From positions 3,927,001-3,991,000 of the forward strand of contig NZ_MEHJ01000001.1 in assembly GCF_001746415.1 (NCBI RefSeq): a stretch of 64,000 bases of DNA, read 5' to 3'. Of the stretch, positions 1 to 64,000 are shown one piece after another (the first letter of the stretch is position 1; every line of letters begins with the position of its first letter). The DNA comes from Streptomyces agglomeratus. Lineage in GTDB: Bacteria; Actinomycetota; Actinomycetes; Streptomycetales; Streptomycetaceae. The notes below the pieces were generated by a model. That model was not told the DNA's origin and searched no databases. It saw nothing but the letters and a program-made list of their open reading frames with translations. A program made the position numbers and the translations under genes.

Positions 1-1431
1 GCCCGCGAGGCGCGTGAAGACGTACACCTCTTCGGCGGTCATACCGGGCACGTGCGAGACGTCGCCGGTGGCGAGCGGGATCCACTGGCCGCTGCCGTCG
101 AACTCGCCGTCGGTGGGCAGCTTGCCCGTGCCGTCGATCTCGGCGGCCGGGCTGTCGCCGGTGATCTTGGCGACGTACAGCGTCCCCTCGTCGAGGAGCG
201 TGAGGTTGTGCTCGCGGGCGGCCCGCGAGGTGCCCTTCTTCATCCGCTTCGAGGAGACGAACTTGTAGAAGTAGTCGAAGCGCTCGTCGTCGCCCATGTA
301 GACGACGGGGCGGCCGTCGGCGGTCAGGCGGGGCTGCGCGGCCTCGTGCTTGAAGCGGCCGAGCGCGGTGTGCTTGCGGGGCGTCGAGTCGGGGTCGTAC
401 GGGTCGAGCTCGACGACCCAGCCCTGGCGGTGCGGCTCGTTCGGCTCCTGCTTGACGTCGAAGCGCTTGTCGAAGAGCTCCCACTTGCGCTCGGTGGCGC
501 CGGTGGAGATGCCGTAGCGCTTGTCGGTGGCGCTGGAGCCGTTGGCGTAGTACTGGTTGAAGTTCTCCTCGCCGTGGAGCGTCGTGCCCCAGGGGGTGGT
601 GCCGCCGGCGCAGTTGTTGAGCGTGCCGAGGACCTTCGTGCCGGTCGGGTCGGCGGACGTCTTCAGCAGGTCGCTGCCGGCGGCCGGGCCGGTCAGCCGG
701 AACTCGGACGTCGTGTGCAGGCGGCGGTTCAGGTGGTGGCGGGGGACCGGCGTGAGCTTGCCGGACTTGCGCTCCTCCTGGACGACGACGACGGACAGGC
801 CGTGCGCGGCCCAGGCGGTCTCGACCTGCTCGCGGGTGGGCTTGGCCGGGTCGTACCCCTTGAACATCAGGATCTCGTCCGTGTACTCGTGGTTCGCGAC
901 GAGTACCTGGCGGCCGTGCTCGCCGGGCAGCGGGAGCAGCGAGAGGAAGTCGTTGTTGTAGCCGAACTGACCGGCCTGCGCCTTGGCGGACTGCTTGTCC
1001 GGGTCGAAGGCGGGCGCGCCGCGCAGGATGGGCTCGCCCCAGCGGATGACGACGTTCTGGGTGTAGCCGTCGGGCACGGTGACGGCGTCGGTCGTGTTGG
1101 GCGCGACGGGCGCGAAGCGCAGGCCGCGGGCGCCGTCCGTCCTGCCGAACGGGCCGGCCTGCGGCTTCGCGGCGCTCTCGGCGGCCACGGCGCTCGGGGC
1201 GGCCGGGCCCGCGAGGGCCGAGGTTCCGGCGGCGGCGGCGACGGTCACCACCGCGGCGGCGCGCATCATCGATCGTCTCGACAGAGCGCTGGCTATGACG
1301 TCGCCGGCGTACTCGTTGTCGCTGGTGTTCGGGACGTCCTGGAAACAGGCGTCTCCGCAGCGGTAGCGACAGGTCAGCGCGGAGCGCCCACCCGAGTGCG
1401 GCGAGTTGAGCAGCGGCAGCAGATTGCGCAC
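1..1431 (-). CDS. PhoX-family (DUF839) secreted phosphatase, 3' end outside window
   Basis: The first 477 codons of a long exported protein are visible; the C-terminus lies beyond base 1. The GTG at 1429-1431 is preceded by a good GGAGGGG ribosome site. The N-terminus carries a twin-arginine signal (SRRSMM followed by an Ala/Val-rich hydrophobic stretch ending near AVAAESAA, about residues 53-80), so Tat export is likely. Recognisable PhoX-type segments follow: GYNNDF, LVANHEYT, GEENFNQYY, RQGWVVELDPYDP and VYMGDDERFDYFYKFVSS. Members are extracytoplasmic phosphomonoesterases with Ca/Fe cofactors that release phosphate from organic esters. It is transcribed away from the VWA gene, and a candidate PHO box lies about 117 bases upstream of the start. 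The family call is firm. The substrate is not shown by the sequence. Confidence 0.86.
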   Translation of the reverse strand, partial: MRNLLPLLNSPHSGGRSALTCRYRCGDACFQDVPNTSDNEYAGDVIASALSRRSMMRAAAVVTVAAAAGTSALAGPAAPSAVAAESAAKPQAGPFGRTDGARGLRFAPVAPNTTDAVTVPDGYTQNVVIRWGEPILRGAPAFDPDKQSAKAQAGQFGYNNDFLSLLPLPGEHGRQVLVANHEYTDEILMFKGYDPAKPTREQVETAWAAHGLSVVVVQEERKSGKLTPVPRHHLNRRLHTTSEFRLTGPAAGSDLLKTSADPTGTKVLGTLNNCAGGTTPWGTTLHGEENFNQYYANGSSATDKRYGISTGATERKWELFDKRFDVKQEPNEPHRQGWVVELDPYDPDSTPRKHTALGRFKHEAAQPRLTADGRPVVYMGDDERFDYFYKFVSSKRMKKGTSRAAREHNLTLLDEGTLYVAKITGDSPAAEIDGTGKLPTDGEFDGSGQWIPLATGDVSHVPGMTAEEVYVFTRLAG

Positions 1432-1904
1432 GGACCCCTCCGGAATGGCTCTACGGGATGTGGTTCGGCGCGACCCGCGCCGACAACGTGTCGGAATGTG
1501 TTCGGCCGTGACGTTAGGGGCGTACGCCCGCGTTCCGGCGGCCTTACGGTGAACGTGAGGTGAATGCGGGACGGCCGTGCGGAAGTTGACTTGACGGCGG
1601 CGATTCCGCCCGGTGCGCACCGGTTCGCTCCTGCCGCCCGCGACGGCGGGTGGGGTAGAAGTGGTCGGCGCGCAGGAGGCTTTGGCGGTACGGGCCGACC
1701 TGGCCGGCGGGGGCGCCCGGAGGGGGCGCGTACGGTACCGGTGTTCGTCGGCGCGAGCCGCGTGCGCCTGCAACCGGAACGGCACGTACGACCCTCCCGA
1801 AGATCGGCGGGCGGGGCCGCTAACCTTACGTGTCCGCCCTGGCCAGGGATCATCCGCCGGGTGCGGGCGTGCATCGCACCCAACTCATGCGAAAGGCCTC
1901 GCCC
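1432..1904. other. Divergent intergenic region between phoX-like and VWA genes
   Basis: This is 473 bases with no convincing gene. Long open frames through it are GC artefacts that continue antisense into neighbours. It must hold the promoters of both divergent genes. I can support only the PHO-box-like direct repeat near 1548-1565 on the phoX side. No clear -10/-35 pair stands out on the VWA side. Confidence 0.6.
1548..1565 (-). promoter_or_regulatory. Candidate PhoP (PHO box) direct repeats upstream of the phoX-like gene
   Basis: On the minus strand, ATTCACC (1565-1559) and GTTCACC (1554-1548) form two units spaced exactly 11 bases apart. Streptomyces PHO boxes are built from 11-nt direct-repeat units with a GTTCACC core. 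The position upstream of a phosphatase start fits phosphate-starvation control by PhoP. Only two well-conserved units are visible, so this is a candidate. Confidence 0.5.
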
Positions 1905-3800
1905 ATGGGCATTCGGAGCTTGCTGCGCAAGGTGTTCGGACGCGATCGAGCGGAGAGCAACGAGCAGCCGCCGGCACGGGAGACCTCGGCGGCAGCTTCC
2001 GTTCCGTCCCAGGCCGAACGTAAGCCGGAGCCGGCCACCGCGCCGGAACCGGAATCCGCGACCGCCGAGGCCCGGGAGACGGTGGCGTCGGTACCGGCCC
2101 CCGCCCAGGCCCCGGCCAAGGAGGACGAGAGCGCGGCGGCGGAGAAGCCGGCCGGGAAGCCGACGCCGGGTATCGCGTCGGACCTGGTGGCGGCGGCCTT
2201 CGACAACCCGTCGCCGTCCGCTTCCTCGTCCCGTACGAAGACCCCCGCACCCGGACCGAACGTCCCGGCCCAGTCCGGCCCGGCCGACCAGAAGCCCTCG
2301 GCTCCGGTCCCGTCCCAGCCCACGGCGGCGTCGGCCGATCCGGCACCGGCCGCGGTCGCGGCCGCAGCGGAAACGGCCCCGGAAACGGTGGCCGCGGAAG
2401 CCGAGGCCCCGGAGCCCGTGGAGGCGGAGACGGTGGCTGCGAAGACCGAGACCCCCGAGCCCGTGGCCTCGGATGCGGTGACCTCCGAGACCGAGGCCCT
2501 GGAGACCGCCGCTGCGGAGACGGCGGCCCCGGAAGCCGCCGCCGAGGCACCGTCCGAGGCCGCCCCCGCCGCCGAGCCGGAGGCCACCGCCGCCGTCGAG
2601 GCACCGGAAGCGGCCATCGGGCCGGAGGCGGAGCCGGTCACCGAGACCCCTGCCGCCGCCGAGCCCGAGACCGCGCCCGAGCCGCTCGCGGCGGAGAAGG
2701 ACGGGGCGGAGGCAGACGCGGCGGAAGTGGACGCGGCCGCGGACGCCGTCGTGACCGAGGCCGAGCCTCAGCCCGAGCCGCAGGCCGACGCCCAGCCCGC
2801 ACCGCCCGCCGCCGAAGCCCCTGCGGCCACCGCCGCCGAGGCCACCCCGGAGGCCGCCGAGGTCGAGCCGGAGCCGGCCGCCCCCGAGGCCGCCGAGACC
2901 GCCGAGGCAAAGCCCGAGCCCGAGCCGGTCGCCGCCGAGGCCGTCGCCGAGCCCGAGCCGGAGCCGGAGCCCGAGGCCGCCCCCGCCGCCGAGCCGGAGC
3001 CCGTCGCAGCCGAAGCGGAAGCCGAGCCCGAGCCGGAAGCCGCCCAGGCCGAGCCCGTCGCGGCGGAGGCCGAGCCGGAGCCCGAGCCCCGGCCCGTCGC
3101 CGGAAGCGGCGGGGCCGGGGACGCGGGTCCTGCGCTCCCCCTCTCGCACGTGACGTCGCACGCGCCCGCGCTGGCAGCCCACTACAAGGCCGCCGGCGCC
3201 GCGCTCGCGGCCGAGCGGCTGGACGGCGTACGGGCGGACGTCTACCTGGTCCTCGACCGGTCCGGCTCCATGCGCGGGTTCTACAAGGACGGCAGTGCCC
3301 AGCACCTCGCCGACCGGACGCTCGCGCTCGCGGCCCACCTCGACGAGAAGGCCGCCGTACACGTCGTCTTCTTCTCCACCGACATCGACGGCACCGTCGA
3401 CGTCACCCTGGACGCGTACGAGGGCCTCGTCGACGAGACGCACGCCGCCATCGGTCACATGGGGCGTACGAGCTACCACCGCGCCGTCGAAGAGGTCGTC
3501 GCGCACCACGAGAAGTCCGGCAGCGACCGCCCCGCCCTGGTCGTGTTCCAGACGGACGGCCCCCCGGACGCCAAGGGACCGGCCAAGCAGGCCCTCGCCG
3601 ACACCGCCGAGAAGCCGCTTTTCTGGCAGTTCGTCGCGTTCGGTGAGCACGACGCGAAGGGCTTCGACTTCCTCCGGAAGCTGGACGCCCCGAACGCCGC
3701 GTTCTTCCACGCCGGCCCCGCCCCGAGCGAGGTCGCGGACGCGGAGCTGTACGCACAGCTCGTCACCGGCCTCACCAGCCTCCGGAGCACCGAGGGCTGA
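1905..3800 (+). CDS. VWA-domain protein, TerF-like, with long acidic Ala/Glu/Pro linker
   Basis: This is a 631-aa protein. The start ATG follows GAAAGG at a normal distance; an in-frame ATG 18 bases upstream (1887) is an alternative. Residues 1-20 are basic ([15 protein letters not shown]). Residues about 20-410 are low-complexity, dominated by Ala, Glu and Pro with many EPEPE and AAEP runs. The remaining ~220 residues are a von Willebrand A domain. Its MIDAS metal site is visible as DRSGSM (D451), the Thr in GRTSYH, and the Asp in VVFQTDGPP. The domain resembles the TerF/cAMP-binding class near tellurite-resistance proteins, but no ter genes are nearby. A cytoplasmic, protein-binding role is likely; its partner is unknown. 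It is followed by a strong hairpin. Confidence 0.85.
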
Positions 3801-3820
3801 GCGGCACCCTGCGACACGTA

Positions 3821-3855
3821 GACGGCGGTGCCCGGCAGGTCCGGGCACCGCCGTC
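3821..3855 (+). terminator. Hairpin terminator after the VWA gene
   Basis: A perfect 15-bp stem, GACGGCGGTGCCCGG (3821-3835) with its complement at 3841-3855, encloses a 5-nt loop. It lies 21 bases after the VWA stop. There is no U-tract, which is usual for GC-rich actinomycete terminators. Confidence 0.75.
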
Positions 3856-3916
3856 CGCGTCTCACCGTCGGTTAAGCGTGTGAGTGGATCACCTGTGGGC
3901 CGTTAGGATTTCGCCC

Positions 3917-5536
3917 ATGGCGGCCACTGGATCCGAGAAGCAGGGGACGAGCGAAGGCGTGAAGGCCTTTTACGTATCGACCCCCATTTACTACGTCAAC
4001 GACGCTCCTCACCTGGGCCACGCCTACACGACCGTCGCAGGGGACGTGCTCACGCGCTGGCACCGTCAGCGCGGCGAGAAGGTGTGGTACCTCACCGGCA
4101 CGGACGAGCACGGTCAGAAGATCATGCGCACTGCCGAGGCGAACGGGGTCTCGCCCCAGGAATGGTGCGACAAGCTCGTCGAGGAGGCCTGGAAGCCCCT
4201 CTGGGAGCACCTGAACATCGCGAACGACGACTTCATCCGTACGACGGAGAAGCGGCACACGGACCGTGTGCAGGAGTTCGTGCAGGACCTGTACGACAAG
4301 GGCGAGATCTACAAGGGCGGGTACGAGGGCCCGTACTGCGTGGGCTGCGAGGAGTACAAGCTCCCCGGTGATCTCATCGAGGCGGAGGACGGCACGAAGC
4401 TGTGTCCGGTCCACAAGAAGCCGGTGGAGATCCTCAAGGAGGAGAACTACTTCTTCAAGCTGAGCGAGTACGGCCCGAAGCTGCTGGAGTTCTACGAGGC
4501 GAACCCGGGCTTCATCCAGCCGGAGTCCGCCCGCAACGAGGTCCTGAACTTCGTGCGGCAGGGCCTCCAGGACCTCTCGATCTCGCGCTCGACGTTCGAC
4601 TGGGGAATCCCGGTCCCGTGGGACGAGAAGCACGTCATCTACGTGTGGGTCGACGCTCTGCTCAACTACGCCACGGCCGTCGGCTACGGCGCGGACCAGG
4701 CGAAGTTCGACACCACGTTCCCGGCCAACGTCCACCTGGTCGGCAAGGACATCCTGCGCTTCCACGCGATCATCTGGCCCGCGATGCTGATGGCGCAGGG
4801 CCTGCCGGTCCCCGGCCGGGTGGCCGCGAACGGCTGGCTGATGGTAGGCGGCGAGAAGATGTCGAAGTCGAACCTGACCGGCATCAAGCCGCAGGACCTG
4901 ACCTCGCACTTCGGCGTGGACGCGTACCGCTGGTACTTCCTGCGCGCGATCGCGTTCGGCCAGGACGGCTCCTTCTCGTGGGAGGACTTCAGCGCCCGCT
5001 ACACGAGCGAGCTCGCGAACGACTTCGGCAACCTCGCCTCGCGCGTGGCCGCGATGGTCGGCAAGTACTTCGGCGGCACGCTGCCGGAGGCGACGGCGGC
5101 CGGTGACGCGGAGGCGGCGGTTCAGGCCGGCCTCACGAAGGCGCTCGCGGAGGCCGACCGGAAGATCGGCGAGGAGCTGGACTTCCAGGGCGGCATCCTG
5201 GCGGTGTTCGACTTCGTGAAGCAGGTCAACGGCTACATCACGGAGCAGGAACCGTGGAAGGTCGCCAAGGACGAGTCGCCGGAGGGCCGGGCCCGTCTCG
5301 CGACGATCCTCTACACGGCCGCCGAGTCGCTGCGCGCCATGGCCGTCCTGCTGAACCCGGTCATGCCGGAGACCTCGCAGAAGCTGTGGGACTCCCTGGG
5401 CGCCGAGGAGCCCCTGGGCGCCCTGGCCGACCAGCCGCTCCAGGACGCGGCCGACTGGGGCCGGCTCCCGGCGGGTGCGACGGTGACGAAGGGCGCGGTG
5501 CTGTTCCCGCGCCTGGAGGACCCGAAGAAGGTGTAA
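3917..5536 (+). CDS. metG: Methionyl-tRNA synthetase
   Basis: This 539-aa cytoplasmic class I synthetase charges tRNA-Met for initiation and elongation. The start ATG is preceded by TAGGA 8 bases upstream; the upstream ATG at 3884 lacks this. The class I signatures are clear: HLGH (residues 32-35) for the HIGH motif and KMSKS (314-318). A zinc knuckle in the connective peptide is formed by C141, C144, C163 and H166. The protein stops after the anticodon-binding alpha-helical domain and lacks the C-terminal tRNA-binding EMAP-like domain found in the E. coli enzyme. It has its own hairpin terminator, so it is likely monocistronic. Confidence 0.97.
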   Translation: MAATGSEKQGTSEGVKAFYVSTPIYYVNDAPHLGHAYTTVAGDVLTRWHRQRGEKVWYLTGTDEHGQKIMRTAEANGVSPQEWCDKLVEEAWKPLWEHLNIANDDFIRTTEKRHTDRVQEFVQDLYDKGEIYKGGYEGPYCVGCEEYKLPGDLIEAEDGTKLCPVHKKPVEILKEENYFFKLSEYGPKLLEFYEANPGFIQPESARNEVLNFVRQGLQDLSISRSTFDWGIPVPWDEKHVIYVWVDALLNYATAVGYGADQAKFDTTFPANVHLVGKDILRFHAIIWPAMLMAQGLPVPGRVAANGWLMVGGEKMSKSNLTGIKPQDLTSHFGVDAYRWYFLRAIAFGQDGSFSWEDFSARYTSELANDFGNLASRVAAMVGKYFGGTLPEATAAGDAEAAVQAGLTKALAEADRKIGEELDFQGGILAVFDFVKQVNGYITEQEPWKVAKDESPEGRARLATILYTAAESLRAMAVLLNPVMPETSQKLWDSLGAEEPLGALADQPLQDAADWGRLPAGATVTKGAVLFPRLEDPKKV

Positions 5537-5559
5537 GCGGAACGTGAGCTACCACTCGA

Positions 5560-5596
5560 CGGGGCCGGTCTGGGACACTCTCCCCGACCGGCCCCG
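5560..5596 (+). terminator. Hairpin terminator after metG
   Basis: CGGGGCCGGTC (5560-5570) pairs perfectly with GACCGGCCCCG (5586-5596) around a 15-nt loop, 23 bases downstream of the metG stop. Confidence 0.72.
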
Positions 5597-5837
5597 CCGC
5601 GTTGTCCGTCCACCCGGGGCGGGCAGGGTGCTCCGACGTTGATCAAATGCCGCTGACATGCGCCTCGTCAGCGGTGATGGTCGTCACGGCGCATTGCGAC
5701 GAATGCCGTACACGGCATACGGTCAGCCGCCGACTGTCCTCGCTGCCGTGCAACCCCACACACGCGCGCGCGAAGACCGGCTCCCCCTGGACGGCTTCCC
5801 CGGCCGATCCCCCCTCCCCGCCAGGAGTTCAGTCACC
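5597..5837. other. Leader region upstream of the glycerophosphotransferase-like gene, with two inverted repeats
   Basis: Together with the metG terminator this makes a 301-base gap. It holds CCGCTGAC/GTCAGCGG (5650-5657/5667-5674, 9-nt loop) and a near-perfect palindrome, ATGCCGT-AC-ACGGCAT, at 5703-5718. The second has operator-like geometry. It may be the promoter and regulator site of the downstream gene. No promoter hexamers are clear enough to call. Confidence 0.4.
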
Positions 5838-7931
5838 GTGCCCTCTGTTGGACTCAACAAGCGCCGCGTCAAGCAGCTCGGCGCGCTGCTCGCGATATTC
5901 GCCGCCTTCGCCGCTCAGCTCGTCGGCGCTCTGCTGGCCCACCTGCCGGTGTTCGTCACCGCTGCCGCCGCGGGCCTCGCCGTCGACCTCTACCTCCGGT
6001 ACAGGCAGCCCGCGCTGCTGTCGATGCTGAGCAGAGTCCGTTTCGACGTCACCGTCCGGCAGCTGCTGCGCGACATGCTGATCCTCCTCGGGCTGCTGCG
6101 AATAGACGGGATCGAGCCACTGCGCGAGCAGGCCCCGCTGACCGTGGCGCTGCTCTTCGTGTACGCCCTGCACTTCCTCTGCCAGGGAGTCGCGGTGATG
6201 GTCCGCCGCAGCCGCACGCTGCCCGTCGTCACCCGCAACATCGACGCCTCGGCGCTGCGGCTGTGCGCCGCTCCCCCGCGCATCCTGGCCCGCCGCCCCG
6301 GCCACCGGCTGCTGGCCTTCTCCGTGCCCGCCACCACGGGGCTGCTCGTCACCGCCGTGACCGGGGACATCTACGCCGGGGCCGCCGGCCTCGGCCTGTC
6401 GCTCCTGCTGATGGCCGCCGGCACCGCCCACCTCGTCACGTGGCTTCTGCCCGGCAAGCGCCCCGCGAGCAAGGACCAGACCCTGGAGTGGCTGGACGGC
6501 TGGCTGGAGGAGTACCGGCCGACCGTGGCGATGTACTTCTCCGGCGGCACCTCGTCGGCGTACCAGGCCAACATGTGGCTCTCCACGCTCTCCGCACTGG
6601 ACGGCAAGCCGCTGATCGTGCTGCGCGAGCGGTTCATGGTGCAGAAGATCCAGGCCACCGACGTGCCCATCATCTGCATTCCCCGGGTGGCCCACATGTT
6701 CGCCCTGGAGGCATCGACGCTGAAGATGATGCTGCACCCCGCGAACTCCGGCAAGACCTCGCAGGTACTGCGCATCCCCTCCATCAAGCACGCCTTCACC
6801 AACCACGGCGAGAGCGACAAGCTGTCCAGCTGCAACCCGTACGCCAAGGCGTACGACGAGGTGTGGGTGGCGGGACCTGCGGCCCGCGAGCGCTACCGGC
6901 AGGCCGAGATAGGCGTCGACGACAAGGACGTCGTCGAGGTGGGACGCCCGCAGCTGGCCCCGATCCAGCCCTGGACGGGCGCCCCCGAAGGCACGTACAC
7001 GACCGTGCTGTACGCCCCCACCTGGGAGGGCTGGGACGGCAACCCCGGCAACACGTCCGTCGTCCTGGCGGGCGAGAACCTCGTCCGCGCGCTCCTGGAG
7101 GACGACGGCGTACGCCTGCTCTACAAGCCGCACCCGATGACCGGCTCGGTCGACCCGGAGGCCGGCGCCGCCGACCGGCGCATCCGGGCGATGATCAACG
7201 AGGCCGCCGCCGGGCGGTCCGGCCCCCGCCCCGGCGTGGAGGCCGTCGCCGAACTCGACCGCCGCAAGGCCGAACTCGACCGGCTCACCAGCAGCGACTT
7301 CCGCACGGGCGCGGACGAACTGGAACGGATGATGGTCCAGGGCCGGCCCGAGGACGGCCGCGCGGCGCTCGTCGCGGCGGCGACGGAAGCCTGGGAGGCG
7401 GCCTACTGGGCCTCGTTCCCCGAGTGGCAGCACCAGATCGTCGTCACCCCGCGACTGGGCATCTACAGCTGCTTCAACCAGTCCCACCTGCTGATCAGCG
7501 ATGTGTCGAGCGTCGTCTCGGACTACCTGCACAGCGAGAAGCCGTACGCCGTCGCCAACACCAGCGGCATGACGGAGGAGGAGTTCCGGGCAGCCTTCCC
7601 GACCGTGCGCGCCGCCGCCGTCCTCAGCCCCGACGCGTCCGGCGTCGCGGAACTCCTGGAGTCGGTCCGGTTCCCGGAGAAGGACCAGTACACGAAGGCC
7701 CGTACGGAACTGAAGGCGCACCTCCTCGGCCCCTCCGACCCGCCCTCCCTGGTCCGTTTCAACGCGGCGGCCGTGGCCCTGTGCGCGGAGGCCGACGAAC
7801 GTCGCACGCTCATGACGGCCCACCTCACCCCGGGCATTCCGAGCCAGCGCGGTCCCGGTTCCGACGAGACCGCCGCCGCCGAGGCGCGGAACTCGGGCCC
7901 GAACGGATCCCCCGAGCCGGTCACCACGTAG
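5838..7931 (+). CDS. Membrane protein with CDP-glycerol glycerophosphotransferase (TagF-like) domain
   Basis: This 697-aa protein starts at a GTG with CCAGGAG 10 bases upstream. Residues about 8-210 contain roughly five hydrophobic segments (e.g. LGALLAIFAAFAAQLVGALL, LTVALLFVYALHFL, GAAGLGLSLLLMAAGTAHLV). From about residue 215 on there is a cytoplasmic domain with a GT-B-like pattern: VLYAPTWEGWDG, LLYKPHPMTGSVD and, near the end, LLISDVSSVVSDYLHSEKP. The last matches the teichoic-acid polymerase family signature (D-x-S-S-V-x-D-Y). Such enzymes transfer glycerol-phosphate or related units to cell-wall polymers at the membrane. The fusion to an integral membrane N-terminus is not typical of TagF. 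The substrate is not deducible. Confidence 0.75.
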   Translation: MPSVGLNKRRVKQLGALLAIFAAFAAQLVGALLAHLPVFVTAAAAGLAVDLYLRYRQPALLSMLSRVRFDVTVRQLLRDMLILLGLLRIDGIEPLREQAPLTVALLFVYALHFLCQGVAVMVRRSRTLPVVTRNIDASALRLCAAPPRILARRPGHRLLAFSVPATTGLLVTAVTGDIYAGAAGLGLSLLLMAAGTAHLVTWLLPGKRPASKDQTLEWLDGWLEEYRPTVAMYFSGGTSSAYQANMWLSTLSALDGKPLIVLRERFMVQKIQATDVPIICIPRVAHMFALEASTLKMMLHPANSGKTSQVLRIPSIKHAFTNHGESDKLSSCNPYAKAYDEVWVAGPAARERYRQAEIGVDDKDVVEVGRPQLAPIQPWTGAPEGTYTTVLYAPTWEGWDGNPGNTSVVLAGENLVRALLEDDGVRLLYKPHPMTGSVDPEAGAADRRIRAMINEAAAGRSGPRPGVEAVAELDRRKAELDRLTSSDFRTGADELERMMVQGRPEDGRAALVAAATEAWEAAYWASFPEWQHQIVVTPRLGIYSCFNQSHLLISDVSSVVSDYLHSEKPYAVANTSGMTEEEFRAAFPTVRAAAVLSPDASGVAELLESVRFPEKDQYTKARTELKAHLLGPSDPPSLVRFNAAAVALCAEADERRTLMTAHLTPGIPSQRGPGSDETAAAEARNSGPNGSPEPVTT

Positions 7932-7961
7932 GCGGGCGGGAGCCGGGGTGGAGCGGGTGGC

Positions 7962-8011
7962 GAGGAAACGCCGTCACCTGCGCGGTGAGGAAGCGCCGTC
8001 ACCTGCGCAGT
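7962..8011. repeat. 25-nt tandem duplication, 23/25 identical
   Basis: Two adjacent 25-base units (7962-7986 and 7987-8011) differ at two positions; each begins GAGGAA and contains CGCCGTCACCTGCGC. The right unit encodes the last codons and stop of the minus-strand L,D-transpeptidase-like gene. The left unit therefore looks like a copy of that gene's extreme 3' end. Confidence 0.85.
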
Positions 8012-8787
8012 GACGACGCGTCGCCCATCACCACCACCGGCTTCTTCGCCGGGTCGAGGGTGCGGAGCAGGTGCTTCATCACCTTCTTCTCGAAGGAGAC
8101 GCAGCCCTGCGTCGGACCGTCGTGGTCCACATGGAGCCAGATGCCGCCTCCCCGGTCCGCTCCCAGCGGGCGCGTCCAGTCCAGGGGGGTGGTTCCGGGC
8201 CTGCGGTTGTAGTTGATGGCGATGACGTAGTCGAAGGAGCCCGCGAGCGGTTCGCCGGCCGAGCCCGTGCCCGTGGCGGTGAAGGCCGGGCCCGAGTCGT
8301 ACGTCAGCTTCGTGCCCGGATCGGGCAGCAGGCCGCCCGCGTCGGTGAGGGAGAAGACGCCGACCGGGGAGCGCAGGTCTCCGTGAACGTGCTTGTCGGT
8401 CCAGCCGCGCACCGCGTTGTGGGTGGGCCAGGCGGGACCCGGCCGCCAGGGGGCGCCGGGGCGGTCACGCTCGTACAGGACCGCCGTGCCCCGGCTCTTG
8501 TCGCGGCCCTCGCCGGTGACGACCAGCGCCTGGCGGGTGTGCGCGGGGACCGCGCCGAGGGTCCTGGGGCCGAGGCCCGGCAGGCTGAGAAGGGGGCCGG
8601 GCGGCCTCTGCGGGCCCGGGGCGGCCTTGCCGGCCTGGCCCCCGGCCGCCTCGTGCGCGGGGGCGCCGGGGTCGGACACGGCGCGTGGGGTGTGGGTGGT
8701 GCCCGTGGTGCCGCAGCCCGTCGTCAGGAGTGCGGCTGCCGTCAGCAGCGCGGTCAGCGGAGCCATGGTGCGGTTCCGGCGCGTCAT
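7999..8787 (-). CDS. L,D-transpeptidase (YkuD-like) lipoprotein
   Basis: This 262-aa protein starts at an ATG with GAAGGGG six bases upstream. Residues 1-25 form a lipoprotein signal with basic MTRRNR, a hydrophobic core and an LTTGC lipobox. The next ~45 residues are a Pro/Ala/Gly-rich linker. The C-terminal domain contains GIWLHVDHDGPTQGCVSFEK: the His and Cys of the YkuD L,D-transpeptidase signature, although the usual S-x-G-C is T-Q-G-C here. Such enzymes make 3-3 peptidoglycan cross-links or attach proteins, outside the membrane. There is no peptidoglycan-binding module. It stands alone, downstream of the aspS terminator. Confidence 0.82.
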   Translation of the reverse strand: MTRRNRTMAPLTALLTAAALLTTGCGTTGTTHTPRAVSDPGAPAHEAAGGQAGKAAPGPQRPPGPLLSLPGLGPRTLGAVPAHTRQALVVTGEGRDKSRGTAVLYERDRPGAPWRPGPAWPTHNAVRGWTDKHVHGDLRSPVGVFSLTDAGGLLPDPGTKLTYDSGPAFTATGTGSAGEPLAGSFDYVIAINYNRRPGTTPLDWTRPLGADRGGGIWLHVDHDGPTQGCVSFEKKVMKHLLRTLDPAKKPVVVMGDASSLRR

Positions 8788-8926
8788 TTTGTCCCCTTCG
8801 TCTTCTTGCTGCCGAACGTAAGGAGTCCTGTACCCCGCGCCTGTTCCGACACGGCGTGGGTCCCTCATGACGTTCAACGCGCAGGGAGACGGATCGGCTT
8901 GGCCACGGCACCCGCGCGACCTGAAA

Positions 8927-8962
8927 GAAGGGGCCCGGAACCGATCGGTTCCGGGCCCCTTC
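8927..8962 (-). terminator. Perfect 36-nt palindromic terminator after aspS
   Basis: Two 18-base arms are exact reverse complements (GAAGGGGCCCGGAACCGA and its complement), giving a ~16-bp stem with a tetraloop 33 bases past the aspS stop. The minus-strand side ends in CTTCTTTC, giving a short U-rich tail. Confidence 0.85.
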
Positions 8963-8995
8963 TTCGCGTGCGTCGGTACGCGGTGTGTCGGCCGC

Positions 8996-10762
8996 CTACT
9001 TCTCGGACACCGGCTTGCGCAGCTGAATGTTCAGCTCCCGCAGCCGTGCCTCCTCCAGCGTCGTCGGCGCGCCCATCATCAGGTCCTGCGCGTTGCCGTT
9101 GAGCGGGAAGGCGATCGTCTCGCGGATGTTCGGCTCGTCGGCCAGCAGCATCACGATGCGGTCGATGCCCGGGGCGATGCCGCCGTGCGGCGGGGCGCCG
9201 AACTGGAACGCGCGGAGCATGCCGGCGAACTCGCGCTCGACGGTCTCCTTCGAGTAGCCCGCGATCTCGAACGCCTTGAACATCAGCTCGGGCTCGTGGT
9301 TGCGGATCGCGCCGGAGGAGAGCTCGACGCCGTTGCAGACGATGTCGTACTGCCAGCCGAGGATGTCCAGCGGGTCCTGGGTCTCCAGGGCCTCCAGGCC
9401 GCCCTGCGGCATCGAGAAGGGGTTGTGCGAGAAGTCGATCTTGCCGGTCTCCTCGTCCTTCTCGTACATCGGGAAGTCGACGATCCAGCAGAACCGGAAC
9501 ACGCCCTCCTCGAAGTGTCCGGCGCGCTTGGCGGCCTCGACCCGGACCGCCGACATGATCTTGGAGACCTCGTCGAACTCGCCCGCGCCGAAGAAGATCG
9601 CGTGGCCGGGGGCCAGCGACAGGCGCTCGGTGAGGACCTTGACGTTCTCCTCGGTGAGGAACTTGGCGATCGGGCCGCTCAGCGAACCGTCCTCGCCGAC
9701 CCGTACCCAGGCCAGGCCCTTCGCGCCGTGCTCGACGGCGTAGTCACCGAGGCCGTCGAAGAACTTGCGCGACTGGCCTGCCGTGTCCGGCACCGGCAGC
9801 GCGCGGACGTGCTTGCCGGCGAATGCCTTGAACTCCGAGCCGGCGAAGACGTCGGAGATGTCGACGAGCTCCAGCTTGGCGCGCAGGTCGGGCTTGTCGT
9901 TGCCGTACTTCAGCATCGACTCGCGGAACGGGATCCGCGGGAACGGAGACGTGACGTGGCGGCCGTTGCCGAACTCCTCGAAGAGCTCCGTCATCAGCTT
10001 CTCGATCGGCTGGAAGACGTCCTCCTGCTCGACGAAGGACATCTCCACGTCGAGCTGGTAGAACTCGCCCGGCGAGCGGTCGGCGCGGGCGTCCTCGTCG
10101 CGGAAGCACGGCGCGATCTGGAAGTACCGGTCGAAGCCCGAGATCATGAGGAGCTGCTTGAACTGCTGGGGCGCCTGCGGCAGCGCGTAGAACTTGCCGG
10201 GGTTCAGGCGGGACGGGACGACGAAGTCCCTCGCGCCCTCCGGCGACGTGGCCGTCAGGATGGGCGTGGCCATCTCGTTGAAGCCCAGCGCCGTCATCTT
10301 GTGACGGATGGCCGAGATGACGGCCGTACGCAGCATGATGTTGCGGTGCATGCGCTCGCGGCGCAGGTCCAGGAAGCGGTACTCCAGGCGGCGCTCCTCG
10401 CCGACCCCGTCGTCCGTGTTGATCTGGAACGGCAGCTGCTGCGACGCGCCCAGCAGCTCGACGTCCGCGACCTCGACCTCGATCTCGCCGGTGGGCAGCT
10501 CGGGGTTGATGTTGTCGGCGCCGCGCGAGACGACCCGGCCGTCGACGCGGACCACCGACTCCTTGTTCACCTTGTCGAGGGCGTCGTACGCGGGGGTGCC
10601 GGGGCGGGCGACGAGCTGCGTGATGCCGTAGTGATCGCGCAGATCGATGAAGAGGATGCCGCCCAGGTCTCGACGATTGTGCAGCCAGCCGCTCAGCCGG
10701 ACGTCGGTGTCGACGTCAGAGGCGCGGAGCTCGCCGCAGGTGTGGGACCTGTACCGATGCAT
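8996..10762 (-). CDS. aspS: Aspartyl-tRNA synthetase, bacterial type
   Basis: This 588-aa class II synthetase charges tRNA-Asp in the cytoplasm. The N-terminal OB-fold anticodon domain (residues about 1-110) includes [20 protein letters not shown]. The catalytic core shows motif 2 ([20 protein letters not shown]) and motif 3 ([13 protein letters not shown]). The length and the ~100-residue GAD insertion in between match the bacterial, not archaeal, form. Streptomycetes lack AsnRS and use a GatCAB route, so the enzyme may also aspartylate tRNA-Asn; this is family knowledge, not seen here. The start ATG is preceded by GGATGAACG. Its promoter must lie in the 143 bases shared with the divergent phosphatase gene. 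Confidence 0.96.
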
Positions 10763-10905
10763 CGTCGTTCATCCAGCCTTCGGGATTCGGGGTAGTCGGA
10801 GCACCCAAGGTTACCGCCCGGCGCATCCCCTTTAATTTGCCGTTCGGTACCCGCCCCGACGGGCCTCGGCCAGCCGGTCCGGCCACGACCTGTAAAGATG
10901 AAGCA

Positions 10906-13026
10906 ATGCGTACCGAGGACATCCTGGCCGCCATCGCGACCGGCCTGTGGCGCTGGGACAACGCATCCGGGGTCGTCACGCTCGACGCGGAGGCCGCCCG
11001 GCTGCTCGGGCTGCCCGCCGAGCCCGTGACGCTGCCCGAGGCCGCCGTACGCTCCCGTTTTCACCCGGTCGACTGGAACGAGATCAACGGGGTCGTGAAC
11101 CTCGCGGTCGCCGAGGGCACGCTGGCCGAGGCCCGGCTGCGGATCATGGACGTCGACGGACGGCTGCTCAGAACCGTGCGCAGCCGCTCCAAGCCGGTCG
11201 TCGAGGGCAACGACTACCAGCTCTTCGGCACCCTCCAGGAGGTCGCGGAGCCCCGGCCGGGCGACGCCGCCCACACCCCCGTCACCGGCGACTGGCGGCG
11301 CTCCCGCGAGGCGTTCCTGCTGGACGCGGGGCGTGCGCTGGCGGAGGCGCGGTCCACCGCCGAGGTGCTGCGGGTCGCCGCGTCCCTGTCGATGCCCGGT
11401 TTCTCACCCGACAGCCTCGCCGTCTTCGGCTCGTCGGGCAGCCGCATCACGGTCCTGGGCCACCACGGGTACGGGCCGGACGACGACCTCCCCTTCGCCG
11501 ACATGCTGCGCGACACCGACCATCCGGCGTCCGAGGTCGTACGGACCGGGCGGGCCATCTATCTCTCGTCCCCCGAGGAGTACAGCCGCCGCTACCCCGC
11601 CGGCCGGCCCCTCGCCCGCAACGACGAGCCGCGCTCCTGGGCGTTCGTGCCCCTGACGGTGGCCGGCCGCACCATGGGCGCCTGGATGGCGGGCTTCGCG
11701 CACCCCGTGGCGTTCACGCCCGACGAGCGTTCCGTGCTGACCACGGTCGCCAGGATGCTCGCGCAGGCCCTGGAGCGGGCCTCGGTGGCCGAGAACGAGC
11801 GCGAGCTGTCCCTGGGCCTCCAGCGGTCGATGATGCCGACGCTGGGGCCGGAGATCCCGGGGATGACGGTGGCCGCCCGGTACGTTCCGACCGGCGGCGG
11901 CCTTCAGGTCGGCGGCGACTGGTACGACATGATCCCGCTGCCCAGCGGGCGAATAGCCCTGGTCATCGGGGACGTACAGGGGCACGACGTACGGGCCGCC
12001 GGACTGATGGGCCAGCTCCGGATCGCCCTGCGCGCGTACGCCTCCGAGGGCCACCGCCCGGACGCGGTCCTCTCCCGCGCCTCCCGCTTCCTGCACGGGC
12101 TGCACGACTTCCCGGGGACGGACACCCACGACCCGGCCGACCACTCCGGTCCGCGCTTCGCGACCTGCCTCTACATCGAGGCGGACCCCGCCACCGGGCT
12201 CCTCGACATCGCCCGCGCGGGCCACCCCGACCCGGCCGTGCGCCTCAGTGACGGGACGGTGCTGGTCCGGCCCACGGCGGGTGGGCTGCCGCTGGGCATC
12301 GTGGCGGACACGGACTATCCGACGACGCGGCTCGTTCTCGAACCGGGCGAGACGATCATGATCTGTACGGACGGTCTCATCGAGACCGGCGGCCACGACC
12401 TGGACACCGGCTGGGCCAGGCTGCGCACGATCATGGAGGAGCACACCGGCGACAGCCTGGAAAAGCTCGCCGACGCGCTGGTGTCGGGCGTCCACGGCCC
12501 CTCCTCGCACCACACCACGGGCCCGCTGGTGGACCGCCGCGAGGACGACATCGCCGTACTGCTGCTGTGCCGCGAGGGGAACGGCTGCGGCTGCGGCCCC
12601 GGTACGGCGGTGCCGCTGGCCCCCGTACGGCGTACGGCACTGACGGTCGCCCAGACCGAGCCGGAACGTATCGCCGCCGCCCGGCAGCAGCTGCGGGATC
12701 TGCTGCACGACTGGGCGGACGGGGAACAGCTCGACGCGGCCGTGCTGATGGTCTCGGAGATGGTCACCAACGTCCTGGTGCACACCGACGGCGACGCGCT
12801 CCTGATCGCCGAGGCGGCGGGCGAACCGGGCGTACGGCGGCTGCGGGTCGAGGTGACGGACGCCAGCGACGAACTGCCGCACAAGCGGCGCCCGGGGGAG
12901 ATGGCGTCCAGCGGGCGGGGGCTGATCCTCATGGAGATGCTCGCGCACACGTGGGGCGTGGACCCGAAGGGCGAGGGCAAGGCGATCTGGTTCGAGCTGT
13001 ACGAGGACCGAGCGCCGCAGCTGTAG
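10906..13026 (+). CDS. PAS/GAF-SpoIIE PP2C phosphatase with C-terminal HATPase domain
   Basis: This 706-aa cytoplasmic signalling protein has three parts. Residues 1-100 are PAS-like (LWRWDNASGVVTLDAEAARLLGL); about 150-300 are GAF-like. A SpoIIE/PP2C Ser/Thr phosphatase domain (about 315-540) has metal-binding Asp residues in GGDWYD (336-341) and CTDGLIE (D489). An anti-sigma-type HATPase_c domain (about 570-700) has the N-box SEMVTNVLVHT (E618, N622) and a G-box in SSGRGLILMEML. Proteins of this layout usually tune partner-switching of sigma factors: the kinase part phosphorylates an anti-sigma antagonist and the phosphatase part reverses it. No partner is encoded adjacent. The ATG choice gives a complete PAS-like domain, but the ribosome site (AAAGATGAAG) is weak. 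Confidence 0.88.
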   Translation: MRTEDILAAIATGLWRWDNASGVVTLDAEAARLLGLPAEPVTLPEAAVRSRFHPVDWNEINGVVNLAVAEGTLAEARLRIMDVDGRLLRTVRSRSKPVVEGNDYQLFGTLQEVAEPRPGDAAHTPVTGDWRRSREAFLLDAGRALAEARSTAEVLRVAASLSMPGFSPDSLAVFGSSGSRITVLGHHGYGPDDDLPFADMLRDTDHPASEVVRTGRAIYLSSPEEYSRRYPAGRPLARNDEPRSWAFVPLTVAGRTMGAWMAGFAHPVAFTPDERSVLTTVARMLAQALERASVAENERELSLGLQRSMMPTLGPEIPGMTVAARYVPTGGGLQVGGDWYDMIPLPSGRIALVIGDVQGHDVRAAGLMGQLRIALRAYASEGHRPDAVLSRASRFLHGLHDFPGTDTHDPADHSGPRFATCLYIEADPATGLLDIARAGHPDPAVRLSDGTVLVRPTAGGLPLGIVADTDYPTTRLVLEPGETIMICTDGLIETGGHDLDTGWARLRTIMEEHTGDSLEKLADALVSGVHGPSSHHTTGPLVDRREDDIAVLLLCREGNGCGCGPGTAVPLAPVRRTALTVAQTEPERIAAARQQLRDLLHDWADGEQLDAAVLMVSEMVTNVLVHTDGDALLIAEAAGEPGVRRLRVEVTDASDELPHKRRPGEMASSGRGLILMEMLAHTWGVDPKGEGKAIWFELYEDRAPQL

Positions 13027-13124
13027 CGGGCACCTCGCTCCCGGAGCGCCGTACCGCCCCCACAGAGGGAAAATGGTCGACAAGACGCCCTGCTCCGCCC
13101 TCGGGGGGACCACGGAGACCCGCC

Positions 13125-13958
13125 ATGAGCATGCAGAAGATCGGAACCGACACCACCGTCCTGGCGGACTGTCTGGAGGTGCCGGGCATCGGCTTCCTCC
13201 CGGTCAACGCCTTCGTTCTGCTCGCCGACGAGCCGGTCGTCGTCGATACGGGCCTCAGCCTCCCCGACCGGAACTTCCTCGACACGCTCGGCTCCGTCAT
13301 GGACCCCGCCGACGTGCGCTGGATCTGGCTCACCCACCCCGACCGCGACCACACGGGCGGCCTGTTCGACCTGCTGGTCGCCGCCCCCGAGGCCCGCGTC
13401 GTGACGACGTTCCTCGGCGCCGGGATCATGTCGACCGAGCGGCCCCTGCCGCTGGACCGCGTGTGCCTGGTCAACCCGGGGCAGTCGCTGGACGTGGGCG
13501 GCGGCCGTATGCTCCGGGCCTTCCGGCCGCCGCTGTTCGACAACCCGGCCACCGTCGGCTTCTACGACGACCGCACGCGGACGTGCTTCAGCTCCGACTG
13601 CTTCGGCGGGCCCATGCCCAGCGCGGAGGCCGCCGTGGACAGTACGGCCGCCGACCTCACCCCGGAGGACCTCCGGGCCGCACAACTGCTGTGGGCCACC
13701 GTCGACAGCCCGTGGGTCCACACCGTCGACACCGGCAAGTACCTCGCCACCGTGCAGCCGTTGCGCGCCATGGAAGCGGAGACCGTGCTGTGCACCCACC
13801 TGCCGCCGGCCGTCGGCCTCACGCCGAGGATGCTCGACACGATCGCCGGGGCCCCCGGCGCCGATCCGTTCGTCGGTCCCGACCAGCAGGCGCTCGAACA
13901 GATGCTGGCGAGCTTCGAACCGGGCCCGGGCGGCGCCGTCCCGCCACAGGCCATGTGA
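13125..13958 (+). CDS. MBL-fold protein related to flavodiiron/ODP oxygen-binding domains
   Basis: This 277-aa protein starts at an ATG with GGAG seven bases upstream, 98 bases after the phosphatase gene on the same strand. The metal motif is H71-P-D73-R-D75-H76, followed by SSDCFGG (Asp ligand) and CTHLPP (His ligand). The H-x-D/E-x-D-H layout and the SSDCFG segment resemble the diiron ODP group rather than beta-lactamases. The expected His in the LHWP-type segment is replaced (LFDNPAT). There is no flavodoxin domain, so it is not a full NO/O2 reductase. It could bind a di-metal centre for O2 or NO sensing, possibly feeding the upstream phosphatase. That link is inference. Confidence 0.75.
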   Translation: MSMQKIGTDTTVLADCLEVPGIGFLPVNAFVLLADEPVVVDTGLSLPDRNFLDTLGSVMDPADVRWIWLTHPDRDHTGGLFDLLVAAPEARVVTTFLGAGIMSTERPLPLDRVCLVNPGQSLDVGGGRMLRAFRPPLFDNPATVGFYDDRTRTCFSSDCFGGPMPSAEAAVDSTAADLTPEDLRAAQLLWATVDSPWVHTVDTGKYLATVQPLRAMEAETVLCTHLPPAVGLTPRMLDTIAGAPGADPFVGPDQQALEQMLASFEPGPGGAVPPQAM

Positions 13959-14034
13959 ACGGCCCGTACGACGGAACCGCCCCCGCACCGCAGAACCGGC
14001 CACGGCCCCGCAGCCCGCACGGCCGGGGCTCCGG

Positions 14035-15090
14035 TCAGTGCCGCTCGTACTCGCCCCGCCGCATCTCCCCGACCACCCCGAAGACGGCTGCCGTCAGCGG
14101 CACCGCGAGGAGCATCCCGAGGACGCCCGCGACGGACGCCCCGGCGGTGATCGCGATCATCACCACGGCCGGATGCATCTGGACGGTCCGGCTCTGGATC
14201 ACGGGCATGAGGACGTGCCCCTCGAACATCTGCACGGCGAACACGATCCCGAGCGTCCACAGCGCGATCACGACCCCCCGGTCGGCGAGCGCGACCAGGA
14301 TCGCGACCGCGCCGGAGATGAACGCGCCGAGGTAGGGGATGTACGCGCCGACGAAAACCAGCGCGCCCAGCCCGACCGCGCCCGGCACGCGCAGAATCAG
14401 CAGCCCGACGGTGATGAGGAGCGCGTCGATGAGCGCGATGAACGTCGTACCGCGCATGAAGCCCTCGACGGCCTCGAACGCGCGGCGGCCCATCGCCTCG
14501 GCGGTTTCGCCCGTCGAACCCGGCGCGAGCGACTTCAGGGTGTCCGCCGCCTTGTCCGAGTCCCGGAGGAAGAAGAAGATCAGCAGCAGCGCCAGGACGG
14601 CGACCGCCGTCATCTCGCCGACCACGCTGAGCCCGGCGATCAGCCCGGAAGCCGCCGTACCACCGAACTTCCCGAGCAGTTCCTTGGCGTTGCCGGCCAC
14701 GTCGTCCAGGGAGGTGCCCGCCGCCCCGAAGTGCGTGGCCAGGTCCTTGGCGGCCAGTCGGAGCGAGGCGATGATCTGGTCGCCGGTCTCGGCGAGCGCG
14801 CTGACGACGATGTACGTCGCGCCGCCCGCGACGGCGACGACCGCGACGCAGGTCAGCATGGCGGCGAGCGACCGGTTCAGCCGCATCGCGACGAGCCGCC
14901 GGTGCAGGGGGCCGAGCAGCGCCGTACCGAGAATGGCCAGCAGTACGGGCGTGACGGCGGTCTTGAGGGTGACGCACAGCCAGACCCCGACCGCGGCGAC
15001 CCCGGTGACGAGCAGGGCGACACCGCACCAGGCGGCGACCCGGCGTGCGGACTCGGGGAGGAGCGGCTGAGTCGGCTCGGGCGGCTGCAC
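14035..15090 (-). CDS. AI-2E family (PerM-like) membrane permease
   Basis: This 351-aa integral membrane protein starts at ATG 15090. It has two N-terminal membrane helices (CGVALLVTGVAAVGVWLCV, TPVLLAILGTALLGPL), a third helix (LTCVAVVAVAGGATYIVV), a soluble loop, and a C-terminal cluster of five or so helices. The cluster includes VLALLLIFFFLRDSD, the family-typical VGAYIPYLGAFISG, and QMFEGHVLMPVIQSR. The family transports small molecules; some members export AI-2 or act as Na+/H+ antiporters. The substrate cannot be read from sequence. It converges on the MBL gene and sits alone. Confidence 0.88.
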   Translation of the reverse strand: MQPPEPTQPLLPESARRVAAWCGVALLVTGVAAVGVWLCVTLKTAVTPVLLAILGTALLGPLHRRLVAMRLNRSLAAMLTCVAVVAVAGGATYIVVSALAETGDQIIASLRLAAKDLATHFGAAGTSLDDVAGNAKELLGKFGGTAASGLIAGLSVVGEMTAVAVLALLLIFFFLRDSDKAADTLKSLAPGSTGETAEAMGRRAFEAVEGFMRGTTFIALIDALLITVGLLILRVPGAVGLGALVFVGAYIPYLGAFISGAVAILVALADRGVVIALWTLGIVFAVQMFEGHVLMPVIQSRTVQMHPAVVMIAITAGASVAGVLGMLLAVPLTAAVFGVVGEMRRGEYERH

Positions 15091-15133
15091 CGCCCCAGCG
15101 GATCACGGACGGCGCGCGACGGCCCGCCGGGGG

Positions 15134-15170
15134 CGCCCGCCCGGGTGACCGTTCGTCAACCGGGCGGGCG
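15134..15170 (-). terminator. Hairpin terminator after the pirin gene
   Basis: CGCCCGCCCGG (15134-15144) and CCGGGCGGGCG (15160-15170) pair perfectly around a 15-nt loop, 11 bases past the pirin stop. Confidence 0.7.
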
Positions 15171-15180
15171 TGCCGGACTC

Positions 15181-16143
15181 TTACTCGCCGATGCCGTGGA
15201 CGGCCGGGATGGTGCCGAGGCGGCCACCCTGGAAGTCCTCGAAGGCGCGCTTCAGTTCTTCCTGCGTGTTCATCACGAACGGACCGTAGTGGGCCATCGG
15301 CTCCCGGATCGGCCGCCCGCCGAGCAGGACGACCTCCAGGTCCGGGGTGTTGGAGTCCTGGTGCTCGTCCGCGCGCACGGTCAGCGAGCCGCCGTCGCCG
15401 AAGACCGCGGTCTGGCCCTTGTGGACGGGACGGCGGTCCGTACCGACGGCGCCGCGCCCGGCCAGGACGTACGCCAGGCCGTTGAAGTCGGCGCGCCAGG
15501 GCAGCGTGATCTCCGCACCCGGCCGCAGCGTCGCGTGGATCATCGTGATCGGGGTGTGCGTGATGCCGGGGCCCTCGTGACCGTCCAGCTCGCCCGCGAT
15601 GACGCGCAGCAGCGCTCCGCCGTCGGGGGACGTCAGGAGCTGCACCTGGCCGCCGCGGATGTCCTGGTAGCGGGGGGCCATCATCTTGTCGGAGGCCGGC
15701 AGGTTGACCCACAGCTGGAGGCCGTGGAAGAGACCGCCGGACACGACCAGCGACTCCGGCGGCGCCTCGATGTGGAGGATGCCGGCCCCGGCGGTCATCC
15801 ACTGGGTGTCGCCGTTCTGGATGCTTCCGCCGCCGCCGTTGCTGTCCTGGTGCTCGAACGTGCCGTCGATCAGGTACGTGACCGTCTCGAAGCCGCGGTG
15901 CGGGTGCCACGGGGTGCCCTTGGGCTCCCCCCGGGCGTACTCCACCTCGCCCATCTGGTCCATCATGATGAACGGGTCGAGGTACGTGTAGTTGATGCCG
16001 GCGAAGGCACGGCGTACCGGGAAGCCCTCACCCTCGAAACCGCCCGGAGCGGTCGTGACGGCCAGCACGGGACGCGCTGCGGCGCCGATCGGCGCCGCGA
16101 CCTTCCGCAGGGTCAGCGGGTTTTCAACGGTTACTGCGGGCAT
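15181..16143 (-). CDS. Pirin family bicupin protein
   Basis: This 320-aa protein starts at an ATG with an AAGGAGG ribosome site. The N-terminal cupin has all four pirin iron ligands: H80 and H82 in WHPHRGFETV, H124 and E126 in GILHIEAP. The second cupin ends with RPIREPMAHYGPFVMNT, a standard pirin signature. Bacterial pirins are cytoplasmic non-heme iron proteins reported as quercetinases or as modulators of metabolic enzymes. This one has no neighbour that narrows the role. It is monocistronic between two hairpins. Confidence 0.92.
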   Translation of the reverse strand: MPAVTVENPLTLRKVAAPIGAAARPVLAVTTAPGGFEGEGFPVRRAFAGINYTYLDPFIMMDQMGEVEYARGEPKGTPWHPHRGFETVTYLIDGTFEHQDSNGGGGSIQNGDTQWMTAGAGILHIEAPPESLVVSGGLFHGLQLWVNLPASDKMMAPRYQDIRGGQVQLLTSPDGGALLRVIAGELDGHEGPGITHTPITMIHATLRPGAEITLPWRADFNGLAYVLAGRGAVGTDRRPVHKGQTAVFGDGGSLTVRADEHQDSNTPDLEVVLLGGRPIREPMAHYGPFVMNTQEELKRAFEDFQGGRLGTIPAVHGIGE

Positions 16144-16206
16144 GGCGGGCCTCCTTGTACGTCCACTTTAGTTGAACGTAGAACTTCTTGCCACCCGTAA
16201 CGGGAA

Positions 16207-16234
16207 ACGCCCGGGAGGAATTCCTCCCGGGCGT
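16207..16234 (-). terminator. Perfect 28-nt palindrome, terminator after the LppU-like gene
   Basis: Arms ACGCCCGGGAGGAA (16207-16220) and its exact complement (16221-16234) abut with no spacer. The structure lies 57 bases past the LppU-like stop and 64 bases before the pirin start on the same strand. Termination is the simplest reading. The centre GGAATTCC could instead be a protein-binding palindrome. Confidence 0.65.
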
Positions 16235-16291
16235 CCCGTCGGGCGTCCGTCGCGGCCACCGCTCGCACCGCTTCTCGCGTACCGCCGGTCC

Positions 16292-16837
16292 CTACTTCTT
16301 GATCTCGTCGATGCAGAGCACGAACTGCTTGCCCGAGCTGCGCCGGCCGGTCCGGCTCTCCTGGTAGCCGATGTCCGACTTGCCCTCGCACTTCGAGGTC
16401 TCCAGCGTGTCGGGTATCACCTCGACGACCTTGTACGCGGCTTCGGCGCCCCCGCACTCCACCACCTGGAGGTCGGGGCTCACCGTGGTGCCGTTGTTCT
16501 TGAGGCAGTCACCGGCCTCCGCGTGGTCGGCGTCGTTCTGGCTCGCGAAGTAGCCGACCACGCACATGATCGCGACGATCACACCGGCCACGATCTGGAA
16601 GATCTTCTTGGCACCCGGGCCGCTGCGGGACGGCGGAGCCGGCGCGGGCGGCGCGTTCCACTGCTGCTGGGGCGGGTACTGCTGCTGCTGCGGCGGATAG
16701 GGCTGCTGCTGCGGATACGCCTGCTGCTGCGGGTACGGCTGCTGCTGCGGGTAGCCGTAGCCCGGCTGCGGAGGCTGCTGGCCCTGCGGGTAGGGCTGGC
16801 CGTACGGGCCGGGGCCCTGCTGCGGCGGATGAGTCAT
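16292..16837 (-). CDS. LppU/SCO3897-like single-pass membrane protein with Pro/Gln-rich N-terminus
   Basis: This is a 181-aa protein. Residues 1-75 are a cytoplasmic Pro/Gln/Tyr-rich tract with repeated PQQQ-PYP units; residues about 78-98 (IFQIVAGVIVAIMCVVGYFA) span the membrane. The extracytoplasmic C-terminus begins EAGDCL and has four cysteines (111, 128, 150, 175), probably two disulfides. The AGDCL start and cysteine pattern resemble LppU-type actinobacterial proteins of unknown function. The ATG at 16837 is chosen because GGGGGAA precedes it and upstream residues look non-coding. The neighbouring SseB-domain gene also has a Gln/Pro-rich end, hinting at co-localisation; that is inference. 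Confidence 0.78.
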   Translation of the reverse strand: MTHPPQQGPGPYGQPYPQGQQPPQPGYGYPQQQPYPQQQAYPQQQPYPPQQQQYPPQQQWNAPPAPAPPSRSGPGAKKIFQIVAGVIVAIMCVVGYFASQNDADHAEAGDCLKNNGTTVSPDLQVVECGGAEAAYKVVEVIPDTLETSKCEGKSDIGYQESRTGRRSSGKQFVLCIDEIKK

Positions 16838-16911
16838 GCGGATGTTCCCCCGTGACGTCGCGAGTGCTTGGCGTGAGCACGCTATGACATCACGCCGACA
16901 CTCCCCCACCG

Positions 16912-16950
16912 AGGCGGCCCTCCGGCCACGAACGGCCCGCTCGGCCGCCT
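16912..16950 (-). terminator. Possible hairpin after the SseB-domain gene
   Basis: AGGCGGCC (16912-16919) pairs with GGCCGCCT (16943-16950), with an inner GGCC/GGCC pairing in the loop. It lies 16 bases beyond the SseB-domain stop. The stem is short, so this is only plausible. Confidence 0.35.
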
Positions 16951-16965
16951 GCGCGGCACCGGCGT

Positions 16966-17439
16966 CTAGCCGTACATCCGCCGCATCGCGAAGTCGACCA
17001 TCTGCTCCACCGCCTTCGCGTCGAAGACCATCCGGTGCTCACCCTCCATGTCGAGGACGAAGCCGTACCCGGTCGGGAGCAGATCGATCACCTCCGCCCC
17101 GGTGATCACGAAGTACTTGGACTCCTTGCCCGCGTACTTCCGCAGCTCCTTGAGCGAGGTGAACATCGGGATCACCGGCTGCTGGGTGTTGTGCAGCGCG
17201 AGGAATCCCGGGTTGTCGCCGCGCGGGCAGTAGACCTTCGACGTCGCGAAGATCTGCTGGAAGTCCTCGGCGGACAGCGATCCGGTGGTGAAGGCGCGCA
17301 CCGCGTCGGCGAGCGAGGGCGGAGACGGCTCCGGGTAGAGCGGCTGCTCCCCGTAGCCGCCCTGGGGCGGAGGCTGCGGCGGCGCGTACTGCTGCTGCTG
17401 CTGCTGCTGTCCACCCTGGTTCTGGTCGTAGCCGTACAT
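16966..17439 (-). CDS. SseB-domain protein with Gln/Pro-rich N-terminus
   Basis: This is a 157-aa protein. Residues 1-45 are Gln/Pro/Gly-rich (seven consecutive Gln). The remainder matches the SseB N-terminal-domain family: FLALHNTQQPVIPMFTSLKELRKYAG, then ITGAEVIDLLPTGYGFVLDMEGEHRMVFDAKAVEQ. In actinomycetes these small cytoplasmic proteins have no established function; the name comes from a type III secretion chaperone and should not be over-read. There is no signal peptide or membrane segment. It is divergent from the acyl-CoA dehydrogenase gene, with a 135-base shared regulatory region. Confidence 0.8.
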   Translation of the reverse strand: MYGYDQNQGGQQQQQQQYAPPQPPPQGGYGEQPLYPEPSPPSLADAVRAFTTGSLSAEDFQQIFATSKVYCPRGDNPGFLALHNTQQPVIPMFTSLKELRKYAGKESKYFVITGAEVIDLLPTGYGFVLDMEGEHRMVFDAKAVEQMVDFAMRRMYG

Positions 17440-17487
17440 GGCGGCAAGCCTACTCAGTCACACATCGCCCGAAGGGGTTGCGCCTTA

Positions 17488-17526
17488 TTACCGACGGGTA
17501 GCATCATCGTAGCTACTTGCTAGTAG
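17488..17526. promoter_or_regulatory. Candidate operator palindromes upstream of the acyl-CoA dehydrogenase gene
   Basis: Two short inverted repeats lie in the AT-richer part of the divergent region: TACC-GACG-GGTA (17489-17500) and CTACT-TGCT-AGTAG (17513-17526). The second lies 48 bases before the dehydrogenase ATG. Both have the size of TetR/GntR-type sites expected for fatty-acid genes. The regulator is unknown. Confidence 0.3.
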
Positions 17527-17574
17527 TAGATGTACGAGGAACCTGCCCTCCCGATCCTTAACGGAGCCGTTGCC

Positions 17575-19401
17575 ATGGGTCACTACAAGTCGAACCTCCG
17601 CGACATCGAGTTCAACCTCTTCGAGGTCCTCGGCCGCGACAAGCTGTACGGCACCGGCCCGTTCGCGGAGATGGACGTCGAGACCGCCAAGAGCATCCTC
17701 GACGAGATCGCCCGCCTCGCGGAGAACGACCTCGCCGCCTCCTTCGAGGACGCCGACCGCAATCCGCCGGTCTTCGACCCGGCCACCAACACCGCGCCCG
17801 TACCGGCGTCCTTCAAGAAGAGCTACCAGGCCTTCATGGACAGCGAGTACTGGCGCCTGGGCCTGCCCGAGGAGATCGGCGGCACCACCTCGCCCCGCTC
17901 CCTGATCTGGGCGTACGCGGAGCTGCTGCTCGGCGCCAACCCCGCCGTCTGGATGTACTCCTCGGGCCCGGCCTTCGCCGGCGTGCTCTTCGAGGAGGGC
18001 AACGAGGCGCAGAAGAAGATCGCGAAGATCGCCGTCGACAAGCAGTGGGGCTCGACGATGGTCCTCACCGAGCCGGACGCCGGCTCGGACGTCGGCGCGG
18101 GCCGCACGAAGGCCGTGCAGCAGGCGGACGGCTCCTGGCACATCGAGGGCGTCAAGCGCTTCATCACGTCCGGCGAGCACGACATGTCGGAGAACATCCT
18201 CCACTACGTGCTGGCGCGCCCCGAGGGCGCGGGACCGGGCACCAAGGGCCTGTCGCTCTTCCTCGTCCCGAAGTACGAGTTCGACTGGGAGACCGGCGAG
18301 CTGGGCGAGCGCAACGGCGTCTACGCCACGAACGTCGAGCACAAGATGGGCCTCAAGGCGTCCAACACGTGCGAGATGACCTTCGGCGACCAGCACCCCG
18401 CCAAGGGCTGGCTGATCGGTGACAAGCACGACGGCATCCGCCAGATGTTCATGATCATCGAGTTCGCCCGGATGATGGTCGGCACGAAGGCCATCGCCAC
18501 ACTGTCGTCGGGCTACCTGAACGCCCTGGAGTACGCCAAGGAGCGCGTCCAGGGTCCCGACCTGGCGAACTTCATGGACAAGACCGCGCCGAAGGTCACC
18601 ATCACGCACCACCCCGACGTCCGCCGCTCGCTCATGACGCAGAAGGCGTACGCCGAGGGCATGCGCGCCCTGGTCCTGCACACCGCGTCCGTCCAGGACG
18701 AGATCGCGGCGAAGGAGGCCGCGGGCGAGGACACCAAGGCGCTCGTCGCCATGAACGACCTGCTGCTGCCGATCGTCAAGGGCTACGGCTCCGAGAAGTC
18801 GTACGAGCAGCTCGCGCAGTCGCTCCAGACGTTCGGCGGCTCCGGGTACCTCCAGGAGTACCCGATCGAGCAGTACATCCGCGACGCGAAGATCGACACC
18901 CTGTACGAGGGCACGACGGCGATCCAGGGCCAGGACTACTTCTTCCGGAAGATCGTCCGCAACCAGGGCGCCGCGCTGAACTCGCTCGCCGAGGACATCA
19001 AGAAGTTCCTCGCGGTCGGCACCGGCGGCGAGGACCTCGCCGCGGCCCGCGACCACCTCGCCAAGGCGGCCGTGGACCTGGAGGCCATCGTGGGCACCAT
19101 GCTCACGGACCTCGCGGGCACCGAGAAGGACGTCAAGTCCATCTACAAGGTCGGTCTGAACACCACCCGCCTGCTGATGGCCTCCGGTGACGTCGTCGTC
19201 GGCTACCTCCTGCTGCGCGGCGCGGCCGTGGCCGCCGAGAAGCTGCCGACCGCCTCCCCGAAGGACGTCCCGTTCTACACGGGCAAGATCGCGGCGGCGA
19301 AGTTCTTCGCCGCGAACGTCCTGCCGGGCGTGGGCGTCGAGCGCGCCCTGGCCGAGTCCGTCGACCAGTCCCTGATGGAGCTGGACGAGGCGGCCTTCTA
19401 G
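17575..19401 (+). CDS. Acyl-CoA dehydrogenase, ~600-aa FadE5-like type
   Basis: This 608-aa FAD enzyme catalyses alpha,beta-dehydrogenation of acyl-CoA, the first step of beta-oxidation. The ATG at 17575 follows ACGGAG; an upstream in-frame ATG (17530) would add 15 non-conserved residues. Visible family segments are the FAD/substrate loop [18 protein letters not shown], the helical [20 protein letters not shown], and the catalytic base E445 in [12 protein letters not shown]. The extra ~170 residues beyond a classical ~380-aa enzyme, an N-terminal helical cap plus a C-terminal DUF4200-like/AidB-like tail, place it with the large actinobacterial FadE5 class, which acts on a wide chain-length range. 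It has its own terminator. Confidence 0.93.
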
Positions 19402-19428
19402 TCCACCACTGGAAAACCCTCTGGCATC

Positions 19429-19464
19429 GGGCCGGGACCTTCCCTCCGGGGACGGACCCGGCCC
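19429..19464 (+). terminator. Hairpin terminator after the acyl-CoA dehydrogenase gene
   Basis: GGGCCGGG (19429-19436) pairs with CCCGGCCC (19457-19464), 27 bases beyond the stop. Inner bases allow further partial pairing (TCCC/GGGA in the loop). Confidence 0.6.
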
Positions 19465-19495
19465 GTTGTCAGTGAGCCGTGCGACTCTGGTGGGC

Positions 19496-20209
19496 ATGAG
19501 TTCCATGGAACCCCGCAGGGGTGGTTATTCCGTCCCGGCCGGCCGGCCGTACGCGCTCAGTGAGCTGCGCGGAAAGCTCGGCTCGGTGGGCGACCAGATC
19601 GGCGACCTGTACAACGGCTCCCACCCGCTGGAGTACGAGCCGATCGCCGACACCCTGTACGTCGCCTTCAAGACGGCCGCCGACCTCGCGCCCGTCAAGA
19701 GCTACACCGGCTGCGAGCTGCACCCCAACGGCGCCATCGACCCCGAGGCCCCCACCGGTTGGGGCCGCTGCCTGCTGTGCAACGACCGCCGCCGCCGGGG
19801 CGAGCGCAGTGTCCCCGCACCGGCCGAACAGCGCCGCCTGGGCTACCCCGTACCGGACCCGCCGTACACGCTGGACGTCCTCAAGGGATACGTCCGGCGG
19901 GTCAACGACCGCGCCTTCGCCGTCACCGTCTCCTCCCCCGGCGAGGAGTTCGTGGAGCTGGCGGACACCCTGCACCGCGCCTTCATCGTGGCCCGCGAGC
20001 TGTCCCGGCCGCGCAACGCGTCGGGCTGCTCCGAACACCCCGGCTCGCCCATCGACCCGACCGCGCCGCCCGGGGACGGCTGTCTGTTCTGCGTGGGACG
20101 CCGCCGGCAGCAGCAGCGGCCGCCCGGCATACCGCGGATGCTGCCGCAGGTGCGCCGCGGCGAACGCCGGACCATACAGCGCCGGTTCGAGCGGCCGCCG
20201 GGCCTCTGA
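19496..20209 (+). CDS. Unrecognised protein made of two CxxH...CxxC repeats
   Basis: This 237-aa soluble protein belongs to no family I recognise. It is an internal duplication. Repeat 1 (about residues 18-100) and repeat 2 (about 123-205) share PY-[AT]-L followed by a helical part, E-x-x-E/L-ADTL-x-x-AF, and then G-C-x-x-H-P...IDP-x-AP-x-G-x-x-C-L-x-C. The four Cys/His are C73, H76, C92, C95 and C178, H181, C196, C199, the spacing expected for a zinc ribbon. An arginine-rich tail (QVRRGERRTIQRRFERPP) follows, suggesting nucleic-acid or acidic-partner contact. ATG 19496 has only a weak GGTGGG upstream; ATG 19505 and TTG 19466 are alternatives. Confidence 0.8.
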   Translation: MSSMEPRRGGYSVPAGRPYALSELRGKLGSVGDQIGDLYNGSHPLEYEPIADTLYVAFKTAADLAPVKSYTGCELHPNGAIDPEAPTGWGRCLLCNDRRRRGERSVPAPAEQRRLGYPVPDPPYTLDVLKGYVRRVNDRAFAVTVSSPGEEFVELADTLHRAFIVARELSRPRNASGCSEHPGSPIDPTAPPGDGCLFCVGRRRQQQRPPGIPRMLPQVRRGERRTIQRRFERPPGL

Positions 20210-20274
20210 GGCGGGTGCCGGGGCTCCGAGGCGGGCGCTGGGGGCGGGGGTTAACCCTCGTTATGGTGAACCCC

Positions 20275-21567
20275 ATGAGCGCACCTCCCCGCTTCGACCG
20301 CGGCCACACAGACGACCTGATGTCCTTCCTGGCGGCCAGCCCGTCGCCGTACCACGCGGTGGCCAATGCCGCCGAGCGCCTGGACAAGGCCGGGTTCCGG
20401 CAGGTCGCGGAGACCGATGCCTGGGACGCGACCTCCGGCGGCAAGTACGTGCTGCGCGGCGGAGCAATCGTGGCCTGGTACGTACCGGAGGGCGCCGAAG
20501 CGAGCACTCCGTTCCGGATCGTCGGCGGGCACACCGATTCCCCCCACCTGCATGTGAAGCCGCTGCCCGACATGGGCGCCGAGGGCTGGCGCCAGATCGC
20601 CGTCGAGATCTACGGCGGAACGCTGCTCAACACCTGGCTCGACCGCGACCTGGGGATCGCGGGCCGGCTGACGCTGCGCGACGGCTCGTACCGGCTGGTC
20701 AACATCGACCGGGCGCTGCTGCGCGTACCGCAGCTCGCGGTGCACCTGGACCGGTCGGTCAACGAGGGCCTCAAGCTCGACAAGCAGCGCCACATGCAGC
20801 CGATCTGGGGCCTCGGCGACGTGCACGAAGGGGACCTGATCCGGTTCCTGGAGGACGAGGAGGGTCTCGCCGAGGGCGAGATCGCCGGCTGGGACCTGAT
20901 GGCCCACAGCATCGACCGGCCGGCCTACCTCGGCCGCGACCGCGAGCTGGTGGCGGGGCCGCGCATGGACAACCTGATCTCCGTGCACGCGGGCGTCGCG
21001 TCGCTGGCGGCCGTCAGCGCGGCGGACGGGCACCTGCCCTACATTCCGGTGCTCGCCGCCTTCGACCATGAGGAGAACGGCTCGCAGTCGGACACGGGCG
21101 CCGACGGTCCGCTGCTCGGCAACGTGCTGGAGCGCTCGGTGTTCGCGCGCGGCGGCAGCTACGACGACAGAGCCCGGGCTTTCGCCGGCACCATCTGTCT
21201 GTCGTCCGACACCGGGCACGCCGTGCACCCCAACTACTCCGAGCGCCACGACCCGACGCACCACCCGCGCGCCAACGGCGGACCGATCCTCAAGGTCAAC
21301 GTCAACATGCGGTACGCGACGGACGGCAGCGGCCAGGCGGTCTTCGCCGCGGCGTGCGAGAAGGCCGGGGTGCCGTGGCAGGTGTTCGTGTCGAACAACT
21401 CGATGCCGTGCGGCACGACCATCGGTCCGATCACGTCGGCCCGGCACGGCATCCAGACCGTCGACATCGGCGTCGCCATCCTGTCGATGCACAGCGCGCG
21501 GGAACTGTGCGGGGCGGACGACCCGTACCTGCTGGCCAACGCGATGACGGCGTTCCTGGAGGGCTAG
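20275..21567 (+). CDS. M18 family aminopeptidase
   Basis: This ~430-aa dinuclear zinc exopeptidase releases N-terminal residues (often Asp/Glu or hydrophobic) from peptides in the cytoplasm. Metal-site segments are in order: GGHTDSPHLHVKP (His), AGPRMDNLISVH (bridging Asp), DHEENGSQSDTGADG (catalytic and metal Glu), and the distal SMHSARE (His). Also present is SSDTGHAVHPNYSERHDP, a constant family signature. The full length matches the family. Two starts are possible: ATG 20263, giving four extra residues, and ATG 20275, preceded by GGTGA. Neither has a strong ribosome site. It follows the Cys/His-repeat gene by 65 bases and may be co-transcribed. Confidence 0.92.
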   Translation: MSAPPRFDRGHTDDLMSFLAASPSPYHAVANAAERLDKAGFRQVAETDAWDATSGGKYVLRGGAIVAWYVPEGAEASTPFRIVGGHTDSPHLHVKPLPDMGAEGWRQIAVEIYGGTLLNTWLDRDLGIAGRLTLRDGSYRLVNIDRALLRVPQLAVHLDRSVNEGLKLDKQRHMQPIWGLGDVHEGDLIRFLEDEEGLAEGEIAGWDLMAHSIDRPAYLGRDRELVAGPRMDNLISVHAGVASLAAVSAADGHLPYIPVLAAFDHEENGSQSDTGADGPLLGNVLERSVFARGGSYDDRARAFAGTICLSSDTGHAVHPNYSERHDPTHHPRANGGPILKVNVNMRYATDGSGQAVFAAACEKAGVPWQVFVSNNSMPCGTTIGPITSARHGIQTVDIGVAILSMHSARELCGADDPYLLANAMTAFLEG

Positions 21568-21671
21568 TCCCGAATCCCGAATACCGCTCGCAGGCTTGTC
21601 CGTTGAAGGGCCGGGTACGCGAAGGACGTACACCGGCCCGGAACAGCCGGGCCAACAGGGAGGCGGAACTC

Positions 21672-21899
21672 ATGGGACTGGGAGGATTTATTCTCCTCAT
21701 CGCGGGCGGAGCGATACTCGCATTCGCCACCGACTGGGAGATGGAAAGCGTCAACCTCGACCTCGTCGGGGTCATCATGATGCTCGTGGGGATCATCGGG
21801 GTCGCGGTCTACGCCAGCGTCGCCAGGCGCCGTCGCATGGTCGTTCCCCCCACCACCACCGTGGTCTCCGACGACCAGCACCACCACCACAACCCCTGA
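21672..21899 (+). CDS. DUF6458 small membrane protein
   Basis: This 75-aa protein has a strong GGGAGG site eight bases upstream. Two hydrophobic helices (GGFILLIAGGAILAFAT, LVGVIMMLVGIIGVAVYASVA) flank a short WEMESVNLDL loop, followed by the basic stop-transfer RRRR. A polar tail ends in a natural HHHHNP. This is the layout of the DUF6458 family, widespread in actinobacteria and without known function. It is 104 bases after the aminopeptidase gene and ends at a bidirectional hairpin. Confidence 0.85.
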   Translation: MGLGGFILLIAGGAILAFATDWEMESVNLDLVGVIMMLVGIIGVAVYASVARRRRMVVPPTTTVVSDDQHHHHNP

Positions 21900-21932
21900 G
21901 GCCCGGCGGCGGTCGTCCGCGCGCGCCGGGCC
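21900..21932. terminator. Bidirectional hairpin between convergent genes
   Basis: GGCCCGGCG (21900-21908) pairs with CGCCGGGCC (21924-21932) around a 15-nt loop. It lies between the DUF6458 stop and the thioredoxin-NHL stop and can serve both. Confidence 0.7.
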
Positions 21933-21942
21933 CTGGACGGGT

Positions 21943-23748
21943 TCAGCCGTCGAGGCCGGCGAGCACGAGCGGCAGCCGGGGCGTTCCCTCCGCGCTCACG
22001 CGGACCGGAACGCCCCAGTCCTGCTGGTGGACGTGGCACGCCGGGTACTCGTTGGCGGGGTCGTCGTCGCAGGAGGCGGCCATCGCCGAGACGTGCAGTA
22101 CGCCCTCGGTGACGTCGGGGTTCAGCTCCAGTTCGCGGCTCAGGTCGGTCCCGGCACCCTCGCCGGCGCTCAGCAGCGCGGGCGGGGTGGAGGACACGAG
22201 CAGCCGCGTGGAGGGCCCGTACCGCGTGTCCAGCTTCTGACCCGCGGGTGCCTGGAAGACGACGTCGAGCCGCAGCTTCCCGGACGCCACCTCGGTCGCC
22301 GCGCGCTGGGTCCGGCGCGCGACGGCTTCGACGCGTACCGCCTCGTCGGGCAGCCGCAGCCGGGTCAGCCGGTGCCGGGCGGACTCGACGACGACGATGT
22401 CGTCACCGACGAGAACGGCGTCGCTGGGTTCCCTCAAGTCGGTCGCGAGGGTGGTCACTTCGCCGGTGGCCGGGTCGTAGCGCCGCAGGGCGTGGTTGTA
22501 CGTGTCGCTGACCGCGACGGACCCGTCGGGCAGCGCGGTCACGCCGAGCGGGTGCTGGAGCAGCGCCTGCTCCGCCGCGCCGTCCCGGTGCCCGAAGTCG
22601 AAGAGCCCGGTCCCGACGGCGGTGTGCACGGCCAGGTCGCTGTCGACGTACCGCAGCGCGCTCGTCTCCGAGTCCGCGACCCACAGCCGGTCGCCGTCCG
22701 CCGCGAGCCCCGACGGCTGCGCGAACCACGCCTCGGCGGCGGGCCCGTCCACCAGTCCCTCGTTGGTCGTCCCGGCCGCGACCTGGACCGTCCCCGCCTC
22801 GGGGTCGTACGTCCACAGCTGGTGCACGCCCGCCATGGCGATCCACACCTTGCCCTGCCACCACGCCACGTCCCACGGCGAGGACAGGTCGACCTCGCGG
22901 GCCGGCCCGGAGGTGGGGGAGCCCTGCCACCACTGCTTCCCGGTTCCGGCGACGGTCTCGATCGCGCCGGTCGCGGGGTCGTACGTACGCAGCCGGTGGC
23001 CGACGGTGTCGGCGACGACGACCCGCCCGTCCGGCAGCAGCGCGAGTCCCTGCGGCTCCTTGAAGGCACCGTCCCCGCCGACGCGCCGTACGACGCTCTC
23101 GCCGTCGGCCGCCAGCTCGACGAGCTGGTGCCGGGTGGTGTCCGAGACCAGGAAGTTTCCGGTGCCGGGCAGCACCAGCGCCTTGCCCGGGAAGCGCAGG
23201 TCGGTCGCGACCGGCTCGGGCGCGACGTACGGGCCGTCCCCGCGCCGCAGCGTGCCCTTGGCCTCGTGGGCGGCCTCCAGCTCCTCGACGAGCTTCTCGA
23301 TGGCGTGCGCGTGGCCCTCACCTGCGTGCTGGGCGACGACGTACCCCTCGGGGTCGATGACGACGAGCGTCGGCCAGGCCCGGACGGCGTACTGCTTCCA
23401 GGTCGCGAGCTCGGGATCGTCGAGGACCGGGTGGTGCACGCCGTACCGCTCGACGGCGTCGACGACGGCCTCGTGATCGGCCTCGTGCACGAACTTCGGC
23501 GAGTGGACCCCGATGATCACCACGGTGTCGCGGTGCTTCTCCTCCAGCTCCCGCAGCTCGTCCAGGACATGGAGGCAGTTGACGCAGCAAAAGGTCCAGA
23601 AGTCGACAATTACGCACTTGCCTCGCAGGTCGGCGAGGCTGAGCTCTTCGCCCCCGGTGTTCAGCCAGCCGCCCTTGCCGATCAGCTCGGGGGCACGGAC
23701 ACGGGCACGGCGGGGCGCGGGGGTGGGCGCCGGGGCGGCATCGTTCAT
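21943..23748 (-). CDS. Thioredoxin-like / NHL-repeat protein (NHLRC2-like)
   Basis: This 601-aa protein starts at ATG 23748. Residues about 20-170 form a thioredoxin-like domain with the redox motif in DFWTFCCVNCLHVLDEL (C-C-V-N-C) and the cis-Pro region AWPTLVVIDPEG. Residues about 185-480 contain at least five NHL/beta-propeller repeats of the type GLALLPDGRVVVADTVGHRLRTYDP. The C-terminal ~110 residues form a beta-rich domain with late cysteines (SCDDDPANEYPACHVH). The order Trx-NHL-C-terminal domain matches NHLRC2-type proteins found from bacteria to vertebrates. There is no signal peptide, so it is cytoplasmic. The function is unestablished in bacteria. Confidence 0.9.
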   Translation of the reverse strand: MNDAAPAPTPAPRRARVRAPELIGKGGWLNTGGEELSLADLRGKCVIVDFWTFCCVNCLHVLDELRELEEKHRDTVVIIGVHSPKFVHEADHEAVVDAVERYGVHHPVLDDPELATWKQYAVRAWPTLVVIDPEGYVVAQHAGEGHAHAIEKLVEELEAAHEAKGTLRRGDGPYVAPEPVATDLRFPGKALVLPGTGNFLVSDTTRHQLVELAADGESVVRRVGGDGAFKEPQGLALLPDGRVVVADTVGHRLRTYDPATGAIETVAGTGKQWWQGSPTSGPAREVDLSSPWDVAWWQGKVWIAMAGVHQLWTYDPEAGTVQVAAGTTNEGLVDGPAAEAWFAQPSGLAADGDRLWVADSETSALRYVDSDLAVHTAVGTGLFDFGHRDGAAEQALLQHPLGVTALPDGSVAVSDTYNHALRRYDPATGEVTTLATDLREPSDAVLVGDDIVVVESARHRLTRLRLPDEAVRVEAVARRTQRAATEVASGKLRLDVVFQAPAGQKLDTRYGPSTRLLVSSTPPALLSAGEGAGTDLSRELELNPDVTEGVLHVSAMAASCDDDPANEYPACHVHQQDWGVPVRVSAEGTPRLPLVLAGLDG

Positions 23749-23875
23749 GCTTCAAGCTTGCCATCCGCCCGCGCACACCGGATCACGCCCGTGCTGCCGG
23801 GGGCGTGTGGGCCCGAAAGCGTGCATATGCGTACGGACCCCCGTCCCGCCACGGGCACCGGGTAGGCATCGCGGC

Positions 23876-24400
23876 ATGAAATATCTGGTTCGCGACAGGA
23901 TCTTCGGCATCGGTGACGACTACTGGATCGAGGACGAGAACGGACACCACGCCTTCCTCGTCGACGGCAAGGCGATGCGGCTGCGGGACACCCTGGAGAT
24001 CAAGGACCCGGCCGGCCGGGTGCTGGTCACCCTGCGCGAGAAGGCGCTCAGCGTCCGGGACGCGATGACCGTGGAGCGGGACGGGCAGACGCTGGCGACC
24101 GTGCGCAAGAAGCGGCTGTCGCTGCTGCGGAACCACTACCGGGTGGCCCTGGCGGACGACGCCGGGGCCGCGGCGGGGCTGGGGGCCGGGCCGGGGGCCG
24201 AGCTGGATGTCACGGGGCGCGTGCTCGACCGTGAGTTCACGGTCGAGCACGACGGCGAGCCGCTGGCCCGCATCTCGCGGAAGTGGTTCCGGACGCGGGA
24301 CACGTACGCCGTGGACGTCGTACGGGCCGGAGCCGATCCGGCGCTGCTGATCGCGGTGGCGGTGTGCGTGATCCGGATGGCGGAGCGGGAGCGGGAGTAG
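23876..24400 (+). CDS. LURP-one-related (Tubby-like fold) protein
   Basis: This 174-aa protein starts MKYLVRDRIFGIGDDYWIEDENG at ATG 23876. It alternates short strands, with the family-typical phrases AFLVDGKAMRLRDTLEIKDPAGRVL, REKALSVRDAMTVERDGQTLATVRKK and RISRKWFRTRDTYAVDV. This is the LOR/Tubby-like beta-barrel around a central hydrophobic helix (here ADPALLIAVAVCVIRMAE at the C-terminus). Members are small cytoplasmic or membrane-peripheral proteins of unknown function, sometimes likened to phospholipid scramblases. It is divergent from the thioredoxin-NHL gene (127-base gap), which is typical for a separately regulated single gene. Confidence 0.85.
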   Translation: MKYLVRDRIFGIGDDYWIEDENGHHAFLVDGKAMRLRDTLEIKDPAGRVLVTLREKALSVRDAMTVERDGQTLATVRKKRLSLLRNHYRVALADDAGAAAGLGAGPGAELDVTGRVLDREFTVEHDGEPLARISRKWFRTRDTYAVDVVRAGADPALLIAVAVCVIRMAERERE

Positions 24401-24507
24401 GGCCCGCCCGGCAGCCGCGGACAGCGCCCGGAGCCGGAGCAGGGCCCGGGAGCCGCGGACGGCGCCGCACGAGCGGCGCCCCGGGCCTCGGCCGACGCCG
24501 CACGAGC

Positions 24508-24559
24508 GGGCCGGCCCCCGGGGGCGCCCGGCCGGTAGGGGCCGGCCCCCGGGGGCGCC
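24508..24559. repeat. Two copies of a 21-nt palindromic GC repeat between convergent genes
   Basis: A 21-base unit containing GGCCGGCCCCCGGGGGCGCC occurs at 24508-24528 and 24539-24559, 31 bases apart. Each copy contains CCCCCGGGGG and can fold on itself; the two can also pair with each other. The preceding 100 bases hold further short direct repeats (GACGCCGCACGAGCGG-like, twice). The position between convergent genes suggests transcription termination. Confidence 0.7.
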
Positions 24560-24563
24560 GGCC

Positions 24564-25349
24564 CTACCGCAGGCGGCGGTCCTTCAGCGCGGGGAACTGC
24601 TCGCGCGTGGCCGCCACCTTCGCCGGGTCGAGGTCGACGGTCAGGACCTCCTCCGCCGCGCCAGCCTCGGCCAGCACCTCGCCCCACGGGTCCACGACGA
24701 TGCTGTGACCGGCCTGCTCCACGTCCGCGTGCGTGCCGGCGGTGCCGCAGGCCAGGACGTACGCCTGGTTCTCGACCGCGCGGGCGCGGGCCAGCAGCGT
24801 CCAGTGCTCGCGTCGCCTCGCGGGCCAACCGGCCGGAACGACGAACGCCGTCGCGCCCGCGTCGACCAGGCCGCGGAAGAGCTCGGGGAAGCGCAGGTCG
24901 TAACAGGTGCCGAGGCCGAAGGTGAGCCCCCCGGCCGCCACCGTGACCAGCTCCCCGCCCGCGCCCATCATGACGGCCTCGCCCTTGTCGAAGCCGAAGC
25001 GGTGGATCTTCCGGTACGTACGGACCAGCTCGCCGTCGGGGGCGAAGACGAGCGAGGTGTTGTAGAGGGGGCCCTCCGGGTCGCGCTCGACGATCGAGCC
25101 GGCGTGCAGCCACACGCCCGCTTCGGCCGCCGCCTTCGACATCGCCTCGTACGTCGGCCCTTCGAGGGGCTCCGCCTCGGTGACGAAGGACTCGTACGCG
25201 AAGGCACCCGTCGGCCACAGCTCGGGAAGGACGACGAGCTCGGCGCCGTGCCGCTCGCGCTGTTCGCGCACGAGTGAAGCCACGCGCTGCCGACGGGAAT
25301 TGACCGGTTCGTCCGGGTCTACTGCGATCTGGATGAGAGAGGCGCGCAC
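24564..25349 (-). CDS. Carbon-nitrogen hydrolase (nitrilase superfamily, omega-amidase-like)
   Basis: This 261-aa cytoplasmic enzyme hydrolyses C-N bonds of amides or related substrates. The catalytic triad is complete: E43 in VLPELWPTG, K114 in TYRKIHRFGF, and C149 in GTCYDLRFPELFR. The ~260-residue length and the KIHRFGFDKGE segment resemble the omega-amidase/YafV-like and formamidase-like branch rather than true nitrilases. The exact substrate is not deducible. It starts at ATG 25349, with the promoter in the 209 bases shared with the divergent isomerase-like gene. It ends beside the palindromic repeats. Confidence 0.9.
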   Translation of the reverse strand: MRASLIQIAVDPDEPVNSRRQRVASLVREQRERHGAELVVLPELWPTGAFAYESFVTEAEPLEGPTYEAMSKAAAEAGVWLHAGSIVERDPEGPLYNTSLVFAPDGELVRTYRKIHRFGFDKGEAVMMGAGGELVTVAAGGLTFGLGTCYDLRFPELFRGLVDAGATAFVVPAGWPARRREHWTLLARARAVENQAYVLACGTAGTHADVEQAGHSIVVDPWGEVLAEAGAAEEVLTVDLDPAKVAATREQFPALKDRRLR

Positions 25350-25558
25350 ACTACCACCGTCCTGGCATTCGAGCCGTCAACACGGGCCTACGATCGTCAC
25401 ACCAAAGCACTGCCAGGGTGCCACGGGGCAGCGTAACTTAGCGTGCGAGCCTCCCACGCAGTCCGGCACGCACCGTCAGTCCAGCCCGCCCGCCAGCCAG
25501 TCAGTCCCGCCAGACCAGCCAGCCCGCGCCACCGCCACTGAACCGCACGAGGGGTCCC

Positions 25559-26383
25559 GTGACCGTCCATCCCAGCCTCCAGACGTACGCCGAAGCCTGG
25601 ACCCACTCCATCGAAGCGATATCCGAGCTGGTGACACCGCTCGTCGAAGGGGAGTGGAACCGCCGCACGCCGTGCCCAGGCTGGTCGGTGCGCGACATCG
25701 TCTCGCACATCATCGGCATGGAGTGCGAGATGCTCGGCGACCCGCGCCCGATCCACTCGCTGCCGCGCGACCTGTACCACGTGACCTCGGAGTTCGCGCG
25801 GTACATGGAGATGCAGGTCGACGTACGACGGCACCACACCGCGCCGGAGATGACCTCGGAGCTCGAGTACACGATCATCCGCCGCCAGCGTCAGCTCCGC
25901 AACGAGACCCGCTCGCCCGACACCATGGTCCGCGCCCCCCTCGGCGCCGAGCAGACCCTGGAACTGGCGCTGCGGATGCGGGCGTTCGACACGTGGGTGC
26001 ACGAGCAGGACCTGCGTACGACGTTCGGCCGTCCCGGCAACCTCGACTCGCCCGGCGCGATCGTCGCCCGCGACGTCCTCGTGCTCGGCCTGCCCAAGGT
26101 CGTCGCGAAGCACGCCGGCGCGCCCGCGAACTCCGCCGTCGTGTTCGACGTCCACGGCCCGGTGGAGTTCATGCGCACGGTCCGGGTGGACGCGGAGGGG
26201 CGCGGCACGGTCGACGGCACGCCGTCGCTCGGCCCGCTCTCGACGATCGCCCTGGACTGGGAGACGTACGTACGCCTGGCCTGCGGGCGGGTCCGTTACG
26301 ACGCGGTGGCCGACCTCGTGAAGGTCGAGGGCGACCAGGAGCTGGCCGACGCGATCCTGCGCAACTTCGCCGTCACGCCGTAA
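25559..26383 (+). CDS. Maleylpyruvate isomerase / mycothiol-dependent enzyme family protein (DinB fold)
   Basis: This 274-aa protein starts at GTG 25559 with GAGGGG just upstream. The N-terminal half (about 1-170) matches the mycothiol-dependent DinB-like domain: helix with EGEWNRRTPCPGWSVRDIVSHIIG, then ALRMRAFDTWVHEQDLR. The conserved His residues of these two segments form the metal site. The C-terminal part is an SCP2-like sheet domain. Family members use mycothiol as a glutathione analogue in isomerisations or detoxification. No aromatic-degradation gene is adjacent, so the substrate is open. The upstream gap has only short CAGCCAG-type repeats. Confidence 0.85.
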   Translation: MTVHPSLQTYAEAWTHSIEAISELVTPLVEGEWNRRTPCPGWSVRDIVSHIIGMECEMLGDPRPIHSLPRDLYHVTSEFARYMEMQVDVRRHHTAPEMTSELEYTIIRRQRQLRNETRSPDTMVRAPLGAEQTLELALRMRAFDTWVHEQDLRTTFGRPGNLDSPGAIVARDVLVLGLPKVVAKHAGAPANSAVVFDVHGPVEFMRTVRVDAEGRGTVDGTPSLGPLSTIALDWETYVRLACGRVRYDAVADLVKVEGDQELADAILRNFAVTP

Positions 26384-26467
26384 TCCTGCGGCGGCGTCAG
26401 GCCGCTCGGGCCCGTCGGGCCGGACACGGCCGCCGAGACCGGCAGGCCGCCGAGGCCGCCGAACCCG

Positions 26468-27793
26468 TCAGGCCGGGACGTGTACCGCCTCGACGCGGCT
26501 GGCGACCAGGTGGTCCCGCTCCCGGCGCGCGGTCCGCTTGCGCAGGCGCAGGATCTGTACGACGCCGAGCGTCTCCAGCACGAAGACCGAGGCGAACGCG
26601 ATCCGGTAGTTGTCGCCGGTCGCGTCGAGCAGCACGCCGACCGCGAGCAGCGTCGTCATCGACGCGACGAAGCCGCCCATGTTGACGATGCCGGAGGCGG
26701 TGCCCTGGCGCTCGGGCGGGTTGGCGGGACGGGCGAAGTCGAAGCCGATCATCGAGGCAGGGCCGCAGGCGCCGAGCACCAGGCACAGGGTGACGAGCAG
26801 CCACATGGGCGCGTGGTCGCCCGGGTACGCGATGGCCGCCGCCCACAGCAGGGCGGTGGCCCCGACGGTGCCGAGCGCGATCGGCGCGCGGGCGGCGCCG
26901 TGGCGGGCGATGATCTGCCCGAACACCAGGCCGAGGGCCATGTTGGACAGCACCACGAGCGTCAGCAGCTCGCCCGCCGTGCCGCGCGTGAGCCCCTGCG
27001 CCTCGACGAGGAACGGCATCCCCCACAGCAGCAGGAACACCATCGCGGGGAACTGCGTCGTGAAGTGCACCCACATCCCCAGCCGCGTCCCCGGCTCGCG
27101 CCACGCGGCGGCGATCTGCTTGCGGACGTACGCGGCGCCCGCGTGCTCGGCGGGGGCCGGTTCGTACCCCTCGGGGTGGTCCTTGAGGAACAGCAGCAGC
27201 AGTACGAGCACGAGCACCCCGGCGAGCGAGCTGCCCGCGAAGGTGGCGGTCCAGCCGACCCCGTGCAGCAGACGCGCGATGACGAGCGTCGAGACGAGGT
27301 TGCCCGCCATCCCGCACAGGCCCGCGAGCTGCGCGATCAGCGGTCCGCGCCGGACGGGGAACCAGCGGGCGCCCAGGCGCAGTACGGCGATGAACGTCAT
27401 CGCGTCGCCGCAGCCGAGCAGGGCGCGGGCGGCGAGGGCCATGCCGTACGAGGGGGAGAGGGCGAAGGCGGCCTGTCCGAGGGTGAAGAGCACGACACCC
27501 AGGGTCAGGACCTTCTTGGTACCGAGGCGGTCGACGAGGAGGCCGACGGGTATCTGCATGCTCGCGTACACGAGGAGCTGGAGGATGGAGAACGTCGACA
27601 GGGCGGAGGCGTTGACGTCGAACCGGTCGGCGGCGTCGAGGCCAGCGACGCCCAGGCTCGTACGGAAGATGACGGCGACGAAGTAGACGGCGACGCCTAT
27701 GCCCCAGACGGCGGCGGCGCGGCGGCCGCCGGGCGGATCGCCGGGCAGGCAGGGAGCGGGAGCGGAGGGGCTCCTCCTGGAGCGCCTCCTCAC
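26468..27793 (-). CDS. MFS transporter
   Basis: This 441-aa integral membrane protein has about 12 helices in two halves. The MFS loop 2-3 motif is visible as GLLVDRLGTKKVLTLG after the second helix, and RALLGCGDAMTFIAVLRLGARWFPVRRG follows as in the NNP/ACS-type branch. Segments such as GLTRGTAGELLTLVVLSNMALGLVFGQII are in the second half. The substrate is unknown. The GTG start at 27793 overlaps the GntR stop (GTGA), so the two genes are translationally coupled. That regulator is the likely controller, probably responding to the transported compound. It converges on the isomerase-like gene. Confidence 0.9.
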   Translation of the reverse strand: MRRRSRRSPSAPAPCLPGDPPGGRRAAAVWGIGVAVYFVAVIFRTSLGVAGLDAADRFDVNASALSTFSILQLLVYASMQIPVGLLVDRLGTKKVLTLGVVLFTLGQAAFALSPSYGMALAARALLGCGDAMTFIAVLRLGARWFPVRRGPLIAQLAGLCGMAGNLVSTLVIARLLHGVGWTATFAGSSLAGVLVLVLLLLFLKDHPEGYEPAPAEHAGAAYVRKQIAAAWREPGTRLGMWVHFTTQFPAMVFLLLWGMPFLVEAQGLTRGTAGELLTLVVLSNMALGLVFGQIIARHGAARAPIALGTVGATALLWAAAIAYPGDHAPMWLLVTLCLVLGACGPASMIGFDFARPANPPERQGTASGIVNMGGFVASMTTLLAVGVLLDATGDNYRIAFASVFVLETLGVVQILRLRKRTARRERDHLVASRVEAVHVPA

Positions 27794-28461
27794 CGGTCCT
27801 CACCCCGCACGAGCACCCTGACCCGGCCGACGTGGCGGCGTACGCACTGGGCTGCGCGCTCGACGTCGCCCGCCCTGATGGCTTCGAGCATCTCGGCGTG
27901 CTCGGTGATGTTCTTGGCGATGCGGTCGGGATGCGCCTCCATGATGGTGACGCCCATGCGCAGCTGGCGGTCGCGGAGCTGGTCGTAGAGGCGGGAGAGG
28001 ATCTGGTTCCCGGCGTTGCGGACGATCTCGGCGTGGAAACAGCGGTCGGCCGCGGCGACTTCGGCGAGGTCGCCTTCGAGGGCGCGCTGCCGCTGCTCCT
28101 CCAGCAGCTCCTCGAGACGGGCGATCAGGGCGGGGGAGGCGGGCACGGCGCGGCGCACCGCGAACTCCTCCACCAGCAGCCGGGTTTCGACGACGTCGGC
28201 GATCTCCTGGGCGGAGACGGCGAGGACCAGGGCCCCCTTCTTCGGATAGAGCTTGATGAGCCCTTCGACTTCGAGCCGCAGCAGCGCTTCCCGTACGGGC
28301 GTTCTGGACACGCCGACGGCGTCGGCGAGGTCGCCCTCGGTGAGCAGGGTGCCGCCTTCGTAATGGCGGTCCAGCACGCCCTTCTTGATGTGGGCGTAGA
28401 CGCGCTCGGCGGCGGGGGGCTGCTTCACGACGGGAGGGGATGCGAGGGGCGCGGCAGGCAT
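27790..28461 (-). CDS. GntR family (FadR-like) transcriptional regulator
   Basis: This is a 223-aa protein. The N-terminal winged helix-turn-helix (about residues 18-85) includes LLTEGDLADAVGVSRTPVREALLRLEVEGLI, the GntR signature. The C-terminal all-helical FCD ligand domain has RLLVEEFAVRRAV, a conserved CFHAEIVRNAGN and ITEHAEMLEAIRAGD, whose His residues bind a metal in this class. It lies first in an operon with the MFS gene (4-base overlap). ATG 28461 has no clear ribosome site; a TATGCT six bases upstream could mark a leaderless transcript. The longer GTG/TTG frame upstream looks non-coding. Confidence 0.9.
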   Translation of the reverse strand: MPAAPLASPPVVKQPPAAERVYAHIKKGVLDRHYEGGTLLTEGDLADAVGVSRTPVREALLRLEVEGLIKLYPKKGALVLAVSAQEIADVVETRLLVEEFAVRRAVPASPALIARLEELLEEQRQRALEGDLAEVAAADRCFHAEIVRNAGNQILSRLYDQLRDRQLRMGVTIMEAHPDRIAKNITEHAEMLEAIRAGDVERAAQCVRRHVGRVRVLVRGEDR

Positions 28462-28676
28462 GCGCACAGCATAGATACAACAGGGTTCAACAGAAAGACG
28501 CGTCCGCATCCCGGAACGGGAGCTCCTGGGCGGCCCGGCTCTACGCGTCCGCTCGTGAAGTGATGAAATTACCGGCCGATCAGATACATCCTTTCGGCCC
28601 GCTCGCGAGTCTCTTTTCGGGGCCCCCGTCTCCGGGTGGTCCTCTTTCGACGCATTCGCGAACTTCGGAGCGTTCT

Positions 28677-29621
28677 TTGATCACCAGCCTCCCGGCCGTC
28701 CGCAGAGCCGCCGCGGTCCTCGTCACCACCGGCGCGCTGCTGACCGTCTCGCCCCTGGCCGCGCCCGCGCAGGCGGCCACAGCGCCGGCGGTCACCGCCA
28801 AGGGCGCCTTCATGCTGAACAACGCGACCGGCGCCACGGTCTACAGCAAGGGCGCGGACACCCAGCGCCAGATGGCCAGTACGACGAAGATCATGACGGC
28901 CGCCGTGGTGCTCAGCACGACCAACGTCGACCTCAACCGCAAGGTGACCGTCAAGCGGACCTACCGCGACTACGTCACCGCGCAGGGCGCGAGCACCGCC
29001 GACCTGAAGACCGGCGACAAGGTGACCGTCCGTCAGCTCCTGTACGGCACGATGCTGCCCTCCGGCTGCGACGCGGCGTACGCCCTGGCCGACACCTTCG
29101 GCACCGGCACCACCGTCGCGGCCCGCAAGAAGTCCTTCATCGCCAAGATGAACTCGAAGGCCGGCTCCCTCGGGATGACGAAGACCAAGTTCGACTCGTT
29201 CGACGGCATCTCGACGACGGGCAACAACTACTCGACCCCGCGCGACCTGGCGAAGCTCGCCCGCTACGCCATGAAGAACAGCACCTTCCGCGCCGTCGTC
29301 AAGGCGAAGTCGTACAAGAGCACCGCGACGACCAGCACGGGCGGCACCCGCACGTACACCTGGTACAACACCAACAAGCTGCTGGGCTCCTACAGCGGCG
29401 CCATCGGCATCAAGACCGGCACCGGTTCGACGGCCGGCCCCTGCCTGGTCTTCGCCGCCACCCGCGGCACGAAGACGCTCGTCGGTGTCGTCCTGAACAG
29501 CACCAGTGTCACCAACCGCTACAGCGACGCCGGCAAGATGCTCAACTACGGCTTCGGCACGAGCACCACGTCGTCCCCGATGAAGCTGCGCACCCTGCCC
29601 TCGGGCGCACAGCAGGACTGA
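28677..29621 (+). CDS. Secreted D,D-peptidase (low-MW PBP, Streptomyces K15 type)
   Basis: This 314-aa exported serine peptidase acts on peptidoglycan pentapeptides (D-Ala-D-Ala carboxypeptidase/transpeptidase). I chose TTG 28677 because GGAG lies six bases upstream and it gives a classical signal peptide (MITSLPAVRRAAAV...APAQA, cleavage near 33). ATG 28563 would add an unlikely Pro/Ser-rich leader. The active-site motifs are S68-T-T-K71, S129-G-C131 and K246-T-G248. Cys in place of Asn in the second motif is known from the Streptomyces K15 D,D-transpeptidase. There is no C-terminal amphipathic anchor, so it is probably released or loosely wall-bound. It is divergent from the GntR gene and ends at a strong hairpin. 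Confidence 0.92.
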   Translation: MITSLPAVRRAAAVLVTTGALLTVSPLAAPAQAATAPAVTAKGAFMLNNATGATVYSKGADTQRQMASTTKIMTAAVVLSTTNVDLNRKVTVKRTYRDYVTAQGASTADLKTGDKVTVRQLLYGTMLPSGCDAAYALADTFGTGTTVAARKKSFIAKMNSKAGSLGMTKTKFDSFDGISTTGNNYSTPRDLAKLARYAMKNSTFRAVVKAKSYKSTATTSTGGTRTYTWYNTNKLLGSYSGAIGIKTGTGSTAGPCLVFAATRGTKTLVGVVLNSTSVTNRYSDAGKMLNYGFGTSTTSSPMKLRTLPSGAQQD

Positions 29622-29640
29622 TCACCTTCCGTACGTACGA

Positions 29641-29669
29641 GTGCCCCGCCGGGAATCCCGGCGGGGCAC
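29641..29669. terminator. Bidirectional hairpin between the D,D-peptidase gene and the bkd operon
   Basis: GTGCCCCGCCGGG (29641-29653) and its exact complement (29657-29669) form a 13-bp stem with a 3-nt loop. It lies between convergent genes and can end both. Confidence 0.85.
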
Positions 29670-29701
29670 CGTCGTACGCGACCGCTGCGGGCGGACCCGG
29701 A

Positions 29702-31132
29702 TCAGGCCCAGGTGATCAGACGCTTCGGCTGTTCGAGGATCGCCGCCACGTCCGCCAGGACCCTGGAGCCGAGCTCGCCGTCGACCAGGCGGTGGTCGAA
29801 GGAGAGCGCGAGCGTGGTGACCTGGCGGGGCTTCACCTTGCCCTTGTGGACCCACGGCTGGAGCTTGATCGCCCCGACCGCGAGGATCGCGGACTCGCCC
29901 GGGTTGAGGATCGGCGTACCGGTGTCGACGCCGAAGACGCCGACGTTGGTGATGGTCACCGTGCCGCCCTGCATGGCCGCCGGCGACGTCTTGCCCTCGC
30001 GGGCCGTCGCCACCAGCTCGCCCAGCGCCGCCGCGAGTTCCGGCAGGGTCTTCGCCTGGGCGTCCTTGATGTTCGGGACGATGAGGCCGCGCGGCGTGGC
30101 CGCCGCGATGCCCAGGTTCACGTACTGCTTGTGCACGATCTCCTGGTTCTCCTCGTCCCAGGACGCGTTGACGTCCGGGTTGCGCTTGATCGCGACCAGG
30201 AGCGCCTTGGCGATCAGCAGGAGCGGGTTGACGCGCAGGCCCGCCATGTCCTTGTCGGCCTTCAGCTCTTCGACCAGCTTCATGGTGCGCGTGATGTCGA
30301 AGGTGATGAACTCTGTGACGTGCGGCGCGGTGAACGCGCTGTTCACCATGGCCGACGCGATCGCCTTCCGTACGCCCTTGATCGGGGTACGGGACTCCCG
30401 GGGCGCCTCGGCGGCGGCTGCGGCCGGTGCCTGCGGCGCGGCCGGCTCGGGCGCCGCCGCGGCCGGCTCGGGCTGCGCCGGCGTCACGGCCGCCGCGTGG
30501 ACGTCCTCGCGGGTGATGACCCCGTCGGGGCCGGTCGGGGTGACCGCGGCCAGGTCGACGCCCAGGTCCTTGGCGAGCTTGCGGACCGGAGGCTTGGCCA
30601 GCGGGCGCGACTCGGGCACCGCCGTGAGGGCGGCAGCCCCGGGCCCATGCCCGTTCAGCTCGGTCTGGACGGCCGCCACCGCGGCCGCCGGAGCCGCCGT
30701 CCCCTTGCGCGCCCGGCGCTTCGTGGAGGCTTCGGAGACGCCGTAGCCGACGAGCACCGGCTGGCGGGCGGCGGGCTTCGCCTCGGGCTCGGGCTCCGCG
30801 ACCGGAGCCTGTGCGGGAGCCGGCGCGGCGGCCGGAGCCGCCCCGGCCGTCGTCCCCGGTGCCACGTCCACCGTGATGATCACCTGGCCGACGTCGACCG
30901 TCACGCCCTCGGCGAAGCGCAGCTCGTGCACCACACCGTCGTACGGGATCGGCAGCTCGACGGCGGCCTTGGCCGTCTCGACCTCGCAGACGACCTGGCC
31001 GTCGGTGACCGTGTCACCCGGCTGGACGTACCACTTGAGGATCTCGGCCTCGGTCAGACCCTCGCCCACATCGGGCATCTTGAACTCGCGGAAGCGCGCC
31101 GTGTCGGCGGCGGGAGCGGAAATCTCAGTCAT
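29702..31132 (-). CDS. bkdC: Branched-chain 2-oxoacid dehydrogenase E2 (dihydrolipoyl acyltransferase), set 1
   Basis: This 476-aa core subunit transfers the branched acyl group from E1 to CoA. Order: lipoyl domain (about 13-88; lipoyl-lysine K55 in VETAKAAVE), an Ala/Pro linker, and a peripheral-subunit-binding domain (PPVRKLAKDLGVDLAAVTPTGPDGVITREDV). A second linker leads to the acyltransferase domain (about 245-476) with catalytic H447 in SFDHRLVDGE. ATG 31132 follows GAGGAG. It is last in the operon E1alpha-E1beta-E2, 14 bases after E1beta. Products (isobutyryl-, isovaleryl-, 2-methylbutyryl-CoA) prime iso/anteiso fatty acids and polyketides. A pyruvate-specific complex is less likely given the heterodimeric E1 and the second copy at 52-56 kb. 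Confidence 0.88.
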   Translation of the reverse strand: MTEISAPAADTARFREFKMPDVGEGLTEAEILKWYVQPGDTVTDGQVVCEVETAKAAVELPIPYDGVVHELRFAEGVTVDVGQVIITVDVAPGTTAGAAPAAAPAPAQAPVAEPEPEAKPAARQPVLVGYGVSEASTKRRARKGTAAPAAAVAAVQTELNGHGPGAAALTAVPESRPLAKPPVRKLAKDLGVDLAAVTPTGPDGVITREDVHAAAVTPAQPEPAAAAPEPAAPQAPAAAAAEAPRESRTPIKGVRKAIASAMVNSAFTAPHVTEFITFDITRTMKLVEELKADKDMAGLRVNPLLLIAKALLVAIKRNPDVNASWDEENQEIVHKQYVNLGIAAATPRGLIVPNIKDAQAKTLPELAAALGELVATAREGKTSPAAMQGGTVTITNVGVFGVDTGTPILNPGESAILAVGAIKLQPWVHKGKVKPRQVTTLALSFDHRLVDGELGSRVLADVAAILEQPKRLITWA

Positions 31133-31146
31133 CGTCACGGCTCTCC

Positions 31147-32127
31147 TCAGTACGCAAGCGAGCGGTCGACGGCGTCGAGTACCCGGTCCAGTCCCGGCAA
31201 GTACTCCTCCTCCAGGCGCGCCGGCGGGTACGGCGCGTGGAAGCCGCCCACCCTCAGCACCGGCGCCTCCAGGTGGTAGAAGCACCGCTCCGTGATGCGA
31301 GCGGCGATCTCGGCACCCGAGCCGTAGAAGACCGGGGCCTCGTGGACCACGACCAGGCGGCGGGTCTTCTCGACCGACGTCTGGATCGCGTCGAAGTCGA
31401 TCGGGGACATCGACCGCAGGTCGAGGACCTCCAGGGACTTGCCCTCCTCGGCCGCGGCCGCTGCCGCCTCGACGCAGACCTTCACCATCGGGCCGTACGC
31501 CGCGAGCGTGATGTCGGAGCCCTCACGCACCACCCGCGCCGTGTGGAGCGGGCCGGGGATGGCCTCGGTGTCGACCTCGCTCTTGTCCCAGTAGCGCCGC
31601 TTCGGCTCGAAGAAGATCACCGGGTCGTCGCTCTGGATGGCCTGCTGCATCATCCAGTAGGCGTCCGAGGAGTTGGACGGCGAGACGATCTTCAGACCGG
31701 CGACGTGCGCGAACAGCGCCTCCGGCGACTCGCTGTGGTGCTCGACCGCGCCGATGCCGCCGCCGTACGGGATGCGGATGACGACCGGCATCTTGATCTT
31801 GCCGAGCGAGCGGGCGTGCATCTTCGCGAGCTGCGTGACGATCTGGTCGTACGCCGGGAAGACGAAGCCGTCGAACTGGATCTCCACGACCGGGCGGTAG
31901 CCGCGCAGGGCCAGGCCGATCGCGGTGCCCACGATGCCGGACTCGGCGAGCGGGGTGTCGATGACCCGCTCCTCGCCGAAGTCCTTCTGGAGGCCGTCGG
32001 TGACGCGGAAGACGCCGCCGAGCTTGCCGACGTCCTCGCCCATGATCAGGACCTTGGGGTCCGTGTCGAGGGCGGTGCGCAGCGACTCGTTGATCGCCTT
32101 GGCGAGGGGAAGCTTCTGTACGGGCAT
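31147..32127 (-). CDS. bkdB: Branched-chain 2-oxoacid dehydrogenase E1 beta subunit, set 1
   Basis: This 326-aa subunit completes the thiamine-diphosphate E1 with the upstream alpha subunit. Signatures include MGEDVGKLGGVFRVTDGLQ, PLAESGIVGTAIGLALRGYRPVVEIQF, RIPYGGGIGAVEHHSESPEA (active-site His pair) and VVHEAPVFYGSGAEIAARITE. The ATG lies two bases beyond the alpha stop, with GGAAAG inside the alpha gene's end, so translation is coupled. It is about 60% similar by eye to the second beta subunit at 53.7-54.7 kb, so the two sets are related but old duplicates. Confidence 0.9.
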   Translation of the reverse strand: MPVQKLPLAKAINESLRTALDTDPKVLIMGEDVGKLGGVFRVTDGLQKDFGEERVIDTPLAESGIVGTAIGLALRGYRPVVEIQFDGFVFPAYDQIVTQLAKMHARSLGKIKMPVVIRIPYGGGIGAVEHHSESPEALFAHVAGLKIVSPSNSSDAYWMMQQAIQSDDPVIFFEPKRRYWDKSEVDTEAIPGPLHTARVVREGSDITLAAYGPMVKVCVEAAAAAAEEGKSLEVLDLRSMSPIDFDAIQTSVEKTRRLVVVHEAPVFYGSGAEIAARITERCFYHLEAPVLRVGGFHAPYPPARLEEEYLPGLDRVLDAVDRSLAY

Positions 32128-32129
32128 GG

Positions 32130-33278
32130 CTACTTTCCCTCCTCGGCGAAGGACGCCTGGTACGCGGCGAACTGCGCCCGCTCCTCGTCGACCAGGGCGT
32201 GGCCGTCCGCGTAGACGTTCTCGAAGATCGCCATCTGGTCCGGGTCGGGCATGGCCCGCACCGCCTCGCGGACCCGCCGGCCGAGGCTCTCGCTCTCGGT
32301 CTCCAGACCGTCGAAGAAGGCCGCGTCGGCGAAGCCCTCCTTCTCCAGGTACGTGCGCAGGCGCAGGATCGGGTCCTTCGCCTCCCACGCCTCGCGCTCC
32401 TCGTCGGCCCGGTACTTCGTCGGGTCGTCGGAGGTGGTGTGCGCGCCCATGCGGTACGTGAAGGCCTCGACCAGCGTCGGCCCCTCACCCCGGCGGGCGC
32501 GCTCCAGCGCGTCGCGGGTCACGGCGAGGCAGGCGAGCACGTCGTTGCCGTCGACCCGCACGCCCGGGAAGCCGAAGCCCTGGGCGCGCTGGTAGAGCGG
32601 AACGCGGGTCTGGCGCTCGGTGGGCTCGGAGATCGCCCACTGGTTGTTCTGGCAGAAGAACACGACCGGGGCGTTGTAGACCGCCGAGAAGGTGAACGAT
32701 TCAGCGACATCACCCTGGCTGGAGGCACCGTCGCCGAAGTACGCGACGACCGCGGAGTCCGCGCCGTCCTTGGCGACACCCATCGCGTAACCGGTCGCGT
32801 GCAGCGTCTGCGAGCCGATCACGATCGTGTACAGATGGAAATTGTTGGTGCTGGGGTCCCAGCCACCGTGGTTCACGCCACGGAACATTCCGAGCAAATT
32901 GGTCGGGTCGACGCCACGGCACCAGGCGACACCGTGCTCGCGGTACGTCGGAAAGACGTAGTCGTCGTCACGGAGAGCGCGTGCGGAGCCGATCTGGGCC
33001 GCCTCCTGGCCGAGCAGCGAGGCCCACAGGCCCAGCTCTCCCTGGCGCTGGAGCGAGGTGGCCTCGGCGTCGAAGCGGCGGGTCAGGACCATGTCCCGGT
33101 ACAGGCCGAGCAGTTCGTCCGGGGTGAGATCGATCGAGTAGTCGGGGTGCTCGACGCGCTCTCCCTCGGGGGTGAGCAGCTGTACGAGCTCCGGCTCGGA
33201 TCGCTGGGGTTTCTTGGCGCTGACGCGCTTGGTGCTGCTGCGTCGCGGCTTACGCGCGGCAGTGCTCTCCACGGTCAC
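32130..33278 (-). CDS. bkdA: Branched-chain 2-oxoacid dehydrogenase E1 alpha subunit, set 1
   Basis: This 382-aa subunit binds thiamine diphosphate and decarboxylates the 2-oxoacid. GTG 33278 is preceded by GGAGGAG. The N-terminal ~30 residues are basic and disordered (ARKPRRSSTKRVSAKKPQR). The ThDP motif runs from GDG (182-184) to NN (211-212). The phosphorylation-loop equivalent RMGAHTTSDDPTKYR follows. First gene of E1alpha-E1beta-E2; transcribed away from the response regulator across a 326-base intergenic region. No E3 (lipoamide dehydrogenase) gene is in the window; it is shared with other complexes in these organisms. Confidence 0.9.
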   Translation of the reverse strand: MTVESTAARKPRRSSTKRVSAKKPQRSEPELVQLLTPEGERVEHPDYSIDLTPDELLGLYRDMVLTRRFDAEATSLQRQGELGLWASLLGQEAAQIGSARALRDDDYVFPTYREHGVAWCRGVDPTNLLGMFRGVNHGGWDPSTNNFHLYTIVIGSQTLHATGYAMGVAKDGADSAVVAYFGDGASSQGDVAESFTFSAVYNAPVVFFCQNNQWAISEPTERQTRVPLYQRAQGFGFPGVRVDGNDVLACLAVTRDALERARRGEGPTLVEAFTYRMGAHTTSDDPTKYRADEEREAWEAKDPILRLRTYLEKEGFADAAFFDGLETESESLGRRVREAVRAMPDPDQMAIFENVYADGHALVDEERAQFAAYQASFAEEGK

Positions 33279-33604
33279 GTGCGTGCTCCTCCGTCTGTCC
33301 GGCCCCCGGGGTCTGCCGGTGACCAGTGCGGCTCACCTGCTTGCGTCCTCGTGCACGGGGTGGGTGCGACTCGGCCGGGAACAGGTGTGACAGGTGCCCC
33401 GGCGAAACGCCCTGTCAAAGGAACGTTACCCAGTGCCTCGCACAACTGCGAAACCCCATTTGACCTGCGATTTTGCTTGGAAATCCAAGTAAATCGAAGA
33501 ATTCGGGAACAACCACTGGTCACAGCCTTGCGGGCCGCCGGAACAGGGGCACGTTATCCCGGCGACCCACGGCACGGGAAGAGTTCGCATGTAAGGATGA
33601 CGGC
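33279..33604. promoter_or_regulatory. Divergent bkdA / response-regulator control region with two inverted repeats
   Basis: This 326-base region holds no gene but is notably AT-richer between 33450 and 33510. It contains a palindrome CTTGGA-AA-TCCAAG (33476-33489) and the widely spaced pair TGACAG (33388-33393) / CTGTCA (33412-33417). The first is centred about 120 bases before the response-regulator start, the second about 120 bases before bkdA. Either could be an operator; the factors are unknown. Confidence 0.4.
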
Positions 33605-34279
33605 GTGCCCGAAGATGGAAAAATCACCGTATTTCTCGTCGACGACCACGAGGTGGTCCGGCGCGGCGTCCACGAACTGCTCTCCGTAGAGGACGACATC
33701 GAGGTGGTCGGGGAGGCCGGTACGGCCGAAGAAGCGCAGGTCAGAATCCTCGCGACCCGTCCCGACGTGGCCGTTCTCGACGTACGGCTGCCGGACGGAA
33801 GCGGCGTGGAGGTCTGCCGCGAGGTCCGGTCACGAAATGAGGACATCAAATGCCTGATGCTGACCTCGTTCGCCGACGACGAGGCACTTTTCGACGCCAT
33901 CATGGCCGGTGCGTCCGGATACGTCCTCAAGGCCATTCGGGGGAATGAGCTGCTGACCGCCGTACGCGACGTGGCGGCGGGCAAGTCCCTCCTCGACCCG
34001 GTGGCGACCGCCCGCGTACTGGAACGGCTGCGCTCCGGCAACGCCGACGGCAGGAGCACCACGGGCGACAGCCGGCTCGCGAACCTCACCGAGCAGGAGC
34101 GCAGAATCCTCGACCTGATCGGTGAGGGCCTGACCAACCGGGTGATCGGCGAGCGGCTGCACCTCGCGGAGAAGACCATCAAGAACTACGTGTCCAGCCT
34201 GCTGTCCAAGCTGGGCATGGAACGCCGCTCGCAGGCCGCCGCGTACGTGGCGCGCAAGCAGGCGGAGGAGAGACGCTAG
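33605..34279 (+). CDS. Orphan NarL/LuxR-type response regulator
   Basis: This 224-aa DNA-binding regulator starts at GTG 33605 behind AAGGATG. The receiver domain (about 7-122) has the acidic pair D13-D14, phospho-acceptor D59 in [13 protein letters not shown], the Thr/Ser in MLTSFADD and the Lys in GYVLKAI. The LuxR HTH (about 160-220) reads [43 protein letters not shown]. No histidine kinase is encoded next to it, so it is an orphan or is served by a distant kinase. It resembles the DevR/NarL branch and is divergent from the bkd operon, making that operon an obvious candidate target. Confidence 0.9.
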
Positions 34280-34346
34280 CCACACCCGCGCCATTCGGGA
34301 CTTCCGTCCCTTTCCCGGCCCTCACCGGTGACCGACAGTGAGTGGC

Positions 34347-34763
34347 ATGCCCACCGAGGACCTACGCGCCATCGAACTTCTCCGCCGTGTCCCCTACGGC
34401 CGGGTGGCCACGAGCATGCGGGCCCTGCCCTTCCTCGCCGTCGCCCGCCACGTCGTCGTACAGGGGCGCGTACTGCTGCGCATGCACGCGGGCTTCAACC
34501 ACCACCAGGCGTGCCACGGCAGCGTGGTCGCGTACGGCGCGGACAACTTCCAGTCCGGCCACGGGCTCCTGTGGGCCGTCCAGTGCACCGGCACGGCCGA
34601 GATCTTCGAGCCGGCCGAGGCCGAGCTGGAGCTGTTCGGCCGTGGGCCCCACTACGTCGACGGGAAGCCGTTCGACCCCGTCTACATGCGCATAGAGCCG
34701 CAGTTCGCCACCGCGCACACCCTGAACAGCGCCCCCGAGCGACGGTTCGAGCACGCTCTGTGA
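34347..34763 (+). CDS. Pyridoxamine 5'-phosphate oxidase-like FMN-binding split-barrel protein
   Basis: This ~138-aa soluble protein matches the small PNPOx-like/Rv1155-type group: YGRVATSMRALPFLAVARHVVVQGRVLLRMHAG, then VAYGADNFQSGHGLLWAVQCTGTAEI and VYMRIEPQFATAHTL. Such proteins bind FMN, F420 or heme, and many are uncharacterised. Starts are uncertain: ATG 34347 or GTG 34338, neither with a good ribosome site. It is 67 bases after the response regulator on the same strand and 23 bases before the phosphotransferase gene, so an operon of three is possible. Confidence 0.78.
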   Translation: MPTEDLRAIELLRRVPYGRVATSMRALPFLAVARHVVVQGRVLLRMHAGFNHHQACHGSVVAYGADNFQSGHGLLWAVQCTGTAEIFEPAEAELELFGRGPHYVDGKPFDPVYMRIEPQFATAHTLNSAPERRFEHAL

Positions 34764-34786
34764 CTCGGTGATCTAACATCTGGCGG

Positions 34787-35800
34787 GTGCCACGCTCATC
34801 TGTACTCGCCCCTCCGCCGCCCGTCGGTGACCTGCTGCGCCGCTACCGCGACACCGGCGACCCGCTCTCCTGCGAACCCGTGGCCCAGGGCCTGCTCAAC
34901 CACGGCTACCGCCTCGTCACCACGCGCGGCGACTACTTCCTCAAGCACCACCTCGACGGCGACCGCGACACGATCCGACGCCAGCACCGCGCCACCCGCC
35001 ACCTCCAGGCGTTCGGCGTCCCGGTGGCGCCGCCCGTGGAGGACACCCAGGGCGGCACCGTCACCGTGATCGGCGGCCGCTGCTACGCCCTGCACCCCTG
35101 GATCGAGGGCCGGCACCGGGACGGCGCCCAGCTCACGACGGTGGAGTCGCGGCGGCTGGGCGCGCTGCTGGGGCTCGTGCACACCTGCCTCGACCGGGTC
35201 ATGGAGGAGGCGGACCGGCGTACGCACGACTGCGCCGACCCCGCCGACACCTTCGCCCTGATCGACGAGCTGCTGACGCTGGCGCGCGGGCGGCGGCCCC
35301 GGGACACCTTCGACGTACTGGCCGAACACCGTCTCGTCGAGCGGCGGGCGCTCCTCGAACGGCACGCGCACCGGCGGCCCCCGCCGGTCACCGAGCCCGC
35401 CACCGGGTGGGTGCACGGCGACTTCCACCCGCTGAACCTGCTCTACCGGGGCGCCGAGCCCGCCGCGATCGTCGACTGGGACCGGCTCGCGGTGCAGCCG
35501 CGCGCCGAGGAGGCGGTTCGGGCCGCCGCGATCTTCTTCGTGCGGCCGGACGGCGAGCTGGAGCTGGCGAAGGTACGGGCGTACGCGGCGGCGTACCGGG
35601 AGGCGGCCGGGGCCGGGGCGGAGGAGCTGGCCGCGGCGGTGCACCGGGTGTGGTGGGAGCGGCTCAACGACTTCTGGATACTGCGCTGGCGCTACCAGCG
35701 GCACGACCGAAGGGCCGACCCGCAGTTCCCTGCGGCGTCGGCCCTGGCGGTGTGGTGGACGAAGGAGTACGAGGCGGTGTGCGCGGCCTTCGCGGGGTGA
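34787..35800 (+). CDS. APH/homoserine-kinase-like phosphotransferase
   Basis: This 337-aa cytoplasmic kinase-fold protein starts at GTG 34787. The ATP-binding lobe has GLLNHGYRLVTTRGDYFLKHH (Lys contact). The catalytic loop is WVHGDFHPLNLLY (Asp and Asn) and the metal-binding AIVDWDRL follows. These match the aminoglycoside-phosphotransferase/choline-kinase superfamily; the ~340-residue size and ALHPWIEGRH segment fit the homoserine-kinase-II or fructosamine-kinase-like branch. No antibiotic-resistance role can be claimed. It is convergent with the kinase gene, only 11 bases from its stop. Confidence 0.83.
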   Translation: MPRSSVLAPPPPVGDLLRRYRDTGDPLSCEPVAQGLLNHGYRLVTTRGDYFLKHHLDGDRDTIRRQHRATRHLQAFGVPVAPPVEDTQGGTVTVIGGRCYALHPWIEGRHRDGAQLTTVESRRLGALLGLVHTCLDRVMEEADRRTHDCADPADTFALIDELLTLARGRRPRDTFDVLAEHRLVERRALLERHAHRRPPPVTEPATGWVHGDFHPLNLLYRGAEPAAIVDWDRLAVQPRAEEAVRAAAIFFVRPDGELELAKVRAYAAAYREAAGAGAEELAAAVHRVWWERLNDFWILRWRYQRHDRRADPQFPAASALAVWWTKEYEAVCAAFAG

Positions 35801-35811
35801 GAGCGCCCCGG

Positions 35812-37461
35812 TCAGCCTCCGGTGACCCCCGCGTCGGTCGTGCCGCCGTCGGTCGTACCGGCGTCGGTCGTGCCGCCGGGGTCGGTGCCGCCGGGGTCCG
35901 TACCGCCGTCGGTCGTACCGCCGTCGGTCGTACCGCCCGCGTCGGTGTCGCCGGGGTCCGTGCCACCCGGGTCGGTGCCGCCGTCGGTCGTGCCGCCGTC
36001 GGTCGTGCCACCGTCCGTCGTCGTGCCCGGAGCGGTCGCCGACGGGCTCGACGGCGTGATGCTGGGCGTGTTCGACGGGGTGTGGCTCGGGGGCGCCGAC
36101 GGGATGTCGGACGGGGTCCAGCTCGGCTGCTGACCACCGGTCGAGGAGGTGCCCGGGTCGGTGCCGGGCGAGGTCTCCTCGTCGTCGGAAGGCTCCTTGG
36201 AGGGCTCCTTCTCCGACTTGGTCGGGCCGCTCTGGGAGACCTTCGGCGGATCCTTCTTCTCCTTGGTGCCACCGTCGCCGGCCCGGTCCACCGCGAAGGC
36301 GACACCCGCCGCGATGGCGATGATCGCGAGCACCGCGAAGATCCACATCTTGCCGCGGTTGCCGCCGTGCCCGCCGTCGTACGCCCCGTCGTCCGGGTTC
36401 ATCGGCGGCAGCATCGCGCCGCCGGCCCGCATCTGCGAGGTGTCGCCGTGGTTCGGGTGGCCCATGGCGGTCGTCGGATAGGTGCCGCCGGCCGGGGTGC
36501 CCGCGCCCTCGTGCATCGCGACGGGGCCGGTGTTCCACATGCCGGTGTGGCTGCCCTGCTCCTGGAGCATCGACAGGCCGTACTGGACGAGACCGCGCAT
36601 CTCCTCGGCGCTCTGGAACCGGTCGTCCGGGTCCTTCGCGAGGGAGCGCATGACGAGCCCGTCGAGCTCGGGCGGCGCCACCTCCGAGATCTCGGACGGC
36701 GGCACGGGGATGTCCTGCACGTGCTGGTAGACCACCGACAGCGGCGTCTCACCGGTGAAGGGGGGCCGCTGCGCGAGCAGTTCGTACAGCAGACAGCCCG
36801 TGGCGTACAGGTCGCTGCGGTGGTCGACGGCCTTGCCCAGTGCCTGCTCCGGGGAGAGGTACTGGGGCGTACCCATGACCATGCCGGTCTGCGTCATCGT
36901 CGACTGGGCGCCGTGCAGGGCACGGGCGATGCCGAAGTCCATGACCTTGACCGCGCCGCTGTGCGTGATGATCACGTTCGCGGGCTTGATGTCGCGGTGC
37001 ACGATGCCGTGCTGGTGGCTGTACGCGAGTGCTTCGAGCACGCCGGAGACGATGATCAGCGCCTGCTCGGGGCCAGGGGCCTCGGCGTTCTGGAGCAGCT
37101 CGCGGATCGTCCGGCCCTCGACGAGCTCCATGACGATGTAGGGGACGACGCTGCCGCCGACCTGGTCCTCGCCGGAGTCGTACACGGCGACCACCGCGTG
37201 GTGGTTCAGGCCGGCCACCGACTGTGCCTCACGTGTGAAGCGGGCCTTGGATGTCGGGTCTTCGGCCAGATCGGAGCGCAGCAGCTTGACCGCCACGGTA
37301 CGGCCGAGCCGTACGTCCTCGGCGGCGAACACTTCCGCCATGCCGCCGCGGCCGAGGCGGTGCGTCAGCCGGTAGCGACCATCGCCGACCAATCCGCCCA
37401 TACCCCATGATTCCGGGGCATCCGACACTCCGCCGCCGCTTCCCTCGGGTTCGGGTGCCAT
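35812..37461 (-). CDS. Transmembrane Ser/Thr protein kinase with repetitive extracellular tail, no PASTA
   Basis: This is a 549-aa PknB-type kinase. The kinase domain (about 30-295) has ATP-loop LGRGGMAEV, K59 in VAVKLL, catalytic HRDIKPAN (155-162), DFG (175-177) and an activation segment with MTQTGMVMGTPQYLSPEQ whose Thr residues are the likely autophosphorylation sites. A juxtamembrane Gly/Met-rich stretch leads to one membrane helix (about 371-391). The outside part is Lys/Glu/Ser-rich and then a tandem TTDGG/TDPGG repeat to the end (about 480-549). With no PASTA or other sensor domain, the input signal is unclear. It is divergent from a second kinase. Confidence 0.92.
   Translation of the reverse strand: MAPEPEGSGGGVSDAPESWGMGGLVGDGRYRLTHRLGRGGMAEVFAAEDVRLGRTVAVKLLRSDLAEDPTSKARFTREAQSVAGLNHHAVVAVYDSGEDQVGGSVVPYIVMELVEGRTIRELLQNAEAPGPEQALIIVSGVLEALAYSHQHGIVHRDIKPANVIITHSGAVKVMDFGIARALHGAQSTMTQTGMVMGTPQYLSPEQALGKAVDHRSDLYATGCLLYELLAQRPPFTGETPLSVVYQHVQDIPVPPSEISEVAPPELDGLVMRSLAKDPDDRFQSAEEMRGLVQYGLSMLQEQGSHTGMWNTGPVAMHEGAGTPAGGTYPTTAMGHPNHGDTSQMRAGGAMLPPMNPDDGAYDGGHGGNRGKMWIFAVLAIIAIAAGVAFAVDRAGDGGTKEKKDPPKVSQSGPTKSEKEPSKEPSDDEETSPGTDPGTSSTGGQQPSWTPSDIPSAPPSHTPSNTPSITPSSPSATAPGTTTDGGTTDGGTTDGGTDPGGTDPGDTDAGGTTDGGTTDGGTDPGGTDPGGTTDAGTTDGGTTDAGVTGG
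35822..36020. repeat. Degenerate 15-nt tandem repeats encoding TTDGG/TDPGG
   Basis: About 200 bases at the 3' end of the kinase gene consist of 15-base units of the type GCCGTCGGTCGTACC and GGGTCGGTGCCGCC variants. They encode alternating T-T-D-G-G and T-D-P-G-G pentapeptides. Such tracts are prone to slippage, so copy number may vary between strains. Confidence 0.85.
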
Positions 37462-37792
37462 CAGTCCTCGCCGTCGTTTCTGTCCGCGCCGCGTCCGCGG
37501 TCGTCCTCATGGGCCTCGAGCACATGGTCCTCAAGGTGCTCCGCCACGTCACGCTACAGCCTCCGCGCGACGCTCCGGTTCGAGATGGACCGGTCATCAA
37601 AGCCGTTGCCGATGTACCCGTGCAAATTCCGGACACGCCACGGACGGGCCGCGGCCCCGTGCCACAGCCGCGCTGTAACGCTTCCGCGACGCTTCTTGCG
37701 CGTACGGTCACGGAACGGGCATCGCGCTTGACGTGTCAGTGCCCTCGGGCAGACTTGGCCCGTAAATCTTGCGCTGAGGGGGAAGCACAGTA
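37462..37792. other. Divergent region between two Ser/Thr kinase genes
   Basis: This is 331 bases without a supported gene; a 128-aa frame through it is antisense-type noise without family features. On the plus side, TTGACG (37728-37733) and AGACTT (37751-37756) are 17 bases apart, 36 bases before the second kinase start, and form a plausible sigma-70-like promoter. I see no promoter clear enough to call on the minus side. Confidence 0.45.
37728..37756 (+). promoter_or_regulatory. Candidate promoter of the PASTA kinase gene
   Basis: TTGACG-17 nt-AGACTT. The -35 matches the vegetative consensus at five of six positions; the -10 is weaker. The GAGGGGGAAG ribosome site follows at a normal distance before ATG 37793. 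Confidence 0.35.
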
Positions 37793-39448
37793 ATGAGCCA
37801 GGACGGCGGACAGGGCCGCTACGCGGGCGGCTCGGTCGCGGGCGGGCGGTACCAGCTGCGCGACCTGCTCGGAGAAGGCGGCATGGCGTCGGTGTACCTC
37901 GCGTACGACTCCGCGCTGGACCGCCAGGTGGCCATCAAGACGCTGCACACGGAGCTGGGGCGCGAACAGTCGTTCCGCGAGCGGTTCCGCCGCGAGGCGC
38001 AGGCGGTCGCCAAGCTGTCCCACCCCAACATCGTCTCGGTCTTCGACACCGGCGAGGACACCGTGTTCCACGGCGACTCCGCCGCGGGCGACGGCGCTCT
38101 GATGCCGTACATCGTCATGGAGTACGTCGAGGGGCAGCCGCTCGGCTCGGTACTCCAGGCGGACATCGAGCGGTACGGCGCCATGCCGGCCGACAAAGCG
38201 CTGAAGATCACATCGGATGTGCTGGCGGCGCTGGAGACCAGTCACGAGATGGGCCTGGTCCACCGCGACATCAAGCCCGGCAACGTGATGATGACCAAGC
38301 GCGACGTCGTCAAGGTCATGGACTTCGGCATCGCGCGCGCCATGCAGTCCGGTGTCACCTCGATGACGCAGACCGGCATGGTCGTCGGTACGCCGCAGTA
38401 CCTGTCGCCCGAACAGGCCCTGGGGCGCGGCGTCGACGCGCGCTCCGACCTGTACTCGGTCGGCATCATGCTGTTCCAACTGGTCACGGGGCGGCTGCCG
38501 TTCGACGCCGATTCCCCGCTCGCCATCGCGTACGCGCATGTCCAGGAGGAGCCTGTGGCTCCTTCTTCGATCAACCGGTCGATCCCGCCGGCCGTCGACG
38601 CGCTGGTCGCCCGGGCGCTGAAGAAGAACCCGAACGAGCGCTTCCCGAGCGCCGCCGCGATGCGCGACGAGTGCGCGCGGGTCTCGGGTTCCGGCCAGGC
38701 GGGCGCCGCGCCGGTGATCGTCGCCGGTGGTCCCTCGCAGAGCGGGTCCGGGGTCGGCTCCGCCGTGTTCCCGCCGGTCGAGCAGGCGGGCTTCCCGCAG
38801 AGCGGCAGCGTCCAGGCGCCGTACCAGCCGACGCCGGGTCCGTACGGCCCGCCCACCCCGGCTCCCGGCCCGGCGCAGCCCGCGTACGGCTATCCGACGC
38901 CGGCGCCGTACGCGACGCACAACATGCAGCAGGGCACCCAGACCCCGCCGCCGTACACGATGGCGCCCCAGGGCGCCGCCCCCGGCGGCGGTGGCGGCAA
39001 CCGGAACATGCCGGTGCTGGTGGGGGCGATCGCGGTCGTACTGCTGGCGCTCGGCGGCGTGATCACCGCCATCTCGCTCAAGGAGGACGACCCCGAGGGC
39101 GGGAGCCAGGGCACCGACGACCCCACGCAGAGTGAGGTCGCGGCGAAGCCCGGCTACCGGGGTCCGGACCGTACGCGGACCATGAAGACCACCGACTGCT
39201 CCCCCGGCCGGGAGTCGGCGACGGACCCGGACAAGGTCGAGGTGCCGAGCTTCCTCTACAAGGACCTGCGCTCGGTCAAGCTGTGCCTCCAGGCGGCGAA
39301 CTGGAAGATCAAGGAGACCCGGGTCGACGACCCCAGCTGGGGCGAGGACCTCGTGGTCAACCAGTATCCGAAGCGTGGCTCCGACATCGACCCGGACGAC
39401 GCCACGATCGAGCTGGAGATCTCCACCGGCAACCCGCCGTCGGACTAG
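37793..39448 (+). CDS. Transmembrane Ser/Thr protein kinase with one C-terminal PASTA domain
   Basis: This 551-aa kinase starts at ATG 37793 behind GAGGGGGAAG. The kinase domain (about 20-290) has LGEGGMASVYLAYD, K49, HRDIKPGN (157-164), DFG (177-179) and the activation segment SMTQTGMVVGTPQYLSPEQ, almost identical to the divergent kinase. A Pro/Gln/Gly-rich juxtamembrane region (about 310-400) precedes a membrane helix (about 406-428). The extracellular end holds a single PASTA-like domain (about 482-545: VEVPSFLYKDLRSVKLCLQAAN...), plus Cys in TTDCS and VKLCL that could form a disulfide. PASTA modules bind muropeptides or lipid II, so a cell-wall sensing role is likely. Confidence 0.93.
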   Translation: MSQDGGQGRYAGGSVAGGRYQLRDLLGEGGMASVYLAYDSALDRQVAIKTLHTELGREQSFRERFRREAQAVAKLSHPNIVSVFDTGEDTVFHGDSAAGDGALMPYIVMEYVEGQPLGSVLQADIERYGAMPADKALKITSDVLAALETSHEMGLVHRDIKPGNVMMTKRDVVKVMDFGIARAMQSGVTSMTQTGMVVGTPQYLSPEQALGRGVDARSDLYSVGIMLFQLVTGRLPFDADSPLAIAYAHVQEEPVAPSSINRSIPPAVDALVARALKKNPNERFPSAAAMRDECARVSGSGQAGAAPVIVAGGPSQSGSGVGSAVFPPVEQAGFPQSGSVQAPYQPTPGPYGPPTPAPGPAQPAYGYPTPAPYATHNMQQGTQTPPPYTMAPQGAAPGGGGGNRNMPVLVGAIAVVLLALGGVITAISLKEDDPEGGSQGTDDPTQSEVAAKPGYRGPDRTRTMKTTDCSPGRESATDPDKVEVPSFLYKDLRSVKLCLQAANWKIKETRVDDPSWGEDLVVNQYPKRGSDIDPDDATIELEISTGNPPSD

Positions 39449-39482
39449 GCCGGACGGCCGCGCCGTCGGGTGCGGACGCGGG

Positions 39483-39520
39483 AAGGGGCCCGGTGCGCGT
39501 GACGCGCGCAGGGCCCCTTT
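39483..39520 (+). terminator. Hairpin terminator after the PASTA kinase gene
   Basis: AAGGGGCCC (39483-39491) pairs with GGGCCCCTT (39511-39519), with extra inner pairing TGCGCG/CGCGCA, followed by a T. It lies 34 bases after the stop. Confidence 0.78.
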
Positions 39521-39633
39521 CGTGTGACCCGAGGTGCCGGGAGTGTCGCGGCGTGTGACGCTGAGCCTGTTGTCCAGTGGTCCGGCTCACACGGTGGTCC
39601 GGCGTCGCGTTTCGGTTCAGGAGGCGGAGTCCC

Positions 39634-40347
39634 ATGGCTGTCCGGTTCTCGGCGGTTGGGGTGGCCGCAGTCCTGGCGCTGCCGGTCCCGGGGGCGTACG
39701 CCGGAGAGCGCGTGCCGGGACCCACGCCGGTGTCCGTGTCCGTGGCCACCTCCGGGCCGTCCGAACCGTCGAAGCCGTCCGAACCGTCCGGGCCGCCCGA
39801 ACCGTCGGGGTCCGCGGCTTCCCGGGGCGACGGCCGGGAGCGCGAGGCGGGTGTCGCGGGCCCGGACGGGCCGCGGCGGCCCGCTGCCTCCGCCGCCGCG
39901 CCGGCCGAGAGCCTGGCGGGCCGGCCGGCCGGGGTGGGACGTACGCGTCCGGGCAGGGCGCCGGAACAGGACACGGACCCGGGCGGGAGCGACGAGGCGG
40001 ACGAGAAGGCGTCCCCGAGCGGCAGCGCGAGCCCGTCGGGCAGTGCCACGGCCGGCCCGAGGCCCTCCGCCTCGCGTTCCGGTTCCGCGTCGGCGAGCGC
40101 GTCGGCGACCCCCCGCACGTCGTACGCGCCCGAGTCCTGGGACGTACACGAGGAGGCGCTCGACGAGGCCGTCCAGCCGCCCGCCGCCTCGCCGTCCGAC
40201 CGCCCGCCGGGCGCGGCACCCGGGGGCGATGAGCAGGTCGTGGCGCAGTCCGACCCGCTGGACGTCCATGTGCTGCCGCTCGGCGCCGGGCTGACGCTGT
40301 TCGGTCTTGGGCTCGGTTTTCTAGGTCTGCGGCTCCGGCGCGGCTGA
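39634..40347 (+). CDS. Secreted Ser/Pro/Gly-rich surface protein with C-terminal membrane anchor
   Basis: This is a 237-aa protein of no recognised family, starting at ATG 39634 behind GGAGGCGGAG. Residues 1-23 are a signal peptide (MAVRFSAVGVAAVLALPVPGAYA). The middle ~185 residues are low complexity (GPSEPSKPSEPSGPPEPSG, SGSASPSGSATAG), likely extended and possibly O-mannosylated. The end, LPLGAGLTLFGLGLGFLGLRLRRG, is a hydrophobic helix with a positive tail, as in sortase-type or tail-anchored wall proteins. No LPxTG or LAxTG is seen. It is a stand-alone gene between the kinase terminator and the PadR operon. Confidence 0.72.
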   Translation: MAVRFSAVGVAAVLALPVPGAYAGERVPGPTPVSVSVATSGPSEPSKPSEPSGPPEPSGSAASRGDGREREAGVAGPDGPRRPAASAAAPAESLAGRPAGVGRTRPGRAPEQDTDPGGSDEADEKASPSGSASPSGSATAGPRPSASRSGSASASASATPRTSYAPESWDVHEEALDEAVQPPAASPSDRPPGAAPGGDEQVVAQSDPLDVHVLPLGAGLTLFGLGLGFLGLRLRRG

Positions 40348-40402
40348 CCTGCCCGGCGGCCGTCCCCCTCAAGACCTACGCGCGATGTCCCCCTCAGGAC
40401 GG

Positions 40403-40441
40403 TTGGCTACGGGCGACATACTCGGTATACATACTCGGTAT
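40403..40441 (+). promoter_or_regulatory. Leaderless promoter with twin 11-nt operator repeats at the padR start
   Basis: TTGGCT (40403-40408), 17 bases, TATACA (40426-40431) forms a promoter whose expected start point falls at about the ATG at 40440. There is no ribosome site, so the mRNA should be leaderless. The 11-mer ATACTCGGTAT occurs twice, at 40418-40428 and 40431-40441, straddling the -10 and the start codon. This arrangement fits autorepression by the PadR protein. Confidence 0.6.
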
Positions 40442-41183
40442 GTCGATCCGTCACGGGCTGCTTGCCCTTCTTGAGCACGGCCCTCGCTACGGCTCCCAGT
40501 TGCGCACCGAGTTCGAGTCGCGCACCGGTGCCACCTGGCCGCTCAACGTGGGGCAGGTCTATACGACCCTGAACCGACTGGAACGCGACGGCATGGTCGT
40601 CCAGGACGGCGAGGACGACGCGGGTCACGCGCTCTACGCGATCACGGACGCGGGGCGGGGCGAACTCAGGAGCTGGTTCGAGCGCCCCGTCGACCGCGCC
40701 AGTCCGCCCCGCGACGAACTGGCCATCAAGCTCGCCATGGCCGTCGGCGCCCCCGGCGTCGACATCCGGGCCGTCATCCAGGCCCAGCGCCACGCCACTC
40801 TGCGGGCGATGCAGGACTACACGCGCCTGAAGGCCCGGGCCCTGGTCGCCGTGGAGGGCGCGGACGCCGGGAAGGCGCGCGACGACGTCGCCTGGCTTCT
40901 CGTACTCGAACAACTGATCTTCCAGACCGAGGCCGAGGCGCGCTGGCTCGACCACTCCGAGTCCCGGCTCGCCCGGCTCTCCGCGACGGCCGCGCGCAGG
41001 GCCGGGAACGCTCCCGCGACGGCCGAGCCGGCCGCCGCGGCCGACTCAGCCGCCTCTTCCGACTCAGCCGCCCCTTCCGGCTCGACCGCCTCCGCCACCC
41101 CGGCCGCCGGCTCCACCGCTCCCGGCACCAACGCTGCCGGAACCGCTCGTACCACCCCGACGTCCCGCAGCGCACGGCGATAA
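40440..41183 (+). CDS. PadR family transcriptional regulator
   Basis: This 247-aa regulator opens with the PadR winged helix: MSIRHGLLALLEHGPRYGSQLRTEFESRTGATWPLNVGQVYTTLNRLERDGMV (residues 1-53). A coiled-coil dimerisation part (about 90-180) follows, and then an unusual ~65-residue Ala/Ser/Thr-rich tail of low complexity. PadR proteins usually repress adjacent transporter genes until a ligand binds. Here it is directly upstream of an ABC transporter pair and its start codon lies inside an operator repeat, so autoregulation of the operon is likely. Confidence 0.92.
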   Translation: MSIRHGLLALLEHGPRYGSQLRTEFESRTGATWPLNVGQVYTTLNRLERDGMVVQDGEDDAGHALYAITDAGRGELRSWFERPVDRASPPRDELAIKLAMAVGAPGVDIRAVIQAQRHATLRAMQDYTRLKARALVAVEGADAGKARDDVAWLLVLEQLIFQTEAEARWLDHSESRLARLSATAARRAGNAPATAEPAAAADSAASSDSAAPSGSTASATPAAGSTAPGTNAAGTARTTPTSRSARR

Positions 41184-41227
41184 GCCCACGCGCCGCACGA
41201 CCATTTCCGTCCCAGGGGGACCCCTTC

Positions 41228-42051
<824 letters not shown>

Positions 42052-42055
<4 letters not shown>

Positions 42056-44892
42056 ACCGCTGGTACCACTCCTGGGTGGCCGCGGTGCGGATCGCCCGTC
42101 GCGACGCATGGCGCTTCAAGGGCCGCAGTTCCCTCGTACTCGCCATGATCGCCCTGCCCATCCTCGGCGTCAGCGCCGCGGACCTCACCCTGCGCAGCGC
42201 GGAGCTGTCCACCGAGCAGCAGATGGCGCGCGATCTGGGCGCCGCCGACGCCCGGATGACCGACCCGGGCATGGGCGGCGTGCCGATCCTCCAGGCACCC
42301 GACGGCCTCAACACCACGCCGGTGAAGGACTACGGGGACGGGGTGTGGCCCGAGGGCCGCGGTGACATCGAGGCAGCCTTCCCGGCGGGCGCGAAAACGC
42401 TCAAGGACGCGAACGGCAGCGGGAAGCTCCGTACCGGACACGGTCTGCTCAACGCGGTGATCCACGAGCTGGACGCGAACGACCCGATGACCCGGGGCAT
42501 GATGACCCTCGACCAGGGCCGGTTCCCCGACAAGGCCGGCGAGGTCGCCGCGACCGTGCACTTCCTGGAGGCCGGCGGCCTGAAGGTGGGTTCGACGATC
42601 GCCGCCCGGGGGCTCGACACCGAGTACCGGATCGTCGGCTCGTACGAACTCCCCGACTCGCTCAAGGCCGACGAGGTCCTCGCCCCGCCCGGCACGTTCC
42701 TCGCGCCGCTCGACAAGGCACTGAAGGCCGACGACCTGCCCGGCACCGAGACCAGCAGCACCTACCTGGTCTCCGTCGGTGGCGACGGTTTCACGTGGAA
42801 CATGGTCCAGAAGGCGAACTCCAAGGGCGTCGCGGTCATTTCGCGCGCAGTCGCCCTCGATCCGCCCGCCGACTCCGACGTGCCGCTCTTCCAGAAGGAG
42901 GGCTGGGCCAACTACGAGCAGAGCACCGCGTCCGAGGCCGCCGCGCTCGCCGTCGTCGCCACCGTCGTCGGCCTCGCCATGCTGGAAATCTGCCTGCTGG
43001 CGGGCCCCGCGTTCGCGGTGGGCGCCCGGCGCTCCGCACGCCAGCTCGGTCTCGTCGGCGCCAACGGCGGCGACCGCCGCCACATCCGCGCCATCGTGCT
43101 CTCCGGCGGTCTGGTCATCGGCATCGCCGCGGCCGTCGTCGGCACCGTGCTCGGCCTGCTCCTCACCTTCGCGCTGCGGCCGCTGCTCGAGGACACCATG
43201 GGCCGGCGGTTCGGCAGCTTCGACGTCCGGCCCCTGGAACTGCTCGGCATCGGCCTGCTCGCCGTACTCACCGGCCTGCTCGCCGCGATCGTCCCTGCCA
43301 TCACGTCGTCGCGCCAGTCCGTGCTGGCCTCACTCACCGGCCGCCGCGGCGTACGCCGCTCCAGCCGCGTCCTGCCCGTCATCGGCCTGATCGCGGCCGG
43401 GCTGGGCATCGCCATCACCCTGTACGGCGCCACCGCCACCGACAGCGTCCCCGTCGTCGCGGGCGGCAGCGCCCTCGCCGAGCTCGGCATCGTCGCGCTC
43501 ACCCCCGCCCTGGTCGGCCTCTTCGGCAGGCTCGGCGGGTGGCTGCCGCTGTCGCCGCGCCTCGCCCTGCGCGACGCCGTGCGCAACCGGGGCCGTACGG
43601 CCCCCGCCGTAGCCGCTGTGCTGGCCGCCGTCGCGGGTACGGTCGCGGTGGCGACGTACGCCGCCAGCGACGACGTACAGCAGCGTGCCGCGTACTCGGC
43701 GCAGCTGCCGCACGGCGCGGTGACCGTGCTGAACGCCGAGGGCGGCGGGCGGGACGTGCCGGCCCTGCGCGCGGCCGTCCAGAAGCACTTCCCCGTCGAC
43801 GTACGCGCCGATGTCAGCCGGATCACCGTGGGCAACGTCAACTGCGCCCCGTACAGCGACGTCAAGGGCTGCGGGCGGTACGAGATCCACACGCCGAAGG
43901 AGAACCGCTGCGCGCTGTGGACGGAGGGCACCCCGGGCGCCAAGGAGCTCACGCCCGCCGAGCGCCGCAAGCTGTCGTCGGACTGGCGCTGCAAGGAGAG
44001 CGGCCATTACGCCGAATACGACGTGCTGGTCGCCGACGAGAGGCTGCTGTCGGTGCTCGCGATCGACGACCCGGCCTCCGTCAGCGCTCTCAAGAGCGGC
44101 AAGGCCGTCTCCTTCGACCGCCGCAACGTCGAGAAGGGGAAGATCGGCATCAAGCTGATCACCGACCCCGCCAAGGCCGATCTGATGACGCAGAAGGGCA
44201 AGGAGTACCCCGGCGAGATCAAGTCCTTCGCCGTCCACGAGGCACCGAAGGCGGCCACCGCGTACGGGGTGAAGATCGTCCTGCCCCCTCAGGCAGCGAA
44301 GGCCGCCGGGCTCCTCACCGCCCCGGTCGGCGCGTACTTCTCGACCGACAAGCTGCCGAGCGGCCCGCAGCAGCAGAAGCTCGAAGCGGCACTGGACACA
44401 CTGGGCACCGACGGCGGCCTGTACGTCGAAAAGGGCTACACCAGTGAGAACAGCATCGTCCTGCTGGCCCTGACCGTCTTCGCCGGACTCGTCACCATCG
44501 GCGCGGCAGGCATCGCGACCGGCCTCGCCCAGACCGACGCCGAGCCCGACCTCAAGACCCTCGCCGCCGTCGGGGCGCCCCCGCGGGTGCGCAGGACGCT
44601 GAGCGGTTTCCAGTGCGGGGTGGTCGCCGCGATGGGCGTGGTGCTCGGCTCGGCGGCGGGCGTACTGCCCGCGATCGGCCTGCGGCTGACCGAGGAACGC
44701 CAGCAGTTGAAGTGGTACGAGGAGGCTCTGGACTCCGGCATGGGCGGCATGCAGGAGGCGCCGTACGTCCCGATCGTCGTCCCCTGGGAAACGCTCGCGG
44801 CGCTGCTCGTCGCCGTACCCGTGGGCGCGGCGCTCCTCGCCGCCCTGGTCACCAGGTCCCGCACCGCGGTGGCGCGGCGCGCGGCGGGCTGA
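42052..44892 (+). CDS. ABC transporter permease, large FtsX/MacB type
   Basis: This 946-aa membrane protein starts at GTG 42052, overlapping the ATPase stop by four bases. An N-terminal helix (about 20-38) is followed by a ~220-residue extracytoplasmic domain and an FtsX core of three helices (AAALAVVATVVGLAMLEICLLAG; SGGLVIGIAAAVVGTVLGLLL; LLGIGLLAVLTGLLAAIVP). Two more helices, a second extracytoplasmic domain with cysteines (NCAPYSDVKGCGRY), and a final FtsX core (IVLLALTVFAGLVTIGAAGIATG; GVVAAMGVVLGSAAGVLPAIG; AALLVAVPVGAALLAALVT) complete it. The duplicated FtsX layout means one polypeptide supplies both halves. A near-perfect parS lies inside the gene. Confidence 0.92.
42788..42801. other. 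parS-like site (13/14) inside the permease gene
   Basis: GTTTCACGTGGAAC differs from the Streptomyces ParB site GTTTCACGTGAAAC at one position. It lies in coding sequence. A second, perfect site is 5.2 kb away at 47953. Clustering of parS near oriC makes this a likely true ParB site. Confidence 0.55.
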
Positions 44893-44932
44893 CACCCGCG
44901 TTACGCGGACCTTCCCGTTCCGCGTCCGTTCC

Positions 44933-44972
44933 GTGCCCCCGTACAGGGTGGATCACCTCTGTACGGGGGCAC
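44933..44972 (+). terminator. Hairpin terminator after the ABC permease gene
   Basis: GTGCCCCCGTACAG (44933-44946) and its exact complement (44959-44972) form a 14-bp stem; the 12-nt loop itself contains GGTG/CACC. It lies 40 bases after the stop, ending the PadR-ABC operon. Confidence 0.82.
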
Positions 44973-45009
44973 ACCGTGTGATGACGCACGTGTACGAGAC
45001 AATGGCTGC

Positions 45010-45549
45010 ATGGAGATGCCGAGGAGTGAACGGTCGCAGGAGAGCCCCCATGTCCTGGTCGTAGGGCAGGACGGAATGGCTCTCGGCGGCGCGGAGGACG
45101 AGTCGCGCGAGGTGCCGGTGACAGAGATGGTCGAACAGCCCGCAAAGGTCATGCGCATCGGCAGCATGATCAAGCAACTCCTGGAGGAAGTACGGGCGGC
45201 TCCTCTCGACGAGGCCAGCCGGGTACGGCTCAAGGACATTCACGCCAGCTCCGTCAAGGAGCTCGAAGACGGCCTCGCGCCCGAGCTGGTCGAGGAGTTG
45301 GAGCGGCTCTCGCTGCCGTTCACCGACGAGGCGATCCCCTCCGAGGCGGAACTGCGGATCGCGCAGGCGCAGTTGGTCGGGTGGCTCGAAGGGCTTTTCC
45401 ACGGCATCCAGACGGCGCTCTTCGCCCAGCAGATGGCGGCGCGGGCGCAGCTGGAGCAGATGCGGCGCGCACTTCCGCCCGGCGCGGGTCACGAGGACGA
45501 CGGCCAGGAGGACGGCCACGGGCCGGTGCGCTCGGGGCCGTACCTCTAG
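45010..45549 (+). CDS. bpa: Bacterial proteasome activator (Bpa/PafE family)
   Basis: This 179-aa cytoplasmic protein of the former DUF2587 family has a central helical core (about 40-160: AKVMRIGSMIKQLLEEVRAAPLDEASRVRLKDIH; AELRIAQAQLVGWLEGLFHGIQTALFAQQMAARAQLEQM). The helices form the ATP-independent dodecameric ring that docks on the 20S proteasome. The C-terminus ends GPYL with a penultimate Tyr, corresponding to the GQYL gate-opening tail of the mycobacterial protein. ATG 45010 is chosen; ATG 45016 is equally possible, since no strong ribosome site is seen. The proteasome genes are not in this window. Confidence 0.88.
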   Translation: MEMPRSERSQESPHVLVVGQDGMALGGAEDESREVPVTEMVEQPAKVMRIGSMIKQLLEEVRAAPLDEASRVRLKDIHASSVKELEDGLAPELVEELERLSLPFTDEAIPSEAELRIAQAQLVGWLEGLFHGIQTALFAQQMAARAQLEQMRRALPPGAGHEDDGQEDGHGPVRSGPYL

Positions 45550-45570
45550 ACCGGTTCATCGGCCGGACAG

Positions 45571-45632
45571 TTCATCAGCGCCCGGTTCATCAGCGCCCGG
45601 TTCGATGAGCGCCCGGTTCGATGAGCGCTCAG
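45571..45632. repeat. Short tandem repeats downstream of bpa
   Basis: Two exact 15-base units TTCATCAGCGCCCGG (45571-45585, 45586-45600) are followed by a 16-base variant TTCGATGAGCGCCCGG (45601-45616) and a diverged copy TTCGATGAGCGCTCAGG. They lie in untranslated DNA between the bpa stop and the terminator. Confidence 0.85.
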
Positions 45633-45644
45633 GACCGGTTCATG

Positions 45645-45693
45645 AGCGCGAGAGGCCCGCATCGCCGTCGTGGCGGTGCGGGCCTCTCGCGCT
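45645..45693. terminator. Strong bidirectional hairpin between bpa and the quinone oxidoreductase gene
   Basis: A perfect 17-bp stem (AGCGCGAGAGGCCCGCA, 45645-45661, with its complement at 45677-45693) encloses a 15-nt loop. The two flanking genes converge here. Confidence 0.88.
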
Positions 45694-45710
45694 GCGGCCG
45701 GCAGCCCCGG

Positions 45711-46691
45711 TCAGGGCGTCGTCAGCAGGATCTTGCCGACGTGGTCGCCCGCTTCCAGCGCCCGGTGTGCCTCGGCGGCCTTGGGCATCGGCACGACCCG
45801 GTCCACGACGGGACGCACACGGCCGGTGCTGATCAGCGGCCAGACGTGCTCCCGTACGGCCGCGACGATCGCCGCCTTCTCGCCGAGCGGACGCGCCCGC
45901 AGCGTCGTCGCTGTGATCGCCGCGCGCTTCTTCATCAGCGCGCTCAGGTTGACCTCGCCCTTCACGCCACCCTGCATGCCGATGATCGCGAGGCGGCCGT
46001 TGACGGCGAGCGCCTTCACGTTCCGGTCGAGGTACTTGGCGCCGATGATGTCCAGGACGACGTCCGCGCCGGCCCCGTCGGTGGCCTTGCGCAGCTCCTG
46101 TACGAAATCCTGCTCGCGGTAGTCGATGAGGATGTCGGCGCCCAGCTCCGCGCAGCGCGCCAGCTTCTCGGGGCCGCCGGCCGTCACCGCGACGCGGGCG
46201 CCGACCGCCTTGGCGAGCTGGATCGCCATCGTGCCGATGCCGCTCGCGCCGCCGTGGACCAGCAGCGTCTCGCCCGGCCGGAGGTGCGCGATCATGAAGA
46301 CGTTCGACCAGACCGTCGAGGTCACCTCGGGCAGTGAGGCCGCGGTGACGAGGTCCATGCCGGGCGGCACGGGCAGCAGCTGCCCCGCCGGTACGGCGAC
46401 CTTCTCGGCGTACCCGCCGCCCGTCAGCAGTGCGCACACCTCGTCGCCGACGGACCAGCCGAGGACGCCCGGCCCCAGCGCGGCGATCCGGCCCGAGCAT
46501 TCGAGGCCGGGGTAGGGGGAGGCGCCGGGCGGCGGGTCGTAGAAGCCCTGGCGTTGCAGCAGGTCGGCGCGGTTGACGGCGCTCGCGACGACCTCGACGA
46601 GGACCTCGCCCTCGGCGGGTACGGGATCGGGGACCTCCGCCCATACGAGCGCCTCGGGGCCACCGGGTTCAGGGATCGTGATCGCATACAT
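45711..46691 (-). CDS. NAD(P)H-quinone oxidoreductase, zinc-less MDR (PIG3/Qor type)
   Basis: This 326-aa cytoplasmic oxidoreductase reduces quinones or enones with NADPH. The start is MYAITIPEPGGPEALVWAEVPDP at ATG 46691; the 17 codons upstream in frame look non-coding. The GroES-like N-terminal domain has NRADLLQRQGFYDPPPGASPYPGLECSG, typical of the PIG3 subfamily. The Rossmann part has LVHGGASGIGTMAIQLAK, with a dinucleotide loop A-S-G-I-G. There are no catalytic zinc-binding Cys, as expected for quinone reductases. It is downstream of the channel gene on the same strand, separated by 170 bases that include a tandem duplication. Confidence 0.92.
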   Translation of the reverse strand: MYAITIPEPGGPEALVWAEVPDPVPAEGEVLVEVVASAVNRADLLQRQGFYDPPPGASPYPGLECSGRIAALGPGVLGWSVGDEVCALLTGGGYAEKVAVPAGQLLPVPPGMDLVTAASLPEVTSTVWSNVFMIAHLRPGETLLVHGGASGIGTMAIQLAKAVGARVAVTAGGPEKLARCAELGADILIDYREQDFVQELRKATDGAGADVVLDIIGAKYLDRNVKALAVNGRLAIIGMQGGVKGEVNLSALMKKRAAITATTLRARPLGEKAAIVAAVREHVWPLISTGRVRPVVDRVVPMPKAAEAHRALEAGDHVGKILLTTP

Positions 46692-46799
46692 GGCCGCGAG
46701 GCTACTCCGCACCGGAGCCGAGCACTCCGCCTCCCCGGCCACTCAGCCGCCCGCCCCTTGCTTCAGGTCCGTCCTCCGGCGGTCGCCCCGGCTGTTGTG

Positions 46800-46847
46800 G
46801 ACGCCCCCGTTGCTCCCGGTGGCGACGCCCCCGTTGCTCCCGGTGGC
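46800..46847. repeat. Perfect 24-nt tandem duplication
   Basis: The unit GACGCCCCCGTTGCTCCCGG plus TGGC occurs at 46800-46823 and again immediately at 46824-46847 without a mismatch. It lies in untranslated DNA between the quinone oxidoreductase and channel genes. Perfect identity implies a recent event. Confidence 0.92.
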
Positions 46848-46861
46848 CCGCTCCGGGCCCC

Positions 46862-47959
46862 CTACTCCGGCGACGTCACCCGCATGTCTCCCGCGCTCGT
46901 GACGCCGGGCGAGGCGCGCACGATGGTGATCACCCGGTCCGTCAGCTGGAGTGGGCTGGCCGCCGGGTCGTCGTAACCGAGCAGCCGGTGTCCGCGCAGG
47001 ACGCTGACCACCAGATCGTCGGTCTCCCGCACGTTCCTTCCCACCTCGGCCTTTATCACCGGCCGCTCGATGAGATCGAGACCGCTGCCCTGCTGGATCA
47101 GGTCTTCCATCACCGTGCCGGCGCTGGGGCTGAGCACCGACAGGCCGAGGAGACGGCCGGCCGCGCTGGCACTCGTGATCACGGCGTCGGCGCCCGACTG
47201 ACGCAGCAGCGGCGCGTTCTCCTCCTCACGGACCGCGGCGACGATCTTGGCGCCCCGGTTGAGCTGGCGGGCGGTGAGCGTGACGAGGACCGCTGTGTCG
47301 TCGCGCTGGGTCGAGATGACGACCTGGCGGGCGCGCTGCACCTCGGCACGCAGGAGTACGTCGCTGCGGGTCGCGTCACCCAGGACGCCCGTGAACCCGT
47401 CCGCGTTGGCCGCTTCGATGACCTTCGCGCTCGGGTCGACGACCACGATCTGCTCTTTCCTGAGCCCCGTGGCGGCCAGGGTCTGGATCGCGGAACGACC
47501 CTTGGTGCCGAATCCGACGATGACGGTGTGGTCGCGCAACTGGGACCTCCAGCGGTTCAGCCGCCACTCCTCCCGGGTCCGCTCCGTGAGGACCTCGAGA
47601 GTGGTGCCGACCAGGATGATCAGAAAGAGCACGCGCAGCGGTGTCACCAGCAGCACATTGATGAGCCTGGCGCTGTCGCTGTGCGGCACGATGTCGCCGT
47701 AACCCGTCGTGGAGAGGGTCACGGTGGAGTAGTAGACGGCGTCGAGGAAGTCGACGCTCTCGTCGGCGTTGTCGTGGTAGCCGGCGCGGTCGACGTAGAC
47801 GATGAACACCGTCAGGGCCAGGACCATCATGGCCATCAGCAGCCGCTTGCCGACCTGCCGGAGCGGGCGGTCGACAATGCGGCGCGGCAGCCTGATCCGA
47901 GCGGTGACGAGGTGCTCGTCGGCATGCCTGGCCATCGCATCTTGGCCGGGAAGTTTCAC
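46862..47959 (-). CDS. Two-helix potassium channel with RCK (TrkA-N/TrkA-C) domain
   Basis: This 365-aa protein has one helix (about 40-57), a pore loop with selectivity filter TTGYGD (84-89) and a second helix (about 100-122), the minimal KcsA/MthK channel layout. The cytoplasmic part has TrkA-N (NAD/nucleotide-binding VIVGFGTKGRS, about 145-270) and TrkA-C (about 275-360) domains, so gating by ligand is expected. I take GTG 47959 because AAGGA lies eight bases upstream; this start codon is inside a perfect parS and overlaps the moeA stop (GTGA). ATG 47935 is the alternative, but it has no ribosome site. Confidence 0.9.
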   Translation of the reverse strand: MKLPGQDAMARHADEHLVTARIRLPRRIVDRPLRQVGKRLLMAMMVLALTVFIVYVDRAGYHDNADESVDFLDAVYYSTVTLSTTGYGDIVPHSDSARLINVLLVTPLRVLFLIILVGTTLEVLTERTREEWRLNRWRSQLRDHTVIVGFGTKGRSAIQTLAATGLRKEQIVVVDPSAKVIEAANADGFTGVLGDATRSDVLLRAEVQRARQVVISTQRDDTAVLVTLTARQLNRGAKIVAAVREEENAPLLRQSGADAVITSASAAGRLLGLSVLSPSAGTVMEDLIQQGSGLDLIERPVIKAEVGRNVRETDDLVVSVLRGHRLLGYDDPAASPLQLTDRVITIVRASPGVTSAGDMRVTSPE

Positions 47960-47966
47960 GTGAAAC
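47953..47966. other. Perfect parS (ParB-binding) site
   Basis: GTTTCACGTGAAAC is an exact match to the Streptomyces parS 14-mer. ParB loads here for origin segregation. On the minus strand the same bases carry the moeA stop codon (47958-47956) and the GTG start of the channel gene (47959-47957). Confidence 0.85.
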
Positions 47967-49686
47967 GTCCTTCTGTCCAGGGCAGGTCAAGGATTTCCAG
48001 CTCTTGGCCGGCGCGTGCTCCGCCGGGCGGAACGACGGCCATGCCGTCGGCGGCGGCGATACCGCGGAGCATCGCCGGACCGTTGTAGTGCATTGGCACG
48101 GCCGGCTCCGGCCCGTCGCCGTCCTTGCCTCCGCCGCCCCGGCCTCCGCCGTCCATGCCTCCGCCGTCCATGCCTCCCCGTCGGTGGACGACGGGGACGA
48201 GCCGGGTGTCGTGCGGATGCCCGTTCACGTCGTCCCGTACGGGCGACAGGTACGGCGCGAGGGACGGCCGCCGGGCGCGGGCGCGCAGCAACGGCTCGGC
48301 CAGGGTCAGCAGGCCGGACACGGCGGCCAGCGGATTGCCGGGCAGGCCGACGAGATACCGCTCCCGGGCGGCTTCTTCCTTGCCCGCCGCCTCTTCCCGT
48401 CCCCCGGCGAGGCGCGCCAGGAGCATCGGGTGGCCGGGCCGCACCGCGACACCGTCGACCAGCAGTTCGGCACCGGCCCTGCGCAGGATCGGGTGGACGT
48501 GGTCGACGGGCCCGGACGCCGTACCGCCGGTGGTGACGACGATGTCGGCGTGCGACTCGGTGACGGCGCGGTGGAGTGCGTCGGCGTCATCGCCGAGGTG
48601 CCGCGTACCGATCACCTCGGCGCCGAGGGCGCGCAGCCAGGGGTCGAGGAGCGGGCCGAGGGCGTCGCGGACCATCCCGTCGTGCGGCAGCCCTTCGCCG
48701 AGCAACTCGTCGCCCAGTACGAACACTTCGACGCGCGGCCGGGGCACGACGGACAGCGCGTCATAACCGGCTGCGGCGGCGAGCCCGAGGACGGCCGGGG
48801 TCACGAGGGAACCGGCGGGCAGCAACTGGTCGCCAGTACGGCACTCCTGGCCGCGCGGCCGGATGTCCTGCCCCTGGACGACCTCACGGCGCGCGTACAG
48901 CCGCCCTGCGGCCTCGTCCAGCCGGCCGTGCTCGCTGCGGATCACCGCGGTGGCGTCGGGCGGGACACGGCCTCCGGTGGCGATGCGTACCGCCGCACCG
49001 TCGGCCAGCGCTCCGGGCGCGACCTGACCGGCCAGCAGCTGACCGCCCGCCTCCACGCTCCACCACGGCCCCGGCCCCGCGACCGCCCACCCGTCCATGG
49101 CGGACGTGTCGAAGGAGGGCAGGTCGGTGAGGGCGTCGAGGGGCTCGGCGAGCACCTGCCCGAGGGCCTGCGCGAGCGCCACCCGCCGGGTACGTGCCGA
49201 AGCCGCCGCACCGGCCCGTGCGGCGACGGCGCGGGCGTCGGCCCAGGGCGTTGCACGGGTACGGGATGCGGGCGGGGCGGGCACGGCGGCGGGCAGTCCG
49301 GACCGAGCGGCGAGCCCACCGCCCCGGGCCGCCTGCTCCGACGGCCGGCCGGCTGCCGGGTCCGGGGCCGGGGTCGGGTCCGGGCTCTGCTGGTCCGACG
49401 GGTCCGGGCTCTGCTGATCCGGCGCCGGGTCCGGGTCCGGTGCGGACGCGGGGTCCGGGTGCATGGCCGACGCCGGGTCAGGCGTCGGGCCCGACGCCCG
49501 GTCCGGGCTTCGGTCCGGGTACGACGCCGAGCCCGGGCCGAGGCTCGGGCTCGGGTCCGCCACCGGTTCCAGGGGCGGGCCCGGGTCCCGGTGCGCGGCC
49601 GGGGACAGTGCAGGGGCCGGCGCCGGCTGTGCGGTCCGGCGGACGAGGGCGAGGGCCTCCTCGAACTCGCGGTCCTCCTGGTTCAC
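47956..49686 (-). CDS. moeA: Molybdopterin molybdotransferase MoeA with long N-terminal low-complexity extension
   Basis: This 576-aa protein inserts molybdate into adenylylated molybdopterin. It starts at GTG 49686, overlapping the mobA-fusion stop by four bases. Residues about 1-15 (VNQEDREFEEALALVRRTA) are followed by ~130 residues rich in Asp/Pro/Ser (PDPASAPDPDPAPDQQSPDPS), absent from ordinary MoeA (~400 aa). The catalytic body then begins (VALAQALGQVLAEPL; SFDTSAMDGWAV; ATGGRVPPDATAVIRSE; VVTTGGTASGPVDHVHPIL; LVGLPGNPLAAVSGLL). A second Gly-rich insert (GGMDGGGMDGGGRGGGGKDG) is near the C-terminus. The stop lies in parS and overlaps the channel start. Confidence 0.9.
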   Translation of the reverse strand: MNQEDREFEEALALVRRTAQPAPAPALSPAAHRDPGPPLEPVADPSPSLGPGSASYPDRSPDRASGPTPDPASAMHPDPASAPDPDPAPDQQSPDPSDQQSPDPTPAPDPAAGRPSEQAARGGGLAARSGLPAAVPAPPASRTRATPWADARAVAARAGAAASARTRRVALAQALGQVLAEPLDALTDLPSFDTSAMDGWAVAGPGPWWSVEAGGQLLAGQVAPGALADGAAVRIATGGRVPPDATAVIRSEHGRLDEAAGRLYARREVVQGQDIRPRGQECRTGDQLLPAGSLVTPAVLGLAAAAGYDALSVVPRPRVEVFVLGDELLGEGLPHDGMVRDALGPLLDPWLRALGAEVIGTRHLGDDADALHRAVTESHADIVVTTGGTASGPVDHVHPILRRAGAELLVDGVAVRPGHPMLLARLAGGREEAAGKEEAARERYLVGLPGNPLAAVSGLLTLAEPLLRARARRPSLAPYLSPVRDDVNGHPHDTRLVPVVHRRGGMDGGGMDGGGRGGGGKDGDGPEPAVPMHYNGPAMLRGIAAADGMAVVPPGGARAGQELEILDLPWTEGRFT

Positions 49687-50576
49687 CCCGCGCCGTCTTC
49701 CGTGCCGTGGCCCGCGGCCTCTCCCTTGGCCTCTTCCTCCGCCTCGGCCGCCCAACGGGCAGCGAGCGCGGCGGCCTTGCGAGCCGCCTCGGCGACGGCG
49801 TCCGGCCCGTTGCCGCCCGCCTGTGCCGCCGCGTAGCCCACCAGGAAGGTGGTGAGCGGGGCGGCGGGCCTGGCGACACCGTGCGCGGCGTCGCGGGCGA
49901 GGTCGAGTAGAACGTTGATGTCGACGTCGAGCTCGACGCCGAGTTCGTCCTTGACTGCGGTCATCCATTCATCCAGCACACGCCCATGCTCCCTGATCCT
50001 GGACCGGGCCGCCGCAATGTCCTGCCAGGTGTCGCAGTCGAAGAAGTCGAGCGGCCCGGCGGCGACGCGCGTCAGAGCCAGCTCGTGCGTCAGCAGCCGC
50101 AGCGGCAGCCCGGAGAGCCCGCCGTGTTCGGTGGCGAGCAGCGCCAGTTCGCGGCGCAGTGGTTCGGCGCGGTACGCGGCGACGAGCGGCTGGTCACGCC
50201 CGTCCGCGTCCACGAGCAGCGCCGCCTCGGCCCCACTGCCGTCCAGGGCGTCGAGCAGCCGCTGTACCGTCCCGGTTTCGACGAACGGCAGGTCGGCGGA
50301 GAGTACGAGCAGGTTCCGCGCGGTCGTACCCCGTACACCGGCGTCCAGCGCGGCCAACGGCCCGCCTCCGGCCGGTTCCTCGCGCGCCCACTCGACGGCC
50401 CGCACGGTCGCCCGCCGACCGCCGACCACGACAGTCGTACCGGCCCCGCGGCACACGCCCAGCACCCGGTCCAGCAGGGTCCGCCCGCCCACGCGCACAC
50501 CGGGCTTGTCCACCCCACCGAGCCGCCTGGCGGCCCCTCCGGCCAACACGATGGCGTCGTACGCGGTCGCGGTCAT
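49683..50576 (-). CDS. mobA: MobA-like nucleotidyltransferase fused to a DUF6457 domain
   Basis: This is a 297-aa protein. Residues 1-195 are a MobA-like guanylyl/NTP transferase: LAGGAARRLGGVDKPGVRVGG (nucleotide loop), GGGPLAALDAG, LVLSADLPFVE (metal Asp) and QPLVAAYRAEPL. This activity attaches GMP to molybdopterin to make MGD. Residues about 200-297 form a helical module (LDEWMTAVKDELGVELDVDINVLLDLARDAAHGVARPAAPLTTFLVGYAA) matching DUF6457, normally a separate small protein. The tail is Glu/Ala-rich. It is coupled to moeA by a GTGA overlap, so the two molybdenum-cofactor steps are co-expressed. The ribosome site (ACTCGGGGC) is weak. Confidence 0.85.
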   Translation of the reverse strand: MTATAYDAIVLAGGAARRLGGVDKPGVRVGGRTLLDRVLGVCRGAGTTVVVGGRRATVRAVEWAREEPAGGGPLAALDAGVRGTTARNLLVLSADLPFVETGTVQRLLDALDGSGAEAALLVDADGRDQPLVAAYRAEPLRRELALLATEHGGLSGLPLRLLTHELALTRVAAGPLDFFDCDTWQDIAAARSRIREHGRVLDEWMTAVKDELGVELDVDINVLLDLARDAAHGVARPAAPLTTFLVGYAAAQAGGNGPDAVAEAARKAAALAARWAAEAEEEAKGEAAGHGTEDGAG

Positions 50577-50782
50577 GCCCCGAGTATGCGGGGCGGCGTT
50601 TCCGTTTCCCCACCCCGCCCCCGCCCCGTGACACTTCGCGGTCCGCCGCTCACGGGCGGCAGGCCCCGGGCCCTGGTGGCATGCGGGCCCGGGGCGGAGG
50701 CCCGGTTCGGGAAGGGGCGGGGCGGGAGGGACGGGGCAGGCAGGGCGGGGCGGAACGAGAGAAGGCTCCGCGCCGCGGCTAG
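50577..50782. other. mobA upstream region, G-rich, up to the IS target duplication
   Basis: This 206-base segment contains no supported gene. It must hold the mobA-moeA promoter on the minus strand. Bases 50690-50760 are extremely G-rich (runs of GGGGCGGGG type). It ends with the left CTAG copy flanking the IS element, so the IS sits about 200 bases upstream of mobA. Confidence 0.5.
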
Positions 50783-52312
50783 CGGTGGTTTGTTAGACGG
50801 GGATGTAGAGGTCAAGTGGGTGGCCTGCGCCGACGGCGTTGATCAGTGCTTGGAGTTCGGGCGGTGGGGTGCATTCGTCCATGCGTGCCAGCATCGTTGG
50901 AGGTTGGTCCAGGGAGCGAGCCAGGCGCGGACGGCTCGGATCGCCTTGGGCCAGCTGGCCGGTTGGGGCTGGTGGGGTCTGCTTGGGCCCCCTCTCAGCC
51001 GGTCCCGGCGGCGTCGGGGCGGGCGGGAGCGCAGGGACGGGGGCGGGTTCCCGGTCTGGCGGATGAGCGAACCAGGTGTCCCAGCAGAACGAGAACGCGC
51101 AGGTGACCAGTGTCTGGTGGCGGCGGATGGCGGTGTCGGAACGGACCTGGAAATCGGCCCATCCGAGTTCGTCCTTGACCTGTTTGTAGCTCTGCTCGAT
51201 CCAGTGACGGATGCCGTAGATCCGCACGACTTCGTGCAGGTCAGCGGCGGGATGAGGGTGGTCGGCCTCACGGGGGCCGCCGGGGCGGGGCAGGTCGGTG
51301 GCCAGGTACCAAGTTGCCTGCGCGGGCAGGATGGCCGGGTCGGTGGTGGCCACGACCAGGCGGACGTTTCCGTCCGGACCCCACCAGCCGAGGTGGGCGT
51401 CGGCGGCCCACCAGGTCTCGGTGTGCCCGTTGCGGAAAGTCCGCTCAACCGCGGTCCAGTCCCCGGGATGCTCGGGATTGGTCCAGGTCAGTGCGCGTGC
51501 GGCGTCGACGGGGGTGTAGGCATCCTTGCCGTAGGCCCACGTGCCGTGGCTCGGCTTGAGGGCCATGACGAACGGCAGACCCGCCTCGCCGAGTTGCCGG
51601 CGGAAGCCGTCCTGGTCGCCGTAGGCGCAGTCGGCGGCCACGGCCCGGAAGGCCACCCCGGCAGTCTTGGCGGTGCGGGCGAGTTCGGCTGCGATCTGCA
51701 GTTTCGTGCGGAAGCCGGGGTCGCTCTTGCCGGCGGGGAAGTGACGGGCGGGGCTGTAGGGCACCGCGTGGAGCGGGTAGTAGACGCTCTCGTCGGCCCA
51801 GCAGGTCGTCACGGTGACGATGCCGTTGTCGGTCTTGCCCAGTCGGCCCAGCCACTGCCGCCCGACATGCGCGGTCGCGGTCCCGTCCTTGCGGTCACCC
51901 GAGTCGTCGATCACCAGTACCCCGCCCGCGTGCGGCTCGGTCGCCGGGTCGGCGAGCAGCAGTTCCAACCGGCGGGCGTTGATCTGCTCGTGGTCCCAGG
52001 TCGACTCGGAGAGGAAGAACTGCAGCCGCTGCACCGCCGGGTGCTGGGCTCCGGCCACGGGCTCGGCGCCGGCCAGGCAGGTCAGGGTCTTGTTGCGGTC
52101 CCGCGGCAGCAGCAGCCCGGCGAGGTACTCACGGAACCCGCGTCGCTGGGCCAGCGTGGAGAGCAGGTCATCGAAGCGTGCGGCGTAGGCTTCCAGCGGG
52201 CCAGGAGCCGGCGGGCACGGCACACGACGGGTCATCACAACCCCCAGGCAGCGAGGCGACTTTCCTCTCTACCGGCCTACCCCAACACTGACCCGCCGTC
52301 AACAAACCACCG
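50783..52312 (-). mobile_element. Intact IS701-family insertion sequence
   Basis: The element is 1530 bp. Its ends carry 12-bp perfect inverted repeats: CGGTGGTTTGTT (50783-50794) and AACAAACCACCG (52301-52312), with looser similarity inward. A CTAG target duplication flanks it (50779-50782 and 52313-52316), as expected for IS701 elements, which prefer YTAR sites. One full-length transposase gene lies inside. The right CTAG contains the stop codon of the second bkd E2 gene. Ends, duplication and gene are all intact, so the element is probably young and may still be active. Confidence 0.9.
50793..52235 (-). CDS. IS701-family DDE transposase
   Basis: This is a 480-aa transposase. ATG 52235 follows GGGGG; a GTG directly before it (52238) is an alternative. 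DDE catalytic residues are seen in LVIDDSGDRKDGTATAHVGRQ (Asp), AVAADCAYGDQDGFRRQL (Asp) and RHWIEQSYKQVKDELGWADFQVRSD (Glu). The N-terminal FLSESTWDHEQINARRLELL segment is typical of the family. A Pro-rich stretch (about 400-430) precedes the C-terminus. The stop lies about 10 bases inside the left inverted repeat, so the gene fills the element. It cuts and pastes the IS by acting on the CGGTGGTTTGTT ends. Confidence 0.93.
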   Translation of the reverse strand: MTRRVPCPPAPGPLEAYAARFDDLLSTLAQRRGFREYLAGLLLPRDRNKTLTCLAGAEPVAGAQHPAVQRLQFFLSESTWDHEQINARRLELLLADPATEPHAGGVLVIDDSGDRKDGTATAHVGRQWLGRLGKTDNGIVTVTTCWADESVYYPLHAVPYSPARHFPAGKSDPGFRTKLQIAAELARTAKTAGVAFRAVAADCAYGDQDGFRRQLGEAGLPFVMALKPSHGTWAYGKDAYTPVDAARALTWTNPEHPGDWTAVERTFRNGHTETWWAADAHLGWWGPDGNVRLVVATTDPAILPAQATWYLATDLPRPGGPREADHPHPAADLHEVVRIYGIRHWIEQSYKQVKDELGWADFQVRSDTAIRRHQTLVTCAFSFCWDTWFAHPPDREPAPVPALPPAPTPPGPAERGPKQTPPAPTGQLAQGDPSRPRLARSLDQPPTMLARMDECTPPPELQALINAVGAGHPLDLYIPV

Positions 52313-53668
52313 CTAGAGCGTGCGCAGCAGCAGCGTCGGCCGCTCCACGCAGTCCGCCACGTACCGCAGGAACCCGCCCGCCGTCCCCCCGTCACAGACC
52401 CGGTGGTCGAACGTCAGGGACAGCTGCACCACCTTGCGTACCGCCAACTCCCCTTCGTGGACCCACGGCTTGGGGACGATCCGGCCGACCCCAAGCATCG
52501 CCGCCTCCGGGTGATTGATGATCGGCGTGGACCCGTCCACCCCGAACACCCCGTAGTTGTTCAGCGTGAACGTGCCGCCGGTCAGCTCGGCCGGCGTCAG
52601 CGACCCCTTCCGGGCCGACTCCGTCAACCGCGCGAACTCCGCGCTCAGTTCGTCCACGTTGCGCGCATGGGCGTCCCGTACGACGGGAACGACCAGGCCG
52701 CGCTCCGTCTGCGCGGCGAACCCGAGGTGCACTCCGGGAAGCCGCACGATCTCGCGGGAGGCCATGTCGACCGTGGAGTTGAGCTCGGGGAAGCGGGCCA
52801 GGGCCGCGGTGCAGATCCGGGCGAGGAGCGCGATGACCGACACCGGTGGCCCGCCCGCCTGGTTCATCGCCGTACGGGCCGCCATGAGCTCGGTCGCGTC
52901 CGCGTCCACCCAGCAGGTGGCGTCCGGGATCTCCGTCCGGCTGCGCGACAGCTTGTCGGCGACCGCACCGCGCATACCGCGCAGCGGAACGCGTTCACCG
53001 ACGGCCGTGGACGCCGCCACTGCGGGCGTCGGCGCGGGCGCGGGCGCCTGCTCCGCCTCGCGGATCACGCCCTCCACGTCGGACCGCAGGATCAGGCCGT
53101 CGGGACCGGAGCCCTTCAGCGCCCGCAGATCGAGCCCGTTCTCCCGCGCCAGCCGCCGCACCAGCGGCGAAATGACCGGCACGGGGCCGTCGTGCTCCAC
53201 CACGGCGGGGGTCACCTCCACCACGGCGGGGGTCACCTCGGCCACGGCAGTGGCCACGGGACCACGGGCCGCCTCCGGCCGGATACGCCGCCGCCGTGCC
53301 ACCGCAGCGGCCGTGCCGTATCCCACCAGCACGTTGCCCGACGACTCCGCCTCGCCGGAGACCGGAGCGGCAGACGGAACCGGGGACGGGTCCGGTGCGG
53401 CCTCGGTCCGAGCGGACGCCGCCGCCCCCACCGCCACGGTCAGCAGCGGCGAGCCGACCGGCAGCTCCGTGCCCTCCTCGCCGAAGCGGGCGGTCACCAC
53501 GCCTCCGTACGGGCACGGCACCTCGACCATCGCCTTGGCCGTCTCGACCTCGACCACCGGCTGGTCGACGGCGACCACGTCGCCCACCTCCACCAGCCAG
53601 CGCACGATCTCCGCCTCGGTGAGCCCCTCACCGAGGTCGGGCAGTTTGAACTCCAGGACCTTCGGCAT
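52313..53668 (-). CDS. bkdC: Branched-chain 2-oxoacid dehydrogenase E2, set 2
   Basis: This is a 451-aa dihydrolipoyl acyltransferase. Lipoyl domain about 4-78 with lipoyl-lysine K45 (VETAKAMVE), linker, subunit-binding domain (ISPLVRRLARENGLDLRALKGSGPDGLILRSDV), second linker, catalytic domain about 220-451 with H422 in TFDHRVCDGG. The linker contains a small in-frame duplication, VEVTPAV twice. ATG 53668 overlaps the E1beta stop by one base (TGATG). The stop codon TAG lies in the CTAG duplicated by the IS701 insertion, so the coding sequence is complete and the element lies immediately behind it. Any native terminator is now separated by 1.5 kb. Confidence 0.9.
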   Translation of the reverse strand: MPKVLEFKLPDLGEGLTEAEIVRWLVEVGDVVAVDQPVVEVETAKAMVEVPCPYGGVVTARFGEEGTELPVGSPLLTVAVGAAASARTEAAPDPSPVPSAAPVSGEAESSGNVLVGYGTAAAVARRRRIRPEAARGPVATAVAEVTPAVVEVTPAVVEHDGPVPVISPLVRRLARENGLDLRALKGSGPDGLILRSDVEGVIREAEQAPAPAPTPAVAASTAVGERVPLRGMRGAVADKLSRSRTEIPDATCWVDADATELMAARTAMNQAGGPPVSVIALLARICTAALARFPELNSTVDMASREIVRLPGVHLGFAAQTERGLVVPVVRDAHARNVDELSAEFARLTESARKGSLTPAELTGGTFTLNNYGVFGVDGSTPIINHPEAAMLGVGRIVPKPWVHEGELAVRKVVQLSLTFDHRVCDGGTAGGFLRYVADCVERPTLLLRTL

Positions 53669-54696
53669 CAGCTGCCCGCCTCCCACTGGAGCCGCGCGAC
53701 CGCGTCGAGGACCCGGTCCACTCCCGGCAGATGGTGCCGCTCCAGCATCGGCGGCGGATACGGGATGTCGAACCCGGCGACCCGCAGCACCGGCGCCTCC
53801 AGGTGGTGGAAGCACCGCTCCGTGACCCGCGCGGCGATCTCCCCGCCGGGACCGCCGAAGCCGGTGGACTCGTGGACGACGACCGCGCGCCCGGTACGCC
53901 GTACCGAAGCCGCCACCGTCTCGTCGTCGAACGGCACGAGCGAGCGCAGGTCGACGACTTCGAGGTCCCAGCCCTCCGCCTCGGCGGCTTCCGCCGCCTC
54001 CATGCACACCGGCAGGGAAGGCCCGTACGTGATCAGCGTCGCGCTGCGCCCGGAGCGCCGCACGACCGCGCGCCCGATCGGCTCGACGGCGGTGGGTGCC
54101 TCCGGCGACCAGGCCGCCTTCGACCAGTACAGCCGCTTGGGCTCCAGGAAGACCACGGGGTCGTCCGACGCGATCGCCGCCCGCATCAGGCCGTACGCGT
54201 CCTCGACCGTCGCCGGCGTCACGACATGGAGCCCAGGGGTCGCCATGTAGTACGCCTCGGACGAGTCGCTGTGGTGCTCGACCCCGCCGATCCCGCCGCC
54301 GTACGGCACGCGGATCACCATCGGCATCGGCATCGCGCCGCGCGTGCGGTTGCGCATGCGTGCGACGTGGCTGATGAGCTGCTCGAACGCCGGGTAGGCG
54401 AACGCGTCGAACTGCATCTCGACGACCGGCCGCAGCCCGTACATCGCCATGCCGACGGCCGTTCCCAGGATCCCCGCCTCGGCGAGCGGCGTGTCCGTGA
54501 CCCGGTCCTCGCCGAACTCCTTCACGAGCCCGTCGGTGACCCGGAAGACCCCGCCGAGCGCGCCGACGTCCTCGCCCATCACATGGACCGTCGGGTCCTC
54601 GGCCATCGCGTCGCGCAGCGCCCGGCCGAGGGCCTGCGCCATGGTCGCGGGCTTGGCGGGCTTCGCGTCGACCACGGTCGTCGCTGCCGTCGTCAT
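53668..54696 (-). CDS. bkdB: Branched-chain 2-oxoacid dehydrogenase E1 beta subunit, set 2
   Basis: This 342-aa beta subunit shares with the set-1 copy MGEDVGALGGVFRVTDGL, RVPYGGGIGGVEHHSDSSEAYY and ITYGPSLPVCMEAAE. An extra N-terminal ~15 residues (MTTAATTVVDAKPAKPA) is present. ATG 54696 overlaps the alpha stop by four bases (ATGA), and its own stop overlaps the E2 start, so all three genes are translationally coupled. Differences from set 1 in the substrate-binding half suggest the two complexes could differ in substrate preference; this is inference. Confidence 0.9.
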   Translation of the reverse strand: MTTAATTVVDAKPAKPATMAQALGRALRDAMAEDPTVHVMGEDVGALGGVFRVTDGLVKEFGEDRVTDTPLAEAGILGTAVGMAMYGLRPVVEMQFDAFAYPAFEQLISHVARMRNRTRGAMPMPMVIRVPYGGGIGGVEHHSDSSEAYYMATPGLHVVTPATVEDAYGLMRAAIASDDPVVFLEPKRLYWSKAAWSPEAPTAVEPIGRAVVRRSGRSATLITYGPSLPVCMEAAEAAEAEGWDLEVVDLRSLVPFDDETVAASVRRTGRAVVVHESTGFGGPGGEIAARVTERCFHHLEAPVLRVAGFDIPYPPPMLERHHLPGVDRVLDAVARLQWEAGS

Positions 54697-55850
54697 CGTT
54701 CGTCCTCCGCATCGAGCTCGGCCCGCAGCAGGGCCTCCTGCTCCCGCAGTTGCGCCGTCTTCTCCGCGTAGACGTGCGCGAAGAGGTCCATCGGGTCGAG
54801 CACCGGGTCCGCGTTCATCCGGTCGCGCAGTCGCGCGGCCATCGTCTCGGCGGCCTCGCGTGCCTCCCGTACGCCGTCCTCGTCCAGCATTCCGCGCTCC
54901 AGCAGTTCCCGCTCCAGCAGCTGGACCGGGTCGTGGGCGCGCCACGCCTCGACCTCGGCGTCGCCCCGGTAGCGGGTCGCGTCATCGGCGTTCGTGTGGG
55001 CCTCGATGCGGTACGTGACCGCCTCCACCAGCGTCGGCCCGCCACCCCGGCGGGCGCGCTCCACGGCCTCGGCCAGCACCTCGTGCACGGCGGCGGCGTC
55101 GTTGCCGTCGACGAGCCGGCCCGGCATCCCGTACCCCACGGCCTTGTGGGCCAGCGAAGGGGCGGCGGTCTGCTTGGCGAGCGGCACGGAGATCGCGAAG
55201 CCGTTGTTCTGCACGAGGAAGACGACCGGCGCCTTCCAGACGGCGGCGAAGTTCAGCGCCTCGTGGAAGTCGCCCTCGCTCGTGCCGCCGTCGCCGACCA
55301 TGGCGAGCGCGACCACGTCGTCGCCCTTGAGGCGGGCGGCGTGCGCCAGGCCCACCGCGTGCGGCAACTGGGTCGCGAGGGGGGTGCACAGCGGCGCGAT
55401 GCGGTGCTCACGCGGGTCGTACCCGGTGTGCCAGTCGCCCCGCAGCAGCGTCAGCGCCTGCACGGGGTCGAGCCCGCGCACCACGGCGGCCAGCGTGTCC
55501 CGGTAGCTCGGGAAGAGCCAGTCGCGCTCCTCCAGGACGAGCGCGGCCGCGACCTCGCAGGCTTCCTGACCGGTGCTGGAGGGGTAGACGGCGAGGCGGC
55601 CCTGCTTGGTGAGGGCGGTCGCCTGCGCGTTGTACCTGCGGCCTCGCACGAGCTCCGCGTACAGCCGCCGCATCAGGCCGGCGTCCAGCCGGGCGGCCGC
55701 GTCGGTGCCGAGCACGCGGTGCGGCTCGCTGTCCGGGAGCAGCGGTGCGGGGTCGGTGCGGGGCTTCCAGGCCGGGGGAGGCGTCGGCCGGTAGGCGGCG
55801 GCGCCGGACAGATCCTGGACCGGCCGGACCGTCATCGTGCTTTTCTTCAT
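54693..55850 (-). CDS. bkdA: Branched-chain 2-oxoacid dehydrogenase E1 alpha subunit, set 2
   Basis: This is a 385-aa ThDP-dependent subunit. ATG 55850 has GAGGAGG nine bases upstream; ATG 55835 is a weaker alternative. ThDP motif: GDG (186-188) to NN (215-216), MVGDGGTSEGDFHEALNFAAVWKAPVVFLVQNN. The region YRIEAHTNADDATRYR replaces the Ser-containing loop of the eukaryotic enzyme. It is first in an operon of three overlapping genes and is divergent from the Lrp/AsnC gene across 174 bases containing a TetR-type operator and two DnaA-box-like 9-mers. Confidence 0.91.
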   Translation of the reverse strand: MKKSTMTVRPVQDLSGAAAYRPTPPPAWKPRTDPAPLLPDSEPHRVLGTDAAARLDAGLMRRLYAELVRGRRYNAQATALTKQGRLAVYPSSTGQEACEVAAALVLEERDWLFPSYRDTLAAVVRGLDPVQALTLLRGDWHTGYDPREHRIAPLCTPLATQLPHAVGLAHAARLKGDDVVALAMVGDGGTSEGDFHEALNFAAVWKAPVVFLVQNNGFAISVPLAKQTAAPSLAHKAVGYGMPGRLVDGNDAAAVHEVLAEAVERARRGGGPTLVEAVTYRIEAHTNADDATRYRGDAEVEAWRAHDPVQLLERELLERGMLDEDGVREAREAAETMAARLRDRMNADPVLDPMDLFAHVYAEKTAQLREQEALLRAELDAEDER

Positions 55851-55909
55851 CGCGTGCACCTCCTCGTGGGAGCGGTGAGAGGGCACAGCGAATGTGGTGT
55901 GCCTCACCT

Positions 55910-55923
55910 ACCGATTGTTCGGT
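55910..55923. promoter_or_regulatory. TetR-type operator (one mismatch) between bkdA and the AsnC-type regulator
   Basis: ACCGATTGTTCGGT differs at one base from ACCGATCGTTCGGT upstream of paaN and its complement upstream of paaA. It lies 60 bases upstream of bkdA. This is within reach for repression of that operon. Confidence 0.5.
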
Positions 55924-55957
55924 CGTGGACGCAATTTGGCTACAGGCGCCTCCAGCC

Positions 55958-55979
55958 TGTGGACAAACGGTTCTCCACA
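55958..55979. other. Two DnaA-box-like 9-mers upstream of bkdR
   Basis: TGTGGACAA (55958-55966) is the exact complement of TTGTCCACA, the preferred Streptomyces DnaA box. TTCTCCACA (55971-55979) matches at eight of nine positions in the opposite orientation. They are 45-65 bases before the bkdR start. Confidence 0.45.
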
Positions 55980-56024
55980 GCCTGGGATAGGGGCAGGTCG
56001 TCCATCGGAGAAAGGCGGGGGGAC

Positions 56025-56582
56025 ATGCCGGCTGAACAAATGGCCGACGCGGGAGCGGGGCCGCCGGTGCGCCCGCTCGACGCCATCGACCGGGACATCC
56101 TGCGGATGCTCCAAACGGACGGGCGCGCGTCGATACGGTCGGTCGCCGAGCGCGTCCATGTCTCGCGCGCCAACGCCTACGCGCGCATCAACCGCCTCAT
56201 CGACGACGGAGTGATCCGCGGCTTCAGCGCGCGCGTGGACCACGAACGCGCGGGGCAGGGGGCATCGGCGTACATCACGCTCAAGATCGTGCAGAACTCC
56301 TGGCGCACGGTCCGCGAGCGGCTTCAGGCGCTGCCCGGCGCAGCGCACATCGCGCTGGTCAGCGGGGACTTCGACGTACTGCTGCTGGTCCATACGGCGG
56401 ACAACAGGGCACTGCGCGAGCTGGTACTGACGAGGATCCAGTCGATACCGGAGGTGCTCAGCACACGCACCCTGCTGGTCTTCGAGGAGACAGACCTCGA
56501 CTCGGGCGGCTCCCCACAGGCCCCACAGGCCCACCAGCCCCCACAAGCGCCTCAGGGACCACTGCCACCCCAGGAGCTGTGA
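56025..56582 (+). CDS. bkdR: Lrp/AsnC family regulator divergent to bkd (BkdR-like)
   Basis: This is a 185-aa regulator. N-terminal HTH (about 18-65): LDAIDRDILRMLQTDGRASIRSVAERVHVSRANAYARINRLIDDGVI. C-terminal RAM/effector domain (about 80-160): AYITLKIVQNSWRTVRERLQALPGAAHIALVSGDFDVLLLVH, which binds amino acids and mediates octamer formation. A Pro/Gln-rich 25-residue tail (QAPQAHQPPQAPQGP) is added. In Streptomyces an AsnC-type BkdR next to a bkd operon controls it and affects development and antibiotic production. The neighbour relation here supports the same role. ATG 56025 follows GGAGAAAGGCGGGGGG. Confidence 0.9.
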   Translation: MPAEQMADAGAGPPVRPLDAIDRDILRMLQTDGRASIRSVAERVHVSRANAYARINRLIDDGVIRGFSARVDHERAGQGASAYITLKIVQNSWRTVRERLQALPGAAHIALVSGDFDVLLLVHTADNRALRELVLTRIQSIPEVLSTRTLLVFEETDLDSGGSPQAPQAHQPPQAPQGPLPPQEL

Positions 56583-56636
56583 CGAGCAGCCTCAGGAGCC
56601 TTGAAACCGCCCCCAGGAGACGCGACCGGCCGCCCC

Positions 56637-57239
56637 TCAGTGGCTGGTCCGCAGCCCGTCGAAGGCCAGCCGCACCACGGTCTCGGCGAGCTGCTCCCCG
56701 TCCACGCCCGCACCGCTTTCGGCCGCCTGCGGCCGGTACCACTCCACCAGCGAATTGATCATTCCGAACAGCAGCCGCGTCGCCATGCGTATGTCCACAT
56801 CGGCGCGCAGGTCCCCGTCGGCCGCCGCCGCCTTCATCAGATCGGCCACCCGCTGGTCGAACTCGCGGCGCCGCTCCAGGGCCCAGCGCTCGGCCTTCGT
56901 GTTGCCCCGTACGCGCAGGAGCAGCGTGACGTACGGCAGCTCCGCCAGGAGTACCTCCACGGTGCGCCGGGTGACGTACTCGACCCGCTCGATCGCCCGG
57001 CCGCGCCCGGCGCCCGGCTCGTCGAGGATGCCGAACAGCCCGTCCAGGGCGCGGCTGACCGCGCGCCGCAGCAGCTCCTCCTTGCCCGTCACGTGGTGGT
57101 AGATCGAGGACTTCGAGATGCCGGCGGCCCTGGACAGGTGCTCCATGGACGTGCCGTCGTAACCACGCTCGTTGAAGACCCGGACGGCCACCGTCAGGAG
57201 CGTCTCAGGGGTGTACGTGTCACGCTTCGCGGTGGTCAT
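56637..57239 (-). CDS. TetR family regulator of the phenylacetate genes (PaaR-like)
   Basis: This is a 200-aa repressor. N-terminal HTH (about 12-57): TLLTVAVRVFNERGYDGTSMEHLSRAAGISKSSIYHHVTGKEELL. The rest is the helical ligand domain ending MINSLVEWYRPQA. Its ATG overlaps the stop of the 3-hydroxyacyl-CoA dehydrogenase gene by one base (TGATG), so it is the second gene of that operon. TetR-type PaaR proteins in actinobacteria sense phenylacetyl-CoA; the ACCGAACGATCGGT palindromes at the paaN and paaA promoters are the obvious candidate sites. It converges with bkdR, 54 bases away. Confidence 0.88.
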   Translation of the reverse strand: MTTAKRDTYTPETLLTVAVRVFNERGYDGTSMEHLSRAAGISKSSIYHHVTGKEELLRRAVSRALDGLFGILDEPGAGRGRAIERVEYVTRRTVEVLLAELPYVTLLLRVRGNTKAERWALERRREFDQRVADLMKAAAADGDLRADVDIRMATRLLFGMINSLVEWYRPQAAESGAGVDGEQLAETVVRLAFDGLRTSH

Positions 57240-58747
57240 CAGGCGCCCTCCTCCTTGGCGGCGAACGCCTGCCGGTGGAGCGCCAGAGACGGGGCGTAAC
57301 GCCCGGTCGGACAGCACTCGTGCAGGTTCTTCAACAGGTCGTACGCCCAGTCCTGGCCGAGCGCGGCACTCCATTCGACCGGCCCCAGGGGGTAGTTGAC
57401 CCCAAGACGCATCGCCGTGTCGATGTCCCCGGGCGAGGCGACCCCGCGGGCGACGGCGTCCGCCGCCAGGTCGATCAGCATCGCGACCGTACGGGCGACG
57501 ATCATGCCGGGCACGTCGCCGATGACGCTGACGTCCTTGCCCAGCTTCTGGAAGAGCCCGGTGGCCTCTTCCACCGCCCGCGCGGACGTGTCCTCGGAGG
57601 CGGACAGGGCGATACGGGTGGCGCCGCGGTAGTCGAGCGCCAGGTCGAAGTACACGACGTCCGCGTACTCGACGGAGGTCCGTCCGTCGGCCGGTACGAG
57701 CTGCCCTTCCCCGGGCAGCTCGATGTACGGGCCGCCCGCTTCCACCCGCTCCACGGCGATGCCCGCCTCCTCCATCATCGCGACGAGGGCGGCGGCGTGG
57801 CCGAGGTCCCCGACGACGGTGACGGCCTCGGGGGCGTCCTGGGGACCGGCGGTCCGGGGAGCGGGCTTCGACGCCCCTGCGTCCGCGTACGGGAACCAGC
57901 CGTGGCCGGACTTCCGGCCGAGCCGGCCCGACTCCACGAGGCGGCGCTGCGCGAGGGAGGGAACGAATTTCGGGCTCTGGAAGAACGACTCCCAGACGGA
58001 CCTGCTCACGGCCTCGTTGACGTCCTGTCCGATTAGGTCGGTCAGCTCGAAGGGACCCATTTTGAAGCCGCCGGACTCGCGCAGTACGGCGTCGATGGTG
58101 GCCGGGTCCGCGCCCTGCTCCTCGTACACCGCGAACGCCTCGGCGTAGAAGGGGCGGGCGATGCGGTTGACGATGAAGCCGGGGGTGTCCGCGCAGCGCA
58201 CCGGGGTCTTGCCCCAGGCCGCCGCGGTCTCCCACGCGCGCGTGGCGCTCGTCTCGTCGGTCGCGAATCCGCTGACGACCTCGACGAGGGGCAGCAGCGG
58301 CGCGGGGTTGAAGAAGTGCATCCCCACGAAGCGGCCGGGGTTCTTCAGGGGGCCCGCGACGGCCGTCACGGAGAGGGAGGAGGTGTTGGTGGCGAGGAGG
58401 CAGTCCTCGGCGACGACCTCTTCGAGCGCCGTGAAGAGCTGCTGCTTGACCGGCAGGTGCTCGACGATCGCCTCGACGACGATCGCGGCGTCCGCCAGCT
58501 CGGCCAGGTCGTCGGCGGTGTGCAGCCGGGCGCGGGCGCCGGCCGCGTCCTCCCGGCCGAGCCTGCCCTTCTCGACGAGCCGGTCGAGGCGGGCGCCGAC
58601 AGCCGCGGCGGCCTCCCGGGCGCGCCCGGGGCCCGCGTCGTAGAGCCGCACGGGGTGACCGGCCAGGAGGGCGACCTGGGCGATGCCCTGGCCCATGGTG
58701 CCGGTGCCGACGACGGCGACGGTGCGGGCTCGATCGATAGCTGTCAT
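57239..58747 (-). CDS. 3-hydroxyacyl-CoA dehydrogenase, two-domain PaaH-like
   Basis: This 502-aa NAD-dependent enzyme starts at ATG 58747 with GGGAGGATCGGGG upstream. The Rossmann domain begins TVAVVGTGTMGQGIAQVALLAGHPVRLYD; the catalytic His region is GMHFFNPAPLLPLVEVV. Two 3HCDH C-terminal domains follow: one at about 190-300 (TPGFIVNRIARPFYAEAF), one at about 400-490 (VPGMIVARTVAMLIDLAADAVARG). The double C-domain is typical of PaaH-type enzymes that oxidise 3-hydroxyadipyl-CoA in phenylacetate degradation, and the neighbouring paaN and TetR genes support this. A 3-hydroxybutyryl-CoA role remains possible. Confidence 0.9.
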   Translation of the reverse strand: MTAIDRARTVAVVGTGTMGQGIAQVALLAGHPVRLYDAGPGRAREAAAAVGARLDRLVEKGRLGREDAAGARARLHTADDLAELADAAIVVEAIVEHLPVKQQLFTALEEVVAEDCLLATNTSSLSVTAVAGPLKNPGRFVGMHFFNPAPLLPLVEVVSGFATDETSATRAWETAAAWGKTPVRCADTPGFIVNRIARPFYAEAFAVYEEQGADPATIDAVLRESGGFKMGPFELTDLIGQDVNEAVSRSVWESFFQSPKFVPSLAQRRLVESGRLGRKSGHGWFPYADAGASKPAPRTAGPQDAPEAVTVVGDLGHAAALVAMMEEAGIAVERVEAGGPYIELPGEGQLVPADGRTSVEYADVVYFDLALDYRGATRIALSASEDTSARAVEEATGLFQKLGKDVSVIGDVPGMIVARTVAMLIDLAADAVARGVASPGDIDTAMRLGVNYPLGPVEWSAALGQDWAYDLLKNLHECCPTGRYAPSLALHRQAFAAKEEGA

Positions 58748-58769
58748 GACCCCGATCCTCCCGCACGAG

Positions 58770-58817
58770 TTGTCCACAGGTTTTACCGGGCCCTCTTGTC
58801 CCGACCGATCGTTCGGT
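58770..58817. promoter_or_regulatory. Divergent control region: DnaA-box 9-mer plus TetR operator
   Basis: TTGTCCACA (58770-58778) is a perfect Streptomyces DnaA box. ACCGATCGTTCGGT (58804-58817) is an interrupted palindrome; extended to CCGACCGATCGTTCGGT it is the exact reverse complement of the 17-mer at 63481-63497. Both lie between the divergent dehydrogenase and paaN genes. Confidence 0.6.
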
Positions 58818-58872
58818 TACTGTATCTCGTGTCCGCCTGTCCCTGCCCAGCTCGACGAGGAGTTGGTCCGCC

Positions 58873-60564
58873 GTGGCCGCCGAACTCACCACTTCCCAGC
58901 TGTCCGAGAAGCACCGGACCACGCTCGACCAGGCGCTCGACGTGATCCGCACGCGGGCGTACTGGTCCCCGCACCCCGAGCACCCCAAGGCGTACGGCGA
59001 GAACGGCAGCCTGAGCGCCGCCGAGGGGCTCGCCGCTTTCCAGGCCCTGCAAGGCGGCCGCTTCGAGCTCGACCAGCCGGGCACCGACGGCTGGACGGGC
59101 GCCGAGGTGTCGCCGTACGGCCCCCGGCTCGGCATCGAGTACCCGCACGCCGACCTCGACGTGCTGCTGCCGGCGATGCGGGCGGGCATGGGCGCCTGGC
59201 GGGAGGCGGGGCCCGAGAACCGCGCCCTGGTCTGCCTGGAGATCCTGTCGCGCATCAGCGCCCGTACGCACGAATTCGCGCACGCGGTCATGCACACCAG
59301 CGGCCAGGCGTTCATGATGGCGTTCCAGGCGGGCGGCCCGCACGCGCAGGACCGCGGCCTGGAGGCCGTGGCCTACGCGTACGCCGAGCAGACGCGCACC
59401 CCCGGCGCCGCCGACTGGTCCAAGCCGCAGGGCAAGCGCGACCCGCTCAACCTCGGCAAGACCTTCACGGCCGTCCCGCGCGGCATCGCGCTGGTGATCG
59501 GCTGCAACACCTTCCCCACCTGGAACGGCTACCCCGGCCTCTTCGCCTCCCTGGCCACCGGCAACCCGGTCCTGGTCAAGCCGCACCCCCGCGCGGTGCT
59601 CCCCCTGGCCCTGACGGTCCGGGTCGCCCGCGAGGTGCTCGGCGAGGCGGGCTTCGACCCGAACCTGGTGGCGCTGGCGGCCGAGGCTCCCGGCGAGGGC
59701 ATCGCCAAGACCCTCGCGACCCGCCCGGAGATCCGGATCATCGACTACACGGGGTCCACCTCGTTCGGTGAGTGGCTGGAGGCCAACGCCCGCCAGGCGC
59801 AGGTCTACACCGAGAAGGCCGGCGTGAACACGGTCGTCATCGACTCCACCGACGACTACAAGGGCATGCTGTCCAACCTGGCGTTCTCGCTGTCCCTCTA
59901 CAGCGGCCAGATGTGCACCACTCCGCAGAACCTGCTGATCCCGCGCGACGGGATCATGACGGACGCGGGTGCGAAGTCGTACGACGAGGTCGTCGCCGAC
60001 CTCGCCGGCGCCGTCGGCGGCCTGCTGGGCGACGACGCCCGGGCGAACGCACTGCTGGGCGCCCTGGTCAACCCCGACGTGAAGGCGCGCCTCGAAGCGG
60101 CCGCCGGGCTCGGCGAAGTGGCACTCGCCTCGCGGGAGATCGCCAACCCGGACTTCCCGGACGCGGTGGTCCGTACGCCGGTCGTGGTCAAGCTCGACGG
60201 CGCCAAGCCGGACGCGGAAGCGGCCTACATGTCCGAGTGCTTCGGACCGGTCTCCTTCGCCGTCGCCGTCGACTCCACCGCGGACGGCCTGGAGCTGCTG
60301 CGCCGCACGGTGCGGGAGAAGGGCGCGATGACGGTGGGCGCGTACACGACCTCGCAGGTCACGGAAGCCGCGATCGAGGAGGTCTGCCTGGAGGAGTCGG
60401 CGCAGCTCTCGCTGAACCTGACGGGCGGGGTGTACGTCAACCAGACGGCGGCGTTCTCCGACTTCCACGGCTCGGGCGGCAACCCGGCGGCTAACGCCGC
60501 CCTGTGCGACGCGGCCTTCGTCGCCAACCGCTTCCGGGTGGTCGAGGTGCGCCGCCAGGCGTAG
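58873..60564 (+). CDS. paaN: Phenylacetic acid degradation protein PaaN (aldehyde-dehydrogenase fold)
   Basis: This 563-aa protein starts at GTG 58873 with GAGGAG upstream. The N-terminal ~140 residues are specific to the PaaN group (YWSPHPEHPKAYGENG...). The remainder has an ALDH fold: GIALVIGCNTFPTWNGYPGLFASLATGNPVLVKPHP (cofactor site), IIDYTGSTSFGEWLEANA, and catalytic Cys in YSGQMCTTPQN. The family name reflects association with ring-cleavage of phenylacetate: oxidation of the ring-opened aldehyde-CoA, as PaaZ does in E. coli but without a fused hydratase. It is divergent from the 3-hydroxyacyl-CoA dehydrogenase, sharing the TetR operator. Confidence 0.93.
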   Translation: MAAELTTSQLSEKHRTTLDQALDVIRTRAYWSPHPEHPKAYGENGSLSAAEGLAAFQALQGGRFELDQPGTDGWTGAEVSPYGPRLGIEYPHADLDVLLPAMRAGMGAWREAGPENRALVCLEILSRISARTHEFAHAVMHTSGQAFMMAFQAGGPHAQDRGLEAVAYAYAEQTRTPGAADWSKPQGKRDPLNLGKTFTAVPRGIALVIGCNTFPTWNGYPGLFASLATGNPVLVKPHPRAVLPLALTVRVAREVLGEAGFDPNLVALAAEAPGEGIAKTLATRPEIRIIDYTGSTSFGEWLEANARQAQVYTEKAGVNTVVIDSTDDYKGMLSNLAFSLSLYSGQMCTTPQNLLIPRDGIMTDAGAKSYDEVVADLAGAVGGLLGDDARANALLGALVNPDVKARLEAAAGLGEVALASREIANPDFPDAVVRTPVVVKLDGAKPDAEAAYMSECFGPVSFAVAVDSTADGLELLRRTVREKGAMTVGAYTTSQVTEAAIEEVCLEESAQLSLNLTGGVYVNQTAAFSDFHGSGGNPAANAALCDAAFVANRFRVVEVRRQA

Positions 60565-60596
60565 CCCCCTGCCGCCGGCCACGGGCCCGTCGTCGT

Positions 60597-60614
60597 GCCC
60601 CGCCTACGCGGGGC
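60597..60614. terminator. Hairpin at the convergent paaN / TrmH junction, with the TrmH stop codon in its loop
   Basis: GCCCCGC-CTAC-GCGGGGC (60597-60614) is a perfect 7-bp stem with a tetraloop. A larger GCCGCCGGCC/GGCCGGCGGC pairing (60571-60580/60612-60621) is an alternative fold. The CTA of the loop is the complement of the TrmH TAG stop. Confidence 0.55.
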
Positions 60615-61401
60615 CGGCGGCGGGCGGTCCGCCCCAGTGGAACAGCGCCATGGCCACACTGGTCGCCAGGTTGTAGCTGGACACCTGCGGCCTCATGGGA
60701 AGCGACACCAGCTCGGTCGCCCGGCCGCGCAGTTCCGGCGAGATCCCGTGGCGCTCCGAGCCGAACGCGACGAGGGCGTCGTCGGGGATCTTGACCGACC
60801 TGATGTCCTCGCCCTCCGGGTCCAGTACGTACAGCGGGCCCGGAGGCAGCTCGTCGAGGCTCCTGCGCTCGACGGCGGTGGCGTAGTGGAGTCCGGCGCC
60901 GGCCCGCACGACGTTGGGGTGCCATGGGTCCATGTCGCCGGTCGTGACGACGCCCGTCGCGCCGAAACCGGCGGCCAGCCGGACCACCGCTCCCACATTG
61001 CCGAGGTTGCGGGGGTTGTCCAGCACGACGATCGGGGACAGCCGGGGCAGCCGGGACAGCGTTCGCGCGTTGGCTCCCGGGTCGCGCCGGACCGCCAGAG
61101 CGGCCACCGCCGTCGTGTGCACCCGGGGAACCAGCTCGCGCAGGGCGGCCGCCGGGATCTCGGTGACGGATCGGGCGAGCACGTCCGACAGGTCGTCGGC
61201 GAGGTCCCGCGCGAGCGCCAGTACGGCCTGCCGGTCGCTCGCCACCGTCAGCACCACCTCCGCGCCGAAGCGCAGCGCGTGCTTCAGGGCGTGGAAGCCG
61301 TCGAGCAGTACGGCGTCGGGGGCAGCCTCGCGCCACTGCCGCATGACGGCCTCGTCAACGTCCTCGGTCCCGGCCCCGGCCCCGGCCACGTCCTCAGTCA
61401 T
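60604..61401 (-). CDS. TrmH (SpoU) family RNA 2'-O-methyltransferase
   Basis: This 265-aa knotted methyltransferase uses S-adenosylmethionine to methylate tRNA or rRNA ribose. SPOUT motifs are present: motif 1 VVLDNPRNLGNVGAVVRLA (Asn/Arg), motif 2 VAFGSERHGIS, motif 3 LPMRPQVSSYNLATSVAMALF. The N-terminal ~100 residues are a substrate-binding region with DGFHALKHALRFG. Without extra evidence the target nucleotide cannot be named; thiostrepton-type resistance methylases are one branch, but housekeeping rRNA/tRNA methylation is more common. ATG 61401 overlaps the HTTM stop (ATGA), so it is last in a coupled trio. Confidence 0.9.
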   Translation of the reverse strand: MTEDVAGAGAGTEDVDEAVMRQWREAAPDAVLLDGFHALKHALRFGAEVVLTVASDRQAVLALARDLADDLSDVLARSVTEIPAAALRELVPRVHTTAVAALAVRRDPGANARTLSRLPRLSPIVVLDNPRNLGNVGAVVRLAAGFGATGVVTTGDMDPWHPNVVRAGAGLHYATAVERRSLDELPPGPLYVLDPEGEDIRSVKIPDDALVAFGSERHGISPELRGRATELVSLPMRPQVSSYNLATSVAMALFHWGGPPAAGPA

Positions 61402-62639
61402 GGCCTCAGCCTACGGCGGCGAGCGGCCGGGCCCCACTCGACGAGCGTACGGATCTGCTCCTGCGGCCGTGGTCCCTGCTCCTGAGGCGCCGCGACGTCC
61501 TCGTCCGGGCGGCGAAGCACCCTTGCCCGCCCCCGCGCCGCCCACCGGCCGACGCGGCGCAGGAAGCCGGTCGGCAGGAACACCGCGTCGGCGGCGATCA
61601 TCGCGAGCGAGAAGAAGGGCAGGCCGAGCAGTACGGCGATCGCCGCGTGCTCGGCGATCATCACCGCGAGCAGGATGTTCTTGACCCGCCGGTTGAAGAG
61701 CGTGAAGGGGAAGGCGACCTGCACGGCCACCGTCCCGTAGGTCAGCACCATCACGATCACGCCGCTGGAAGCCAGCAGTCCGGAAAGACCGGGCCAGGGC
61801 GAGAAGTAGTCCAGGTGCAGCGGGTAGTACAGCGCGGTGCCGTCCTGCCAGCGCGAGCCCTGGATCTTGTACCAGCCGGCGGTGGCGTAGACGAGACAGA
61901 CCTCCGCCATGATCACGAAGAGGCCGGCGTTGTGGACGAGGTTGGCGATGACGTCCAGCAGGACGCGCGGATGCCCGGGCGCGTAACGGCCGGCCGCCCA
62001 CCACAGCGCGTGCACGGCCCACAGGCCCCAGAAGATCAGCAACCAGCCGCCGCCGAGCTCACCGGTGAACGTCAGGGCGGTCAGGCAGGCACCGAGCGCG
62101 CCCCACAGGACGGCCCCCACCCGGTCGTCGCGCCCGGGCTCGCGCCGCGCGTCCAGCGACCACACCTGTCCGCACCGCGTCAGCACCAGGTAGATCGCCA
62201 TCAGGTGGATGACGTTGTCCCCGCCGTCGCCCATGAAGATGCTGCGGTTCTGGAGCGACAGCACGCCGATCATGAACAGGACGGACATCGTGCGGGTCCG
62301 CCAGCCCAGCATGAGCAGCGCCGCGGACACGACCGCGAGCCCGTAGACGATTTCGAACCAGACCTCGCTCGGCGACCACATCAGCGCCGTGAAGGCGTGA
62401 TTGTTGGCTATCAGCCGCTGGGCCATGTCCCAGTTCCACGGCCCGCCCGGTCCGTACAGCTCATGGCGGTGCGGATATTCGCAGAGCAGGAAGAGCAGCC
62501 AGGTCAGCGAGAACCCGATCCGGACGACGGCGCTCTGGTACGGCCCGAGGGCGGTGGAGGTGACGCGCTGGACGGCGCGCGCGAGCTTGCGGACGGGAGC
62601 GGCCCGGGTCGCGGCAGGAGTACGGACGGACGAGCTCAC
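61398..62639 (-). CDS. HTTM-domain integral membrane protein (vitamin K carboxylase-like)
   Basis: This is a 413-aa protein with about 8 membrane segments (VRIGFSLTWLLFLLCEYPHRHELYG; IVYGLAVVSAALLMLGWRTRTMSVLFMIGVLSLQNRS; NLVHNAGLFVIMAEVCLVYATAGWYKIQGSRWQDGTALYYPLH). The RSIFMGDGGDN and YKIQGSRWQDGTALYYPL phrases are the HTTM hallmark shared with vitamin-K-dependent gamma-carboxylases. It lacks the C-terminal catalytic lumenal domain. GTG 62639 overlaps the DUF5819 stop and its own stop overlaps the TrmH start. It probably forms a complex with the DUF5819 protein; the function is unknown. Confidence 0.88.
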   Translation of the reverse strand: MSSSVRTPAATRAAPVRKLARAVQRVTSTALGPYQSAVVRIGFSLTWLLFLLCEYPHRHELYGPGGPWNWDMAQRLIANNHAFTALMWSPSEVWFEIVYGLAVVSAALLMLGWRTRTMSVLFMIGVLSLQNRSIFMGDGGDNVIHLMAIYLVLTRCGQVWSLDARREPGRDDRVGAVLWGALGACLTALTFTGELGGGWLLIFWGLWAVHALWWAAGRYAPGHPRVLLDVIANLVHNAGLFVIMAEVCLVYATAGWYKIQGSRWQDGTALYYPLHLDYFSPWPGLSGLLASSGVIVMVLTYGTVAVQVAFPFTLFNRRVKNILLAVMIAEHAAIAVLLGLPFFSLAMIAADAVFLPTGFLRRVGRWAARGRARVLRRPDEDVAAPQEQGPRPQEQIRTLVEWGPAARRRRLRP

Positions 62640-63397
62640 CGGGCCTCCTCCGATGCGCGCCGCGCGCCCTGCGGCAGATCCGCCCCGGTCACCGGCCACC
62701 AGGGAAGCACCCGGTGGGCCGGCCGGGTGTTGGTCTTCTCGTCGCTCCACGGCGGCGCCTTCACCCACTTGGTCTCCGACCTCACCTGTATCCGCTCCAC
62801 CTCACCGCCCAGGTCCTGCTGGGAAAGACGCAGCATGACGGTGCGGCGTACGTACCGCTCGGACAGGGCGCCGCGCATGCCGTTCGGCTTGTTCGCGTTG
62901 TCGTGCGAGGCGGTGTAGAAGTCCCACGCGCGCCGCAGCGCGTTCTGGACGGTGTGACTCGGCAGCAGATTGCCGCGGATCGCTTCGCCGTCCTGATCGG
63001 AGAGGTCGATCCAGTCGGTGGTCTTCCACTGCCCGTCGGCCGTACGGACCTGCGCCCGCACCTGTACGGCGATGTTCTGCTGGAGCGGATTGGGAGCGAA
63101 GAGCTTCCAGTTCTGCTCGAACTCGGGGTAGATCCAGTCGTCGACGGCCTCACCGTGCTGCTTGCTGACGGTGTTGGACGGTGCGACGTGCAGAAACACC
63201 ATCCCGAGATGCACGCAGGCCACCACGCCGACGACGGCGAGCGCGAGGGCTGCCACTGCCTGGTACGGGAGGGACAGGGCGGCGATGCCGCCGCCCGGTA
63301 TGCCGGGGGCGCGGGAGGCTTCCGGGGCGTCTGTGGCGCCCGGGACGGAGCCCGCGTCCCGCCCGGCGGTCACACCCCTGTCGTCGTACGAATCCAT
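62636..63397 (-). CDS. DUF5819 membrane-anchored protein
   Basis: This is a 253-aa protein. Residues 1-42 are a flexible Gly/Ala/Asp-rich N-terminus; one membrane helix follows (about 45-72: QAVAALALAVVGVVACVHLGMVFLHV). The outside domain begins YPEFEQNWKLFAPNPLQQNIAVQVRAQV, the DUF5819 signature, and contains DWIDLSDQDGEAIRGN. The family is regularly encoded next to HTTM proteins, as here with a 4-base overlap. The start ATG 63397 has GGGGCGGG upstream; the longer frame beyond it includes the paa promoter region and is rejected. It is divergent from paaA. Confidence 0.88.
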   Translation of the reverse strand: MDSYDDRGVTAGRDAGSVPGATDAPEASRAPGIPGGGIAALSLPYQAVAALALAVVGVVACVHLGMVFLHVAPSNTVSKQHGEAVDDWIYPEFEQNWKLFAPNPLQQNIAVQVRAQVRTADGQWKTTDWIDLSDQDGEAIRGNLLPSHTVQNALRRAWDFYTASHDNANKPNGMRGALSERYVRRTVMLRLSQQDLGGEVERIQVRSETKWVKAPPWSDEKTNTRPAHRVLPWWPVTGADLPQGARRASEEAR

Positions 63398-63426
63398 CCC
63401 GCCCCGATCACCGTAGGCCCCCACAG

Positions 63427-63497
63427 TTATCCACAGGGTTGACACCCTACGGGCCGCCGACTCACCATTGAAGTCATCGGACCGAACGATCGGTCGG
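63427..63497 (+). promoter_or_regulatory. paaA control region: DnaA-box 9-mer, TTGACA and TetR operator
   Basis: TTATCCACA (63427-63435) matches the classical DnaA box. TTGACA (63439-63444) is a perfect -35; a -10 is not obvious (CACCAT at 63463-63468 is the best). ACCGAACGATCGGT (63481-63494, extended to GG GTCGG flank) lies just after, 51 bases before the paaA ATG, where a bound TetR repressor would block transcription. Confidence 0.6.
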
Positions 63498-63545
63498 TCG
63501 GGACGCCGGCGGGGAAGCAGTCGGCAGGGACGGCAGGGGGCTCGG

Positions 63546-64000
63546 ATGGCTACAGCAGCTGCGGACCGTACGACGGCTGGGGCACAGGCCGGACAGGCGG
63601 ACGGCGCGGCCGCGCACGAAGCGGCGTTCGACGCCGCCGTGGCGGCCGACGAGCGCATCGAGCCCCGGGACTGGATGCCCGACGCCTACCGGGCCTCGCT
63701 GGTCCGCCAGATGGCCCAGCACGCCCACTCCGAAATCATCGGCATGCAGCCGGAGGCCAACTGGATCACCCGCGCCCCCTCCCTGCGCCGCAAGGCCATC
63801 CTGATGGCCAAGGTGCAGGACGAGGCAGGGCACGGCCTCTACCTCTACAGCGCCGCCGAGACTCTCGGCACCGGCCGCGAAGAGCTGCTCGACAAGCTCC
63901 ACTCCGGCCGCCAGAAGTACTCGTCGATCTTCAACTACCCCACGCTGACGTGGGCCGACGTCGGCGCCATCGGCTGGCTCGTGGACGGCGCCGCGATCAC
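63546..64000 (+). CDS. paaA: 1,2-phenylacetyl-CoA epoxidase subunit PaaA, 5' part
   Basis: The first 151 codons of the catalytic diiron subunit are present; the gene continues past the window. ATG 63546 follows CAGGGGGCTCGG. Residues about 35-151 match PaaA closely: [40 protein letters not shown], the diiron E-x-x-H in [20 protein letters not shown], and [30 protein letters not shown]. The N-terminal ~30 Ala-rich residues are extra. PaaA inserts oxygen into the ring of phenylacetyl-CoA with PaaB, PaaC and PaaE, presumably encoded next. The TetR operator upstream indicates phenylacetyl-CoA-induced expression. Confidence 0.95.

Follow-up and report, generated by a model that had tools for sequence, protein, structure and literature searches.

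The window, by which we mean the whole 64 kb stretch of DNA that was analysed, contains adjoining minus-strand genes for a MobA-like protein, MoeA and a K+-channel-like protein, and a perfect parS palindrome lies on the junction between the last two. The features of the locus are as follows.

42788..42801, plus strand: parS copy with one mismatch, GTTTCACGTGGAAC, inside a long open frame (..GFTWNM..)
46862..47959, minus strand: channel gene, 365 aa, K+-channel-like by its domain matches
47953..47966, no strand assigned: perfect parS palindrome GTTTCACGTGAAAC, 14/14 match to the consensus in a scan of the window
47956..47958, minus strand: TGA stop of moeA, at parS positions 9-11
47957..47959, minus strand: GTG start of the channel gene, at parS positions 8-10
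47968..47973, minus strand: GAAGGA, a Shine-Dalgarno-like motif for the channel gene, directly upstream of parS
47956..49968, minus strand: moeA open reading frame, with MoeA_N, MoCF_biosynth and MoeA_C at residues 244-662
49683..50576, minus strand: MobA-like gene upstream of moeA (TIGR02665, 68.2 bits, under the cut-off of 151.85)

The channel protein comprises an Ion_trans_2 domain (residues 45-125) and a TrkA_N domain (146-262), and its NCBIfam matches all fall under cut-off. The true start of moeA probably lies downstream of the listed ATG, and the C-terminal tail of MoeA, after LPW, finishes RFT at parS. An IS701-family transposase gene (window 50793-52238) is situated directly upstream of the mobA-moeA-channel genes.

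Stop-start overlaps of four nucleotides, of the type GTGA or ATGA, are junctions of translational coupling. At this locus the moeA stop and the channel start share the four nucleotides GTGA on the minus strand, inside parS, and the GAAGGA motif stands 8 nt from the channel GTG, such that the junction has both the overlap and the Shine-Dalgarno motif ahead of the start by which coupling is recognized. The first-pass annotation had placed a perfect parS on the moeA/channel junction and had read its GTGA as supplying the moeA stop TGA together with the channel start GTG, and both statements are borne out, the site matching at 14/14 (47953-47966) in the minus-strand register described. It had also named a start at ATG 47935 as the circumstance that would remove the overlap with the channel start. 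Comparison among orthologues makes the GTG the likely start, because 6/7 non-carrier orthologues (those without the junction parS) that align from residues 1-3 begin GTGAAGCTCCC (Val-Lys-Leu-Pro), a G[AG][AG]G motif is found at a fixed distance from the start in 135/151 perfect carriers, and codon 9, the alternative ATG, is variable: 105 of these carriers have ATG there, and 46 have ATC or ATA. The start at ATG 47935 was rejected on the latter count.

The perfect parS copy at the junction is the only one in the window, and matches with up to two mismatches number 2 as compared to 0.05 expected from shuffled sequence. In the genome of 9.13 Mb there are 13 perfect sites, all within 277 kb (C1:3.826 to 4.103 Mb), where base composition predicts 0.003; the one-mismatch copies number two, both of the variant GTTTCACGTGGAAC, with the second at C1:4076666. 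The dnaA gene is located at C1:4035715, placing the junction parS 61 kb to its left, on the side away from parB. A ParB protein scoring over cut-off for TIGR00180 is encoded at C1:4042327-4042857, approximately 6 kb from dnaA and 67 kb from the junction parS, and the same model gives three further matches over cut-off elsewhere in the genome. As dnaA and an over-cut-off ParB are both nearby, the junction parS is an oriC-region parS. Sites of this kind are reported to number 24 near oriC in S. coelicolor and 16 or 17 in S. venezuelae (PMC4852455, PMC12511625), and the site described here resembles that cluster in its 14-mer, its grouping around oriC and the proximity of a chromosomal ParB, but differs in that it serves as both a stop and a start codon.

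The position of the site relative to dnaA is consistent between genomes, with an offset of -61.1 kb (sd 5.0) in 15 genomes that were chosen for having this pattern and that of a parS at cydD on one contig, most addresses being assigned by pattern and position alone; the cydD parS lies at 63.3 kb (sd 3.8) on the opposite side of dnaA in the same 15 genomes. In five genomes for which all perfect sites were listed, the junction is the sole position common to all within 120 kb left of dnaA, and several positions are common to the five on the right. A published survey places about 80 per cent of parS to the right of oriC (PMC8743542), the junction parS belonging to the less populated left side. The survey covers 20 closed genomes and gives its sites in a supplement, and the junction address is probably included in such a published site list.

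A rough codon-usage scan places two of the 13 perfect sites of the genome on start codons, at the junction and at cydD, so that of the 12 other sites 11 are off gene starts. The cydD site, ATGTTTCACGTGAAACC, is at C1:4103010 (L013:1499-3013, G000:C1:4103008), about 63 kb away on the other side of dnaA, and its strict pattern is found in 113/295 genomes of the genus. It shares with the junction site a position on a start codon, but only the G of the cydD ATG falls within parS, and the upstream frame ends outside it. The first-pass annotation had called the overlap of parS with a coupling junction unusual; this holds in part, being tempered by the second start-codon site in the rough scan and by a GTGA overlap that seems older than parS.

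Conservation was assessed in 104 genomes of the same genus, the window's own included, since the best 80 of 545 Streptomyces channel loci (a perfect parS covers the start codon in 79/80; L061 instead has a one-mismatch copy on the start and a perfect one on the moeA stop) are biased to close relatives. The junction parS is present in 83/104 genomes, as a perfect copy on the channel start in 72, as a one-mismatch copy there in 2, and as a perfect copy on the moeA stop only in 8; one further genome (G403) has its perfect copy on the moeA stop, where about 17 channel codons survive within a frame of 38 codons. The remaining 21 genomes have none, a point to be set against a site kept for ParB. A strict DNA pattern, GTTTCACGTGAAACTNCC, finds the site in 190/295 genomes of the genus and misses variants at codons 3 and 4, for which reason the protein-based count was used. 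Outside the genus, 22 genomes from other genera of the family (L105, L106, L108-L127; of 51 searched) have no perfect parS near the junction.

At the level of individual loci, 205 were counted (10 others, fetched for dnaA, ParB or cydD, being left out), of which 201 show moeA; these are not all independent, as the named and later-set genomes may share species or strain (L055 and L137 look alike). The 161 loci aligning from residues 1-3 provided the alignment rows, the rest of the 205, later-aligning or rearranged, being dropped. Among the aligned loci 154 carry the junction parS at no more than one mismatch and 151 carry it perfectly; the moeA stop falls within a perfect parS in 153 of the 201 loci with moeA in view. 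The comparison of junctions across streptomycetes that the first-pass annotation had proposed thus finds the site and the overlap co-conserved through most of the genus, with the 4-nt overlap inside parS in 137 of the 150 perfect carriers that have moeA in view. The parS columns contain 3 substitutions in 154 x 14 positions, and in the columns upstream of parS the leading base stays below 70 per cent in 24/30. The site is conserved as DNA beyond coding need, one of the features by which a chromosomal parS is recognized.

That pattern bears on a suggestion of the first-pass annotation, namely that translation constraint could preserve the site. In its fuller form, the start codon, the coupling overlap and the N-terminus of the protein would hold the sequence in place, and its agreement with parS would be accidental. 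The GTG, the Lys and the Leu codons are indeed coding requirements, and the GTGA overlap occurs without parS. However, six non-carriers share the GTGAAGCTCCC start but have different spacers, whereas the left half of the palindrome, GTTTCAC, is unaltered in 152/154 carriers. Furthermore, codon 2 goes against codon bias, as it is AAA in 153/154 carriers when the other Lys codons of these genes are 107 AAA (8%) vs 1211 AAG, and it is AAG in the six non-carriers with the GTGAAGCTCCC start.

Natural rearrangements separate the partners more directly. In the 8 rearranged genomes the channel gene at this place is replaced by one for a channel approximately 60 per cent identical to that of the window, convergent with moeA, and a separate gene encodes the second half of the channel; parS nevertheless remains on the moeA TGA in 8/8 and so outlives the channel in every case. 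The base following it is A in 8/8, the Shine-Dalgarno pattern is left in 1/8, and the eight loci contain 15 parS copies in total. These genomes appear to fall at four places on the moeA tree, one group having a support of 0.999. Channel remnants persist at L217 and L233, which makes the persistence of parS there weaker evidence. At L214-L221 the second-half gene matches the corresponding part of the channel at 75-80 per cent identity (L219: 67), is divergent from the full ~60 per cent channel and adjoins one to three parS copies.

The reverse loss is seen at five loci (L081, L103, L170, L171, L194), where the moeA stop is outside a perfect parS and a perfect parS is still on the channel start. 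At the moeA stop of these loci the parS-like stretch has 1 mismatch in L081 and 5 in L170, L171 and L194, and none is left in L103; the copies on the stop decay where another perfect copy is close (L081, L170, L171, L194), a further point against a site kept for ParB. Seven further loci (L032, L074, L075, L099, L133, L141, L173) have two perfect copies, one on the stop and one on the start. The decayed and double copies suggest that an extra copy may decay, yet the address retains a site. The proposal that translation preserves the site is contradicted in both directions, since parS persists without the channel start in the 8/8 rearranged genomes and in G403, and stays on the channel start at the five loci where the moeA stop has left it. 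With the AAA at codon 2 and the conserved left half also against it, translation as the keeper of the site was rejected and is considered highly improbable.

What coding does constrain is the flank, and this counts against a site held for its DNA function throughout. The parS consensus has a 16-bp form with a flanking T and A. Across 27 further parS copies, taken from this genome and four relatives, a T precedes the site in 17; the base that follows is A at 18 copies, G at 6, C at 3 and never T. The sample was drawn from 16 loci, vs 69 listed sites, and 27/30 were kept after removal of L246, L247 and L248, which represent the cydD and moeA addresses in reverse orientation. After the junction parS the base is T in 152/154 carriers, in contrast to 0/27 at the other sites, because codon 3 encodes Leu. 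In L172 and L179, where codon 3 is His or Gln rather than Leu, the base is A, the commonest at other sites. Several columns downstream of parS are invariant because they code. The T in Leu carriers and the A in L172 and L179 argue that the channel gene holds only the base just outside the site and that parS holds the inner 14 bases.

A palindrome at a translation start could alternatively act in the mRNA, for example as a hairpin that masks the channel start and is opened by a ribosome on reaching the end of moeA. The 14-mer alone is predicted to fold into a 5-bp hairpin of -2.3 kcal/mol, and the predicted openness of the Shine-Dalgarno motif is slightly lower in carriers (0.42, vs 0.56 in 6 non-carriers). 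The start region nevertheless folds with a similar mean energy in 151 carriers and 6 non-carriers (-26.1 vs -26.4), and the start codon itself is predicted to be more open in carriers (0.60 vs 0.31). As folding predictions give little sign of such a role, the hairpin was rejected, and control of channel translation by it is barely conceivable.

The origin of the site was traced on a tree built by maximum likelihood from 106 rows of the MoeA core, trimmed of its tail. Of the carriers whose stop is in parS one in three was sampled, and rearranged loci were kept; L059, L117 and L126 were left out, and L107 and L236 represent one genome. The tree requires one change, with 64/64 sampled carriers in a single clade (SH-aLRT 97) and no non-carrier within it, a count that treats the two one-mismatch genomes as carriers and becomes three changes if they are taken as non-carriers. 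In a 99-row version 63/63 carriers group together with a support of 98. None of the 21 genomes of the genus that lack the site falls within the carrier clade. The 4-nt overlap is present in 6/6 non-carriers that begin GTGAAGCTCCC, which argues that the GTGA junction probably predates parS and that parS was built onto it. Moreover, the non-carrier start GTGAAGC is one base off the right half-site GTGAAAC. On the moeA side, the MoeA tail after LPW varies from 6 to 36 residues in carriers, and its length varies in several non-carriers too; where the stop is in parS (153/153 loci), the protein ends in CFT, RFT or GFT.

Taken together, the data are best explained by a site kept for ParB which the genes accommodate. 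Very probably it is a genuine oriC-region parS that evolved once on a pre-existing GTGA overlap and has since been kept as a predicted ParB loading site. It would have been gained once, in the ancestor of most sampled Streptomyces, upon the GTGA overlap of moeA and the K+-channel-like gene. The palindrome supplies TGA and GTG in the required frames and its left half fills the spacer between the Shine-Dalgarno motif and the start; since the frames fit, the left half is spacer and GTGAAGC is one base from GTGAAAC, the site could have formed without harm to either gene. Later selection on the DNA site, for the loading of ParB at a constant position ~61 kb to the left of dnaA, would then retain the 14 bp, to which the genes would conform by holding codon 2 at the rare AAA and by ending the variable tail of MoeA in ..FT-stop. 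We infer from these sequence comparisons that ParB binds at the junction and that the site serves in segregation; ParB would most likely load here as at other parS, with the genes tolerating it. The overlap is accordingly best seen as a tolerated dual use and not as a regulatory device.

The other function that could be assigned to ParB at this site is the regulation of the channel gene or moeA, with loaded or spreading ParB blocking transcription elongation or the initiation region at sporulation, the stage with the largest ParB complexes, and the site being kept for that control. A perfect parS over the channel start in 72/104 genomes would fit such a role. In addition, P. aeruginosa ParB is reported to repress promoters next to the intergenic parS3 and parS4 (PMC5521831), and ParB binding in a sporulating S. 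venezuelae culture is reported to be stronger at 14 h than at 20 h (PMC4852455). Published effects of ParB near parS differ, however, as the intragenic parS1 and parS2 of P. aeruginosa are described as leaving their neighbours unaltered (PMC5521831), and loss of Spo0J in B. subtilis as having no effect on the genes beside parS (PMC7022226). The junction site also lies inside an apparent operon and persists where the channel gene is gone or moved, which makes regulation by ParB unlikely. A more elaborate version, in which segrosome assembly is linked through the junction to K+ flux or the supply of Moco, is very unlikely; ParB clamps loaded on the start codon at sporulation would transiently shut the channel, and the conserved junction/cydD pair (~-61/+63 kb) would serve as outlying stations for the loading of ParB/SMC, with the adjacent genes sensing segregation. 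Viewed as a loading site, the junction parS is a real but fairly quiet curiosity, with no proven switch of the channel gene.

The location of parS inside genes is already known, with nine of ten parS of P. aeruginosa PAO1 predicted within coding sequences (PMC4368675); PMC5521831 describes parS3 as intergenic as well. The junction site is similar to the intragenic sites of P. aeruginosa in being embedded in protein-coding DNA, but its palindrome straddles a gene end and the following gene start, and supplies their own TGA and GTG. Likewise, it shares with other GTGA/ATGA coupling junctions, including those of the 6 non-carrier orthologues, the 4-nt overlap and the upstream Shine-Dalgarno motif, but here the overlap is centred in a segregation site. 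Among the matches listed in the literature search, no title or abstract describes a parS serving as both stop and start codon, and an earlier mention in S. coelicolor is possible.

The junction is a clean case of a centromere-like site that shares its bases with two reading frames in a large part of a genus; each partner has been lost naturally in some genomes, and these losses reveal the one that selection retains. It also offers a fixed parS address on the sparse left side of oriC that could be broken with little or no protein change. As the proteins would be left near-intact, the effect of a single parS on both neighbour expression and segregation becomes measurable.

Two minor observations concern related loci. 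At L213 and L222 (G408) the channel gene is apparently split, with residues 1-141 following parS in a 191-codon frame and residues 135-360 located 12 kb off, perhaps with a TTG start of their own. Elsewhere in the cluster, the parS sites at L001 and L010 (G000:C1:3826222 and 4055526) are at the centre of longer perfect palindromes with 10 and 11 further pairs, respectively; these resemble the tip of a terminator hairpin, and L239, L240 and L241 of relatives (-213 to -282 kb) look similar.
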